The notes below the pieces were generated by a model that worked only from the letters and a program-made list of their open reading frames with translations, did not search any database and was not told where the DNA came from. Position numbers and translations under genes: made by a program. A stretch of DNA of 45,566 nucleotides from contig JAGQHB010000069.1 of assembly GCA_020432045.1 (NCBI GenBank), forward strand, positions 1 to 45,566, read 5' to 3'. Positions 1 through 45,566 of the stretch are shown in pieces (the first letter of the stretch is position 1; each line of letters starts with the position of its first letter). This DNA comes from Dehalococcoidia bacterium (GTDB lineage Bacteria; Chloroflexota; Dehalococcoidia; Tepidiformales; Tepidiformaceae).

Positions 1-217
1 CGAGGCGCACGTCCCCATGTTCCAGGTAGCGCAGCCCACCATGGATGAGCTTCGTTGATCGCCACGTTGTCCCGAACCCGAAGTCGTCTTTCTCGAACAG
101 CGCCACGCGCATCCCCCGCGAAGCCATCTCGCGGGCGATCGCGGCGCCATTGATCCCTCCCCCGATGATCGCAGCCTCAAGCGGCGGCCCCGATGCGAGT
201 TCGTCCAGGTTCGTCAT
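1..217 (-). CDS. glpD: Glycerol-3-phosphate dehydrogenase, N-terminal part (cut by window edge)
   Basis: Only the first 72 codons lie in the window. The reverse strand encodes a dinucleotide-binding start with the motif [13 protein letters not shown], then [17 protein letters not shown] and IHGGLRYLE. These are the FAD-binding fingerprint and following blocks of the FAD-dependent (GlpD/GlpA) glycerol-3-phosphate dehydrogenase family, which oxidises glycerol 3-phosphate to dihydroxyacetone phosphate and passes electrons to quinone at the membrane. The ATG at 215-217 overlaps the glpK stop (214-216) in a 4-bp ATGA, so the two are co-transcribed and probably translationally coupled: GlpK makes the substrate of GlpD. 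The family call is firm from the N-terminus; the rest of the gene cannot be judged here. Confidence 0.93.
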
Positions 218-1707
218 TCCCGCCCGTTCTCCAGTACGCGCCCCACCGCCTTCCGCCATTCTGCCAGCCGCTGTTGCCGTTCCGGTTCGACCATCTTCGG
301 CTCGAAACGCCGGTCCGTCCGCCACAACTCCGTGATTTCATCTTCGCCAGCCCACACGCCCGCGGCAGTCCCGGCAAGGTAGGCCGCACCCAGCGCCGTC
401 GTCTCCGTTTCCCTTGGCCGCACGACGGGGATGCCGCTCAGGTCTGCCTGCATCTGCATCAACAGGTTGTTCGCAGAAGCTCCACCATCGACCCGCAGCT
501 CCGCCAGCGGCCGGCCCAGGTCCTCGGCCATCGTTTCTGCGAGATCCACGCTCGAAAACGCGATCGCCTCCAATGCAGCTCGCGCGATGTGAGCCCGTGA
601 GACCCCTCGCGTCAGGCCAAGGAAAGCGCCACGTGCCTGCGGGTCCCAATGTGGTGCTCCGAGCCCCGTGAATGCCGGCACAACCGTTACCCCACCCGCA
701 TCCTCGACCTCGCTCGCCAGCGCCTCGATGTCCTCCGTTCGTTCGATGATTCCCAGCCCGTCGCGCAGCCACTGCACTAGCGATCCTGCGACGAAGACGG
801 ACCCCTCTAGCGCGTACTCCGCGGAGTCTTGCGTCGCGCCTGCACTCAGCGACGTTAGCAACCGGTGTGTCGAAGGAGCCGCGTCTCCTCCACGGTTTGC
901 CAGCAGAAAGCACCCCGTCCCATACGTATTCTTCGCGAGCCCCGGTCCGAAACACGCCTGCCCGTATAGCGCCGACTGCTGGTCTCCTGCCATCGCGAGA
1001 ATCGGGATCCGCGCTCCAAGCACCGCCTCGTCTGTGAAGCCAAAGTCCGCGGTCGGCGGCAGCGCTTCCGGCAGCATCGCAGCCGGCACGCGCATCGCGT
1101 TGCACAGTTCCTCGTCCCAACGCCGTCCGTGGATGTCGAACAGCAGCGTCCGGCTCGCGTTCGTGTAGTCCGTGGCGAAACGCCGCCCACCTGTCAACTT
1201 CCAGAGCAACCATGAGTCGACGGTGCCCGCGACCACCTCGCCGCGTTCCGCGCGCCACCGCACTTCAGGGTTTTTCTCGATCAACCACGTGAGCTTCGTT
1301 CCCGAGAAGTATGGGTCCAACGTCAGTCCCGTCTTCTGCTGCACTACCGGCTCCAGCCCCCGTCGCCGGAGTTCGTCGCAAATCCCTGCCGTTCGCCGGT
1401 CCTGCCAGACGATTGCTCTGCCCAACGGCGCCCCCGTCGTCCGTTCCCACGTCACCACCGTCTCTCGCTGGTTCGTGATGCCGATCCCGGCGAGTTCGTG
1501 AGGTGTAGCACTAGCCGCAGCCAGCGCAAGCCGGATTCCTTCGAGCGTCGATGTCCAGATCTCTTCAGGATCGTGTTCGACCCATCCCGGGGCCGGGAAG
1601 TGTTGCGTAAACGCCACCTGCCCAAGTCCCGCGATTCGGCCTTGTGCGTCCACGACAACCGCGCGCGAACTCGTCGTCCCCTGGTCAATCGCGAGGATGT
1701 ACGTCAC
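214..1707 (-). CDS. glpK: Glycerol kinase
   Basis: A 497-residue FGGY-family kinase, the usual GlpK length, phosphorylating glycerol with ATP in the cytoplasm. Visible family blocks are the N-terminal [13 protein letters not shown] phosphate loop, [10 protein letters not shown], the [15 protein letters not shown] block, and C-terminal [16 protein letters not shown]. The reading frame is open for another 22 codons upstream, but the family's proteins begin at the TYILAIDQG segment, which puts the start at the GTG at 1705-1707. That GTG has no Shine-Dalgarno sequence but lies exactly 6 bp after a TATACT -10 box, so it is probably a leaderless start. The stop overlaps the glpD start. The upstream aminopeptidase gene ends only 28 bp before, so some read-through from it is likely as well. 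Confidence 0.96.
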
Positions 1708-1719
1708 CGTTCGAGTATA
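1708..1719 (-). promoter_or_regulatory. -10 element of glpK, leaderless type
   Basis: On the minus strand TATACT occupies 1714-1719 and is followed by exactly 6 bp and then the GTG start of glpK. Transcription starting about 7 bp after the hexamer would begin at the start codon. No good -35 box is seen at 16-18 bp. The same TANNNT-N6-start arrangement recurs at five other genes in this window. Confidence 0.6.
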
Positions 1720-1735
1720 GGGAGACCGGCGGCCA

Positions 1736-4285
1736 TCACGCCTTCCGTGGCTCCAGCTTGTCGAGTCGCTCACGCAACGCCGCGTTCGCCGCCTTCAGCT
1801 TCTCGAATTCATCTCTCAGATTCCGCACCTCCGGCTCGGTCGCAGTCCCGCGCCGCAGTGCCAGGGCAGCCTCACGTGCGATCCGCACCGGCCGCCCGTC
1901 CAGCTCCCGCGCCGCCATCCGGTCGAGCGCCTCGGCCGCCGATGGCTCTCCGATCGCTTTCAGCGCATTCGCGGCCGCGATTCGCGCCTGGTATCCCGGG
2001 TCGTCGAGGAACGGCGCCAACCGGTCCGCCAGCTCCTTCCGGCGGTCCGGGAAGAACGCCCCGAGGCGCCCGATCCCGCCCAGCGCCACGTGACGCGACT
2101 GCGCCGGTGCCCCGTACGCTGCTGCCTCGAACAGTGGCTCCAGCCCGCGCTCATCGCGCAGCTCCACAAACCCATCGATACATCCGCTGCGGATCACCTG
2201 CCGGAACGAATCCCGCTGCATGCCCGCCATCAACGCATCGTATGATCCCCCGGTTCGGAGCTTGCCGATTGCCCGGTGCGCCTCCGCCTCCACAAACCAC
2301 GAGGCATCCGAAGCCGCGAACTGCACGACCGCAGCGAATGCTTTCTCGTCCCCTCGGAACTCGCCCAGCGCAGCGACAACCGCCCGTCTTGCCTTGGGGT
2401 TCCGCACAGCCAGGCCGCGAATGAGCGCGTCCCGCGCCCCCTCGCTCCGGATCACACCGAGTGCCCTGGCTGCCGCTGCCTGGACGGCCCAGAACTTGTC
2501 GCGAAGCATCGCTGTCTCCAGTGCGCCGAGGCTCTCCGGGCTGCCTTTCTTGCCCAGTTCAGCTGCCGCAAACTGCCGGCCGGAGATGTCGTCGTCCGCG
2601 CGAAGCTGGTGGACCAGCTCGCCGGCTGTCTTCTCGAATTCGATCTCCTTCAGCACCGCGTTGTGCGGGTCAAAGCGGCACATCACCGGCTGCTCGGCCA
2701 ACGCGAACACGAACGACTGCTCCTCCGCGTCGACCACGATCGGAAACGCCTTCGGCCGTCCCCGTGCACCCGAAAAATCGATCGTCAGCGGCAGCCGGAA
2801 GATCGGCGTCCCGTCCTTCGTGTCCTGCGTCTGCTTCACACGGACGATCGCCGTCTTGCTCGTCTCATCCCATGCCCAGCTCACCTTGAGCTTCGGATGT
2901 CCTGGTTTGAAGACCCACTGGTCGAAGAACCAGTCCAGGTCTTTGCCGGTTTCGCCGCGGATGGCATCGACGAGGTCCGACGTCATCACGCTGCGATGCT
3001 GGTTCTCCCGGCAGTACCGCCGCAGCGCCCGAAAGAACGCTTCCTCTCCCAGCAGCTCGCGCAGCATGTGAAGGACGACACCGCCTTTCTCGTAGAGGTG
3101 CCAGTCGAACAGGTCGATAGGCTCCCGGAAGACGTTGCTCACGATCGGTCGCCGGTAGCGTTCGCCGAGGTACAGCTCGGTATTAGTGATCGCGCCCTGC
3201 CGGTACTCGTCGATTCCCGTGTGGTGCTCGTCCCACAGCATTTCGAAATAGGTCGCGAATCCCTCGTTCAGCCAGCCGTGAGACCAGTGCCTGCACGTCA
3301 GCAGGTCGCCCCACCACATGTGCGCCAGCTCATGCGAGATCAGCGGGTCACTCGAATAATCAACCGTCGCCTTGCGGTCCAGGAGAATGTTGTGCGTCAT
3401 CGTCGTGGCGCTCGTGTTCTCCATGCCGCCAAACACGAAGTCCCGCACTACCACCTGGCTGTACTTGTCCCACGGGTAGTCCACGCCGCTGATTCGCTCG
3501 AACAGCGAGATCATCTCCGGCGTGTTCGCGAAGGTCCGTCGCCCGTCTTCGTCGTCGTCCGCCTCCACAAAGTAATCGATTGGTAGTCCTTCCCGGCTCG
3601 CGTCGATACGCGTGAACTCTCCCGCTGCCAGCGTCATCAGGTACGTGGCCAGCGGCTTTTCCTGCCGCCAGTGGAGCGTCCGCGTGCCGTCCAGGTTTTC
3701 CCGGTTCGACACCAGGTTTCCGTTGGAGAGCGCGAACCACGTGCCCGGGACCGTCGCCATGAGCTCAAACGAATGCTTCTGGCCGAGGTCGTCTACGCAC
3801 GGGAACCAGAACCGGCCGTCTTCGTCCTGGTTCTGTGACCACACCTGCCGCGGCTTATCCGGGTAAGCGGCATCTGGCCCGATGAAGTACAGGCCGATCC
3901 TCGGGTTCGCCTCATAGGTGACGGTGATGTCGAGGTCGGCGTCCCGGCTCGCGGCTGCCGGAAACTGGACGGTCAGCACCCGCCCGTCATACACGTGCCT
4001 TGCCTTCTTCCCGTCAACGGTGACCACGCTGATTCGCAGGTCGATAGCATCCAGCTTCAGCGACCGCAGTCCGTCTTCGAACGCTCGTACTGTATGTGTG
4101 GCCGTCCCCGCAACTCCCTGGTTCTCCACGTCAAGCCGCACGTCCAGCGTCGTGTGCTTCACCACCACATCGCGGTCGCGCGGCCAACTCGGCCCATCCC
4201 CCGGAAGTGCGTGCCCGTTTGGGCCATCCGTCAGCCCAGCATGTGCGCATGCCGTCCGCTCGGTCCAGCTGTTGACATTCACCAT
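1736..4285 (-). CDS. M1-family zinc aminopeptidase with C-terminal repeat domain
   Basis: 849 residues. A PepN-like M1 metallopeptidase that removes N-terminal residues from peptides. The N-terminal beta domain spans about 40-220. The substrate-gating motif is GGMEN (286-290, in place of the usual GAMEN). The zinc site is HELAH (H318, E319, H322) with E341 in WLNEGFATY, and Y398 in HLYEKGG is the expected catalytic tyrosine. Residues about 570-815 are alanine- and arginine-rich helical repeats of HEAT type (for example ALETAMLRDKFWAVQAAAAR), ending in a short charged coiled coil. No signal peptide is visible. The ATG at 4283-4285 has a GGAGG Shine-Dalgarno at 4293-4297 and a TAGGAT -10 box further upstream. 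It sits between the GGT homologue and glpK. Substrate preference cannot be told from sequence. Confidence 0.94.
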   Translation of the reverse strand: MVNVNSWTERTACAHAGLTDGPNGHALPGDGPSWPRDRDVVVKHTTLDVRLDVENQGVAGTATHTVRAFEDGLRSLKLDAIDLRISVVTVDGKKARHVYDGRVLTVQFPAAASRDADLDITVTYEANPRIGLYFIGPDAAYPDKPRQVWSQNQDEDGRFWFPCVDDLGQKHSFELMATVPGTWFALSNGNLVSNRENLDGTRTLHWRQEKPLATYLMTLAAGEFTRIDASREGLPIDYFVEADDDEDGRRTFANTPEMISLFERISGVDYPWDKYSQVVVRDFVFGGMENTSATTMTHNILLDRKATVDYSSDPLISHELAHMWWGDLLTCRHWSHGWLNEGFATYFEMLWDEHHTGIDEYRQGAITNTELYLGERYRRPIVSNVFREPIDLFDWHLYEKGGVVLHMLRELLGEEAFFRALRRYCRENQHRSVMTSDLVDAIRGETGKDLDWFFDQWVFKPGHPKLKVSWAWDETSKTAIVRVKQTQDTKDGTPIFRLPLTIDFSGARGRPKAFPIVVDAEEQSFVFALAEQPVMCRFDPHNAVLKEIEFEKTAGELVHQLRADDDISGRQFAAAELGKKGSPESLGALETAMLRDKFWAVQAAAARALGVIRSEGARDALIRGLAVRNPKARRAVVAALGEFRGDEKAFAAVVQFAASDASWFVEAEAHRAIGKLRTGGSYDALMAGMQRDSFRQVIRSGCIDGFVELRDERGLEPLFEAAAYGAPAQSRHVALGGIGRLGAFFPDRRKELADRLAPFLDDPGYQARIAAANALKAIGEPSAAEALDRMAARELDGRPVRIAREAALALRRGTATEPEVRNLRDEFEKLKAANAALRERLDKLEPRKA

Positions 4286-4292
4286 CTTCCGC

Positions 4293-4314
4293 CCTCCGAA
4301 GCCCGGTGATCCTA
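4293..4314 (-). promoter_or_regulatory. -10 box and Shine-Dalgarno of the M1 aminopeptidase gene
   Basis: The minus strand carries TAGGAT (4309-4314) and then GGAGG (4293-4297), 7 bp before the ATG. This predicts a short leader with a ribosome binding site, unlike the leaderless pattern at glpK. No convincing -35 box is seen. Confidence 0.45.
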
Positions 4315-4341
4315 CCTTCCGGCCCCAGTACCTGCGATCGC

Positions 4342-5916
4342 TCAGAACACCGCCGCGGATCCCTCTCCCCGGATGTCCGCGCCAACGGCCACACCCGCTT
4401 CGTTGACCACTGCCACGTATGCGCGCCCCATCGGCGCGTCCCAGGCCGGAACTGTTTCCGTGGAGATCCCCGCCCTATCGAAGATTGCACTGAGCGAGTC
4501 GGGATCATGCTCCTCCACCGTTACCTGCCCGAAATCGCGCGAGAACATCGAAAAGCTCCCCAACGACCAGCGCGGCATGTCCAGTGCGTCCTGCACATCC
4601 ATCCCCCGGCGCAGCAGGTGGTCCAGTACCTGCAGGTTCGTTTGCGGTTGCTGCATGGCACCCGGCGTCCCGCCCACCACACGTAACCTTCCATCCGCGC
4701 CGGTTGCCACGTAGCAATGCAACGTGTGGATGGGCCGCTTGCCAGGGGCCAGCTCATTGGGGTGGCCGGTTTCCAGCGAGAACCCGCACATCCGGTTGTT
4801 GAACAGCACCCCCGCCTCCGGCGCCCACAGCCCGCTTCCCCAGTGCGCGAACACCGACTGGATCAGTGAGACTGCGTTCCCGTCGCCGTCGATCGCGAGC
4901 ATGTAGGTCGTATCGCCCGATTCAAGCGAAGCTGCGCGGCTCATCTCCCGTCCGATATCACTGTCGACGAGCGCTTGCGTGTCCAGTCCGGTTACGTCTG
5001 GGTCGCCTGCAAGCTGATAGCGCACCGCAAACGCCTCTGCCAGTGCCGCGTGCTGTAGCACCGCTGCGTCTGTCCCGGCCCGCTTCTTCAGCATCTCCTC
5101 GTAGCGGCGCAACGACAGCGGCAACACGAAGCCCTGCGTAGGCAGCGGCTGCGTGAGGATCCGATGCCCGGCGAACAGCGTTGATACCGGCCTCTCCCAG
5201 CGCGCTGGTCCGCGCCATTCGTTTGCAGAGAACGCCACGCCGTCCTTCCCCAACGGCTCTCGGCACGCATCAGCCACTGGGCCCGAGTAGAAGCCGTCCG
5301 CCCCGTGGATCGCGATCGTGCTCAAAGTCCGCGCCAGGGCGGGCTGGACGACCGGTTGGCCAGCCCGTGTCACCTGCCCGAACACCTCGGAAAAGAACCG
5401 GGACGGTGCGCATTTCGCCCGTCCGCCATCGATCTCGTCGACAAGCTGTCTCGAGGCGGGAAACCCATCCTTCGCGTAGTCGATGGCCGTCTCGAAAAGC
5501 CCGTCCCAATTCAACCGGCCGTACCGCTGATGCAGATGCCACCATCCATCGACACATCCCGGGACCGTCACTGCCCGGGCACCTGTCTGCGGGATACTTC
5601 CCACCGCTCGGTACCCGTCCGCGTCCGCGGACATCGGCGCTGGCCCCGAAGAGACAAGTGCTTCCACCTTCCGTGTAGCGGCCTCGTACGTCATTGCGAA
5701 CGAATCGCCACCGAGGTGGCTGAAATACGGCTGTACCACCGTCATCACGGCCGCCATCGCGACCGCTGCGTCAGCTGCGGTCCCGCCCATCCGCAGCGCG
5801 GCCATGCCCGCCTCGACCGCCAACGGGTGGTCTGCGGCGACGCATCCGTTCGGTCCACGAAGCGCCCCGCGCCACCGGGCACCGGTCCGGAGCGCTATGG
5901 CTGGGCGCGGATCCAT
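4342..5916 (-). CDS. Gamma-glutamyltransferase homologue, cytoplasmic type
   Basis: 524 residues of the gamma-glutamyltransferase (Ntn-hydrolase, self-cleaving) family. The N-terminal family block (GCVAADHPLAVEAG, residues 24-37) begins almost at once, so there is no signal peptide, unlike secreted GGT; it resembles the cytoplasmic YwrD-like branch. The processing site that exposes the catalytic threonine is expected at T336 in SGDTTYMLAID. The residue two positions on is Tyr, where classical GGTs have His (TTH). The LFNNRMCGF block after it fits the substrate loop. The likely role is hydrolysis or transfer of gamma-glutamyl groups, or cleavage of a related amide; the true substrate is open. 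The ATG start lies 22 bp inside the end of bcp, indicating translational coupling. Confidence 0.88.
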   Translation of the reverse strand: MDPRPAIALRTGARWRGALRGPNGCVAADHPLAVEAGMAALRMGGTAADAAVAMAAVMTVVQPYFSHLGGDSFAMTYEAATRKVEALVSSGPAPMSADADGYRAVGSIPQTGARAVTVPGCVDGWWHLHQRYGRLNWDGLFETAIDYAKDGFPASRQLVDEIDGGRAKCAPSRFFSEVFGQVTRAGQPVVQPALARTLSTIAIHGADGFYSGPVADACREPLGKDGVAFSANEWRGPARWERPVSTLFAGHRILTQPLPTQGFVLPLSLRRYEEMLKKRAGTDAAVLQHAALAEAFAVRYQLAGDPDVTGLDTQALVDSDIGREMSRAASLESGDTTYMLAIDGDGNAVSLIQSVFAHWGSGLWAPEAGVLFNNRMCGFSLETGHPNELAPGKRPIHTLHCYVATGADGRLRVVGGTPGAMQQPQTNLQVLDHLLRRGMDVQDALDMPRWSLGSFSMFSRDFGQVTVEEHDPDSLSAIFDRAGISTETVPAWDAPMGRAYVAVVNEAGVAVGADIRGEGSAAVF

Positions 5917-6368
5917 GCCAGCACCTCGTCACCGTGGGCGTCGGGTTTCACCCGTCCCCACGTTTTGGCGATTCGTCCCTCTGGGTCGATCACCACAGTC
6001 GATCGGGTAATGCCCTCGTACTCCTTGCCGTAGTTCTTCTTCAGGCCCCATGCCCCATAGGCCCGTGCCGTCGCGTGGTCTTCGCCATCGACGAGCAGCT
6101 GAAACCGAAGGTCATACTTCTCGGCAAACTTCGCGTGCGCACTCTGCTTGTCCGGGCTGAGGCCAAGCACGATCGCGCCCGCGTCCACCAGCGCGGCGTG
6201 GTTATCGCGGAAATTGCACGCCTCGCGTGTGCAGCCTGGCGTGTCATCGCGCGGGTAGAAATACAAAACAACCCATTTCCCCCGCAGCGCTCCCAGGGAA
6301 ACCAGGTTGCCTTGCTGGTCCGTCAATTCGAATGCAGGTGCGTCCACGCCCGTTTCCAACATCGCCAT
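5895..6368 (-). CDS. bcp: Thiol peroxidase of the Bcp/PrxQ type
   Basis: 157 residues, full length. An AhpC/TSA-fold peroxiredoxin reducing hydrogen peroxide and organic hydroperoxides with thioredoxin as likely donor. The motif PRDDTPGCTREACNFRD contains the peroxidatic cysteine C46 and, five residues on, C51, the typical intramolecular resolving pair of atypical two-Cys PrxQ proteins. STVVIDPEGRI is the expected C-terminal strand. The ATG at 6366-6368 follows a GGAGGA Shine-Dalgarno by 8 bp. It lies 33 bp downstream of pfkA and overlaps the GGT homologue by 22 bp, so all are probably on one transcript. Confidence 0.95.
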   Translation of the reverse strand: MAMLETGVDAPAFELTDQQGNLVSLGALRGKWVVLYFYPRDDTPGCTREACNFRDNHAALVDAGAIVLGLSPDKQSAHAKFAEKYDLRFQLLVDGEDHATARAYGAWGLKKNYGKEYEGITRSTVVIDPEGRIAKTWGRVKPDAHGDEVLAWIRAQP

Positions 6369-6401
6369 CGGTCGGTCCTCCCCCCTGCCTCGCCGGCTGG
6401 G

Positions 6402-7373
6402 CTAGCCTGCCAGCTGTTGCGCGAGCTCCAGCATATCCAGCCGCGGGACCCCCTGTCCGCGAGCCACTACCTCCGTTAGCGGTACCTCCACCACCTGCCC
6501 CCGCCACATTCCCACCATCACCCCTGCCCGGCCGGCCACCAGTGCCTCCACAGCCCCCGCCCCCATCATCCCCGAGATGATCCGGTCGCGAGCCGTTGGG
6601 TTGCCGCCACGCTGAACGTGCCCCAGCACCACCACGCGGTATTCACAACCGGCCGCTTCAGACACCTTCTGCGCAACCTCATATACCCCACCCAACTCAT
6701 CCCCCTCTGAGACGATCACCAGGTGGCTGCGCTTCCCTTCCTCTCCAAGGCGCCGAAGCCGTGCAGCCAACGCGTCCGCCTCGCCGTGCTCTTCCGGCAC
6801 CAGCACCCCGGCCGCACCACCGGCCAGCGCCACCTGGATGGCGATCGTACCCGAAGCCCGGCCCATCACTTCGACAAAAAACGTCATCCCCGTCGCTTCA
6901 CTCGTGTCGCGCAGCCGGTCGATCGCTTGCATCGCCGTGTTGACCGCCGTGTCGAACCCGATCGTCTCGTCTGTGCCGTAAATGTCGTTGTCGATGGTCC
7001 CGGGGACGCCCACGACCGCGATCCTGTGCTCTTCCTGTAGCTTGAGTGCGCCGCGAAAACTGCCATCGCCGCCGATTACGAGAAGCCCGCTCACGCCGTC
7101 CGCCGCCATCTGTGCCGCGGCCCTCGCTCGCCCATCCGGCTCTTTGAACTCCGGGCAACGCGATGTTCCGATCATCGTCCCGCCACGCTGGATCTGTCCG
7201 CCGACACGGCGGTCATCAAGTTCTTCGGTCCAGCCCTTGACCAGCCCTGCAAACCCGTCCCGGTACCCGATCACCCCGATATCGTGTCGCGACGCCGTCC
7301 GAACGACCGCTCGCAACGCCGCGTTCATACCCGGCCCGTCGCCTCCGCTCGTCAGTACACCTATGCGCTTCAT
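6402..7373 (-). CDS. pfkA: ATP-dependent 6-phosphofructokinase
   Basis: 323 residues, close to the 320 of E. coli PfkA. It converts fructose 6-phosphate to fructose 1,6-bisphosphate in glycolysis. The nucleotide loop is GVLTSGGDGPGMNA at the N-terminus. GGDGS at 101-105 has Gly104, the residue that marks ATP use, where pyrophosphate-dependent enzymes have Asp. The catalytic block PGTIDNDI is at 124-131, and EVMGRASG and HVQRGG are further family blocks. The frame is open 12 codons further upstream, but the family starts at MKRIGVLTSGG, so I take the ATG at 7371-7373. The bases 6 bp before it (GACAGT) resemble a weak -10 box, and no Shine-Dalgarno is seen. It lies 45 bp after the amidase gene. 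Confidence 0.95.
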   Translation of the reverse strand: MKRIGVLTSGGDGPGMNAALRAVVRTASRHDIGVIGYRDGFAGLVKGWTEELDDRRVGGQIQRGGTMIGTSRCPEFKEPDGRARAAAQMAADGVSGLLVIGGDGSFRGALKLQEEHRIAVVGVPGTIDNDIYGTDETIGFDTAVNTAMQAIDRLRDTSEATGMTFFVEVMGRASGTIAIQVALAGGAAGVLVPEEHGEADALAARLRRLGEEGKRSHLVIVSEGDELGGVYEVAQKVSEAAGCEYRVVVLGHVQRGGNPTARDRIISGMMGAGAVEALVAGRAGVMVGMWRGQVVEVPLTEVVARGQGVPRLDMLELAQQLAG

Positions 7374-7418
7374 ACGCCCACTGTCGCTTGTCGCCTGTTG
7401 ACTGCGCAACTGCGCGTC

Positions 7419-8837
7419 TCAAACGCGTGAAGCGACCACCGGCCAGCGAGACTTTGCGCCAAGAACGCCTTCCAGCGCATGGCCGATCTGCAGGAGGCCG
7501 AACTCATCTTTGAAACGCCCCACGATCTGGATCCCGGCGGGCAGACCCTCGTTCGTAAATCCCGCGGGCAGCGAAAGTGCCGGGTGCGCAGTTGCACTGA
7601 TTCGCGAACAGCTCCGCATCCATTCGATATACGTCGACATCTGCTGCCCTTCGATTTCGTCGACGTACTCCCTGTCGATCGAAAACGGGGCCGCCTGGCT
7701 CACGGGGCACACGAGATAGTCGTACCGTTCGAAGAACGCTGCCATGCGCACGAACAGCTCCGAACGCAGCCGGTCCGCCTCCCGCAACTCGCCAGCCGTC
7801 AGCCGTAGCCCCTCCTCCACGTTCCAGATAACCGTCTCCTTCACCTGGTCCCGGTGCTCCCGGACCAGGGCTTCACGACGTGTCGCCATTTCGTGAGCCC
7901 GCGCCACCTCGAACACACGATCGGCATTCGCGAGGTCCGGCGTCGCATCCTCCACATCGCAGCCGATGGTCCGGAACGCGCCGAGTGATTCGCGCACCAC
8001 TCGCGCGACCTCCGCCTCCACCGGCAACCCCCCGAGGTCCGCGCTAAATCCGATCCGCGTTCCTCGGAACTCGCGATCGAGCGGCGCCCTGAATCGTGCC
8101 CCGCTCACGTTGTCCGCCACCGGAGAACGGGGGTCGAAGCCAGCCTGCACGCTTAACAGCAGGGCTACGTCCCGCGAGCTGCGGCCCATCGGCCCCTCGA
8201 CGGTCAGCCATGTCCATCCGCCTGGCTTCCCCGGCACTGTCCCCGTCGACGGGCGTAGGCCCACCACGTTGCAGTAGTTCGCCGGGTTACGCAGCGAGCC
8301 GCCCGTGTCCGATCCGTCTGCCAGCGGAATCATCCCGCAGGCCAGCGAGACCGCTGCTCCCCCGGACGATCCCCCGCATGTCCTCGTGGTGTCATAGGGG
8401 TTGAGCGTCGCCCCGAAGACCCGGTTGAACGTCTGCGATCCCGCACCGAATTCCGGCGTATTCGTTTTCCCGATCGTGATCGCCCCCGCCGCCCGCTCCC
8501 TCTGCACGATCAGGTCATCTTCCGTCGGCACGTGATCCCGGTAAATCGGCGATCCGTATGTGGTCCGAATCCCGGCCGTGTTAACGAGGTCTTTGTGTGC
8601 AATCGGCAGCCCGTGAAGCGGTCCCGTTTCGATGCCGCGCGCTGTCATCCCGTCCGCCGCGGCTGCCGCGGCCAGTGCCTTTTCCGCCACAAGCGTCACG
8701 ATCGCGTTCACCGCGGGGTTCACCCGTTCGATCTGGCCAAGGTGGGTTTCCATCACCTCGCGGGCAGAGATCTCTCGCGCCCGGATCAGCGCGGCAAGCT
8801 CCACAGCGTCGCGGTAATACAGCGGCTGATCGGCCAT
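7419..8837 (-). CDS. Amidase (amidase signature family)
   Basis: 472 residues with the complete Ser-cisSer-Lys triad of the amidase signature family: K82 in GLPIAHKDLVNT, S157 in GGSSGG and S181 in DTGGSLRNPA, with the family's spacing (75 and 24 residues). These enzymes hydrolyse carboxylic amides. The GatA subunit of glutamyl-tRNA amidotransferase belongs here too, but no gatB or gatC lies alongside and the C-terminus resembles stand-alone amidases, so a free amidase is more likely; the substrate is unknown. The ATG at 8835-8837 has GAGGTGG 5 bp upstream and a TAGAGT -10 box before that. It starts a minus-strand run that continues into pfkA, bcp and the GGT homologue. Confidence 0.92.
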   Translation of the reverse strand: MADQPLYYRDAVELAALIRAREISAREVMETHLGQIERVNPAVNAIVTLVAEKALAAAAAADGMTARGIETGPLHGLPIAHKDLVNTAGIRTTYGSPIYRDHVPTEDDLIVQRERAAGAITIGKTNTPEFGAGSQTFNRVFGATLNPYDTTRTCGGSSGGAAVSLACGMIPLADGSDTGGSLRNPANYCNVVGLRPSTGTVPGKPGGWTWLTVEGPMGRSSRDVALLLSVQAGFDPRSPVADNVSGARFRAPLDREFRGTRIGFSADLGGLPVEAEVARVVRESLGAFRTIGCDVEDATPDLANADRVFEVARAHEMATRREALVREHRDQVKETVIWNVEEGLRLTAGELREADRLRSELFVRMAAFFERYDYLVCPVSQAAPFSIDREYVDEIEGQQMSTYIEWMRSCSRISATAHPALSLPAGFTNEGLPAGIQIVGRFKDEFGLLQIGHALEGVLGAKSRWPVVASRV

Positions 8838-8866
8838 CGGTCCACCTCGTGAGCGGGATGCCCGGC

Positions 8867-8872
8867 ACTCTA
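8867..8872 (-). promoter_or_regulatory. Putative -10 box of the amidase-pfkA-bcp run
   Basis: TAGAGT on the minus strand, 29 bp before the amidase ATG, allowing a leader of about 22 nt with the GAGGTGG ribosome binding site. There is no recognisable -35 box at 16-18 bp. Confidence 0.35.
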
Positions 8873-8919
8873 CCCTAAGGACACAACGGACGGATGCCAG
8901 CCGTCGCTAAAGCGCGGAC

Positions 8920-9429
8920 TTAATTCTGCGCGTGGTGGCCGTTTCGCTTCGGGCAGACGTGGCCGCTCGGGTCCATCGGGCCAGTACACAGCGGGCAGGG
9001 TGGCCGGCCAGCTGCCACCACCGTCGTGATGTGCGATCGCAACTCTGCTCCACGTTCATACGCGAACGAAATCGAAATCGCCTGGCCCTCGCCCTCGTTC
9101 CCGGGCGCGCCGATCACCACGATCTCGCGGCGCTCACGGTCCACGCCCATCGACAGCTGGCCCAATCGGTAGTCGATATCCGCTTTCAGCGGGAACACCG
9201 GCTCTGGCTCCGCGTCATCAGGTCGCCACGGAGGGACCTCGATCCCCTCATCGTTCAGCACCGTTTCGATGGCGTCGCCCAGCGCAATCAGCTGCTCTTT
9301 TTCCAGCCACAGCATGGCGCTTCGGCCGTCCTCGGCCATCGCCTTCAGACGGAACCGGCGCTGGCCCGGGATGCCGACAGCTTCGGCGCCAACGAAGATC
9401 ACCGGCCCAAACGGTTCTGGATCTGCCAT
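8920..9429 (-). CDS. DUF3090 family protein
   Basis: 169 residues, matching in pattern the DUF3090 family that is common in Actinobacteria and Chloroflexota and has no established function. The core has FVGAEAVGIPGQRRFRLKA, a block on WLEKEQLIALGDAI, and a beta-rich middle. The C-terminus is a small zinc-ribbon-like tail with cysteines and histidines in the order CPLC, GHVCP and NGHH. No signal peptide or membrane segment. The ATG at 9427-9429 has no Shine-Dalgarno and is preceded by TAGGAT at exactly 6 bp, predicting a leaderless mRNA. It is divergent from the WYL regulator gene across 122 bp holding a perfect palindrome. In other genomes the family is often near a histidine-phosphatase-like gene, which is absent here. 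Confidence 0.88.
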   Translation of the reverse strand: MADPEPFGPVIFVGAEAVGIPGQRRFRLKAMAEDGRSAMLWLEKEQLIALGDAIETVLNDEGIEVPPWRPDDAEPEPVFPLKADIDYRLGQLSMGVDRERREIVVIGAPGNEGEGQAISISFAYERGAELRSHITTVVAAGRPPCPLCTGPMDPSGHVCPKRNGHHAQN

Positions 9430-9441
9430 GCATCGATCCTA
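9430..9441 (-). promoter_or_regulatory. -10 element of the DUF3090 gene, leaderless type
   Basis: The minus strand has TAGGAT at 9436-9441, then 6 bp, then the ATG. Transcription would start at or next to the A of the start codon. No -35 consensus is visible. Confidence 0.6.
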
Positions 9442-9477
9442 CGCGAGCACTCGCTTTCCGTCGTGGCTCGTACGAAT

Positions 9478-9494
9478 GCGACACGAGCTGTCGC
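9478..9494. promoter_or_regulatory. Palindrome between divergent genes, possible operator
   Basis: GCGACA, 5 bp, TGTCGC: a perfect 6-bp inverted repeat in the 122-bp region between the DUF3090 gene and the divergent WYL-regulator gene. It lies about 49-65 bp upstream of the predicted DUF3090 transcription start. WYL-family regulators often control their own or the divergent gene, so this is a reasonable binding site, by inference only. Confidence 0.4.
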
Positions 9495-9551
9495 GTTCTT
9501 GTGCGATGGTTCCGCTCCCGCGAACAATACCCGTGCAGAAGGAACGGTTGA

Positions 9552-10523
9552 ATGACAGAGCAGGTTCGTCGCGCCACTCGCCTCGTCGAGATCGAGCGTA
9601 GGCTGCGCAGTAATCCGCGGGGGCTGAGCGTTCGCGAACTCGCCGAAATGCTCGGATACAGCGCCCGCACCATTCAACGCGACATCAACGTCCTCGAAAG
9701 CGAACTTGGTGTCCCGCTCATGGAAGCCTCGGGCCGCCGATGGCGTCTTATGCCCGGTACCTCCCCGATCGGCGCCGTCCGGTTCTCAATCCACGAAGCC
9801 AGGGCCGTCTACCTCGCTACCCGCCTCTTCCTTCGCCACGCCGACGAGCGCGATCCCGATGGCATCTCCGCCCTCGACAAGCTCGCAGACGCTCTCCCAC
9901 CCGGCCTCGGCAGATTCGTGCGCGATGCTGCCGATGAGCTCCGCGACCGGCCCGCCAACGCTGCCCACACCGAGCACATCCGCGTCCTCACGACCGCCTG
10001 GGCTGACTCCCGCCGCGTCGAATTGCATTACCGTTCGGCCGCCCATCGCAATGTGCGCCAGACCATGCTTGATCCCTACCTCTTGGAACCCAGTGCTACC
10101 GGTGCCGCCACCTACGTCTACGGGTATAGCGAAGTGCATCACGCCCTTCGCACCTTTAAGATTGACCGCATCGCGGAGGCCCACCTTACTGACGAAGTCT
10201 TCACGCCTCCCGATGTCGCTGAGCTTAGGGCGCGGATCGCCACCAGCTGGGGCGGGACCGTCGTTGGTGACGATCAATTCGATGTTGTCCTCGAATTCAG
10301 CGCAGAAGTCGCGTCCCGAGTCGCCGAAACCAACTGGCACCGCTCCCAGAGGCTTACGCCGGTCGACGATGGCCGCCTCCGGTTCGAGGTTCGCCTCCCC
10401 AGTCTCCTCGAGTTCGTCCCGTGGGTGCGTAGCTGGGGCGACGCCGTGCTCGTAGTCGCCCCTCCCGAGCTCCGGGACGACGTTGCCACCTCCATGCGCC
10501 GTGCGTCCGCGCTCTACAACTGA
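9552..10523 (+). CDS. WYL-domain transcriptional regulator (DeoR/YafY type)
   Basis: 323 residues. The N-terminal winged helix-turn-helix (about 7-66) contains LSVRELAEMLGYSARTIQRD, the recognition-helix block of HTH_11/DeoR-like regulators. The middle and C-terminus match a WYL domain (about 140-215, with RRVELHYRSA and LDPYLLEP) followed by the WYL C-terminal extension. WYL domains sense small ligands or nucleic acids, and single proteins of this kind are usually local repressors. The ATG at 9552 is preceded by AAGGAA as ribosome binding site. It is divergent from the DUF3090 gene and 46 bp upstream of the Xaa-Pro peptidase gene, which has its own -10 box. The target genes are not shown by the sequence; the divergent gene is the first candidate. 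Confidence 0.9.
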   Translation: MTEQVRRATRLVEIERRLRSNPRGLSVRELAEMLGYSARTIQRDINVLESELGVPLMEASGRRWRLMPGTSPIGAVRFSIHEARAVYLATRLFLRHADERDPDGISALDKLADALPPGLGRFVRDAADELRDRPANAAHTEHIRVLTTAWADSRRVELHYRSAAHRNVRQTMLDPYLLEPSATGAATYVYGYSEVHHALRTFKIDRIAEAHLTDEVFTPPDVAELRARIATSWGGTVVGDDQFDVVLEFSAEVASRVAETNWHRSQRLTPVDDGRLRFEVRLPSLLEFVPWVRSWGDAVLVVAPPELRDDVATSMRRASALYN

Positions 10524-10557
10524 CCGCTCGAACTACCGTGGCCGCCGGCCAGCACCG

Positions 10558-10569
10558 TAGACTTCACCT
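10558..10569 (+). promoter_or_regulatory. -10 element of the Xaa-Pro peptidase gene, leaderless type
   Basis: TAGACT at 10558-10563, then 6 bp, then the GTG start at 10570. No Shine-Dalgarno precedes the GTG and no -35 consensus is visible. Confidence 0.6.
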
Positions 10570-11964
10570 GTGGATTCAGCCTCACCCAGTCTTCGTGCTC
10601 GCCGCGATCGCATCGCCCGGACCTGGTCCGGCGAACATAGCGGTCCCACCGTCGTCGCATCCGGCCTCCCCGTGGCCATAGCCGGAACCGACCAGTATCA
10701 CGACTTTCACGCCCACCCCGACTTCGCCTATCTCTCTGGGGCCGCGTATCCGGGTTCCGTTCTTGCGTTCGATCCCCGCGAAGGCTGGAACCTGTTCGTT
10801 CCGCTCGCCTCGATCGACGACCGCATCTGGGTTGGTGACGGCGAATCCCTTGAGGGAGCTGCGACGACCACCGGCATCGAGCGACCAAGACCGCTGTCTG
10901 CCCTTGCCTCGTGGCTCGAATCGCATCGCGGCGAGCCGCTGGCCGTCCTCGGCAATCACGACATCCTTCAAGACGCCGCGGCCTACGGCATCCGTGGCTG
11001 GGCCCCACTCGAGCCGGAACTGGACGTTGAAGCCTCTGCCCGCCTCACCGAGCGCATCGCCGAGTCCCGCCGCACGAAAGACCCTTCCGAACTCTCGCGG
11101 ATGCGCGCCGCCGCGAATGCTACCGCCGCTGGCCACCGCGCTGCATTCCGCCTTGCCCGCCCCGGCATGACCGAACGCGCCCTCCAGGTCGAGGTCGAAG
11201 CAGAATTCTTTCGGAACGGCGCGGCCCGCACCGCCTACGGCTCCATCGTTGGCGGCGGCCCGAATGGAGCCGTCCTCCACTTCAGCCCCACGGCCCGTCC
11301 CTTTGCCGATGGCGAGATCGTCCTCATGGATGCCGCAGCCGAATACGAAGGGTACGCCGCCGATGTTACCCGGACGTTCCCGGTAGGCGAACGCTTTTCC
11401 GGTATCCAGCGCGACCTATACGCCCTCGTCCTCGGCGTCCAACAGCAGGCCGTCCATGACGCCCGGCCTGGCGTCGAATACCGCGACCTCCACCTCGCCG
11501 CCTCGCTCCGGATCGCGGAAGGGCTCGTCAGCCTCGGTATCCTCCGTGGCTCGCCGGCTGATCTCGTCGAACAGGATGTCCATGCGCTCTTCTTCCCTCA
11601 TGGTCTCGGTCACATGCTCGGCCTTGCCACCCACGATGCCGGCGGCTGTCTCGCCGGGCGCACCCCCAGCGACCGCTTTGGCTTGAAATGGCTCCGCGCC
11701 GATCTCCCCCTCCAGCCCGGACACGTCGTCACCATCGAGCCCGGTGTCTACTTCATCCGTGCGCTGCTCACCGACCCGTTCCGCCGCAGCCGCTATGCCT
11801 CGCAGGTTAACTGGGACATGGTCGAACAGATGCTCGACTTCGGCGGTATTCGCATCGAGGACGATGTGCTCGTTACAGCCGACGGTCCCGAAATGCTCAC
11901 AGCTTCTATCCCTCGTGAACTCGAAGAGATCGAAGAACTTCGCCGGGAGGGCCTCCGAGGATGA
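10570..11964 (+). CDS. Xaa-Pro aminopeptidase/dipeptidase, M24B family
   Basis: 464 residues. An N-terminal AMP_N-like domain (about 1-165, including HPDFAYLSGAAYPGSVLAF) is followed by the pita-bread M24 catalytic domain. The dinuclear metal ligands can be read: D254 (LMDAAAEYEGY), D265 (ADVTRTFPVG), H348 (HGLGHMLGL), E390 (IEPGVYF) and E430 (GGIRIEDD). This fits the Xaa-Pro aminopeptidase (PepP) or prolidase branch, which cleaves bonds next to proline. The GTG start is supported by the TAGACT box 6 bp before it. Its stop overlaps the start of the DPP-IV-type gene (ATGA), so the two proline-handling peptidases are made together. PepP versus PepQ specificity is uncertain. Confidence 0.92.
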   Translation: MDSASPSLRARRDRIARTWSGEHSGPTVVASGLPVAIAGTDQYHDFHAHPDFAYLSGAAYPGSVLAFDPREGWNLFVPLASIDDRIWVGDGESLEGAATTTGIERPRPLSALASWLESHRGEPLAVLGNHDILQDAAAYGIRGWAPLEPELDVEASARLTERIAESRRTKDPSELSRMRAAANATAAGHRAAFRLARPGMTERALQVEVEAEFFRNGAARTAYGSIVGGGPNGAVLHFSPTARPFADGEIVLMDAAAEYEGYAADVTRTFPVGERFSGIQRDLYALVLGVQQQAVHDARPGVEYRDLHLAASLRIAEGLVSLGILRGSPADLVEQDVHALFFPHGLGHMLGLATHDAGGCLAGRTPSDRFGLKWLRADLPLQPGHVVTIEPGVYFIRALLTDPFRRSRYASQVNWDMVEQMLDFGGIRIEDDVLVTADGPEMLTASIPRELEEIEELRREGLRG

Positions 11965-14096
11965 TATCCCCGTTTGAACGACTGACCATCGAACAGGTTG
12001 CTCACTTCCCCCGCCCCGGCACCGTTATCCCCGGCAACCACCAGTTCACACCGGGTGGCGATGCACTCACGTATCTGTTCAGCCCGGAAGGCAGCCTCGC
12101 TCGTGGTCTCTGGCGGTATGACATCGCCACCGGCTCCCGGACGCTGCTCGCGGGCCCCCCACCGCACCGCCAGCTTACGCGTGACGAAGAACTCCGCCGT
12201 GAGCGCCTTCGCCTCCGCGAAGAAGGCGTCACTGGCTACGCCTTTGCGCGCAAAGCAGAACTCGAAACGCTCATCGTGCCTTCACCATTGGGCGTTCGCG
12301 TCAGCATCGGCGGCGGGCCATTCGTCGACCTGCCCGCCACCGCCGGTGCGATCGACCCGCAAGTCAGCCCCGATGGCCGCTCCGTCGCCTTCGTTCGTGA
12401 CGGCGATCTCCGTGTCGCCTCCATCTTTGGCGGTGAAGCCATCCGCCTCACCTTCGATGCCACCGACGGCGTCACAAACGGTCTTGCCGAGTTCATCGCC
12501 CAGGAAGAACTCGACCGCGACCACGGATTCTGGTGGGCGCCCGATAGTCGCCGCATCGCCTTTGTTCGCGCTGACAGTCGTGACATCCCGAACTTCCCCA
12601 TCGTGCACCAGGGCCTCGCGGTGGTGGACATCGAGAACCATCGCTACCCTTTCGCGGGAGCTGCCAACGCGAAGCTCCAGCTTGCCGTGGTCGATCTCGA
12701 ATCGCAGCAAGTCTCGTTCCTGGACCTCGGTCCGGATCCCGATATCTATCTCGCCCGCGTCAACTGGCGCCCGGACGGCGTGCTCACCGCCCAGGTCCTC
12801 TCCCGCGACCAGAAGGAACTCGCCCTGGCCGCATTCCTCCCGCACGGTCCGGCCATTCTCCTGCACGAACGAAGTGAGCCCTGGTACAACCTGCACCACG
12901 ATCTACGCTTCCTCGAATCCGGTGAATTCATCTGGTCGAGTGAGCGTACTGGCTACCGTCACCTCGAACTCCGGGATAGTTTCGGCACGCTTGTCCGCCA
13001 GCTTACGGCTGGCCCATGGGTCGTCACCGGACTCCTCGGCGTCGATGAGTCCCGCCGCCTCGCCTACTTCCAGTCCACACAGGAGTCTCCGGTCGAACGC
13101 CAGCTCTACCGTGTCTCACTGGACGGCGGCCAGCCCGAACAGCTCACCCACGAGCCTGGCTGGCACGCTGGCGTCCTCTCAAAGGATGGCAACCGCCTCC
13201 TCGATATTCACTCATCTCGTGGCCATGGTCCGGCAGTCACGCTTATCGACCTCCCAGCAGGCGCCCGCACCATCCTCTTTGCCAACGATGGCGCCAATGC
13301 TGAAAAGCTCGGCCTGCAGATCCCCGAAGTCGTTACCCTCGCTGCTCCCCAGGGCGATGAGCCGTTGTACGGCCTCGTCTATCTCCCTCCGCATCGCCAG
13401 CCGGGCGCGAAGTACCCGGTCGTCGTCTCAGTCTATGGTGGCCCCCACGCTCAGCGTGCCATTGATGAATGGTCCTCAACCGTCGACCTCCGCGCTCAGT
13501 ACCTGGCACAACGCGGGTTCGTCGTCTTCAAGCTCGACAACCGCGGCAGCGCCAATCGCGGACTCGCCTTCGAAGCCCCGCTCTACCTCGCCATGGGTGA
13601 CCCCGAGGTGGCCGACCAGGCTGCTGGCGTCCGCTGGCTCGGTGAGAACTACCACTACGCCGACACTTCGCGTGTCGGCATCTACGGCTGGAGCTACGGT
13701 GGATACATGACCCTCATGTGCATGGCGCGGGAGCCTGGCGTCTTTCACGCCGGGGTCGCCGGTGCACCAGTCACCCACTGGGACGGATACGACACCGCCT
13801 ACACCGAACGCTACATGTCTACTCCCCAGTCCCATCGCGAGGAGTACGAACTCAGCTCTGTCATGGCCCACCTCGGCGGGCTCACGGGGGATCTCCTCGT
13901 CGTCCACGGCATGATTGATGAGAACGTCCACTTCCGGCACACGGCCCGCCTTCTCGTCGAGATGGCCAGGCTTGGGAAGCATTGCGACACGCTCATCTAC
14001 CCGGAAGAGCGGCACATGCCCCGCGACCCGAAGGGCCTCGAAGACCACGAACGCCGCGTGCTCGGTTTCCTCGAAGAAAAGCTTCGCCCGTCCTGA
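11961..14096 (+). CDS. S9B prolyl oligopeptidase family, dipeptidyl peptidase IV-like
   Basis: 711 residues. The N-terminal two-thirds is a beta-propeller with DPP-IV features, including the paired glutamates E182-E183 in AEFIAQEELDRDHGFWW that hold the substrate N-terminus in DPP IV. The C-terminal alpha/beta-hydrolase has nucleophile S578 in GWSYGGY, D653 in GMIDENVHF and H685 in EERHMP. The expected activity is release of Xaa-Pro dipeptides from peptide N-termini. No signal peptide is seen, so it probably acts in the cytoplasm. The ATG overlaps the stop of the Xaa-Pro peptidase gene by 4 bp. Together the two could break down proline-containing peptides. Confidence 0.93.
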   Translation: MISPFERLTIEQVAHFPRPGTVIPGNHQFTPGGDALTYLFSPEGSLARGLWRYDIATGSRTLLAGPPPHRQLTRDEELRRERLRLREEGVTGYAFARKAELETLIVPSPLGVRVSIGGGPFVDLPATAGAIDPQVSPDGRSVAFVRDGDLRVASIFGGEAIRLTFDATDGVTNGLAEFIAQEELDRDHGFWWAPDSRRIAFVRADSRDIPNFPIVHQGLAVVDIENHRYPFAGAANAKLQLAVVDLESQQVSFLDLGPDPDIYLARVNWRPDGVLTAQVLSRDQKELALAAFLPHGPAILLHERSEPWYNLHHDLRFLESGEFIWSSERTGYRHLELRDSFGTLVRQLTAGPWVVTGLLGVDESRRLAYFQSTQESPVERQLYRVSLDGGQPEQLTHEPGWHAGVLSKDGNRLLDIHSSRGHGPAVTLIDLPAGARTILFANDGANAEKLGLQIPEVVTLAAPQGDEPLYGLVYLPPHRQPGAKYPVVVSVYGGPHAQRAIDEWSSTVDLRAQYLAQRGFVVFKLDNRGSANRGLAFEAPLYLAMGDPEVADQAAGVRWLGENYHYADTSRVGIYGWSYGGYMTLMCMAREPGVFHAGVAGAPVTHWDGYDTAYTERYMSTPQSHREEYELSSVMAHLGGLTGDLLVVHGMIDENVHFRHTARLLVEMARLGKHCDTLIYPEERHMPRDPKGLEDHERRVLGFLEEKLRPS

Positions 14097-14119
14097 CGGC
14101 ACGGTCCCGCCCTGTTCGC

Positions 14120-14148
14120 TATGCTCTCGCCACAACTTCCCTTGAAGG
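14120..14148 (+). promoter_or_regulatory. -10 box and ribosome binding site of the rhodanese gene
   Basis: TATGCT at 14120-14125 would give a leader of about 26 nt that contains GAAGG (14144-14148), 9 bp before the ATG at 14158. No clear -35 box is present. Confidence 0.4.
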
Positions 14149-14157
14149 TGCCGCTTT

Positions 14158-14991
14158 ATGGAATACGCACACCCCGAACTGCTCGCCGAGACCGATTGGC
14201 TTGCCGCTCACCTCGATGACCCTAACGTCCGCATCATCGACTGCGCCACGGTCGAAGCCTATCGCCGTGCCCATATCCCCGGCGCCATCCAACTGCCCGT
14301 GCACTATTACATTAAGGAGGAGGGCTCCGGGGGCGCCGACCACGGCACGTTCGTCATGCCTCCCGCCCAGTTCGAAGGCCTGATGGCCCAGCTCGGCATC
14401 TCCAACAACACGCTTGTTGTCACATACGACGACAACAACGCGCTCGTTGCCTCCCGCCTCTGGTGGGTCCTCAAGTTCTACGGCCACGACAACGTCAAAG
14501 TCCTCAACGGTGGCTGGCACCGTTGGCTGACCGAGGAGCGCCCCGTCACGTTCCACGCCGCCCGGCCGCCGGCCGGGACTTTCAAGGCGAAGCCCCGCCC
14601 GGAACTCATCGCCGACGCCGAGTATCTCAAGGCAAAGTACAGCGACCCGGGCGTCAGCGTCATGGATTGCCGCACCGATGGCGAATGGACCGGCTCCAAC
14701 AGTCGCGGCAACAAGCGCGTCGGCCATGTCCCGGGTGCCCACCATCTTGAGTGGGTCCGTTTCGTTAACCGCGACGACAGCCGCAAGTTCCTCTCAGCGG
14801 ACGAATGCCAGGCCCTCCTGGATGACGCGGGCATCACACGCGATAACGCGACGATTACCTACTGCCAGGGTGGAATCCGTGCAGCCCACGGCGCCTTCGT
14901 CCTCGAACTGCTTGGCTACGATGACATTCGCGTTTACGACGGGTCCATGCGCGACTGGGCAAATCGAGACGACACGCCGCTCGAGGTCTGA
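14158..14991 (+). CDS. Sulfurtransferase with two rhodanese domains
   Basis: 277 residues forming two rhodanese domains, the layout of thiosulfate/3-mercaptopyruvate sulfurtransferases. The N-terminal domain has PNVRIIDC, RRAHIPGAIQLPVHYY and LVVTYDDNN, and no catalytic cysteine in its loop. The C-terminal domain has SVMDCRTDGEW, KRVGHVPGAHHLEW and the active loop YCQGGIRA with the persulfide cysteine at C236. It moves sulfane sulfur from a donor such as thiosulfate to a thiol or cyanide. It lies upstream of a zinc-ribbon gene, and the SUF operon follows in the opposite direction; a supporting role in sulfur supply is possible but not shown. Confidence 0.9.
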   Translation: MEYAHPELLAETDWLAAHLDDPNVRIIDCATVEAYRRAHIPGAIQLPVHYYIKEEGSGGADHGTFVMPPAQFEGLMAQLGISNNTLVVTYDDNNALVASRLWWVLKFYGHDNVKVLNGGWHRWLTEERPVTFHAARPPAGTFKAKPRPELIADAEYLKAKYSDPGVSVMDCRTDGEWTGSNSRGNKRVGHVPGAHHLEWVRFVNRDDSRKFLSADECQALLDDAGITRDNATITYCQGGIRAAHGAFVLELLGYDDIRVYDGSMRDWANRDDTPLEV

Positions 14992-15080
14992 TCTGGCCCC
15001 GCGCGGCAGCTCCGGAACGGATTGGTAACGGCGGCTGTCTCCGGCTTCACTCCAAGCGGCCGCCTGTCGAACTGATTGCT

Positions 15081-15782
15081 ATGAAGGCGATGTCTGATGA
15101 GGCCTGGGTAGCGCGCCTCCGTGCCGCCTACGCCGAACATGGCAGTGATTTCGAATCCGCGCTCACGCCCGTGACCGCGGACAGACCGACCGCGGCTGAC
15201 GCAGCCACCCACGGGCCCTGCCCGTTCTGCGCCACGCATCCCCCACTGCAGACCTTTCCTTCGAATCTCGTCAACTCGGCGTCCACGCTCGCGTACTGCT
15301 CCGCCTGCTACGGTTTCTGGGTACCGGCGTCCGCGTTGTCGTCCGGCATCACGGCCGGCGCCGGCGATCACCCGGCCCTTCGGGCTGGACTGGCGCCCGC
15401 TCGCTGCCGCTCATGTTTCGGCTTCCTCATGCCAGATGGTCGCTGCGCAAAGTGCAAACAGGCCGTGCCTGCCTTCGATTGCCCCGAGTGCCGCACTCCC
15501 ATGGATCGGCGGTATGGCGATGGCGTCACACTTGACCACTGTCCAACCTGCGGTGGCACCTGGTTCGACATGGGCGAACTCGCGGCTGTCTTCGACATCG
15601 AAGACACGCCTTCGCTCGCGGAGCGTTACGCGGAACAGCGCGGCGCAGAATCCGCCGTCATGCTTGGGGGGCTTCTCGGCGTCGGGGCAGCTGGTCACAA
15701 CGAGTACGGGCAGCCAGGCCACGACAGCATCCTCTTCGCGGTGCTACAGGTCGTCGCTGGCCTGGTCCGTCTCCGCTTCTAA
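15081..15782 (+). CDS. Zinc-ribbon protein with TFIIB-like zinc finger
   Basis: 233 residues. Several paired cysteines form zinc ribbons: CPFC with CSAC, CRSC with CAKC, and CPEC with CPTCGG. The last one, in CPECRTPMDRRYG and HCPTCGGTWFDMGELA, is the zf-TFIIB type (PF13453). The C-terminal 40 residues are glycine-rich and hydrophobic (AVMLGGLLGVGAAGHN, ILFAVLQVVAGLVRL) and may touch a membrane. Function is unknown. The start is uncertain: ATG at 15081 or the in-frame ATG at 15090, neither with a strong ribosome binding site. It converges on the SUF operon, with 13 bp between stops. Confidence 0.82.
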   Translation: MKAMSDEAWVARLRAAYAEHGSDFESALTPVTADRPTAADAATHGPCPFCATHPPLQTFPSNLVNSASTLAYCSACYGFWVPASALSSGITAGAGDHPALRAGLAPARCRSCFGFLMPDGRCAKCKQAVPAFDCPECRTPMDRRYGDGVTLDHCPTCGGTWFDMGELAAVFDIEDTPSLAERYAEQRGAESAVMLGGLLGVGAAGHNEYGQPGHDSILFAVLQVVAGLVRLRF

Positions 15783-15795
15783 CGGGGGATGGCTC

Positions 15796-16116
15796 CTACC
15801 AGATCCCCAGCGACATCTTCACATCTTCGCTGGCCATCGTTCGCGGGTCCCATGGCGGGCTCCAGACGATATTCACATCCACGTCCTTCACGCCCGGGAG
15901 CTGCTTCAGCTTCGCGTACGCTTCTCCGCGGATGACGGGCCCAAGAGGGCATCCGGGACTGGTTAGCGTCATCGTCACGGTGACCATTCCCTCTTCCACC
16001 TCCACCCCGTAGACCAGCCCAAGGTCAACGATGCTGAGGTTGATTTCCGGGTCATTCACCTCCCAGAGCTTCCCCATCAGTTCCTCATGTGTTGGTGGTG
16101 GTGCTATCTCAGTCAT
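15796..16116 (-). CDS. sufT: SufT-type MIP18/DUF59 iron-sulfur protein
   Basis: 106 residues of the MIP18 (DUF59) family, which helps mature or insert iron-sulfur clusters. The block NDPEINLSIVDLGLVYGVEV is the family signature, and SPGCPLGP carries the conserved cysteine C56. It is the last gene of the SUF operon, 22 bp after sufU, with an AAAGGAA ribosome binding site. Operon position and length match the sufT found at the end of actinobacterial and Gram-positive suf operons. PaaD is a relative, but there are no phenylacetate genes here. Confidence 0.92.
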   Translation of the reverse strand: MTEIAPPPTHEELMGKLWEVNDPEINLSIVDLGLVYGVEVEEGMVTVTMTLTSPGCPLGPVIRGEAYAKLKQLPGVKDVDVNIVWSPPWDPRTMASEDVKMSLGIW

Positions 16117-16138
16117 TCTTGGTTCCTTTCCCGGCCGT

Positions 16139-16582
16139 TCAGCTGGCCGGAGCGAGTTCGTTGAGGCCTTGTTCGAGCACGTTCCACGAAAGCAACGCGC
16201 ATTTCACCCGCACCGGGAACTTGGCCACGCCGCGGAGCGCGTCGAGATCCCCGACGTCGTCCACCGGCTCGTCCCCTGTTTGTAGCATCGTCCGCACCGC
16301 GGCAGCGAGCTTCCGCGAGTCGTCGGCAGGCATACCCACTACGCGCTCGGCCAGCATCGAGCTGCTTGCCTGGCTGATCGAGCACCCCTCGCCGCGAAAC
16401 GCGACATCCACTATCCGCCCCTCTTCGACCACCAGGTCAATCGTCACCTCGTCTCCACAGACGGGGTTTGACCCGGAAAACGTCCCTGTTGGGTTCGGCA
16501 GCGTCCCTTTGTTCCGCGGGTCGCGAAAATGGTCGAGAATCACCTCACGGTAAAGCTCCTCAAGCGATGCGCCAGTCGTCAT
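16139..16582 (-). CDS. sufU: SufU, zinc-containing sulfur acceptor/scaffold protein
   Basis: 147 residues, IscU/SufU superfamily. It takes persulfide sulfur from SufS through a zinc-bound cysteine and hands it on. The ligands C42, D44 (VCGDEV), C67 (GEGCSIS) and C128 (VKCALLSW) can be seen, and the insertion between C67 and C128 that marks SufU versus IscU is present. The frame is open 43 codons further upstream, but the upstream part has no family similarity. The ATG at 16580-16582 overlaps the sufS stop by 4 bp, so that is the start. Zinc rather than an Fe-S cluster is expected from the family. Confidence 0.95.
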   Translation of the reverse strand: MTTGASLEELYREVILDHFRDPRNKGTLPNPTGTFSGSNPVCGDEVTIDLVVEEGRIVDVAFRGEGCSISQASSSMLAERVVGMPADDSRKLAAAVRTMLQTGDEPVDDVGDLDALRGVAKFPVRVKCALLSWNVLEQGLNELAPAS

Positions 16583-17829
16583 CCAAACACCCTCCTCACC
16601 TTCCCCAAACCCTCGACCAGCGCCTCGATCTCGTGCGCCGTGTTGTACACGTAGAAGCTCGCACGCGTCGTTGCTGGCACACCCAGTCTTCGCATCACGA
16701 GCTGCGCGCAATGGTGGCCCGCGCGGACTGCAACGCCCTCGGTGTCAAGAATCGTCGCAATGTCGTGCGGGTGAACCCCCGCCAGCGCGAAGCTCACGAC
16801 CCCGGCACGGGCTTCCGGCGACTGTGGCCCATGGATCGTCACTCCTGGCATGCTATGTAGCCGATCGATCGCCAGGGCGTTCAGTTCAATCTCATGCTGC
16901 CGGACATTATCCATCCCGAGCTGTTCGAGGTACTCAATCGCTGGCTCGAATGCGATCGCATCCGCGATGCTCGGTGTCCCGGCCTCGTACCGGTCCGGCA
17001 CGGGTGCCCATGTCGACATCTGCTCGTCCACGCGGTCGATCATCCCGCCTCCGCCGAGGAACGGGTCCATCTCCGCAAGACGCTCCTCCCGTGCCCACAA
17101 CGCACCCACGCCGGTCGGGCCGAGCATCTTGTGCGCGGAGAGCGCGAGAAAATCACACCCCAACGCTTCAATGTCGACTGCCAGATGTGGCGCACTCTGG
17201 GCAGCGTCCAGGAGCACGGGTGCACCCACCCGCCGCGCCATCCCGGCAATCTCAGCAACAGGATTGATGGTCCCGAGCACGTTCGATGCATGTGTTATGG
17301 CCACAAGCTTGGTCCGGGGGCCAATCAACTCACGCATCTCGTCGAGGTCCAGTTGGCCGTCGCTGCCGATGTGCGCGTACACGAGCCGGGCGCCCTTCCG
17401 TTGCGCCAGCAGCTGCCATGGCACGATGTTCGAATGGTGCTCCATCTCGGTGAGCAGAATTTCGTCGCCGGCGCCTACGTGCCGATCACCCCATGCGTGT
17501 GCCACAAGGTTGATCGCTTCCGTCGCATTTCGCGTGAAAACGACGTGCTCAGCCTTCCGCTCGCCAATGAACAAAGCCAGGCGGGCTCGGCTTCGTTCAT
17601 ACTGGTCGCTCGCCCGCATCGAAAGTGCATGAATCCCACGATGTACGTTGGCGTTGTCGGTCTCGTAATACCGGACCAGCGCATCGATTACCTGGCGCGG
17701 CGTCTGCGACGTTGCAGCGTTGTCCAGGTACACCAGCGGCCGGCCATTGACCGTTTGCGACAGGACCGGGAAGTCCCGCCTCACCGCTGCTGCGTTGATC
17801 GCTTGTCCGCGGATCGTTGGCGTGCTCAT
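16579..17829 (-). CDS. sufS: Cysteine desulfurase SufS
   Basis: 416 residues, group II cysteine desulfurase of class V aminotransferase fold. It takes sulfur from L-cysteine as a persulfide for cluster assembly. PLP lysine K234 is in SAHKMLGPTGVG, the catalytic cysteine C374 in RAGHHCAQ, and DAAQSAPH binds PLP. The short loop around C374 is typical of SufS, not IscS. The ATG has a GGGAGG ribosome binding site. It overlaps sufU and follows sufD by 33 bp. Confidence 0.97.
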   Translation of the reverse strand: MSTPTIRGQAINAAAVRRDFPVLSQTVNGRPLVYLDNAATSQTPRQVIDALVRYYETDNANVHRGIHALSMRASDQYERSRARLALFIGERKAEHVVFTRNATEAINLVAHAWGDRHVGAGDEILLTEMEHHSNIVPWQLLAQRKGARLVYAHIGSDGQLDLDEMRELIGPRTKLVAITHASNVLGTINPVAEIAGMARRVGAPVLLDAAQSAPHLAVDIEALGCDFLALSAHKMLGPTGVGALWAREERLAEMDPFLGGGGMIDRVDEQMSTWAPVPDRYEAGTPSIADAIAFEPAIEYLEQLGMDNVRQHEIELNALAIDRLHSMPGVTIHGPQSPEARAGVVSFALAGVHPHDIATILDTEGVAVRAGHHCAQLVMRRLGVPATTRASFYVYNTAHEIEALVEGLGKVRRVFG

Positions 17830-17862
17830 CCTCGTCCTCCCTGCTCCGCGCCTGCGGGCAGC

Positions 17863-19170
17863 CTACTCCGGACTGTCCCAGCGGGCATCGAGGACCGCGC
17901 TCAGCTCATCGCGCAGCGCCTCATCGGCGACTCGGTCGAGGACCTGGCCCGCGAACGCCCGCACAAGCAGTGCTTCGGCCGCCTCGTATGGGATGCCGCG
18001 AGTCTGGAGGTAGTACAACTGCTCCTCGTCGACTGGCCCCGCTGTCGCGCCGTGGCTCACGCGGATCACGTCGCTCGTCAGGATCTCGAGCACCGGGTCG
18101 CTGTCCGCTCTAGCCGTATCGCTCAGCAGCAGGTTCCGGTTCTCCTGGTTTGCGTCCGCGTTCCTTGCTCCAAGGCCCACGCGTGTCATTCCGTAGTAGA
18201 CGGATCGCGCGTGTCCACGCAACGCAGACTTGAACAGCAGGTCGCTCCGCGTGTCCGGGCCGACATGGTCCTGCGTCGTGAAGAAATCCGCGTGCTGGTT
18301 TCCCGTCCCGAGCGTCACGCCGTACAGCTCGCTCGACGACCCGCGAGCCACCAGTGAAGACTCAAGGTGTCCTTTCACGACCCCACCGCCGGCGACGATC
18401 TGCAGGCTTACAAACTCCGAGTCCCGCTCCGAGACCATCCGCTGCTCGGTGTAGACCTTCGTGTTCGTTCCCCATCGATGCACAACCGTGTGACGCACGA
18501 CCGACCCCGGACCTGGCAGCACCTCCACCGCAGGCATGACGACGATATCGCCCTCGTCCGAACGGCATTCTTCAACCACGTGGACGCGGCTATTCGCCCC
18601 CGTCACGATCAGCGTGTGCGGTGCCGCAAACTGGCCGCCACCGCTGTAGTTCCGGACGATCCGGACTGGCTCTTTGAATTCGCTGTTCGGCGCTGTCGCC
18701 ACCAGCACACCGCCTGCCAGGAACGCGTAGTGCAGCGCCGTCAGCTTGCTCGTGCCCGCCGCGACGGCCGAACCCAGCCGCTCATCGACGAGCTTCTGGA
18801 GGCGCCCGTCGATGAGCGCGCTGAACGCAATCAGGTCCAACCCGTCTGGAGAAGCCTCGCTGAAGATCACATCACTGTTCTCCAGCACGATCGCCGCGGC
18901 GTGCTCACCGGTCACCGGGCAGCTCCGTACGCCGGCCGCCGCCCCGTTGCTCGCTGACATGCCCGGCGTGTACCGCCCGAGGTCGAGAGTCGCGATGTTG
19001 TGGTACTTCCAGGGACGTTCTTTACGGGAGTCTGGCCACGCTTTTTTGCTTGAAAGCGCAACCGCTTCAGAGCGCAGCGCCGCTATCGCGGGCGTGTCGT
19101 TCGTCCCCTCACCAAGTTCGCGGCTCGCAGCCGCGGAAAATGCCGCCGTGCTTTCTGCAACAGCGCTCAT
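17863..19170 (-). CDS. sufD: SufD, subunit of the SufBCD scaffold
   Basis: 435 residues of the SufB/SufD beta-helix family. It partners SufB and SufC in the complex on which Fe-S clusters are built. The C-terminal family block SRGIPYEAAEALLVRAF corresponds to the usual ARGI region, and KERPWKYHN near the N-terminus is typical of SufD. The frame is open upstream, but a strong GAGGAGG ribosome binding site just before the ATG at 19168-19170 fixes the start. Between its start and the sufB stop are 83 bp that can fold into a short GC-rich hairpin (GCCCC 19221-19225 with GGGGC 19235-19239), possibly setting relative amounts of SufB and SufD. Confidence 0.95.
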   Translation of the reverse strand: MSAVAESTAAFSAAASRELGEGTNDTPAIAALRSEAVALSSKKAWPDSRKERPWKYHNIATLDLGRYTPGMSASNGAAAGVRSCPVTGEHAAAIVLENSDVIFSEASPDGLDLIAFSALIDGRLQKLVDERLGSAVAAGTSKLTALHYAFLAGGVLVATAPNSEFKEPVRIVRNYSGGGQFAAPHTLIVTGANSRVHVVEECRSDEGDIVVMPAVEVLPGPGSVVRHTVVHRWGTNTKVYTEQRMVSERDSEFVSLQIVAGGGVVKGHLESSLVARGSSSELYGVTLGTGNQHADFFTTQDHVGPDTRSDLLFKSALRGHARSVYYGMTRVGLGARNADANQENRNLLLSDTARADSDPVLEILTSDVIRVSHGATAGPVDEEQLYYLQTRGIPYEAAEALLVRAFAGQVLDRVADEALRDELSAVLDARWDSPE

Positions 19171-19253
19171 GTGTTCCTCCTCTATTTCGCCCGCGTGGAC
19201 CTGCCTGGACTGCCCGCGCCGCCCCACATGGGCCGGGGCGAACAGCCCGCGGG

Positions 19254-20663
19254 CTAGCCGATTGCGCCTTCCATCTGGAGCTCGATCAGGCGGTTTAGTT
19301 CCACCGCATATTCCATGGGAAGCTCTTTCACGATCGGCTCCACGAAGCCGTTTACGATCATTTTTGCGGCGCCTTCTTCGCTCATACCCCGGCTCATCAG
19401 GTAGAACAGCTGATCTTCGCTGAGCTTTGATACGTACGCTTCGTGCTGCAGATGCACATCCGGGTCGTCAACTTCCATCGTCGGGTAGGTGTCAGACCGC
19501 GACGTTTCGTCCAGCAGCAGCGCATCGCACCGCACCGTCGATTTCACGCCGTAGCAGCCTTCCGCAACCTTCAACAGGCCCCGGTAGCTGGTCCGTCCCC
19601 CGTCCTTGCTCAACGACTTTGAGATGATCGTCGAAGTCGTGTTTGGAGCCGCATGCACGATCTTGCCGCCTGCATCCTGGTGCTGACCTTCACCAGCGAA
19701 CGCCAGCGAAAGGATCTCGCCGTGCGCGCCCGGCTCCATCAGGTAGACGCTCGGGTACTTCATCGTAAGCTTCGACCCAAGGTTGCCGTCCACCCACTCC
19801 ATGACCGCATTCTCGTACGCTTGGGCACGCTTGGTCACGAGGTTGTACACGTTGTTCGACCAGTTCTGGATGGTCGTGTACCGGCAGCGAGCACCCTTCT
19901 TCACGATGATTTCCACCACCGCGCTGTGCAGCGAATCCGTCGAGTAAACCGGCGCCGTGCAGCCCTCAACATAATGAACCTGGCTGCCCTCGTCGCAAAT
20001 GATCAGCGTCCGCTCGAATTGGCCCATGTTCTCCGTGTTGATGCGGAAGTAGGCCTGCAGCGGTACGTCGACTTTCACGCCCTTTGGCACGTAGATGAAC
20101 GAGCCGCCCGACCACACGGCGCTGTTCAGCGACGCATAGCGGTTGTCTCCCGGCGGGATCACCGTCCCGAAATATTCCTTGAAGATCTCCGGGTACTCGC
20201 GCAGGGCCTGGTCGGTGCCGAGGAAGATCACGCCGAGCTTCTCGAGGTCCTCACGGATGTTGTGGTACACGACCTCAGAGTCGTACTGCGCCCCAACACC
20301 GGCGAGGAACTTCTTCTCCGCCTCTGGGATACCCAGCTTGTCGAACGTGTTCTTGATGTATTCCGGCACGTCTTCCCACGACCGCTCATCGCGGTCGGTG
20401 GCGCGCACGAAATAGTGGATGTTGTCGAAATCGATATCCTTGAGCGCCTCGGAGCCCCATGGCGGGTCAGAGCTCTCGTTGAAGAGCTTGAGTGCGCGCA
20501 GCCGGAAGTCACGCATCCACTGCGGCTCGTCCTTCATCTCCGAGATCGTGGCGACGAGTTCCGGCGTCAGGCCGCGGCCGGACTTATAGAGCGCAGTCTC
20601 GTCGTCGTGGAAGCCCCACTTCTCTTTGTAGGTTCCTTCGGTCTGGATTACTGGGGTGGTCAT
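19254..20663 (-). CDS. sufB: SufB, subunit of the SufBCD scaffold
   Basis: 469 residues, usual length. Core scaffold protein of SUF assembly. Family blocks include [30 protein letters not shown], the [17 protein letters not shown] block, and C-terminal [19 protein letters not shown]. The cysteine in [13 protein letters not shown] lies in the C-terminal strand region where SufB and SufD assemble a cluster. The ATG at 20661-20663 has GAGGAGG upstream. It follows sufC by 10 bp. This is sequence-clear and is the most conserved gene of the operon. Confidence 0.98.
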
Positions 20664-20673
20664 TGTCGCCTCC

Positions 20674-21432
20674 TCAGGCTGTCGCGGCGGCGGCTTCGTA
20701 CCTGTCGTAGCCGCTTTCTTCGAGTTCGAGTGCGAGTTCCGGTCCGCCGGATTTCACGATCCGCCCGTCTACCAGCACATGGATGAATTCAGGCTTGATG
20801 TAGTTGAGCAAGCGCTGGTAGTGCGTAATCAGCAGCAACCCCATCCCGGGGTTCATCAGTGAATTGACACCCTCGGCGACGGTCCGCAGTGCGTCAATGT
20901 CGAGCCCGGAGTCCGTCTCGTCGAGCACAGCCATCGTCGGTTCGAGTACAGCCATCTGCAGCATTTCCGCACGCTTCTTCTCGCCGCCGCTGAATCCATC
21001 GTTGACGTAACGCCGGGCGAAGTCGCGGTCCACCTTCAGGATGTCCATCTGCTTGAACAGCAGTTCGCGGAATTCACGAACCGGCACGTCGACGCCGCGT
21101 TTCGCGTTCAGCGCCTGCCGGAGAAAGTTCACAAGCGTGACACCGGGGATTGCCACCGGGTACTGGAATGCGAGGAAGAGCCCCGCCCGCGCCCGTTCAT
21201 CGGCGGCCATCCCCAGGATCGGCTGCCCCTTCAACAGGACTTCGCCGCCCGTCACTTCATAGTTCGGGTTACCCATCAGCACGTTCGCAAGTGTGCTCTT
21301 GCCAGACCCGTTCGGACCCATGATCGCATGGGTTTCACCCTCGTTGATGGTCAGGGACAGTCCCTTCAGGATCTCCTTGCCAACGATATTGGCTCGAAGA
21401 TCCCGGATCTCCAGCAGCGTGTTCTTGCTCAT
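20674..21432 (-). CDS. sufC: SufC, ATPase of the SufBCD complex
   Basis: 252 residues, an ABC-type ATPase without a membrane partner. It binds SufB and SufD and drives the shape change that exposes the assembly site. Walker [10 protein letters not shown] is at 39-47, the Q-loop at FQYPVAIPG, signature FSGGEKKR at 147-154, and Walker [13 protein letters not shown] at 167 onward with the SufC-typical ETDSGLD. The frame is open 51 codons upstream, but that part is arginine-rich and lies over sufR in another frame. The ATG at 21430-21432 overlaps the sufR stop by 4 bp and is the start. Confidence 0.97.
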
Positions 21433-22082
21433 GCTTCGCCTCCTCCGGCGTGAATATGTTCGGGTTTCAGTTCTTCGCCCGGCCCTACGACGTATTCGCA
21501 CACGGCCGCGCCATCGACGATCCGGTGTACCTGCAGCACTTCCACGCCCACCAGCATCTCGATCGCCTTCCGGTCCGATTCGCACGGAAGGTCCGAGACC
21601 TCCGCCGCTTTGCGGTACGGGCAGCTGCAGTTCACGAGATGGAAGCCGTCCTGTTCCGTGTGCCAGCGGTCCAGGATGCCCTCTTCGCGTAGCCCTTCCG
21701 TCGCAAAAACAATTCGTTCTTCGCGCGTCGCCGCCAGCGGGATCTCAGACAGGTGCCTCCTGGCCACGGATTCCGCCATCCGTTCTGCGACCGCCATCGT
21801 CACTTCTGGCCTGCCGTCGACGCTCTGCAGGACGCGAGCCAGCAGGTCCGCGTAACCGGCCGGGAGCACGCCCACGGCCTTCTCTGTCGGGGAAAATGCG
21901 TAAAATGGCCGGCCCGTCGCCTGCCTTACCGGGCGTGCATCGACCAAGCCGTCCGCACGTAGGTTGTCCAGGTGCCGGCGCACGGCGACAGCACTGATCC
22001 CCAGCGCATCTGCCAGCTCCTCGGTTCGCACCTCACGGCGCTCCACCACGAGCGCCAACACCTGCTCCCGCGTTCCTTGCAT
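21429..22082 (-). CDS. sufR: SufR-like iron-sulfur-sensing repressor of the suf operon
   Basis: 217 residues. An N-terminal DeoR/ArsR-like helix-turn-helix (about 5-62, [19 protein letters not shown]) is followed by a sensor domain holding C152, C154, C167 and C195. C154 and C167 are 12 residues apart, as in the Cys-x12-Cys part of known SufR proteins, and C195 fits the last cysteine; the third cysteine of the four-cysteine cyanobacterial pattern is missing. SufR proteins bind a 4Fe-4S cluster and repress suf genes when clusters are plentiful. It is first in the operon and overlaps sufC. The ATG has a TAAGGT box exactly 6 bp upstream, so translation may be leaderless, though the same bases could act as a ribosome binding site. 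Confidence 0.9.
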
Positions 22083-22117
22083 GCTCCCACCTTACTGGCG
22101 CCCCCGAGAGCATTCAA
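22083..22117 (-). promoter_or_regulatory. Promoter of the suf operon
   Basis: The minus strand shows a -35 box TTGAAT (22112-22117), a 17-bp spacer, a -10 box TAAGGT (22089-22094), 6 bp and then the sufR ATG. It is the best complete promoter in the window apart from the rRNA promoters. Confidence 0.65.
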
Positions 22118-22134
22118 GGTTTATCAATGAATAT

Positions 22135-22150
22135 GTTGAAAAAGCCCAAC
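22135..22150. promoter_or_regulatory. Possible SufR operator half-sites
   Basis: GTTG (22135-22138) and CAAC (22147-22150) form a small inverted repeat with an 8-bp gap, between the divergent suf and epimerase genes. Cyanobacterial SufR sites are reported as CAAC and GTTG half-sites in the opposite order. An imperfect ATTCA / TGAAT inverted repeat lies around 22112-22132 over the -35 box and is an alternative. Confidence 0.25.
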
Positions 22151-22205
22151 TATGGCGGAATAGGCGCCGTCGATACTTGGCGCTGTCTTCCTTGCCGTTC
22201 CGGCG

Positions 22206-22211
22206 TAGACT
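22206..22211 (+). promoter_or_regulatory. Putative -10 box of the epimerase-like gene
   Basis: TAGACT, 28 bp before the ATG at 22240, giving a leader of about 22 nt that includes the ribosome binding site GGAGG. The -35 region is not convincing. Confidence 0.35.
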
Positions 22212-22239
22212 CCGACCACCAACTGCACGGAGGCTGCGA

Positions 22240-22635
22240 ATGTTTAAGGGAGTCGATCACGTCGTCATCGCCGTCAAGGACCTCGATGAAAAAGTCAAAC
22301 AGTACGAGGCCATCTACAGTCAGCCTGTCAGCGATCGTAGCGAGGCTGCCGCCGCTGGCATGGCCATGGCCTTCTTCCGCTTCGGCGATAGCTACATCGA
22401 ACTTGTTTCCAACCTCGGCGCTGAAGGCCCAATCGCCAAGCGCCTCGAGAACCAGGGCGAGGGTGTCCACCTCGTCGCCATGAAGGTAGACAACATCGAA
22501 AAGACGCTTGATGACCTCCGCGCCAAGGGTGTCCGCCTCGTTGGAGACCCGGGCGCCGGCAATCCCGTGAAGGGCCAGGTCTTCATTCACCCATCCGTAA
22601 CAGGCGGCGTGCTCACACAGATCGTCGAGCGCTAG
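22240..22635 (+). CDS. VOC-fold protein, methylmalonyl-CoA epimerase-like
   Basis: 131 residues, the length of methylmalonyl-CoA epimerase, a vicinal-oxygen-chelate fold. Expected metal ligands are H7 (VDHVVIAVKD), H77 (GEGVHLVAMKVDN), and a pair in the repeats; E54 lies in SYIELVS. The last block reads HPSVTGGVLTQIVER, where the typical epimerase has Glu at the Gln position, so the metal site may differ and the call is not certain. Epimerases of this type link propionyl-CoA to succinyl-CoA; no mutase or carboxylase is nearby. The frame is open far upstream, but the GGAGG ribosome binding site before the ATG at 22240 and family similarity fix the start. It ends at a strong palindrome. Confidence 0.78.
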   Translation: MFKGVDHVVIAVKDLDEKVKQYEAIYSQPVSDRSEAAAAGMAMAFFRFGDSYIELVSNLGAEGPIAKRLENQGEGVHLVAMKVDNIEKTLDDLRAKGVRLVGDPGAGNPVKGQVFIHPSVTGGVLTQIVER

Positions 22636-22657
22636 GCGCTCCCCGGCCTCACTCGAA

Positions 22658-22697
22658 CACGACAGAGCGAGGGGCATATGCCTCTCGCTCTGTCGTG
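22658..22697. terminator. Bidirectional terminator-like 40-bp palindrome
   Basis: CACGACAGAGCGAG starts the left arm and its complement ends the right arm at 22697. The palindrome runs through GGCATATGCC at the centre with a single G-T mismatch pair. It lies 22 bp after the epimerase-like gene and 18 bp after the convergent lipoprotein gene, so it can serve both directions. No T-run follows, so termination by the hairpin alone is an assumption. Confidence 0.7.
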
Positions 22698-22715
22698 TGG
22701 CCCTCAGTGCCAAAA

Positions 22716-23474
22716 TCAATTCGCGGGCGTGAAGCTCACGAGTTTCACCCGTTCGTCGCCGCCCTTGACCTTTACTTCAAGGATCACGCCCACGCCTGGC
22801 GCGTAATACTTTTCCTCGACGAACTCCGGGTCCAAAGGGGTCCATTCCCTGATCACGACCACTTTTTCGTAGGCCGTTCCTTGCACGGTTTCTTTGCCGT
22901 CGATCTTCTCGATTCGCGCGAGGTCTTCGGCCTCTCCCTTGGAGTACTCCTGCCGGTAACTCTTATTCACCACCGGCTGCGCCCACATCGCGATGCCCGG
23001 AAGTGCGCCGTCGACCCCGGCTTCCCAGGCTCCGTTGTGGTCAATGATTTTGCCGTCTTCGTATTCGGCAGTGTCCTCCCCGAGGTACCAGACATTCCCG
23101 TCCTTGTCCTGGGCGTACCAGTCCCACGTGTCTTCAACGAGGTCACCGTCTTCGTACACGGTGTCCCGGACGACAGTCGCGGTGATGCCCATTACCACGC
23201 GGGTCTCGCTCAACACTTCGACCTCGATGCGTTCGGTGCCGTCTTCCGACTCGTAGACCCAGCGGTTGCCGGGCCTAAACGGCAGGTACACGTTATCGAT
23301 TCGGCCTACGAAATCGGCGGGGTCCAGCACCGGCGCATAGTTCCCTCCGTCTCCCGGATCGATCACCGCCCCGGTACTGCTATCGGCCGCGCCGGCGCTC
23401 GTTTCGTCTCCCCCACACCCCGCGAGTAGCGCGGCCGTGAGCACCCCTGGTGCTGCCAGTGCAGCGAACTTCAT
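22716..23474 (-). CDS. Putative lipoprotein of unknown function
   Basis: 252 residues. A signal peptide of about 19 residues ends in the lipobox ALLAGC, with C20 as the lipidation site, followed by a low-complexity linker rich in D, G, S and T. The rest is beta-rich and acidic (YLPFRPGNRWVYESEDG, WDWYAQDKDGNVWYLGED, KYYAPGVGVILEVKVKGGDERVKL), a pattern seen in secreted beta-sheet proteins. I do not recognise a named family. The ATG at 23472-23474 has a GGAGGGA ribosome binding site; a start 12 codons earlier is less likely because it would lengthen the signal. It lies 60 bp after the PepSY gene on the same strand, behind the two-component system, so it may be part of that response. Confidence 0.8.
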   Translation of the reverse strand: MKFAALAAPGVLTAALLAGCGGDETSAGAADSSTGAVIDPGDGGNYAPVLDPADFVGRIDNVYLPFRPGNRWVYESEDGTERIEVEVLSETRVVMGITATVVRDTVYEDGDLVEDTWDWYAQDKDGNVWYLGEDTAEYEDGKIIDHNGAWEAGVDGALPGIAMWAQPVVNKSYRQEYSKGEAEDLARIEKIDGKETVQGTAYEKVVVIREWTPLDPEFVEEKYYAPGVGVILEVKVKGGDERVKLVSFTPAN

Positions 23475-23534
23475 CACGTCTCCCTCCGTTACCGGCGGGG
23501 CCGGGCTCACGCCTCGCCCCGCTCGCAGTGCGTG

Positions 23535-23888
23535 CTAGTCCTCGTCTTCCGCCCCAACCACCTCGCCCGTGGCCGCGTCGACCTTCACGTCTTTGTTTCC
23601 AACGTCCACGTTGAACACGAGTCCGGTCTTCCAGTACTCGAGGTCGACTTCGCCGATGGAACCGCTGGCAGCCGTCTGTGCGGCGGCAATCGCTTCGTCG
23701 AGCGTGATCCCCGCCAGCGGGAGCAGCTCAGCACCGTCGTCCAACGTCCCCGGCGCCACGGGCGCCTCGTCGTCGTTGCCTCCCGCCCGAGCCCCCTGGG
23801 TGAGTGCCGTAATAGCGCCGCCGGCGAGGGCGAGAAGTGCCACCGCGCTCACGCCCAGCAGCAGTCGTCGTTCAAGGATTCGATACAT
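23535..23888 (-). CDS. Small PepSY-domain membrane or exported protein
   Basis: 117 residues. An N-terminal hydrophobic segment (about 9-30, LLLGVSAVALLALAGGAITAL) acts as signal or anchor. After an acidic linker comes a PepSY-like domain (about 57-112): ITLDEAIAAAQTAA, VDLEYWKTGLVFNVDVGNKDVKVDAATGEVV. PepSY proteins are outside the membrane and are thought to restrain proteases or sense the envelope. The frame is open upstream over the intergenic operator, but the ATG at 23886-23888 with GGAG upstream is the natural start. It follows the sensor kinase gene by 80 bp that holds a regulator-type direct repeat, which suggests it is the first target of the neighbouring two-component system. Confidence 0.85.
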   Translation of the reverse strand: MYRILERRLLLGVSAVALLALAGGAITALTQGARAGGNDDEAPVAPGTLDDGAELLPLAGITLDEAIAAAQTAASGSIGEVDLEYWKTGLVFNVDVGNKDVKVDAATGEVVGAEDED

Positions 23889-23900
23889 GGTTCTTGCTCC

Positions 23901-23969
23901 GTTTCCGGGCTCTGGTGCCCTGCCACGAAACATCCCACGCCGGTATGAGCAGAACATGAGCCCGGAAAC
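23901..23969. repeat. 12-bp perfect inverted repeat between the kinase and PepSY genes
   Basis: GTTTCCGGGCTC (23901-23912) and its exact complement GAGCCCGGAAAC (23958-23969) are separated by 45 bp. One arm ends at the stop codon of the kinase gene; the other lies in the predicted leader of the PepSY mRNA. The spacer holds the direct-repeat operator and the -10 box. In a read-through transcript from the kinase gene the arms could pair into a long stem, as a terminator or mRNA stabiliser. Confidence 0.6.
23929..23961 (-). promoter_or_regulatory. Promoter with response-regulator direct repeat, PepSY gene
   Basis: Read on the minus strand: GCTCAT, 5 bp, GCTCAT (23945-23961), a direct repeat with 11-bp period as bound by OmpR/PhoB-family dimers, then 10 bp, then GATGTT (23929-23934) as a weak -10 box. 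The response-regulator gene has the same repeat at the same distance from its -10 box. Confidence 0.55.
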
Positions 23970-25372
23970 TATTCGCGGATGTTCCTCGCCGGAATTCGGA
24001 TTTCGAACGTCGCGCCGCCAAGCCGTCCCGGCGAAGTGACCGTCACCCAACCCCCGTGCAACTCCGCGACCGCCTTCACGATCGCCAGTCCTAGACCAGT
24101 CCCACGTTCTGTCCGGCTGGCGTCGAGCTGCCTGAATCGTTCGAACACGGCCGCATGAAGGTCCTCCGGAATACCGGGCCCGTCGTCGCTCACGGAAAGG
24201 AACACTTCGCCGTTGGTGCCGCGGGCCAGTACTTCAACGCGGGTAGCGCCTTTCGCGTGCAACGCCGCGTTCTCCACGAGGTTGAGCAGGGCCTGCCCCA
24301 GAAGGTCCTCGCTGCCGCGCATCGTGAGCGGCTCGGCATCGATGGCGACGACGAGGCCCGGATAGCGCTCCCCAGCCTGCAACGCCACGCCTTGTGTCAG
24401 TTGTTCCAGGTCGACATCGGCCTCCGTCAGATCGACGGAGGCTGCATCCATGCGTGCAAGCGCCAGCAGCTGCGTCGTCAGTCTGGTCATCCGCTGCGCC
24501 TGCGCGTGGACGGCGTCTAGCGTCCGCCGGTAGTCCTCGCCGTCTCGTTCACGGCTCAGCGTCACATCGATCGAAGCCTCGATAGCAGCGAGCGGCGTCC
24601 GCAGCTCGTGTGCTGCATCCGAGGTGAACTGCCGTTCGCGTTCCACCAGCGCGGAAAGCCTCCCGATCATCCGGTTGAAGGTCCGGCCCAGCCGCCCCAC
24701 CTCATCATCGACGGCGTTCTCCTTGATGCGCCGGTCCAGCCGTCCTTCGCCAATTTCTGCGGCAGTCGCCGTAATCCGATCGATGGGCCTCAGCGCCCGC
24801 TGCGCGATGAGAAACGATCCGCCAGCCACGGCCGCTGCCGTGATGGGCACGGTCACCAGCAGGATGGTCCTCAGCAGGCCCAGGGGCTCGGCTACCGTCG
24901 AATCATCAAGGCCGGTCACGATGGCGCCCGCGACGACACCATCACGGAAGATCGGCGTCACGCGGTAGCGGTAACGGTCGGCCCCCTCCGGGTCCACGGA
25001 TATTTTCTGAACGTTCCCGGACGCTATCGCCTTCGCTACTGCCGAAGATTCGCGTGACGTCGTGGCTACAAGCGGCGTTCCGTCCGCCACGACCACGCCA
25101 GCCCGGTCATATAGCCGCAGTACGGCTTCGCCTTCCGCTCGTTCCTCGCCTGCGTCCGATTCGAGCGAGAGGACCGGCTTTTCGCCCTCGAACGAAACGA
25201 GCCGGACGTCGGGCACTGCCCGCTGTCTCAGGGTGTCATCAAGGTTCTCCCGCAGTTCCACCTGGAACGCGATGTACACGGCCACGGACATCGCAATAAG
25301 CAGCGTCGTCGTGACCCCGAAAATGGAGGCCGTGATCTTGGTCCTGATCGAAAGCCTATCCAGCAGGCGCAT
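23969..25372 (-). CDS. Sensor histidine kinase of a two-component system
   Basis: 467 residues. The first membrane helix is at about 13-37, an extracytoplasmic sensor region at about 38-165, the second helix at about 166-190, then a HAMP domain (RALRPIDRITATAAEIGEG onward). The dimerisation domain has phospho-acceptor H255 in SDAAHELRTPLAAI, and the ATPase domain has N, G1 and G2 boxes (NLVENAALHA, DDGPGIPE, GTGLGLAIVKA). It autophosphorylates and passes phosphate to the regulator encoded just upstream, whose gene overlaps it by 17 bp. The signal is unknown. Together with a PepSY protein and a lipoprotein downstream it looks like an envelope- or metal-stress sensor, by analogy only. Confidence 0.94.
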   Translation of the reverse strand: MRLLDRLSIRTKITASIFGVTTTLLIAMSVAVYIAFQVELRENLDDTLRQRAVPDVRLVSFEGEKPVLSLESDAGEERAEGEAVLRLYDRAGVVVADGTPLVATTSRESSAVAKAIASGNVQKISVDPEGADRYRYRVTPIFRDGVVAGAIVTGLDDSTVAEPLGLLRTILLVTVPITAAAVAGGSFLIAQRALRPIDRITATAAEIGEGRLDRRIKENAVDDEVGRLGRTFNRMIGRLSALVERERQFTSDAAHELRTPLAAIEASIDVTLSRERDGEDYRRTLDAVHAQAQRMTRLTTQLLALARMDAASVDLTEADVDLEQLTQGVALQAGERYPGLVVAIDAEPLTMRGSEDLLGQALLNLVENAALHAKGATRVEVLARGTNGEVFLSVSDDGPGIPEDLHAAVFERFRQLDASRTERGTGLGLAIVKAVAELHGGWVTVTSPGRLGGATFEIRIPARNIRE

Positions 25373-26033
25373 CGAGCCGGTAACCCGCGCCCCGTACCGT
25401 CCGAATCAGTTGTGCGTCGAACGGCGCATCAACCTTCTTCCGAACGGCGTACACCAGCACGTCGATGAAGTTCGACTCCGCTTCCAGTTCCAGATTCCAG
25501 ACATGCTCCGCCAGCATCGACCGCGTCACGACACGGCCGGCGTTCCGCACCAGGTACTCCAGCAGGCTGTATTCCTTCGCGGTGAGCGCGATTTCCGTCC
25601 CCCTGCGCATCACCGTTCGCGCCGCGGGGTCAATCGAGAGGTCTCCCGCCTCAAGCGTTCCCGGGGCTCCTCCGCCGCGCCGCAACAGTGCCCGCACACG
25701 GGCCAGCAGCTCCGCAAACGCGAATGGCTTCACGAGGTAGTCTTCCGCGCCCGCATCGAGACCGCGCACACGGTCCGCGATGGTGTCTCGCGCTGAGAGG
25801 AAAAGGATCGCCGGGCCGGGCGATTTTTGCGCTCGCACTCGCCGGCAAACTTCGAGTCCGTCCAGTCCCGGCATCGCCACATCGAGAATGAGCACGTCGT
25901 ACTCGACCGCCTCAGCAGCGAGCAACGCCTCGGTACCGTCCGCTACGGTGTCGACCGCGTACCCGGCTTCCGTCAGTCCACGCGTCACGAACTCGCGAAT
26001 CGTGGGTTCGTCCTCGGCGAAGAGCATCCTCAC
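25356..26033 (-). CDS. OmpR/PhoB-family response regulator
   Basis: 225 residues. The receiver domain (1-115) has acidic pocket E7-D8, phosphorylation site D51 in LILDVAMPG, and the K in YLVKPF. The winged-helix DNA-binding domain (about 130-222) has LTAKEYSLLEYLVRNAGRVVTR and ends in RTVRGAGYRLD, as in OmpR-family regulators. The GTG at 26031-26033 is the likely start, because TAGAAT lies exactly 6 bp upstream; an ATG two codons later (26027) is an alternative. A direct repeat of the type such proteins bind lies just before the -10 box, pointing to autoregulation. The gene overlaps its kinase by 17 bp. Confidence 0.95.
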   Translation of the reverse strand: MRMLFAEDEPTIREFVTRGLTEAGYAVDTVADGTEALLAAEAVEYDVLILDVAMPGLDGLEVCRRVRAQKSPGPAILFLSARDTIADRVRGLDAGAEDYLVKPFAFAELLARVRALLRRGGGAPGTLEAGDLSIDPAARTVMRRGTEIALTAKEYSLLEYLVRNAGRVVTRSMLAEHVWNLELEAESNFIDVLVYAVRKKVDAPFDAQLIRTVRGAGYRLDAPAG

Positions 26034-26072
26034 GGAATGATTCTAACGTCGCAGTCTGAGCGGCAGATGAGA
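26034..26072 (-). promoter_or_regulatory. Autoregulated promoter of the response-regulator gene
   Basis: Minus strand: TCTCAT, 5 bp, GCTCAG (26056-26072, 11-bp period), 10 bp, TAGAAT -10 box (26040-26045), 6 bp, GTG start. The repeat sits where the -35 box would be, which is usual for activation by an OmpR/PhoB-type regulator. It matches the repeat before the PepSY gene in 10 of 12 positions. Confidence 0.6.
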
Positions 26073-26077
26073 CGTTG

Positions 26078-26485
26078 CTAATCCTGCTTCGGGCCCGTAT
26101 ACACAACCTCGAACAGAATCCGGTCCGGGCTCTCGAACATCACCTGGTAGTACGTCTGCCCGTCGCCTGAAGAGAATTCCGGACGGTGCCTTGGCGTCTC
26201 GAATAACGCCGCCACTCCGTTGGCCTTCAGGTACGTCACCGTCGCATCCACGTCCGCCTGCGTTTCCGCGCTGATGCCGACGTGGTTTAACCCTGCCGCG
26301 TCGTAGTCGTTCGCGTCGTCCTTAGTCTTCGGCCCGAACCATAGCGAGGTCTCTCCGCTCCCCACCCCCAGCATTCCGTCACCCTCGTAGATCACGTCCC
26401 AGCCAAGGAATCCCAGAAGGTCCCGGTAGAACGCCAGGTTGCCGGCTGCAATCGAGAACAGCAGGTGCCCGAGGTGTGTCTTCAT
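26078..26485 (-). CDS. Glyoxalase/VOC-fold protein
   Basis: 135 residues of the vicinal-oxygen-chelate superfamily, single domain with two beta-alpha-beta repeats. Possible metal ligands are H7 (LGHLLFSI), H69 (GLNHVGISAET) and E in RILFEVVY. It resembles glyoxalase/bleomycin-resistance or dioxygenase-like proteins; the substrate cannot be told. A GAGG lies 10-13 bp before the ATG. It is followed 44 bp later by the response-regulator gene on the same strand, which has its own promoter. Confidence 0.82.
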   Translation of the reverse strand: MKTHLGHLLFSIAAGNLAFYRDLLGFLGWDVIYEGDGMLGVGSGETSLWFGPKTKDDANDYDAAGLNHVGISAETQADVDATVTYLKANGVAALFETPRHRPEFSSGDGQTYYQVMFESPDRILFEVVYTGPKQD

Positions 26486-26577
26486 TCGTGCCTATCCTCA
26501 CCGTTTGGATGCGGCACCATGTCACTCTGGCGTGCGAAGCTGCAACCTCGGGATGTCGCCCAACTGGAGTCGCGACC

Positions 26578-29088
26578 CTAGCCGGCCCGCCGCGCTGGCG
26601 CCTTTGCCTTCCGGGCCGCAAACGCTGCCTTGCCGCGCGCGCTCCGTTCCAGCAACTTCTTGTTCGCCTCGTCGCGTTCCGCCTCCGGCCGCGCCCCGGG
26701 CATCTTCCCGGGTTCGAGGCTGCTCGTCGTGTAACTGCATCGCGGGTAATTCCAGCACCCGTAGAACACGCCGCGCTTCGTCCGCTTTTCTACCAGTTGC
26801 CCCGTCTCTGGCTCCTCGGGGCACACAACTCCAACCGGGACACCGGCCCGGAAATCGCAAGTGCCGCTCTCACGGTTCTCGCAATCGACGTATGGCCCAA
26901 ACGGCCCGCTTTTCTGGATGAGCACGCCGCCGTCCTTTGGGCAGTGGTAGCTTGTCGCCGCTGGCGCCGTCACTTCCACAGGCTGGCCTTCTTCCGTTAG
27001 CGGCTTCGCGTTCTTGCACTCTGGAAACCGTGGGCACGCGAGGAACTTCCCGTTCCGGCCCCACTTGATCACCATGTTCGCCTGGCCACATACGTCGCAG
27101 ATGAAGTCCGTCTCTTCCTGTACCTTCTCTGCCGAGTCCTTCGCCACGGCCACGTTCTTCTCGAACTCCGACCAGAACGCCTTCACGACGCCGAGGTAGG
27201 ACCGCTTCCCTTCTGCGACGTCGTCCAACTCCTCTTCCATCTCCGATGTGAAGTCCACGTTTACGTACTTATTTACGTGCTGGACCAGCATGTCGCTCAC
27301 CAGGAACCCCAGCTCCTGCGGCACAAGAGCCCGTCCCTGCTTCGCAACGTAATCTCGCTTTAGCACGGTCTGCACGATGGTCGCGTAGGTGCTCGGCCGG
27401 CCGATGCCTTTTTCCTCCAGTGCCTTGACCAGTGATGCCTCCGTGTACCGTGGTGGCGGCTCAGTAAAGTGCTGCCGCTGGTCGATAGCGCGGCGCTCCA
27501 ATACGTCACCTTCCGTCAGGTCCGGCAACGTCGATTCGGCATCCTCGTCTTCTTCGCCCTGTTCGCGTTCGTTCGCATCATTTCCATAAACCGCCATGTG
27601 CCCGGCGAACAGTAGCCGCTGTGCCGATGCCCGGAACACGCCCGCGTCGACGCCCCGCTGGTCGTCATGGGCCGTCACTTCGATCTGGGCCGTAGCGAAC
27701 CGCGCATCGGACATCTGGCTCGCCACAAACCGCTGCCAGATCAGCCGGTAGACGCGCATCTGGTCGCGGTCCAGCGTCGTCTGCAGGCTTTCCGGTGTTC
27801 GTGCCGCGTCGGTTGGGCGGATCGCCTCGTGCGCTTCCTGTGCCCCACGCGCTCGTGTCCGGTACACACGCTCTTTCGTCGGCACATAGTCGTCACCCCA
27901 TCGCGATGCGATGTATCCTCGTGCCGCTCCCCGTGCCACCGGTGCAACGTTCAGCGAATCCGTCCGCATGTACGTGATCAGGCCCACCGGCCCTTGCCCG
28001 GGCACCGTGATCCCTTCATACAGCTGCTGCGCTAGGTCCATCGCCCGCGCGGCGCTCATCCCCAGCCGGTTCACCGCAGCCTGTTGGAAGGTGCTCGTCG
28101 TGAACGGCGGTACCGGTGACTTCGACCGTTCCCCCTTTTTCACGCCGCTCACCCTGAACGTGCTCCGGTTGAACTGCGCCGTGAGCGTAGAGGCACTCGC
28201 CTCGTCCGGGATCGCCGGTACGAACGGGCCGGTACCTGGCTTCAGGGTCACGCCGCGCGCCATTCCCGGGATCCGCGCCAGGTCCGTCGGGAACGCGCTC
28301 CCGTCCTTCGCCACCAGTGCGTGGATAGACCAGTATTCCTGCGCCGTGAACGCCTGGATCAGCCGTTCACGTTCGACGATCAGCCGCAATGCCACGCTCT
28401 GCACGCGTCCGGCACTTGCGCTCCGGCTCACCTTGCCCTGCACGAACCAGGTCAGCGGAAAACCGATCAGGCGGTCCAGCACTCGGCGCGTCTGCTGGGC
28501 GTCCACAAGGTTCTGGTTCAGTTCGCCCGGGTGCTCAAACGCCTCTTCAATCGCCGGACGCGTGATCTCGTGGAATACAACGCGGGACGACTTCTCCACT
28601 GGGATAGCGGCCGCCTCGCGGATGTGCCACGAAATCGCTTCACCCTCGCGGTCAGGGTCGGTCGAGAGGTAGACGCGTTCGGCTGTCTGCGCTGCCGCCG
28701 CAATCTCCTTAATGATGTCCGTCTTGTCGACGCCGCGGCGCTTGTCCTTCACGACCACGTACTTCGGCTTGAACGTGTCGAAGTCCTCCAGGCCGTACCC
28801 GTACGCCGGCAGGTCACGCACGTGCCCGACCGACGCGATGACCCGGTAGTCGTCGCCGAGGATGTTCTCCACCGTCCGTGCCTTTGCCGGCGATTCGACG
28901 ATAACGAGGTTCCGCGCGCTTCCGTGCCGCGCCCGTTCCGTGGATGCAGGGGCAGCGCTGCGCGCCGCCGGAGAGGCAGAGCGGCGTTTCGCCGGCACCT
29001 TCGCCGTTGTGGCGTCGGCCTTTTTCTCGCTGCCGCGTGTCCGGCGCGAGGGTGTTGTCTTTGCTGTTGTTGCCATGTTGTTGCTCAC
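26578..29088 (-). CDS. topA: DNA topoisomerase I with three zinc-ribbon modules
   Basis: 836 residues. A type IA topoisomerase that relaxes negative supercoils. After about 58 residues rich in K, R, A, S and T comes the Toprim domain (NLVIVESPAKARTVENIL at 60-77, DPDREGEA at 144-151), then the catalytic Y373 in GLITYMRTDS. The C-terminus carries zinc-ribbon modules (CDVCGQ with CPRFPECKNA; CPKDGG with CENRESGTC; CPEEPETG with CWNYPRC) and ends in a basic tail. The start is a GTG at 29086-29088 or an ATG four codons later; neither has a strong ribosome binding site. The basic N-terminal extension is not part of the usual fold and may add DNA contact. It lies 82 bp downstream of dprA. Confidence 0.97.
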   Translation of the reverse strand: MSNNMATTAKTTPSRRTRGSEKKADATTAKVPAKRRSASPAARSAAPASTERARHGSARNLVIVESPAKARTVENILGDDYRVIASVGHVRDLPAYGYGLEDFDTFKPKYVVVKDKRRGVDKTDIIKEIAAAAQTAERVYLSTDPDREGEAISWHIREAAAIPVEKSSRVVFHEITRPAIEEAFEHPGELNQNLVDAQQTRRVLDRLIGFPLTWFVQGKVSRSASAGRVQSVALRLIVERERLIQAFTAQEYWSIHALVAKDGSAFPTDLARIPGMARGVTLKPGTGPFVPAIPDEASASTLTAQFNRSTFRVSGVKKGERSKSPVPPFTTSTFQQAAVNRLGMSAARAMDLAQQLYEGITVPGQGPVGLITYMRTDSLNVAPVARGAARGYIASRWGDDYVPTKERVYRTRARGAQEAHEAIRPTDAARTPESLQTTLDRDQMRVYRLIWQRFVASQMSDARFATAQIEVTAHDDQRGVDAGVFRASAQRLLFAGHMAVYGNDANEREQGEEDEDAESTLPDLTEGDVLERRAIDQRQHFTEPPPRYTEASLVKALEEKGIGRPSTYATIVQTVLKRDYVAKQGRALVPQELGFLVSDMLVQHVNKYVNVDFTSEMEEELDDVAEGKRSYLGVVKAFWSEFEKNVAVAKDSAEKVQEETDFICDVCGQANMVIKWGRNGKFLACPRFPECKNAKPLTEEGQPVEVTAPAATSYHCPKDGGVLIQKSGPFGPYVDCENRESGTCDFRAGVPVGVVCPEEPETGQLVEKRTKRGVFYGCWNYPRCSYTTSSLEPGKMPGARPEAERDEANKKLLERSARGKAAFAARKAKAPARRAG

Positions 29089-29125
29089 TGCCCCGGCCCG
29101 TTGCCGAGCGCGTCAGGTTCCGAGG

Positions 29126-29153
29126 GTAGACATCGGCTGGAAGGTTTGTCTAC
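29126..29153. repeat. Inverted repeat between dprA and topA
   Basis: GTAGACA (29126-29132) and TGTCTAC (29147-29153), perfect 7-bp arms separated by 14 bp, about 38-65 bp upstream of the topA start. It could be an operator or a weak hairpin. No clear -10 box is associated with it. Confidence 0.4.
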
Positions 29154-29170
29154 GTCAGCCGCTGTTTGCG

Positions 29171-30325
29171 TCAGTGCAGAGAATAGACCAGCGGCCGTTC
29201 CTGTCTCACCAGCCCGCGCAACTCCAGCATTGTCAGCGTGCCCGAAACCGCCGCCACTGCCATCTCCGCGGCTCTCGCGATCTCATCGACATGGAGCGCC
29301 CCGTCCTGCAGATGGTGCAGGATCCTTCCTTCCTCGGGCGAGGTCGAAACGGCCGGCCATGCCGGCGCAGATACGCTCACTTTCGGGCGCCCGCCTTCTG
29401 CCGGCCTCGGTGACGCCGTCATGGGCAGTTGCCGTGCAGTGGCCACTCCGGCCAGGTTTAGCTCTTCAAGCAACTGGTCCGGCGTCGTCACCAGCTTCGC
29501 CGTGCTTTCACGGATCAACTGGTTCGTCCCTGCGCTCTGCCTCGAGAAAATGCTTCCCGGCACCGCGAAAACGTCCCGCCCCTGCTCGAACGCCCAGTTC
29601 GCCGTATGCAACGCCCCACTCCCCTCCCCCGCCTCCACGACCAGCGTCGCCGCGGCCAGGCCCGAGATGATTCGGTTTCGGCGAGGGAAGTAGTCCGGCC
29701 GTGCTGGGATCCCCGCCGGGTACTCGCTCACCACGCACCCGTTGTTCATGATCTGGTCCGCCAGCCCGGCATTCTCTCGCGGATACACCTGGTCGATACC
29801 CCCGGCCATCACTGCCACCGTCGGCGTGCCCGCTTCAACGGCGCATCGGTGCGCGATCGAGTCCACGCCCCGTGCCAGTCCGCTTACGATCGTCACCCCG
29901 GCCATCGCCAGGGCGCTGCAGAACGCCTCAGTTGCCTGCCTCCCGTATGGGGTCACTCGCCGCGTCCCGACCACGGCCACGGCACGCTGAATCAACGGTT
30001 CCGCCGCCCCCCGTACAAACAGAACGGGCGGGCTCTGTGGAATCTCGCGAAGGTTCGCCGGATATCGCTCGTCGAGCCACGTCAGCGCCACCACGTTCAG
30101 CTTCGCCAGCCACGATCGCTCAGCGTCCGGGTCGAATCCCTGCCGCGCCCGTCCGAACGCCCTCACGAACTGAGGTTCCAATCCCGCCGCTGCAATCTCT
30201 GCGTCCGCAGCCTGCCATGCGTCCCGGACCGTGCCGAAGCGCTTTAGCAGCAGCGAGAAGTTCACGCTGCCAAGGCCCGCCCTGCGAAGGGCGAGCCAGT
30301 ACACGACCTCATCGTCAGCGCTCAC
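29171..30325 (-). CDS. dprA: DNA-processing protein DprA
   Basis: 384 residues, usual length. It binds incoming single-stranded DNA and loads RecA in natural transformation; it is found in most bacteria, competent or not. Layout: N-terminal helical region with helix-hairpin-helix-like part (1-60), Rossmann-like core (about 105-290) with VAVVGTRRVTPYG, VSGLARGVDSIAHR, MAGGIDQVYP, SEYPAGIPARPDYFPRRNRIISGLA and FAVPGSI, and a C-terminal winged helix (about 330-384). The GTG at 30323-30325 has TATAGT 8 bp upstream. It is adjacent to topA, a frequent pairing in bacteria. Confidence 0.95.
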   Translation of the reverse strand: MSADDEVVYWLALRRAGLGSVNFSLLLKRFGTVRDAWQAADAEIAAAGLEPQFVRAFGRARQGFDPDAERSWLAKLNVVALTWLDERYPANLREIPQSPPVLFVRGAAEPLIQRAVAVVGTRRVTPYGRQATEAFCSALAMAGVTIVSGLARGVDSIAHRCAVEAGTPTVAVMAGGIDQVYPRENAGLADQIMNNGCVVSEYPAGIPARPDYFPRRNRIISGLAAATLVVEAGEGSGALHTANWAFEQGRDVFAVPGSIFSRQSAGTNQLIRESTAKLVTTPDQLLEELNLAGVATARQLPMTASPRPAEGGRPKVSVSAPAWPAVSTSPEEGRILHHLQDGALHVDEIARAAEMAVAAVSGTLTMLELRGLVRQERPLVYSLH

Positions 30326-30333
30326 GGGGCGCG

Positions 30334-30339
30334 ACTATA
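30334..30339 (-). promoter_or_regulatory. -10 box of dprA
   Basis: TATAGT on the minus strand, 8 bp before the GTG start of dprA. It is likely to give a leaderless or nearly leaderless transcript; the spacing is 2 bp longer than at the six other such genes. Confidence 0.5.
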
Positions 30340-30359
30340 GCAGCCGGTCGCCCGCTACC

Positions 30360-30752
30360 CTACCCGGCGCTGACGCTATCCGGTGCGATCTTCACGATAA
30401 CCCGCTGTTCTCCTGCCGCTCGGAAAGGGTAGCTGTCCTGGCCCAGGTACTTCTTCGCCAGCCCGTCGATGTGTGCGTCTGCCCCTTCGTGCGTCATCTC
30501 AACGACCCGCCCTCGGATCAGCACCTGCTCATACGGGTTCTCCTGGTTCGGGATTGCGACGGCCACACGCGCATCACGGCGCAGATTGTTCGTCTTGATC
30601 CGTCCCTCCGCCGTGTTGAATACGACATGCGTGCCATCTGTATCGATCCAGACCACGCTCGTTTGCGGCGAACCGTCCTTCATCAGCGTGGCCACGCTCG
30701 CGAAATTCTTCCCCTGCAACAAAGCGATCGCCTGTGGCGTCAGTTCGGTCAT
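30360..30752 (-). CDS. PPOX-class flavin/F420-dependent oxidoreductase-like protein
   Basis: 130 residues with the split-barrel fold of pyridoxamine-phosphate-oxidase-like proteins. Blocks: LLQGKNFASVATLMKDGSPQTSVVWID, then INTAEGR-like VVFNTAEGRIKTNNLRRDARVAVAI, then VLIRGRVVEM. The TAEGRIKTNNLRRD block resembles the cofactor-binding part of F420-dependent family members common in Actinobacteria and Chloroflexota. The cofactor (F420, FMN or heme-related) cannot be fixed from sequence. The ATG at 30750-30752 has AGGAG 8 bp upstream; a start 10 codons earlier lacks this. Confidence 0.83.
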   Translation of the reverse strand: MTELTPQAIALLQGKNFASVATLMKDGSPQTSVVWIDTDGTHVVFNTAEGRIKTNNLRRDARVAVAIPNQENPYEQVLIRGRVVEMTHEGADAHIDGLAKKYLGQDSYPFRAAGEQRVIVKIAPDSVSAG

Positions 30753-30768
30753 GATCGAGTGCTCCTGT

Positions 30769-30784
30769 AGTTGCGAATGCAACT
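30769..30784. repeat. Short palindrome upstream of the PPOX-like gene
   Basis: AGTTGC-GAAT-GCAACT, a perfect 6-bp inverted repeat with a 4-bp loop, about 17-32 bp before the ATG. TAATCT just upstream on the minus strand could be the -10 box, so the palindrome may lie at the transcription start. Confidence 0.4.
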
Positions 30785-30837
30785 AGATTACCAGCCCACG
30801 TGCCCCGCGTCACGCACCATCCCCGGCTCAGTTCCTG

Positions 30838-32127
30838 CTACCCGGTCCTCGTCAGTGCTTCTTCGTCCGCGTGGCTGTCCGTGTCATCAGTCGTCGGCCG
30901 CTCCACCCGCACTCTCCCCACTCTTCGTCCGCGCACGTTCAACACTTCAAAGACGAGCCCCTCCGCGTGCACGGTGTCGCCCGGCGTCGGCAGCCGGCCG
31001 AGGTGGTGCATGACGAATCCCCCCACCGTGTCGTAATCGTCCGACTCCACTTCTGTCTGGAACAGCTCGTCGAGGACGTCCGTGCTCGCTCCACCGTCGA
31101 CGATCGCGGCACGTTCCGAGATCACTTCCGTCCTCGGCCCCGCCACATCGTATTCGTCCTCGATCTCGCCAACGATCTCCTCCAGCAAGTCCTCGATCGT
31201 GACGAGCCCGGCGGTGCCGCCATATTCGTCGACCACGATCGCGAGATGCACCCGCGAAACCTGCATCTCCGTTAGCAGATCATCCAACCGCTTCGATTCA
31301 GGGATGAACGAGGCCGGCCTGAGGATGTCCGCCAGCCGTCGCTGCCGCGTGCCATTGGCAGTAATCCGCAGCAGGTCCTTCGCGTACACGATCCCCGCGA
31401 TGTCATCGATATTCTCGCGGTGAACGGGGATACGGCTGTAGCCCCGCTCGGTGACCATTCTCGCTACGTCGATGACGCTGTCGCTGATGTCCGCCACCGC
31501 CATGTCGATTCGCGGGATCATGATCTCCCGCGCCGTCTTCTCTTCCAACGCGATCACGCCGCGGATCATCCGCTTCTCGTACTCCGCCACTCGCCCGGCC
31601 GCCTCTTCACGCTCAACCAGCGCCAGAAGGTCGTTGTAGCCGCCGCCCGCAACGGCACGAAGTGACCGTGCCAGGATCCGCGCCGGGATGCTCAGCACCC
31701 AGGATGGCCCTCCCGCAACCTTCCCGGTTGTCCGCACCACCCCCGAAAGCTGCAACGCCGTCAACTCCGGTTGCCGCGCCGCCAACAGTCCAACCGTCAT
31801 CTGCACGACGGCAGCCCAGACGCCGCCTGTCAGCCCCAGGAGCAGGGCCCCTAATGGGCCATAGGCATCTGCACCCATCCACGCGGCCGTCGCCACTGTT
31901 GCCGAAGAGGAGAACACCCTCGTTGTCGTCAGAGGCCCTAGAAACGCCCGCGGCTCGGAAACCTTTCCAGCGATTCGCTGAGCCCGCGCCTCGCCTTGCG
32001 CTGCCAACGCCCGGATTCGTGCCTCGCTTGCGCGCTCAAGCGCAGTCTCTGCCGCGGCCGTCGCTGCCATCACCACGGACAGGACCGCGACAGCCGCAAC
32101 CCCGCTCGCGAGGCTAATCGGTTCCAT
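30838..32127 (-). CDS. CNNM/HlyC-CorC family membrane protein with CBS domains
   Basis: 429 residues. An N-terminal DUF21/CNNM membrane domain (about 1-165) with hydrophobic segments at about 5-27, 75-95 and 97-118, then two CBS domains (about 195-320, including TAREIMIPRIDM and HLAIVVDEYGGTAGLVTIEDLLEEIVGEI), then a CorC/HlyC C-terminal domain (about 340-412). Members export magnesium or take part in its balance; hemolysin is a historical name. The ATG at 32125-32127 overlaps the end of glmU by 14 bp and has GAGGAG 8 bp upstream inside glmU. A GTG two codons before is possible. Confidence 0.92.
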   Translation of the reverse strand: MEPISLASGVAAVAVLSVVMAATAAAETALERASEARIRALAAQGEARAQRIAGKVSEPRAFLGPLTTTRVFSSSATVATAAWMGADAYGPLGALLLGLTGGVWAAVVQMTVGLLAARQPELTALQLSGVVRTTGKVAGGPSWVLSIPARILARSLRAVAGGGYNDLLALVEREEAAGRVAEYEKRMIRGVIALEEKTAREIMIPRIDMAVADISDSVIDVARMVTERGYSRIPVHRENIDDIAGIVYAKDLLRITANGTRQRRLADILRPASFIPESKRLDDLLTEMQVSRVHLAIVVDEYGGTAGLVTIEDLLEEIVGEIEDEYDVAGPRTEVISERAAIVDGGASTDVLDELFQTEVESDDYDTVGGFVMHHLGRLPTPGDTVHAEGLVFEVLNVRGRRVGRVRVERPTTDDTDSHADEEALTRTG

Positions 32128-33490
32128 GGTCACCGCTCCTCGGTCCCAGTACGCGGGCCGGGACGCCCACCGCACGCATTCCCGGCCCGAGGTCCCGGTT
32201 CAGCACCGTCCCCGCGCCGGTCTGCGCGCCCTCACCCATCTCCACAGGTGCGACCAGCATCGTGTCACAGCCAACGAATGCCCTCGCCCCGATCACGGTT
32301 GGATGCTTGTTCACGCCATCGTAGTTGCAGGTGATCACGCCGGCCGCGATGTTCGCTTCGTCTCCGACCGTCGCGTCGCCCAGGTAGCTGAAGTGGTGCA
32401 TCTTCACGCCGCGTCCCAGCGTTGACCGGTTCACCTCGGCGTAGTTCCCCAGGTGACATTCCGGCCCGATCACGCTGCGGCCGCGCACGTGGGCATACGG
32501 CCCCAGGTGCGCGTTCTCGCAAATCGTCGAATCCTCTACCGTCGATTGCCAGACCGTCGCGCCCGCCTCGACCCGGCTGTTTCGAAGCGTGGACCCCGGC
32601 CCAATCGTCGTACCCGTCTCCACCTCAGTTGCGCCCGAAAGCCAGCAGCTCTGCAGGATCGTGACATCTGGCGCAATTCGCACGGTAGCATCGATGTAGG
32701 TCGTCGCGGGGTCTGCGATCGTCACACCGGCCAACATGTGATCCCGCAGAATTCGCGCCCGCATCAGCCGCTCCGCTTCCGCCAGCCCCACCCGGTCGTC
32801 GAAACCCATCAGCTCGTCCGCCGGCCCGTCGACTGCTATTGGCGGCGTGCCCTCCGCTACTGCTACCGCCGCCAGTTCGGTCAGGTAGTACTCGCCACTT
32901 GAGCTTTTCGAAAGTTTACCCACCCGGTTCCATAACCATGCCGCCGCGAACGAATACTGACCCGCATTCCGCTCTGCTATCCCGGTCGCCCCCGTGCCAC
33001 CGGCCTGTTCCATGATCGCCTCCACCGCACCCGAAGCGTTCCGCTTTACCCTCCCGAACGCGCCTACATCCGCGACCGTGCAGGTCAACATCCCCATTGG
33101 CGCCTCTCCGCGTGCCTCGCACATCTTGCGGAGCGTCTGCGCCGCCACGAGCGGCGAATCTCCATTCAACACCAGGATCTCGCCGAACCCGCGCGCTGCC
33201 TCTGCGCACAGCTTCACCGCATGACCCGTCCCCAGCTGCTCGGCCTGTTCGATGAATACGATGTCGGGCCCGCGCAGCGCATCCTGCACCTTGGCGCCCT
33301 CGAAGCCCGTCACGACGATGATCCGTCCGGGTGCCAGCTCCCGCGCTTCGCGGAGTACATGTGCTGCCATCGGCAGCCCGGCCACCGGATGCAACACCTT
33401 CGGCAAAGCCGACTTCATCCGCGTCCCTCTGCCCGCTGCGAGCACGATCACGCACAGGTCGGCACTCATCGGCCGGGGCCTCGGAGCCAT
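32114..33490 (-). CDS. glmU: Bifunctional GlcNAc-1-P uridyltransferase / GlcN-1-P acetyltransferase
   Basis: 458 residues. It makes UDP-N-acetylglucosamine for cell-wall and glycan building. The N-terminal nucleotidyltransferase has LAAGRGTRMKSALPKVLHP and NGDSPLV, and the C-terminal left-handed beta-helix has hexapeptide repeats (about 255-450) with CNYDGVNKHPT and the active-site area GNYAEVNRSTLG. The GTG/ATG choice matters: an ATG at 33467-33469 has only a distant GAGG, whereas the ATG at 33488-33490 lies exactly 6 bp after a TAGCTT box, so I take the longer form. It is divergent from alaS and overlaps the CNNM gene downstream. Confidence 0.95.
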   Translation of the reverse strand: MAPRPRPMSADLCVIVLAAGRGTRMKSALPKVLHPVAGLPMAAHVLREARELAPGRIIVVTGFEGAKVQDALRGPDIVFIEQAEQLGTGHAVKLCAEAARGFGEILVLNGDSPLVAAQTLRKMCEARGEAPMGMLTCTVADVGAFGRVKRNASGAVEAIMEQAGGTGATGIAERNAGQYSFAAAWLWNRVGKLSKSSSGEYYLTELAAVAVAEGTPPIAVDGPADELMGFDDRVGLAEAERLMRARILRDHMLAGVTIADPATTYIDATVRIAPDVTILQSCWLSGATEVETGTTIGPGSTLRNSRVEAGATVWQSTVEDSTICENAHLGPYAHVRGRSVIGPECHLGNYAEVNRSTLGRGVKMHHFSYLGDATVGDEANIAAGVITCNYDGVNKHPTVIGARAFVGCDTMLVAPVEMGEGAQTGAGTVLNRDLGPGMRAVGVPARVLGPRSGDHGTD

Positions 33491-33502
33491 CGAGAGAAGC
33501 TA
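33491..33502 (-). promoter_or_regulatory. -10 element of glmU, leaderless type
   Basis: On the minus strand TAGCTT (33497-33502) is followed by 6 bp and then the ATG of glmU. No -35 consensus or Shine-Dalgarno is visible. Confidence 0.55.
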
Positions 33503-33533
33503 CGTCTGGGAGGTTCGCTGGCAGTACGCATAG

Positions 33534-33580
33534 GGAACGCGCGCGGCGTTCCGCTCGATATTCGTTTCCCGCACGAAACG
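33534..33580. repeat. Two palindromes in the glmU-alaS divergent region
   Basis: GGAACGC-N5-GCGTTCC at 33534-33552 and CGTTTC-N6-GAAACG at 33563-33580, both perfect, lie 10 bp apart in the 197-bp region between divergent glmU and alaS. They could be operators or one composite site. The rest of the region holds the glmU -10 box and the alaS promoter and nothing else I recognise. Confidence 0.45.
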
Positions 33581-33645
33581 CTGTCAAGAGATGAGCGAAA
33601 ACACATTCCCGTGGACCTGCAACGCAGCTACGAACCGTACGCTGC

Positions 33646-33685
33646 TCGACAGGCGTTCACCCCGCTTCGTAGCATCGCTCTACGA
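33646..33685 (+). promoter_or_regulatory. Promoter and palindrome at the alaS start
   Basis: TCGACA (33646-33651, near TTGACA), 18 bp, TAGCAT (33670-33675) make a plausible promoter whose transcript would begin near 33682, only a few bases before the ATG at 33688. A perfect inverted repeat, TCGTAG-N7-CTACGA (33667-33685), lies over the -10 box and start point. No T-box features are present. Confidence 0.45.
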
Positions 33686-33687
33686 TA

Positions 33688-36360
33688 ATGACGAGCCAGC
33701 CCCGCACTTCTGACGAAATCCGTTCCGCCTTTCTCAACTTCTTCGAAGAACGCGGCCATCTCAGGCTGCCCGGGTGGCCCCTTGTGCCCATCGGCGACCC
33801 CACCTCCCTCTTCACCAGCGCCGGCATGCAGCAGTTCAAGCCCGTCTTCCTCGGCGAACAGGATCGACCCGCGCCGTCCGTTACCACGGTGCAGCGTTGT
33901 TTCCGTACCACCGATATCGAAGAGGTAGGCGACTACAGCCACCTCACCATGTTTGAGATGCTCGGCAACTTCAGCTTCGGCGACTACTTCAAGCAGGGCG
34001 CCATCGAGTTCGCCTGGGATCTGCTCACCAACGTTTACAACCTGCCTGCCGAACGCCTCTACATAACGATCTTCCTCACCGACGAGGAAGCGTATGAGGC
34101 ATGGCGCTCGGTTGGTGTGCCAGACGAGCGCATCTTTCGCTGCGACGAAGAGAAGAACTACTGGTTCGGCTTCGCGAACGGCACGCCCGGTGCCAGCGGT
34201 CCCTGTGGTCCCGACACCGAGATCTACTTCGATATGACCCCGGAGGCAGGCCCCTTCACCACGAACGTGGCCTATGACGAACGCTTCCTCGAGATCTGGA
34301 ACCTCGTTTTCATGGAGCTCTACCAGGCTCCGGACGGCACCCGCACGGGTCTCCCTACGAAAAACATTGATACCGGCAGCGGCCTTGAGCGCGTGGCTTG
34401 TGCCATCCAGGGCAAACGATCTGTCTACGAGACCGACATCTTCCTGCCCATCCTCGAAGAAGCGGCCCGCGTCGTCGGCATCGACTACTTCGAGCTCCCG
34501 ATCGAAGACGCACGCAGCTACGCCGTCCGGGCGATGGCCGAGCATTGCCGCGCCGCCGCCATGCTCGTCTCTGACGGTGTCGTCCCCAGCAATGAAGGCC
34601 GCGGCTACATCCTCCGCCGCATCCTCCGGCGCGCCATCTACCTTGCCCGCCAGGCTGGAGTCCGTGACATCTTCACAGCTCGCGTCGCCGGTGCGGCGAT
34701 CGACAAGCTCGAAGGCGCCTACCCGCACATGTCCGAGGGCCGCGCATTTGTGGAGCGTGCCCTCACCACCGAAGAAGAGCGCTTCGTCCGCACTCTCGAA
34801 GCCGGTATGCACCGCCTCGGCCTGCTGCTCGACGCCCTCGCGCCCGGTGAGTCCCTTCCCGGGCAGGATGCCTTCGTCCTCTACGACACATTCGGGTTCC
34901 CGCTCGAACTCACCCGCGAAGTTGCTGCCGCTCGCGAAATCATCGTCGACGAACCTGGCTTTAACCTCGCAATGGACGAACAGCGCCGCCGCTCCCGCGA
35001 ACACGGGCGCTTCCTCAAGGGCGAACCTTCGCCCCTGATCGCCCGCATCGGTGAAGAGCACAGCGCCTTCGTTGGCTACCAGCGCGAAGAAGGCGATGCG
35101 CAGATCGTCGCCATCCTCCTCGCCGATCAGCTCGCAACCGCTGCAACCCAGGGGCAGGTATGTGAGATCGTCCTCGACCAGACACCCTTCTACCCCGAGG
35201 GCGGTGGCCAGGTTGGCGATCACGGCCAGCTGCGCACCGCCACCGGCATCTTCGAGGTCGAGGACACCCAGGCCACCGGTGGCGCCATCATCCATCGCGG
35301 CCGCGTCACCGAGGGTGAGATCCGCCTCGCTCAGCCTGCTGCCGCCATCGTCGATCCGGCCTTCCGCGTCGCTTCCGCGCGAAACCACACGGGAACGCAC
35401 CTGCTCCACGCCGCTCTCCGCTCCATCCTCGGGACTCACGTCCGCCAACAGGGCTCGCTCGTTGCGCGGGACCGGCTCCGCTTCGACTTCACGCATCTTG
35501 AGCAGGTGCCGCGCCAGGCACTTCGCGAGTCCCAGCAGCTTGTCAACGAGAAGGTCCGCCGCAATCTCGAAGTCGGCTGGCGCCTCACGTCCTACCGCAA
35601 TGCTATCGCTGGCGGGGCCCTCGCCTTCTTTGGCGATAAGTACGGTAGCGAGGTCCGCGTTGTCGAAATCCGCGACGACAGCGATCTCGTCAGCGCCGAG
35701 CTCTGCGGCGGGACTCACGTCCACCACACCGGTGAAATCGGCTTCCTTCACATCCTCCGCGAGTCATCCGTCGCTGCTGGAACGCGGCGCGTGGAAGCGC
35801 TTACCGGCAGCTCCGCCGAGGAATACCTGCTCGATCAGCAAGAGCGTCTCTTTCGCCTTGCCGACCGCCTCTCCACCGCGCCCTCCGACCTCGAAGACCG
35901 CATCGAAGGGCTCCAGTCTGAAATCGAGCGCCTTCGCCGCCAGGCAGAGCAACTCGCCCGCGTGCAGGTGGCCGCCGTCGCCGATGGCCTCGTCGATGCC
36001 GCCGCCCGCGTTGCCGGGACGGCCGTCGCTGTCTCGCGCGTGGATGTTTCTTCCGCCGACTCACTGCGCGAAGTCGCCGACCGTGTGCGTCAGCGCCTCG
36101 GGTCTTCGGTCCTCGTGCTCGCCGCCGTGATCGATGGCCGCCCGGCGTTCCTCGCCGCCGCGACCCCCGATCTTGTCGAACGCGGCCTCCACGCGGGCAA
36201 CATCGTCAGGGAAGTAGCCAAAGTCGCGGGTGGTGGTGGCGGCGGCAGTCCTGCGCTCGCCCAGGCCGGTGCCAAAGACGCTTCAAGCCTCGACGCCGCA
36301 CTCGCTCAGGGCCGTCGCATCGTCGCCACAGCCCTCGGCACGGAGGAACTCGGACCATGA
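33688..36360 (+). CDS. alaS: Alanyl-tRNA synthetase
   Basis: 890 residues, full length. It attaches alanine to tRNA(Ala) and clears mischarged serine or glycine. The class II catalytic domain begins at residue 8 (EIRSAFLNFFEERGHLRLP), with FTSAGMQQFKPVFLG and RTTDIEEVGDY. The editing domain has the metal ligands H567 and H571 (HTGTHLLH), C673 and H677 (LCGGTHVHH). The C-terminal C-Ala domain has DGRPAFLAAA and GGGGGGSPALAQAGAKD. The ATG has no Shine-Dalgarno. The stop overlaps the next gene's start by 4 bp (ATGA). Confidence 0.98.
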   Translation: MTSQPRTSDEIRSAFLNFFEERGHLRLPGWPLVPIGDPTSLFTSAGMQQFKPVFLGEQDRPAPSVTTVQRCFRTTDIEEVGDYSHLTMFEMLGNFSFGDYFKQGAIEFAWDLLTNVYNLPAERLYITIFLTDEEAYEAWRSVGVPDERIFRCDEEKNYWFGFANGTPGASGPCGPDTEIYFDMTPEAGPFTTNVAYDERFLEIWNLVFMELYQAPDGTRTGLPTKNIDTGSGLERVACAIQGKRSVYETDIFLPILEEAARVVGIDYFELPIEDARSYAVRAMAEHCRAAAMLVSDGVVPSNEGRGYILRRILRRAIYLARQAGVRDIFTARVAGAAIDKLEGAYPHMSEGRAFVERALTTEEERFVRTLEAGMHRLGLLLDALAPGESLPGQDAFVLYDTFGFPLELTREVAAAREIIVDEPGFNLAMDEQRRRSREHGRFLKGEPSPLIARIGEEHSAFVGYQREEGDAQIVAILLADQLATAATQGQVCEIVLDQTPFYPEGGGQVGDHGQLRTATGIFEVEDTQATGGAIIHRGRVTEGEIRLAQPAAAIVDPAFRVASARNHTGTHLLHAALRSILGTHVRQQGSLVARDRLRFDFTHLEQVPRQALRESQQLVNEKVRRNLEVGWRLTSYRNAIAGGALAFFGDKYGSEVRVVEIRDDSDLVSAELCGGTHVHHTGEIGFLHILRESSVAAGTRRVEALTGSSAEEYLLDQQERLFRLADRLSTAPSDLEDRIEGLQSEIERLRRQAEQLARVQVAAVADGLVDAAARVAGTAVAVSRVDVSSADSLREVADRVRQRLGSSVLVLAAVIDGRPAFLAAATPDLVERGLHAGNIVREVAKVAGGGGGGSPALAQAGAKDASSLDAALAQGRRIVATALGTEELGP

Positions 36361-37931
36361 CAGACCCTCGTGGGGCCGGTTCGGACGTATCGGGTGCCCC
36401 GCCCGTATCCGACGGCCTCGCGAGTGTCGTCCTCATCGAGCGCCGCGACGACATCGCGGGCATTTGTGGCCGCCTCGACGCTGCCCCAACCTATGCCGTC
36501 GTTGTCCATGCACCCGATGGCAACCGGCAACTCTCCACGCAACTCGGCATCCGTCGGCTCCAGCGCCATGCAGAGGACACCGGTCGCGTCATCGCCATTG
36601 CCACCCGGTCGCGCTCGCTCGCGACTAGGGCCCGTCTGGCGGGCATTCCGGTTTCCCGCAGGCCCGAGCATGTTCGTTGGGATGCCCCCGGACGCCGTGT
36701 CGTCAGGCTCCCCGGCGTGAGCCTCGCACTCCCTGGAGTCGGACGCTACGTCCAGTTCGCCGTCCTCGCCGCCGCCTGCCTCGCCGTCGTCGGCCTCGCA
36801 CTCTCGATGGGCCCCACGGCCACGGTCCGCCTGACCCCTCCGATGCGCGAATTCACGGCTCGCGTCCTCGTCGATGCATCCACGGACCGCGACACCGCCG
36901 ACGTTCCGGCCGCGCGCCTCCGTGCTCGGGAAGTCTCGGCCGCGCGCCGCGTCACGCTGGCCGCTCCAGTTACCGGGACAGCCCTCGTTCCTTCCACGCG
37001 CGCGACCGTCCTCATCACCATGTCCAACACCGGCTCGACGCAGGTCGTCGTCCCGAAGGGTGAGATCCTCCTCGCCGCGCCCTCCGGCCTCCGCTTTCAG
37101 GTCGATCAGGAAACGTCTGTCCCGGCCGGTAAGACTGTCGTCCAGCAGGCCAGCGCCCTTGATCCCGGCGAGATCGGCAACGTCCCGGCCGGCGCTCTCG
37201 GCAGCTGGGAGGACGCGAACCTGAAGTCCGTTTCCGTCTCCAATGCCGCTCCCGGCTCCGGCGGTGCTTCTCAGGAACGCCCTGCCGTCTCCGGGGCCGA
37301 CGTCCTCGGCCTGCTCGCTCTCGCCGATTCGATGACCACGTCGCCAGCCATCCGTCAGGTCGTCATCGACGCCAACCCCGGTTTCGGCGTGTTTCTCCGC
37401 ACCGCGGCCGTCGAAGTCGCTGCGGCGGACCCCGTTCCTGCGGTCGGTGCCGCCGCAGAAATCCTCGTCCTTGATGTCACTTTCGAAGTCACCGCGCTCG
37501 CCGTGGAGAAAGCCGACCTTCTGGCACTGGTGCTCGATCGCCTCGGCCCCCGAGCCCCTGGACCCCTCGTTTCTGGCTCCGTTCGCGCTGTTGAAACGGG
37601 CGCCCGTCAGTCAGATATCGAAGAAGATGGCGTCATGACCAGTGAGTTCGATATCACCGCGGCCTTCGCGGATGGAGTCACCACGTCAAGCGTGCGTTCC
37701 GCGATTCACGGCCGCCTCACGTCGCGTGCAAGGTCGCACCTCGAAGACCGGTATGGTATTGAGAACGTGGAGTTGGACATGAACCCCGGCGTCTCGCCTC
37801 TGGTTCCATGGTTCCAGTTCCGAATCGATGTCGAATTCAGGCCGGCCAACACCGGCGAACCCGCAAAGACGCAGGATGCCGACCGAACGCCCACTACTAC
37901 CGCCACTGCCTCGCCGTCTCCTCGCCCTTGA
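36357..37931 (+). CDS. Single-pass membrane protein with baseplate-J-like region, unknown function
   Basis: 524 residues. The N-terminal part (about 20-100: VVLIERRDDIAGICGRL, AVVVHAPDGNRQLS, RVIAIATRSRSLATRARLAGIPV) resembles a small alpha/beta domain found in Chloroflexota membrane proteins that are often labelled baseplate J/gp47-like. One membrane helix follows (about 131-151). The outer part (about 155-500) is beta-rich and has the SVPAGKTVVQQASALDPGEIGNVPAG-like block that gives such proteins the baseplate-J label (residue numbers about 255-285), then a tail rich in T, P and A. There are no other phage genes nearby, so a phage role is unlikely. It sits between alaS and ruvX with a 4-bp overlap and a 56-bp overlap. 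Confidence 0.7.
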   Translation: MTDPRGAGSDVSGAPPVSDGLASVVLIERRDDIAGICGRLDAAPTYAVVVHAPDGNRQLSTQLGIRRLQRHAEDTGRVIAIATRSRSLATRARLAGIPVSRRPEHVRWDAPGRRVVRLPGVSLALPGVGRYVQFAVLAAACLAVVGLALSMGPTATVRLTPPMREFTARVLVDASTDRDTADVPAARLRAREVSAARRVTLAAPVTGTALVPSTRATVLITMSNTGSTQVVVPKGEILLAAPSGLRFQVDQETSVPAGKTVVQQASALDPGEIGNVPAGALGSWEDANLKSVSVSNAAPGSGGASQERPAVSGADVLGLLALADSMTTSPAIRQVVIDANPGFGVFLRTAAVEVAAADPVPAVGAAAEILVLDVTFEVTALAVEKADLLALVLDRLGPRAPGPLVSGSVRAVETGARQSDIEEDGVMTSEFDITAAFADGVTTSSVRSAIHGRLTSRARSHLEDRYGIENVELDMNPGVSPLVPWFQFRIDVEFRPANTGEPAKTQDADRTPTTTATASPSPRP

Positions 37932-38328
37932 TCTGGGTGAGCGGCGCTCGGGCGTTGCCGTCAGCGACGAACTCGGCCTGTTTGCCCACGCGCGCCCCGC
38001 AATCCACGCCCGTGATTCGGCCCAGCTCATCGCCAGTGTCCAGTCGCTCGTCGCGGCCGAAGGTGTCGGAGGCGTTGTCGTCGGAGTCCCGCTCGGGCTC
38101 TCCGGACAGGACACCGGCCAGACGCGCCGCGTCCGCGCCGTGGTGGCGCTGTTACGCGATTGCCTTGCCGTCCCCGTCATTCTCTGGGACGAACGCCTCT
38201 CCACGACAGAGGCCGTGAAATATGCGCCGGGTCGCAAGCGGCGCGAGTCCGGCGAACTCGATTCCGCCGCCGCTGCTATCGTCCTCCAGGCCGTGCTCGA
38301 CTCAAACCGCGCGGGCGACCACCTGTGA
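37876..38328 (+). CDS. ruvX: RuvX/YqgF family nuclease
   Basis: 150 residues of the YqgF (RNase H-like) family, thought to resolve Holliday junctions or trim the 16S rRNA 5' part. Blocks: LLALDLGERRSGVAVSDE with the first catalytic Asp, VVVGVPLGLSGQ, VILWDERLSTTEA, and SGELDSAAAAIVLQAVL with the last Asp. The start is placed at the ATG at 37876; an earlier ATG at 37828 in the same frame would add 16 residues not seen in the family. The gene begins 56 bp inside the preceding gene and overlaps mltG by 4 bp (GTGA). Confidence 0.92.
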   Translation: MPTERPLLPPLPRRLLALDLGERRSGVAVSDELGLFAHARPAIHARDSAQLIASVQSLVAAEGVGGVVVGVPLGLSGQDTGQTRRVRAVVALLRDCLAVPVILWDERLSTTEAVKYAPGRKRRESGELDSAAAAIVLQAVLDSNRAGDHL

Positions 38329-39422
38329 CCATGCTCCAGGTTTCCCGCCCCGGAATCATCCTTGCATCTGTCAGCTTCGCCATTGTGGCGGCTGGTGTGC
38401 TAATTGCGGCGTACTTCGTGGCACTTACGCCCGGCCAAATAGAAGGCCGCGAAATTCCCGCTACGGCCATGCCCACCCCTGGCGCAAACATCGTCTACAA
38501 AGTGAAAGAAGCGCAATCCGCATCGTCCATCGGCGCCGACCTCCAGCTGCTCGGCGTAATCTCCTCAGGGCGCCAATTTGCTGTGCTGGTGGAAGTCATG
38601 GGCGTTGCCGGCCGCCTGGCTGCGGGCGACCATCTCCTCCAGAAAGGCATTACCGCTCTCCAGGCTGTCGATATGCTCACCGTCAGGGCATCCGGCCCCG
38701 CGATCCAGCTCACCTTCCCCGAGGGGCTCCGCTTCGAGGAGATGGCCTCCATAGTCGACAAGTCTGGTCTCGTAAGCGGCGAAGCGTTCCTCGTGGCCGT
38801 CGCCGCCGCCTCGCTACCCGATGAACTCGGTCCTTTGCCCCCTGGTGCTGATCTCCAGGGCTATCTCTTCCCCGATACGTACATACTCCCGGTAGGAGCG
38901 ACCGCCGCCGAACTCGTCGAAATCATGCTCACGAACTTCGCCACCCGCTTCGACGCCAGCCTCCGCGAAGGCCTTGTCGAGCGTGGCATCACGCTCCACC
39001 AGGCGGTCACACTCGCATCAATCATTGAGCGCGAAGCGGTCATCCCCGAAGAGCGTCCCCTCATCGCCGGAGTTTTTTACAACCGCCTTGCAGCGGGGGA
39101 TCTCCTCGGCGCTGACCCAACCGTGCAGTTCGCCGTCACGCTCCTTGACCCGCTCAGCGTCAACAGCCACGGCTGGTGGAAGCGCGAACTTACCGCCGAA
39201 GACCTCGCACTCGACTCCCCCTACAACACCCGCAAGTACCCCGGCATCCCGCCCGGCCCCATTACCAACCCCGGTCTCGCCTCCCTCCAAGCGGCTGTAA
39301 ATCCCGCCGAAACTGACTACTACTACTTTGTTGCCGATGCGAAGAAAGGGGACGGCTCCCACGTCTTTGCGGTCACCCTCGCCGAGCACGAACGCAACAT
39401 TGCTGCCGTGGGCCAGCCGTGA
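38325..39422 (+). CDS. mltG: Endolytic murein transglycosylase MltG
   Basis: 365 residues, YceG/MltG family. It cuts nascent peptidoglycan strands and ends glycan chain growth at the inner membrane. One membrane helix is near the N-terminus (about 10-32), then a LysM-like part and the YceG domain with TFPEGLRFEEMASIV, GYLFPDTYILPVG, the catalytic E235 in LASIIEREA, and YNTRKYPGIPPGPITNPG. The GTG at 38325 overlaps the ruvX stop (GTGA); an ATG two codons later is possible. A full MltG implies a peptidoglycan wall, which is informative because some Dehalococcoidia lack one. Confidence 0.93.
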   Translation: MTMLQVSRPGIILASVSFAIVAAGVLIAAYFVALTPGQIEGREIPATAMPTPGANIVYKVKEAQSASSIGADLQLLGVISSGRQFAVLVEVMGVAGRLAAGDHLLQKGITALQAVDMLTVRASGPAIQLTFPEGLRFEEMASIVDKSGLVSGEAFLVAVAAASLPDELGPLPPGADLQGYLFPDTYILPVGATAAELVEIMLTNFATRFDASLREGLVERGITLHQAVTLASIIEREAVIPEERPLIAGVFYNRLAAGDLLGADPTVQFAVTLLDPLSVNSHGWWKRELTAEDLALDSPYNTRKYPGIPPGPITNPGLASLQAAVNPAETDYYYFVADAKKGDGSHVFAVTLAEHERNIAAVGQP

Positions 39423-40279
39423 AACGCGCCGGGATCATGGGCCACCCCGTCGCACACTCCCTTTCGCCGGTATTTCAGGCGGCCGCCTTCCGCGAATCGG
39501 GCCTGGACGTCAGCTATGACCTCTGGGACACCTCACCCTCGCGCCTTCGCGCACGCATCGAATCACTGAGAGCACCAGACATCCTCGGTGCAAACGTCAC
39601 GATCCCGTATAAGGAAGCGGTCGTCCCGCTGCTCGATGAACTCGGCGGCCAGAGCGCCCGGGTGGGTGCCGTCAACACCATCGTCAACCGCGACGGCCGC
39701 CTCTTCGGCTTCAACACCGATGGCCCCGGGTTCGTCGCCGCGCTGCGCAACGAAGCCGCATTCGATGTTGCCGGGCGCTCCGTGTTGCTCCTCGGCGCCG
39801 GTGGAGCCGCCCGCGGCATTGCGTTCGCACTCGTGGATGCCCGTGCGAAGACCATCGGCGTCACGAACCGCACCATCGACCGCGCAACGCGGCTTGCCGC
39901 AGATGTCCGGGCGGCCGGCGGTCCCGCTGAGGCCGTCAAACCTGGCGCGTCCCTTGCGAGGTTCGATTGCGTCGTCAACTGCACATCCATCGGCATGCAC
40001 GGTGGCCCGGATCCTGCGGGCCTCCCCGTGGAAATCGACAGTCTCAGTCGCGGCGCGCTCGCCGTCGACATCGTGTACATCCCGGAAGTCACCCCGTTCC
40101 TCGCCGCTGCTGCAACGGGCGGGCTCCGGACCTTCGGCGGCTTGCCCATGCTCATCTACCAGGGCGCGCTCGCCTTCGAGCTCTGGACCGGCGTCAACGC
40201 TCCCGCAGAGGCCATGGCCGTGGCCGCCCGCAACGAGCTTCAGCGCCGGGCAGCACTCGCCTCCGGGCAGCGGCCATGA
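39419..40279 (+). CDS. aroE: Shikimate dehydrogenase
   Basis: 286 residues, usual length. It reduces 3-dehydroshikimate to shikimate with NADPH. The catalytic pair K65 (NVTIPYKEAV) and D101 (FNTDGPGF) is present, with GHPVAHSLSPVFQ at the N-terminus and the NADP-binding GAGGAARGIAFAL with NRTIDRA, where Arg in NRT is typical of NADP use. C-terminal GGLPMLIYQGALAFELWTG is the family block. GTG start at 39419 in a GTGA overlap with mltG. Confidence 0.96.
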   Translation: MKRAGIMGHPVAHSLSPVFQAAAFRESGLDVSYDLWDTSPSRLRARIESLRAPDILGANVTIPYKEAVVPLLDELGGQSARVGAVNTIVNRDGRLFGFNTDGPGFVAALRNEAAFDVAGRSVLLLGAGGAARGIAFALVDARAKTIGVTNRTIDRATRLAADVRAAGGPAEAVKPGASLARFDCVVNCTSIGMHGGPDPAGLPVEIDSLSRGALAVDIVYIPEVTPFLAAAATGGLRTFGGLPMLIYQGALAFELWTGVNAPAEAMAVAARNELQRRAALASGQRP

Positions 40280-40923
40280 TCGTCGTCGGCTCTCTGTTGG
40301 TGCTCGCGCTCTTCCTCGTGACAGGCTGGGCCATTGCGACCGAGATGTTTCAGCAGCGCAGCTGGCGCCGCCGGGTTGAATCTGGCGACCCGCGCATCGT
40401 CGCCGCGCTCATTGAAGAAGCGATGGCGGCATGGCGGCGTGCCCGCCCACCCCGGGGCCTCCCGGCTGCCCTTTGGGCGGGTGTCCAGGGAGCGCAGCTG
40501 GTCGCCGTCACCGAGGACAGTGCCTCGCTCTCAGCCTCGGCCGAGGCCGAGTTCCGCACCGAAGAGGGCCGTCGCGTCCAGGTTGCCTCCGCGCTCGATG
40601 AAGCGATGTCGCTCGCCAGCCGGATCGTCGACATGTTGCTGTACGATGTTCCCAACCTCAGGCTCGAGACGGTGCGAGTCGATGTCTATTCAACCTTTGC
40701 GGCAGAAGACGAGGCCCCCGTGCAGCGACCAATCCTCACCACAACAGCGGGCCGCCCCGAGGCCGACGCGATGACCTGGGAGGCGATGACTCCTTCTGAG
40801 ATCCTCGGCCGCTTTGAGACTCGCTACCTTCGTACCCCGTCCGGCCAGGCAGCGCCCATCGACCTTCCACCCGTCGAAGGCGAGCCGCCGATGCCCGGAC
40901 CCCGACCGGAGATGACTGAATGA
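40276..40923 (+). CDS. Membrane-anchored protein of unknown function in the aro operon
   Basis: 215 residues, no family recognised. An N-terminal hydrophobic helix (about 1-22, IVVGSLLVLALFLVTGWAIA) is followed by a basic stretch (QQRSWRRR), suggesting an anchor with the rest in the cytoplasm. The middle (about 60-150) is alpha/beta with conserved-looking SLSASAEAEFRTEEGRRVQVASALDEAM and YDVPNLRLETVRVDVYSTF; the C-terminus is proline-rich. Codon use matches the neighbours. It overlaps aroE and aroC by 4 bp (ATGA each), so it is translated with them, but no role in aromatic synthesis can be claimed. The start is set by the overlap and the hydrophobic N-terminus. Confidence 0.78.
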   Translation: MIVVGSLLVLALFLVTGWAIATEMFQQRSWRRRVESGDPRIVAALIEEAMAAWRRARPPRGLPAALWAGVQGAQLVAVTEDSASLSASAEAEFRTEEGRRVQVASALDEAMSLASRIVDMLLYDVPNLRLETVRVDVYSTFAAEDEAPVQRPILTTTAGRPEADAMTWEAMTPSEILGRFETRYLRTPSGQAAPIDLPPVEGEPPMPGPRPEMTE

Positions 40924-42098
40924 CTGGGTTCCGCTTCTTCACTGCCGGCGAAAGCCACGGCAAAGGCCTCACGATCATCGTTGAGGGCCTCCCCGCTGGC
41001 ATGCCGCTTTCGGAGGCAGACATCGCCCGCGACCTCGGCCGCCGGCAGGGTGGGTACGGCCGCGGCGGCCGCATGAAAATTGAGTCCGACCACGCCGAGA
41101 TCACCGCCGGCGTTCGTCACGGTCGCACACTCGGCTCGCCCCTCGCTATGTGGATCCAGAACCGCGACTGGGTGAACTGGACTGGGAAGATGGCGATCGA
41201 GCCCGTTGACGCCGAAATCGAACGTGTGACCCGCCTCCGGCCCGGCCACGCCGACCTTCCCGGCGCCGTGAAGTACGGCTTCGACGACGTCCGCAACGTC
41301 CTCGAACGGGCAAGTGCCCGTGAAACCGCGGCCCGTGTTGCAACTGGTGGTGTCGCCAAGCAACTGCTCGCCCAGTTCGGCGTTCAATTCCATTCCCACA
41401 CCCTTTCGATCGCCGGAGTCCGCTCCAATCCTGGCCTCGATATCGATTGGGAGAAGCTCGAACAGGACCCCGTCCGCTGTGCCGATCCGGACGCAAGCGA
41501 GCGTATGACTGGCGCGATCGACGCAGCGAAACATGACGGCGATACCGTGGGCGGCGAGGTAGAAGTCCAGGTCACCGGCGTACCAATCGGCCTCGGCAGC
41601 TATGTCCATTGGGATCGCAAGCTCGATGGACGCATCGCCCAGGCAATCTGCTCCATCAACGCCTTCAAGGGCGTTGGATTCGGCACCGGATTCGAAGGCG
41701 CGGCCCAGCGTGGCTCGCAATCGCACGACGTCATTCTCCCGATCGATCAATGGGAAGGTCATCCGTGGCGCCACGCGACCAATCGCCACGGAGGAATCGA
41801 AGGCGGCATGTCCACCGGCGAGCCGATCATCGTCCGCTGCGCCGTCAAGCCCATTCCAACACTCGCCCACCCCCTGCCGTCAGTTGACCTCGAAACCGGC
41901 GAGGAGGTCCTCGCTCACTACGAGCGCAGCGACGTCTGCGTGGTGCCGGCCGCCGGCGTTGTCGCCGAGGCAATGGTCGCCATCGTCCTCGCTCACGCCT
42001 GGCTCGAGAAGTTTGGCGGCGACACCCTCGATGAAATCCGGCGGAACTACGAATCCTATCTCGCCGGAGTTGGCCCTCGCTCGCTCCGGGAGCAGTAG
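40920..42098 (+). CDS. aroC: Chorismate synthase
   Basis: 392 residues. It converts 5-enolpyruvylshikimate 3-phosphate to chorismate with reduced FMN. Family blocks: FFTAGESHGKGL with H13, GRGGRMKIESDHAEITAGVRHGRTLGSPLA, ERASARETAARVA, KGVGFGTGFEGA and NRHGGIEGGMSTGEPI, the substrate/FMN-binding part. Full length with the C-terminal RRNYESYL end. The ATG overlaps the stop of the upstream gene (ATGA), and the aroK-aroB fusion starts 3 bp after its stop. Confidence 0.97.
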   Translation: MTGFRFFTAGESHGKGLTIIVEGLPAGMPLSEADIARDLGRRQGGYGRGGRMKIESDHAEITAGVRHGRTLGSPLAMWIQNRDWVNWTGKMAIEPVDAEIERVTRLRPGHADLPGAVKYGFDDVRNVLERASARETAARVATGGVAKQLLAQFGVQFHSHTLSIAGVRSNPGLDIDWEKLEQDPVRCADPDASERMTGAIDAAKHDGDTVGGEVEVQVTGVPIGLGSYVHWDRKLDGRIAQAICSINAFKGVGFGTGFEGAAQRGSQSHDVILPIDQWEGHPWRHATNRHGGIEGGMSTGEPIIVRCAVKPIPTLAHPLPSVDLETGEEVLAHYERSDVCVVPAAGVVAEAMVAIVLAHAWLEKFGGDTLDEIRRNYESYLAGVGPRSLREQ

Positions 42099-42101
42099 CC
42101 C

Positions 42102-43766
42102 GTGGCCGTCGACCGCGTCTTCCTCGTTGGCCTGTCTGGCTCCGGCAAGTCCACCGTTGGCCGCCTCGTCGCCAGCCAGCTCGGCTGGGAGTTCCTCGAT
42201 AGTGATCGGCTCATCGAGGAGCGCGAAGGGCGCACGATCCCCGAGATCATCGGCCCGAATCGCGAGCACGAAGCGCACTTCCGTAGCCTTGAATCTGCCG
42301 TCCTCGCCAGCCTTGCCGGGCGCCAATCAGTCATCATCGCAACGGGTGGCGGCGCCCCCACGACGGCCGGCTCTCGCAACGCGCTGACAACCGGCCTCGT
42401 CATCTGGCTCGACGTGTCGCCAGAGGCCGCGGCGGGCCGCCTGCAGGCAGATCCGTCCACGGAGGCCCGGCCCCTCCTCCAAGGCGGCGTCCTCGACCGC
42501 CTCAAGCGGCTCCACCGCGAGCGCCTGCCGCTCTACGAACAAAGCGATCACTCGGTCGCCGTCGATTACTACCGTCCAGAACAGGTCGCGGGCCGGATCG
42601 TGGACCTCGTCCGCGGCAGCCAGGCAGACGATTGGCAGCCCGAAGGAGCTCGCTTCGCAGACCGTGCCGCCCGCTCCGCCGTTGCCGCCACTGTCCAGAC
42701 GTCCGGAATCGGCGCAAATTATGACGTCATTGTTCAAGAGGGTGCCCTCGCCGGCCTTGGATCCGTCTGCCGGCGTGCCGGGCTCACAGGACGGGCATTC
42801 GTGCTTTCCGATTTGCACGTGTCTCCGCTCTACGGGGCATCCGCCGCCATGAGCCTCCGTGCAGCGCAGTACCAGGTCTTCGAATCATCGATCCCTGCCG
42901 GCGAGCAACATAAGACCCTCGCGACGCTCGAGATCGTCTACGACTGGCTGCTACGTGAACGCATCGAGCGCTCTGATTTTCTCGTTTGTGTTGGCGGCGG
43001 TGTCGTAACCGACTTGGGTGGCTTCGCCGCTGCAACCATTCTCCGCGGTGTCCCCTTCGTCCATGTCCCCACAACACTCCTCGGCGCGGTTGATGCATCG
43101 ATCGGCGGCAAGACCGGCGTCGATCATCCACTTGGCAAGAACATGATTGGCGCATTTGCCCAGCCACGAGTTGTCGTAATCGATCCGGCTGTCCTCCAGT
43201 CCCTCCCGGAGCGCGAACTGCGCGCCGGTTGGGCCGAGGTCATCAAACACGGATTCATCCTCGACGAAAACCTCACGAGCGAACTCGAAGAAGTCGCCGG
43301 TGACCCCGGAGCCATGCGCTCCGCTCGCCTTATCGGTTGGAGCGTAGCCATCAAAGCGGCCGTCGTTTCCGGCGACGAACGTGAAGCCGGCCAGCGCACG
43401 CTGCTCAACTATGGCCACACCCTGGGGCACGCGATCGAATCAGTCAGTGGCTACGCCGCTTACCTGCACGGCGAAGCCGTCGCCATTGGCATGCGCGCCG
43501 CCGGTATCATCTCAGTCGAAATGGGGCTGCTCTCACCCGCGGACTTTGACCGGCAGCAACGTCTCATCCAGGCCTGCGGGCTCCCAGCGTCCGCTCCCGG
43601 CCTGGACATTGACGCCGTGCTCTCTGCTGCCTCCGGCGACAAGAAGGTCCGCGGCGGCGCCATCCGCTGGGTGCTCCTCGACCGCATCGGCCACGCCCTC
43701 GTGCGCGACGATGTTCCGCTCGACCTTGTCCGCAAGGCCGCGGCGCTCGTCCTTCCCCCGGCGTGA
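42102..43766 (+). CDS. aroKB: Fused shikimate kinase / 3-dehydroquinate synthase
   Basis: 554 residues, two enzymes in one chain. The N-terminal kinase (about 1-170) has Walker A GLSGSGKST (10-18), D33 and D35 (FLDSD), R61 (HFRSLES) and GGG (82-84), and phosphorylates shikimate. After a linker (about 171-205), the C-terminal synthase (about 206-554) has CVGGGVVTDLGGFAAATILRG, VDASIGGKTGVDHPLGKN, WAEVIKHGFI, the metal histidines in NYGHTLGHAIE and HGEAVAIGM, and makes 3-dehydroquinate from DAHP. The same domain order is known for a fusion in Thermotoga. GTG start, 3 bp after aroC; the stop overlaps tgt (GTGA). I see no frameshift between the halves. Confidence 0.95.
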   Translation: MAVDRVFLVGLSGSGKSTVGRLVASQLGWEFLDSDRLIEEREGRTIPEIIGPNREHEAHFRSLESAVLASLAGRQSVIIATGGGAPTTAGSRNALTTGLVIWLDVSPEAAAGRLQADPSTEARPLLQGGVLDRLKRLHRERLPLYEQSDHSVAVDYYRPEQVAGRIVDLVRGSQADDWQPEGARFADRAARSAVAATVQTSGIGANYDVIVQEGALAGLGSVCRRAGLTGRAFVLSDLHVSPLYGASAAMSLRAAQYQVFESSIPAGEQHKTLATLEIVYDWLLRERIERSDFLVCVGGGVVTDLGGFAAATILRGVPFVHVPTTLLGAVDASIGGKTGVDHPLGKNMIGAFAQPRVVVIDPAVLQSLPERELRAGWAEVIKHGFILDENLTSELEEVAGDPGAMRSARLIGWSVAIKAAVVSGDEREAGQRTLLNYGHTLGHAIESVSGYAAYLHGEAVAIGMRAAGIISVEMGLLSPADFDRQQRLIQACGLPASAPGLDIDAVLSAASGDKKVRGGAIRWVLLDRIGHALVRDDVPLDLVRKAAALVLPPA

Positions 43767-44938
43767 CCATCGCATTCCGGACCATAGCCGGGAACGAAGG
43801 CCCAACGTCCGCCCGTGCCGGTGTGCTCTCGACAGACCGCGGCGACGTGCACACACCCGCGTTCATGCCCGTTGGCACCCTCGCAACCGTCAAGTCGCTT
43901 CTACCCGAAGAGGTCCGCGCCACCGGTGCCGGCATCCTCCTCGTCAACGCCTATCACCTCTTTCTGCGCCCCGGATCAGACCAGGTTGCGGCCCTCGGCG
44001 GCGTCCACCGCTTCATGGATTGGCCTGGCCCAATCCTCTCCGACAGCGGCGGCTTTCAAGTATTTAGCCTCGCAAACTTGCGTAAACTTACCGACGAAGG
44101 CGTCGTGTTTCGCTCACACATCGACGGCTCCGAGCATCGCTACACGCCCGAACTGGCCGTTGAAGTTCAGTGCCAGCTCGGCGTCGATATTGCCATGCCG
44201 CTCGATCACGTTGTCCCAGGCGATACGGCCTCCGGCCCTGCGCGCGACGCCGCCGAACGCACGCTCAGATGGTTCGATCGCTCGCAGGCTGCGGCTGCCA
44301 ATGGTCCTGCCGTCTTTGCGATCGTCCAGGGGGGAGTCGATCCTGAACTCCGCCGCTGGCATGCCCGCGAACTGGTCGCCCGGGATGCCCCCGGGTACGC
44401 CATCGGCGGCCTCTCCGTCGGTGAGTCCAAGGAAGACATGCACGCCATGCTCGACGCAGTTGTCCCAGAGCTCCCCCGCCAGAAGCCTCGCTACCTCATG
44501 GGCGTGGGCAGCCCTGAGGACCTGGTAAATGGCGTCGCACGCGGCGTCGATATGTTCGACTGCGTCCTCCCCACCAGGCTGGGCCGTAACGGCGCCCTCT
44601 TCACCCGCACCGGCCGCATCAACATCGCCAACGCCCGGTTCGCCCTCGACCCGAACCCACCGGACCCCGAGTGCGACTGCCTCTGCTGCAGCCGCTTTAG
44701 CGCCGCCTACCTGCACCACCTCTTTCGCAACGGCGAACTTCTCGGGTACCGGCTCGCTACCATTCACAACGTCCGAACCCTCGTGCGCCTCTGCGAACAG
44801 ATGCGCATCGCCATCGAAGCAGGCGCCTTCGACGAGTTCAGCCGCGAGTTCCTCGCCTCTTACAGCCCAGCCGACGAAGGCGTACGCCGGCAGCAGCAGG
44901 CCCAGTACCGCTCACGACCGCGAACGACCGAATCTTGA
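43763..44938 (+). CDS. tgt: Queuine tRNA-ribosyltransferase (bacterial TGT)
   Basis: 391 residues. It exchanges guanine 34 of Asn, Asp, His and Tyr tRNAs for preQ1. The catalytic aspartates are D94 (LSDSGGFQVF) and D266 (DMFDCVLPTRLGRNGALF). The zinc site has C304, C306 and C309 with H335 (ATIHNVR). The N-terminal GTLATVKSLLPEEV and the motif GSPEDLV are typical. The GTG start overlaps the aroKB stop. Its stop is close to the upstream rRNA promoter. The rest of the queuosine pathway is not in the window. Confidence 0.96.
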   Translation: MTIAFRTIAGNEGPTSARAGVLSTDRGDVHTPAFMPVGTLATVKSLLPEEVRATGAGILLVNAYHLFLRPGSDQVAALGGVHRFMDWPGPILSDSGGFQVFSLANLRKLTDEGVVFRSHIDGSEHRYTPELAVEVQCQLGVDIAMPLDHVVPGDTASGPARDAAERTLRWFDRSQAAAANGPAVFAIVQGGVDPELRRWHARELVARDAPGYAIGGLSVGESKEDMHAMLDAVVPELPRQKPRYLMGVGSPEDLVNGVARGVDMFDCVLPTRLGRNGALFTRTGRINIANARFALDPNPPDPECDCLCCSRFSAAYLHHLFRNGELLGYRLATIHNVRTLVRLCEQMRIAIEAGAFDEFSREFLASYSPADEGVRRQQQAQYRSRPRTTES

Positions 44939-44949
44939 CGTTTCTTCGC

Positions 44950-44978
44950 GTGACAGGCCGGTAAACCTGCGCTACGGT
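44950..44978 (+). promoter_or_regulatory. Upstream rRNA promoter (P1)
   Basis: GTGACA (44950-44955), exactly 17 bp, TACGGT (44973-44978). Five of six -35 bases match TTGACA. It begins 12 bp after the tgt stop and would give a long 16S leader. Confidence 0.6.
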
Positions 44979-44987
44979 ACTCGGTAC

Positions 44988-45007
44988 GCCCTGCTGAGAG
45001 GCAGGGC
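44988..45007 (+). terminator. Hairpin in the rRNA leader region
   Basis: GCCCTGC, loop TGAGAG, GCAGGGC: a perfect 7-bp stem. It lies just after the P1 -10 box and before P2. No T-run follows. It may end tgt transcripts or be a leader structure of P1 transcripts. Confidence 0.4.
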
Positions 45008-45044
45008 ATCGAGAAGCAAATCCTCAGGCGACGGAGCTGGGGGA

Positions 45045-45073
45045 TTGACAAAGGTTTCGGCCAGCGCTAATCT
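45045..45073 (+). promoter_or_regulatory. Main rRNA promoter (P2)
   Basis: TTGACA (45045-45050), 17 bp, TAATCT (45068-45073). It is the strongest consensus promoter in the window, with the transcription start expected near 45080, about 110 bp before the mature 16S. Confidence 0.85.
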
Positions 45074-45080
45074 TCTCGTT

Positions 45081-45112
45081 CGGGCCCGAAAAAGCCCGGC
45101 GCACTTTAACAA
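45081..45112 (+). promoter_or_regulatory. rRNA leader with hairpin and boxA-like antitermination site
   Basis: CGGGC with GCCCG around 45081-45098 can form a small stem. It is followed by GCACTTTAACAA (45101-45112), close to the E. coli boxA sequence TGCTCTTTAACAA bound by NusB/NusE, which keeps polymerase running through rRNA. Confidence 0.6.
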
Positions 45113-45189
45113 CTGGATAGCGGACGGAAGAGAACGTTCGGAAACCCGTTAATGGGAAATCATCCGGCATTCGTGTCGGTGGAGTTTCT

Positions 45190-45566
<377 letters not shown>

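Follow-up and report, generated by a model that had tools for sequence, protein, structure and literature searches.

Two direct repeats in the 45,566-nucleotide stretch of Chloroflexota DNA analysed here (the window) are very probably genuine tandem half-sites of the adjacently encoded response regulator (RR), which would activate from them its own operon with the sensor histidine kinase (HK) as well as the gene of a small exported PepSY protein, together with a putative lipoprotein gene, in a module of the DbfQRS type. This explanation builds on computed sites, spacing, orthologue conservation and genome enrichment, from which we infer binding, activation, feedback by the PepSY protein and co-transcription of the lipoprotein gene. 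The control type is already well known and the window system is a fresh example of it rather than a different type, so that the interest lies more in the conserved module and its paralogous regulon than in the repeats alone. For a two-component system of an uncultured lineage, the analysis provides a predicted regulon with exact candidate sites.

The module and its candidate promoters

The genes and sites of the module are compiled in Table 1. Membership of the regulator in the OmpR/PhoB family is indicated by its matches to PF00072 (E 4e-29) and to the winged-helix domain PF00486 (E 3e-25), as well as by a direct-repeat operator of about 11-bp period located upstream of a -10 box. Judged by its sequence, the regulator is a member of this family but of no named subfamily. 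The best-scoring named subfamilies are CztR/SilR/CopR for the RR (TIGR01387, including CusR/CopR/CzcR) and the corresponding kinases for the HK (TIGR01386), yet both proteins stay below the curated cut-offs with 243.8 versus 279.2 bits and 215.4 versus 292.6 bits, respectively, and no metal-export genes were seen next to the window system. The PepSY part of the small exported protein is 65-71% identical to proteins of genomes G229 and G205.

Table 1. Genes, candidate operators and -10-like boxes of the two-component module in the window.
Feature	Position	Strand	Details
Response regulator, OmpR/PhoB family	25356..26033	-	225 aa, GTG start; Pfam Response_reg and Trans_reg_C
Sensor histidine kinase	23969..25372	-	467 aa, overlaps RR stop codon; Pfam HAMP, HisKA, HATPase_c
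Small exported PepSY-domain protein	23535..23888	-	117 aa; Pfam PepSY (PF03413), E 2e-7
Putative lipoprotein	22716..23474	-	252 aa, ATG 23474; possible read-through regulon member
Candidate operator, RR promoter	26056..26072	-	TCTCAT-CTGCC-GCTCAG direct repeat, 11-bp period
-10-like box TAGAAT	26040..26045	-	10 bp past RR operator, 6 nt ahead of GTG (26033)
Candidate operator, PepSY promoter	23945..23961	-	GCTCAT-GTTCT-GCTCAT direct repeat, N5
-10-like box GATGTT	23929..23934	-	10 bp past PepSY operator; weak match

At both sites, the positions of the repeats and of the -10-like boxes as well as the spacings N5 and N10 agree exactly with the original prediction. The RR operator occupies the short gap between the stop of a glyoxalase-like gene (26078) and the regulator, while the PepSY operator begins 7 bp past the kinase stop codon. 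TAGAAT is a good -10 box fitting TANNNT; GATGTT agrees with TATAAT at just three of six positions and is separated from the PepSY start codon (23888) by 40 nt. No sigma-70 -35/-10 pair was found between positions 22600 and 26500, as expected of activator-dependent promoters. Because the TAGAAT box follows the operator and precedes the start codon so closely, the regulator mRNA is probably leaderless; the same -10 spacing occurs in the two closest orthologues, L048 and L036.

The lipoprotein gene has no operator of its own in the window. As it lies only 60 bp past the PepSY gene and no terminator was detected in this gap, read-through is the simplest reading, making control of the lipoprotein by the regulator via co-transcription plausible.

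Conservation of the sites in related bacteria

Equivalent repeats precede related regulators. The operator of L048 (RR 75% identical to that of the window) reads CCTCAC-CTGTT-GCTCAG-N10-TACGAT-N6-ATG, that of a paralogous system on contig C36 of the same genome (70%) CTTCAT-CCACG-CCTCAG-N10-GAAGAT-N7-GTG and that of L049/G004 (65%) ACTCAC-GGTCC-GCTAAG-N11-CATACT, with looser matches at L008/G058 (59%), namely CTTCAT-CTGAG-CTTAAT-N10-TATGCT, and at some further regulators. In a set of 126 distinct regions upstream of related regulators, 26 had an exact 6-mer repeat with a period of 11, compared to 3 to 6 regions for each other period between 7 and 16 and 2.6 for shuffled sequences. For a loosely defined half-site motif, the combination of gap 5 and spacer 10 was present in 27 of the 126 regions, which is the top gap-by-spacer cell ahead of the next with 11; the control rate was 0.9% for random stretches of 120 bp and 4.3% for ORF-upstream regions. 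The 11-bp period and N10 geometry on which the original prediction relied are thus present but not peculiar to the window regulator, being common in its relatives and also found at the E. coli arn promoter.

The recognition helix NFI(D/E)V is nearly identical in the window, C36, L048 and L049 regulators. Regulators with this helix use CTCA(T/C) with SCTNAG half-sites, while those with NV(I/V)DV mostly use TTCAT, a small-sample hint that the half-site code may follow the recognition helix. At L206 (2440-2640), a related regulator and a lipoprotein gene diverge, and the gap separating them contains about six (G/A)TTCAG half-sites arranged with an 11-bp period, three per direction.

In six of seven cases (the window, C36, L048, L049, G111 and G229), the operator was furthermore found before the secreted-protein gene that follows the kinase or belongs to the same gene island; in the seventh, G016, PepSY genes follow the kinase and no matching operator site was found. 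PepSY is replaced by a small acidic exported protein after the kinase in L048 and L049 and elsewhere on the contig in C36, the respective operators being ACTCAT-N5-GCTTAG-N10-CACGCT, GCTCAT-N5-GCTAAG-N10-CATCAT and GCTCAT-N5-CTTCAG-N10-GACGCT. True PepSY proteins follow the kinase in G111 and G229, preceded by three successive half-sites with an 11-bp period, the last of them 10 bp ahead of the -10 box. Since the signal-peptide regions of these secreted proteins are alike and the acidic ADTDxIEE(E/Q)CG motif of the PepSY-less proteins recurs in the PepSY proteins of G111 and G229, they appear to form a single family in which the PepSY domain is optional. Small exported proteins of the ADTDxxEEQC type are encoded at L153 (3711-4262), L154 (3866-4477), L149 (10947-11264) and L048 (3039-3359), all of them either following a kinase or preceded by the shared operator, and only some of them carrying a PepSY domain.

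The order RR-HK-PepSY-lipoprotein seen in the window recurs in G111, which belongs to another family, and the pairing of PepSY and lipoprotein is kept in G111 and G205. As the pair of G205 comes without regulator or operator site, its link to the system is not a strict one. In G005 and G009, the lipoprotein gene and a related regulator gene are divergent neighbours separated by repeated half-sites.

These equivalent sites before the corresponding genes of related bacteria make the operators look real, whereas a chance origin, in which the geometry was noticed as two sites happened to resemble each other, is highly improbable. It could draw on the genome-wide behavior of the exact pattern KCTCAK-N5-GCTCAK, for which five matches in the 3.48-Mb genome compare with two for the reversed pattern, a difference that is not significant, so that the literal 17-bp pattern alone proves nothing. 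A variant ending in HAT, which fits the PepSY site, was not enriched genome-wide either (three matches versus two in the control). The exact pattern originally proposed is too narrow and too near chance level to predict a regulon; three of its five matches lack a -10 box at N10, and the window pair are the only ones that have it. A matrix built from six sites of relatives and none of the window put the two window sites in first and second place among about 91,000 positions, and a second matrix from 13 non-window sites ranked them first and second again with 18.0 and 14.6 bits, followed by a third-ranked place with 14.1 bits that lacks a -10 box. Markov-resampled windows contained a mean of only about 0.08 sites of that score with NANNNT at N10. 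In leave-one-out scoring, the L008/G058 site was not recovered among the top matches. Chance is largely refuted by the conservation of the sites before orthologous genes in several genomes, both for the regulator and for the secreted protein, and this conservation together with the independent ranking by the relatives' matrices supports the original assignment of the repeats as operators of the adjacent regulator.

Comparison with known systems and proposed mode of action

The enterobacterial PmrA (BasR) box is described as (C/T)TTAA(G/T)-N5-(C/T)TTAA(G/T) (PMC10729948, PMC3973317, PMC4660055), with two half-sites bound head-to-tail and the -35 element located at half-site 1 (PMC4660055, PMC3973317). 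At the E. coli arn promoter, the arrangement is CTTAAG-GTTAA-GTTAAT-ATTCTATCCT-TAAAAT, combining N5 and N10 (PMC10729948). The window sites resemble this layout in their two 6-bp direct half-sites of 11-bp period, in the OmpR/PhoB dimer expected to bind them and in the distance to the -10 box, which at arn is also exactly 10 bp. They differ in their half-sites, CTCAT/CTCAG rather than TTAA, so that the agreement with the PmrA consensus is limited to the N5 geometry. The regulator moreover scores 182.5 bits against the PmrA equivalog NF007928 (NCBIfam) with its cut-off of 330, the host belongs to the Chloroflexota and the predicted regulon includes no demonstrated LPS-modification target. The regulator probably works like PmrA at the promoter but falls below the score set for PmrA itself. 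The recurrence of the PmrA-type layout, an N5 repeat and N10 to the -10 box, in distant relatives with other half-site letters, apparently following the recognition helix, is of interest beyond the window.

This PmrA-like layout makes positive autoregulation plus activation of the PepSY gene the best reading. Autorepression by response regulators occurs as well, and the regulator might repress rather than activate from these sites, but we consider this improbable because the sites take the -35 place at a distance of 10 bp to the -10 box, a geometry known from activated promoters of the PmrA type, and because no -35/-10 pair for sigma-70 accompanies them. For activation, a phosphorylated RR dimer would bind head-to-tail on YTCAT-N5-SCTCAG in replacement of the -35 box and recruit RNA polymerase to the -10 box that follows after 10 bp. 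It would in this way activate its own RR-HK operon, probably as a leaderless mRNA, as well as the PepSY gene, from which transcription would continue into the lipoprotein gene.

The closest precedent for the role of the PepSY protein is DbfQ of Vibrio cholerae, a small periplasmic PepSY protein that binds the sensor domain of DbfS and shifts the kinase towards phosphatase activity; the dbfQRS operon is under positive feedback, and PepSY-kinase modules occur across phyla (PMC12714742). The window likewise encodes a small exported protein with PepSY as its only domain, no more than four genes away from an HK and an OmpR-type RR, with export judged from the sequence. It differs in that its PepSY gene follows the kinase under its own operator, while DbfQ is encoded upstream in a shared operon. 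By analogy to DbfQ, the exported protein would most likely feed back on the sensor domain of the kinase, or it may handle a cell-envelope or metal signal. Pseudomonas BqsR, which binds clusters of direct repeats TTAAG-N6-TTAAG (PMC4682146) and adjoins PepSY genes (PMC12714742), shares the 11-bp period, but the half-site codes of both DbfQRS and BqsRS differ from that of the window. An initial look at the literature for PepSY in combination with direct repeats or with QseB yielded nothing useful. The window system connects PepSY accessory proteins that have conserved operators of their own with kinase systems outside the Proteobacteria.

Sites on contig C36 and the wider regulon

The sites of the clade fit YTCAT-N5-SYTCAG, for which the exact pattern used before is too narrow. 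A revised consensus drawn from the found sites, YTCAN6SYTHAG-N10-BANNNT, was employed in pattern searches for the regulon and matched the own genome eight times, but not once when reversed, compared to a mean of about 0.8 matches in 37 other genomes of the family. Seven of the eight fall on C36 (G000; L149, L150), the 23.6-kb contig carrying the 70% identical paralogous system, where they precede the genes of the RR and of the small acidic secreted protein, a lipoprotein gene with ABC transporter genes behind it, the genes of an LPG_synthase_TM, a DUF347 and a large membrane protein, and a GtrA gene next to that of a PMT_2 glycosyltransferase. With a PAP2 gene in their neighbourhood, the LPG_synthase_TM, GtrA and PMT_2 genes are reminiscent of regulons for envelope modification, which is a further point of resemblance to PmrA; a phosphatidylglycerol lysyltransferase-like gene also lies close to the C36 sites. 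In G231, which belongs to another family, the operator precedes orthologues of the C36 lipoprotein and LPG_synthase_TM protein. As the patterns were shaped on some of the found sites, the enrichment is partly circular, and the fair test consists of the C36 sites outside the first pattern and the G231 sites.

The regulon first ascribed to the window system is supported for the operators before the RR and PepSY genes, plausibly includes the lipoprotein without a site of its own and is probably shared with the paralogous system on C36. It is unlikely, although less so than repression, that the window sites are real operators with the C36 paralogue as their main or joint regulator in a shared or cross-talking regulon. 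The shared operator preceding the C36 regulator, the six further sites on that contig and the near-identical NFI[DE]V recognition helices of the window, C36, L048 and L049 regulators, unlike those of TTCAT-using relatives, would fit such an arrangement, whereas the window sites adjoin the window system's own genes and many such two-component systems autoregulate. Besides, C36 is possibly mis-binned: its GC content of 64.1% equals that of the genome and its tetranucleotide profile is closest to the own contigs, but with a correlation r of only about 0.6. We put forward tentatively, at somewhat below even odds, that the two paralogous systems share one code, YTCAT-N5-SYTCAG-N10-NANNNT, and a PmrA-like envelope regulon, in which each would control a variable secreted protein (PepSY optional, with a common signal-peptide region and sometimes ADTDxxEEQC) as a feedback or sensing partner.

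Most single matches of the revised pattern in relatives were discarded, lacking good target genes; one in G231 (contig C102) apparently lies inside an mraY-like gene, and those in G004, G017 and G058 are ambiguous as regulon sites. On contig C14 of G058, two operator-pattern matches (L166 and L170, at 4968 and 6872) lie within 2 kb, 0-7 nt ahead of the ATG of a lipoprotein and of a small heavy-metal-domain-like protein, which suggests another leaderless target pair.
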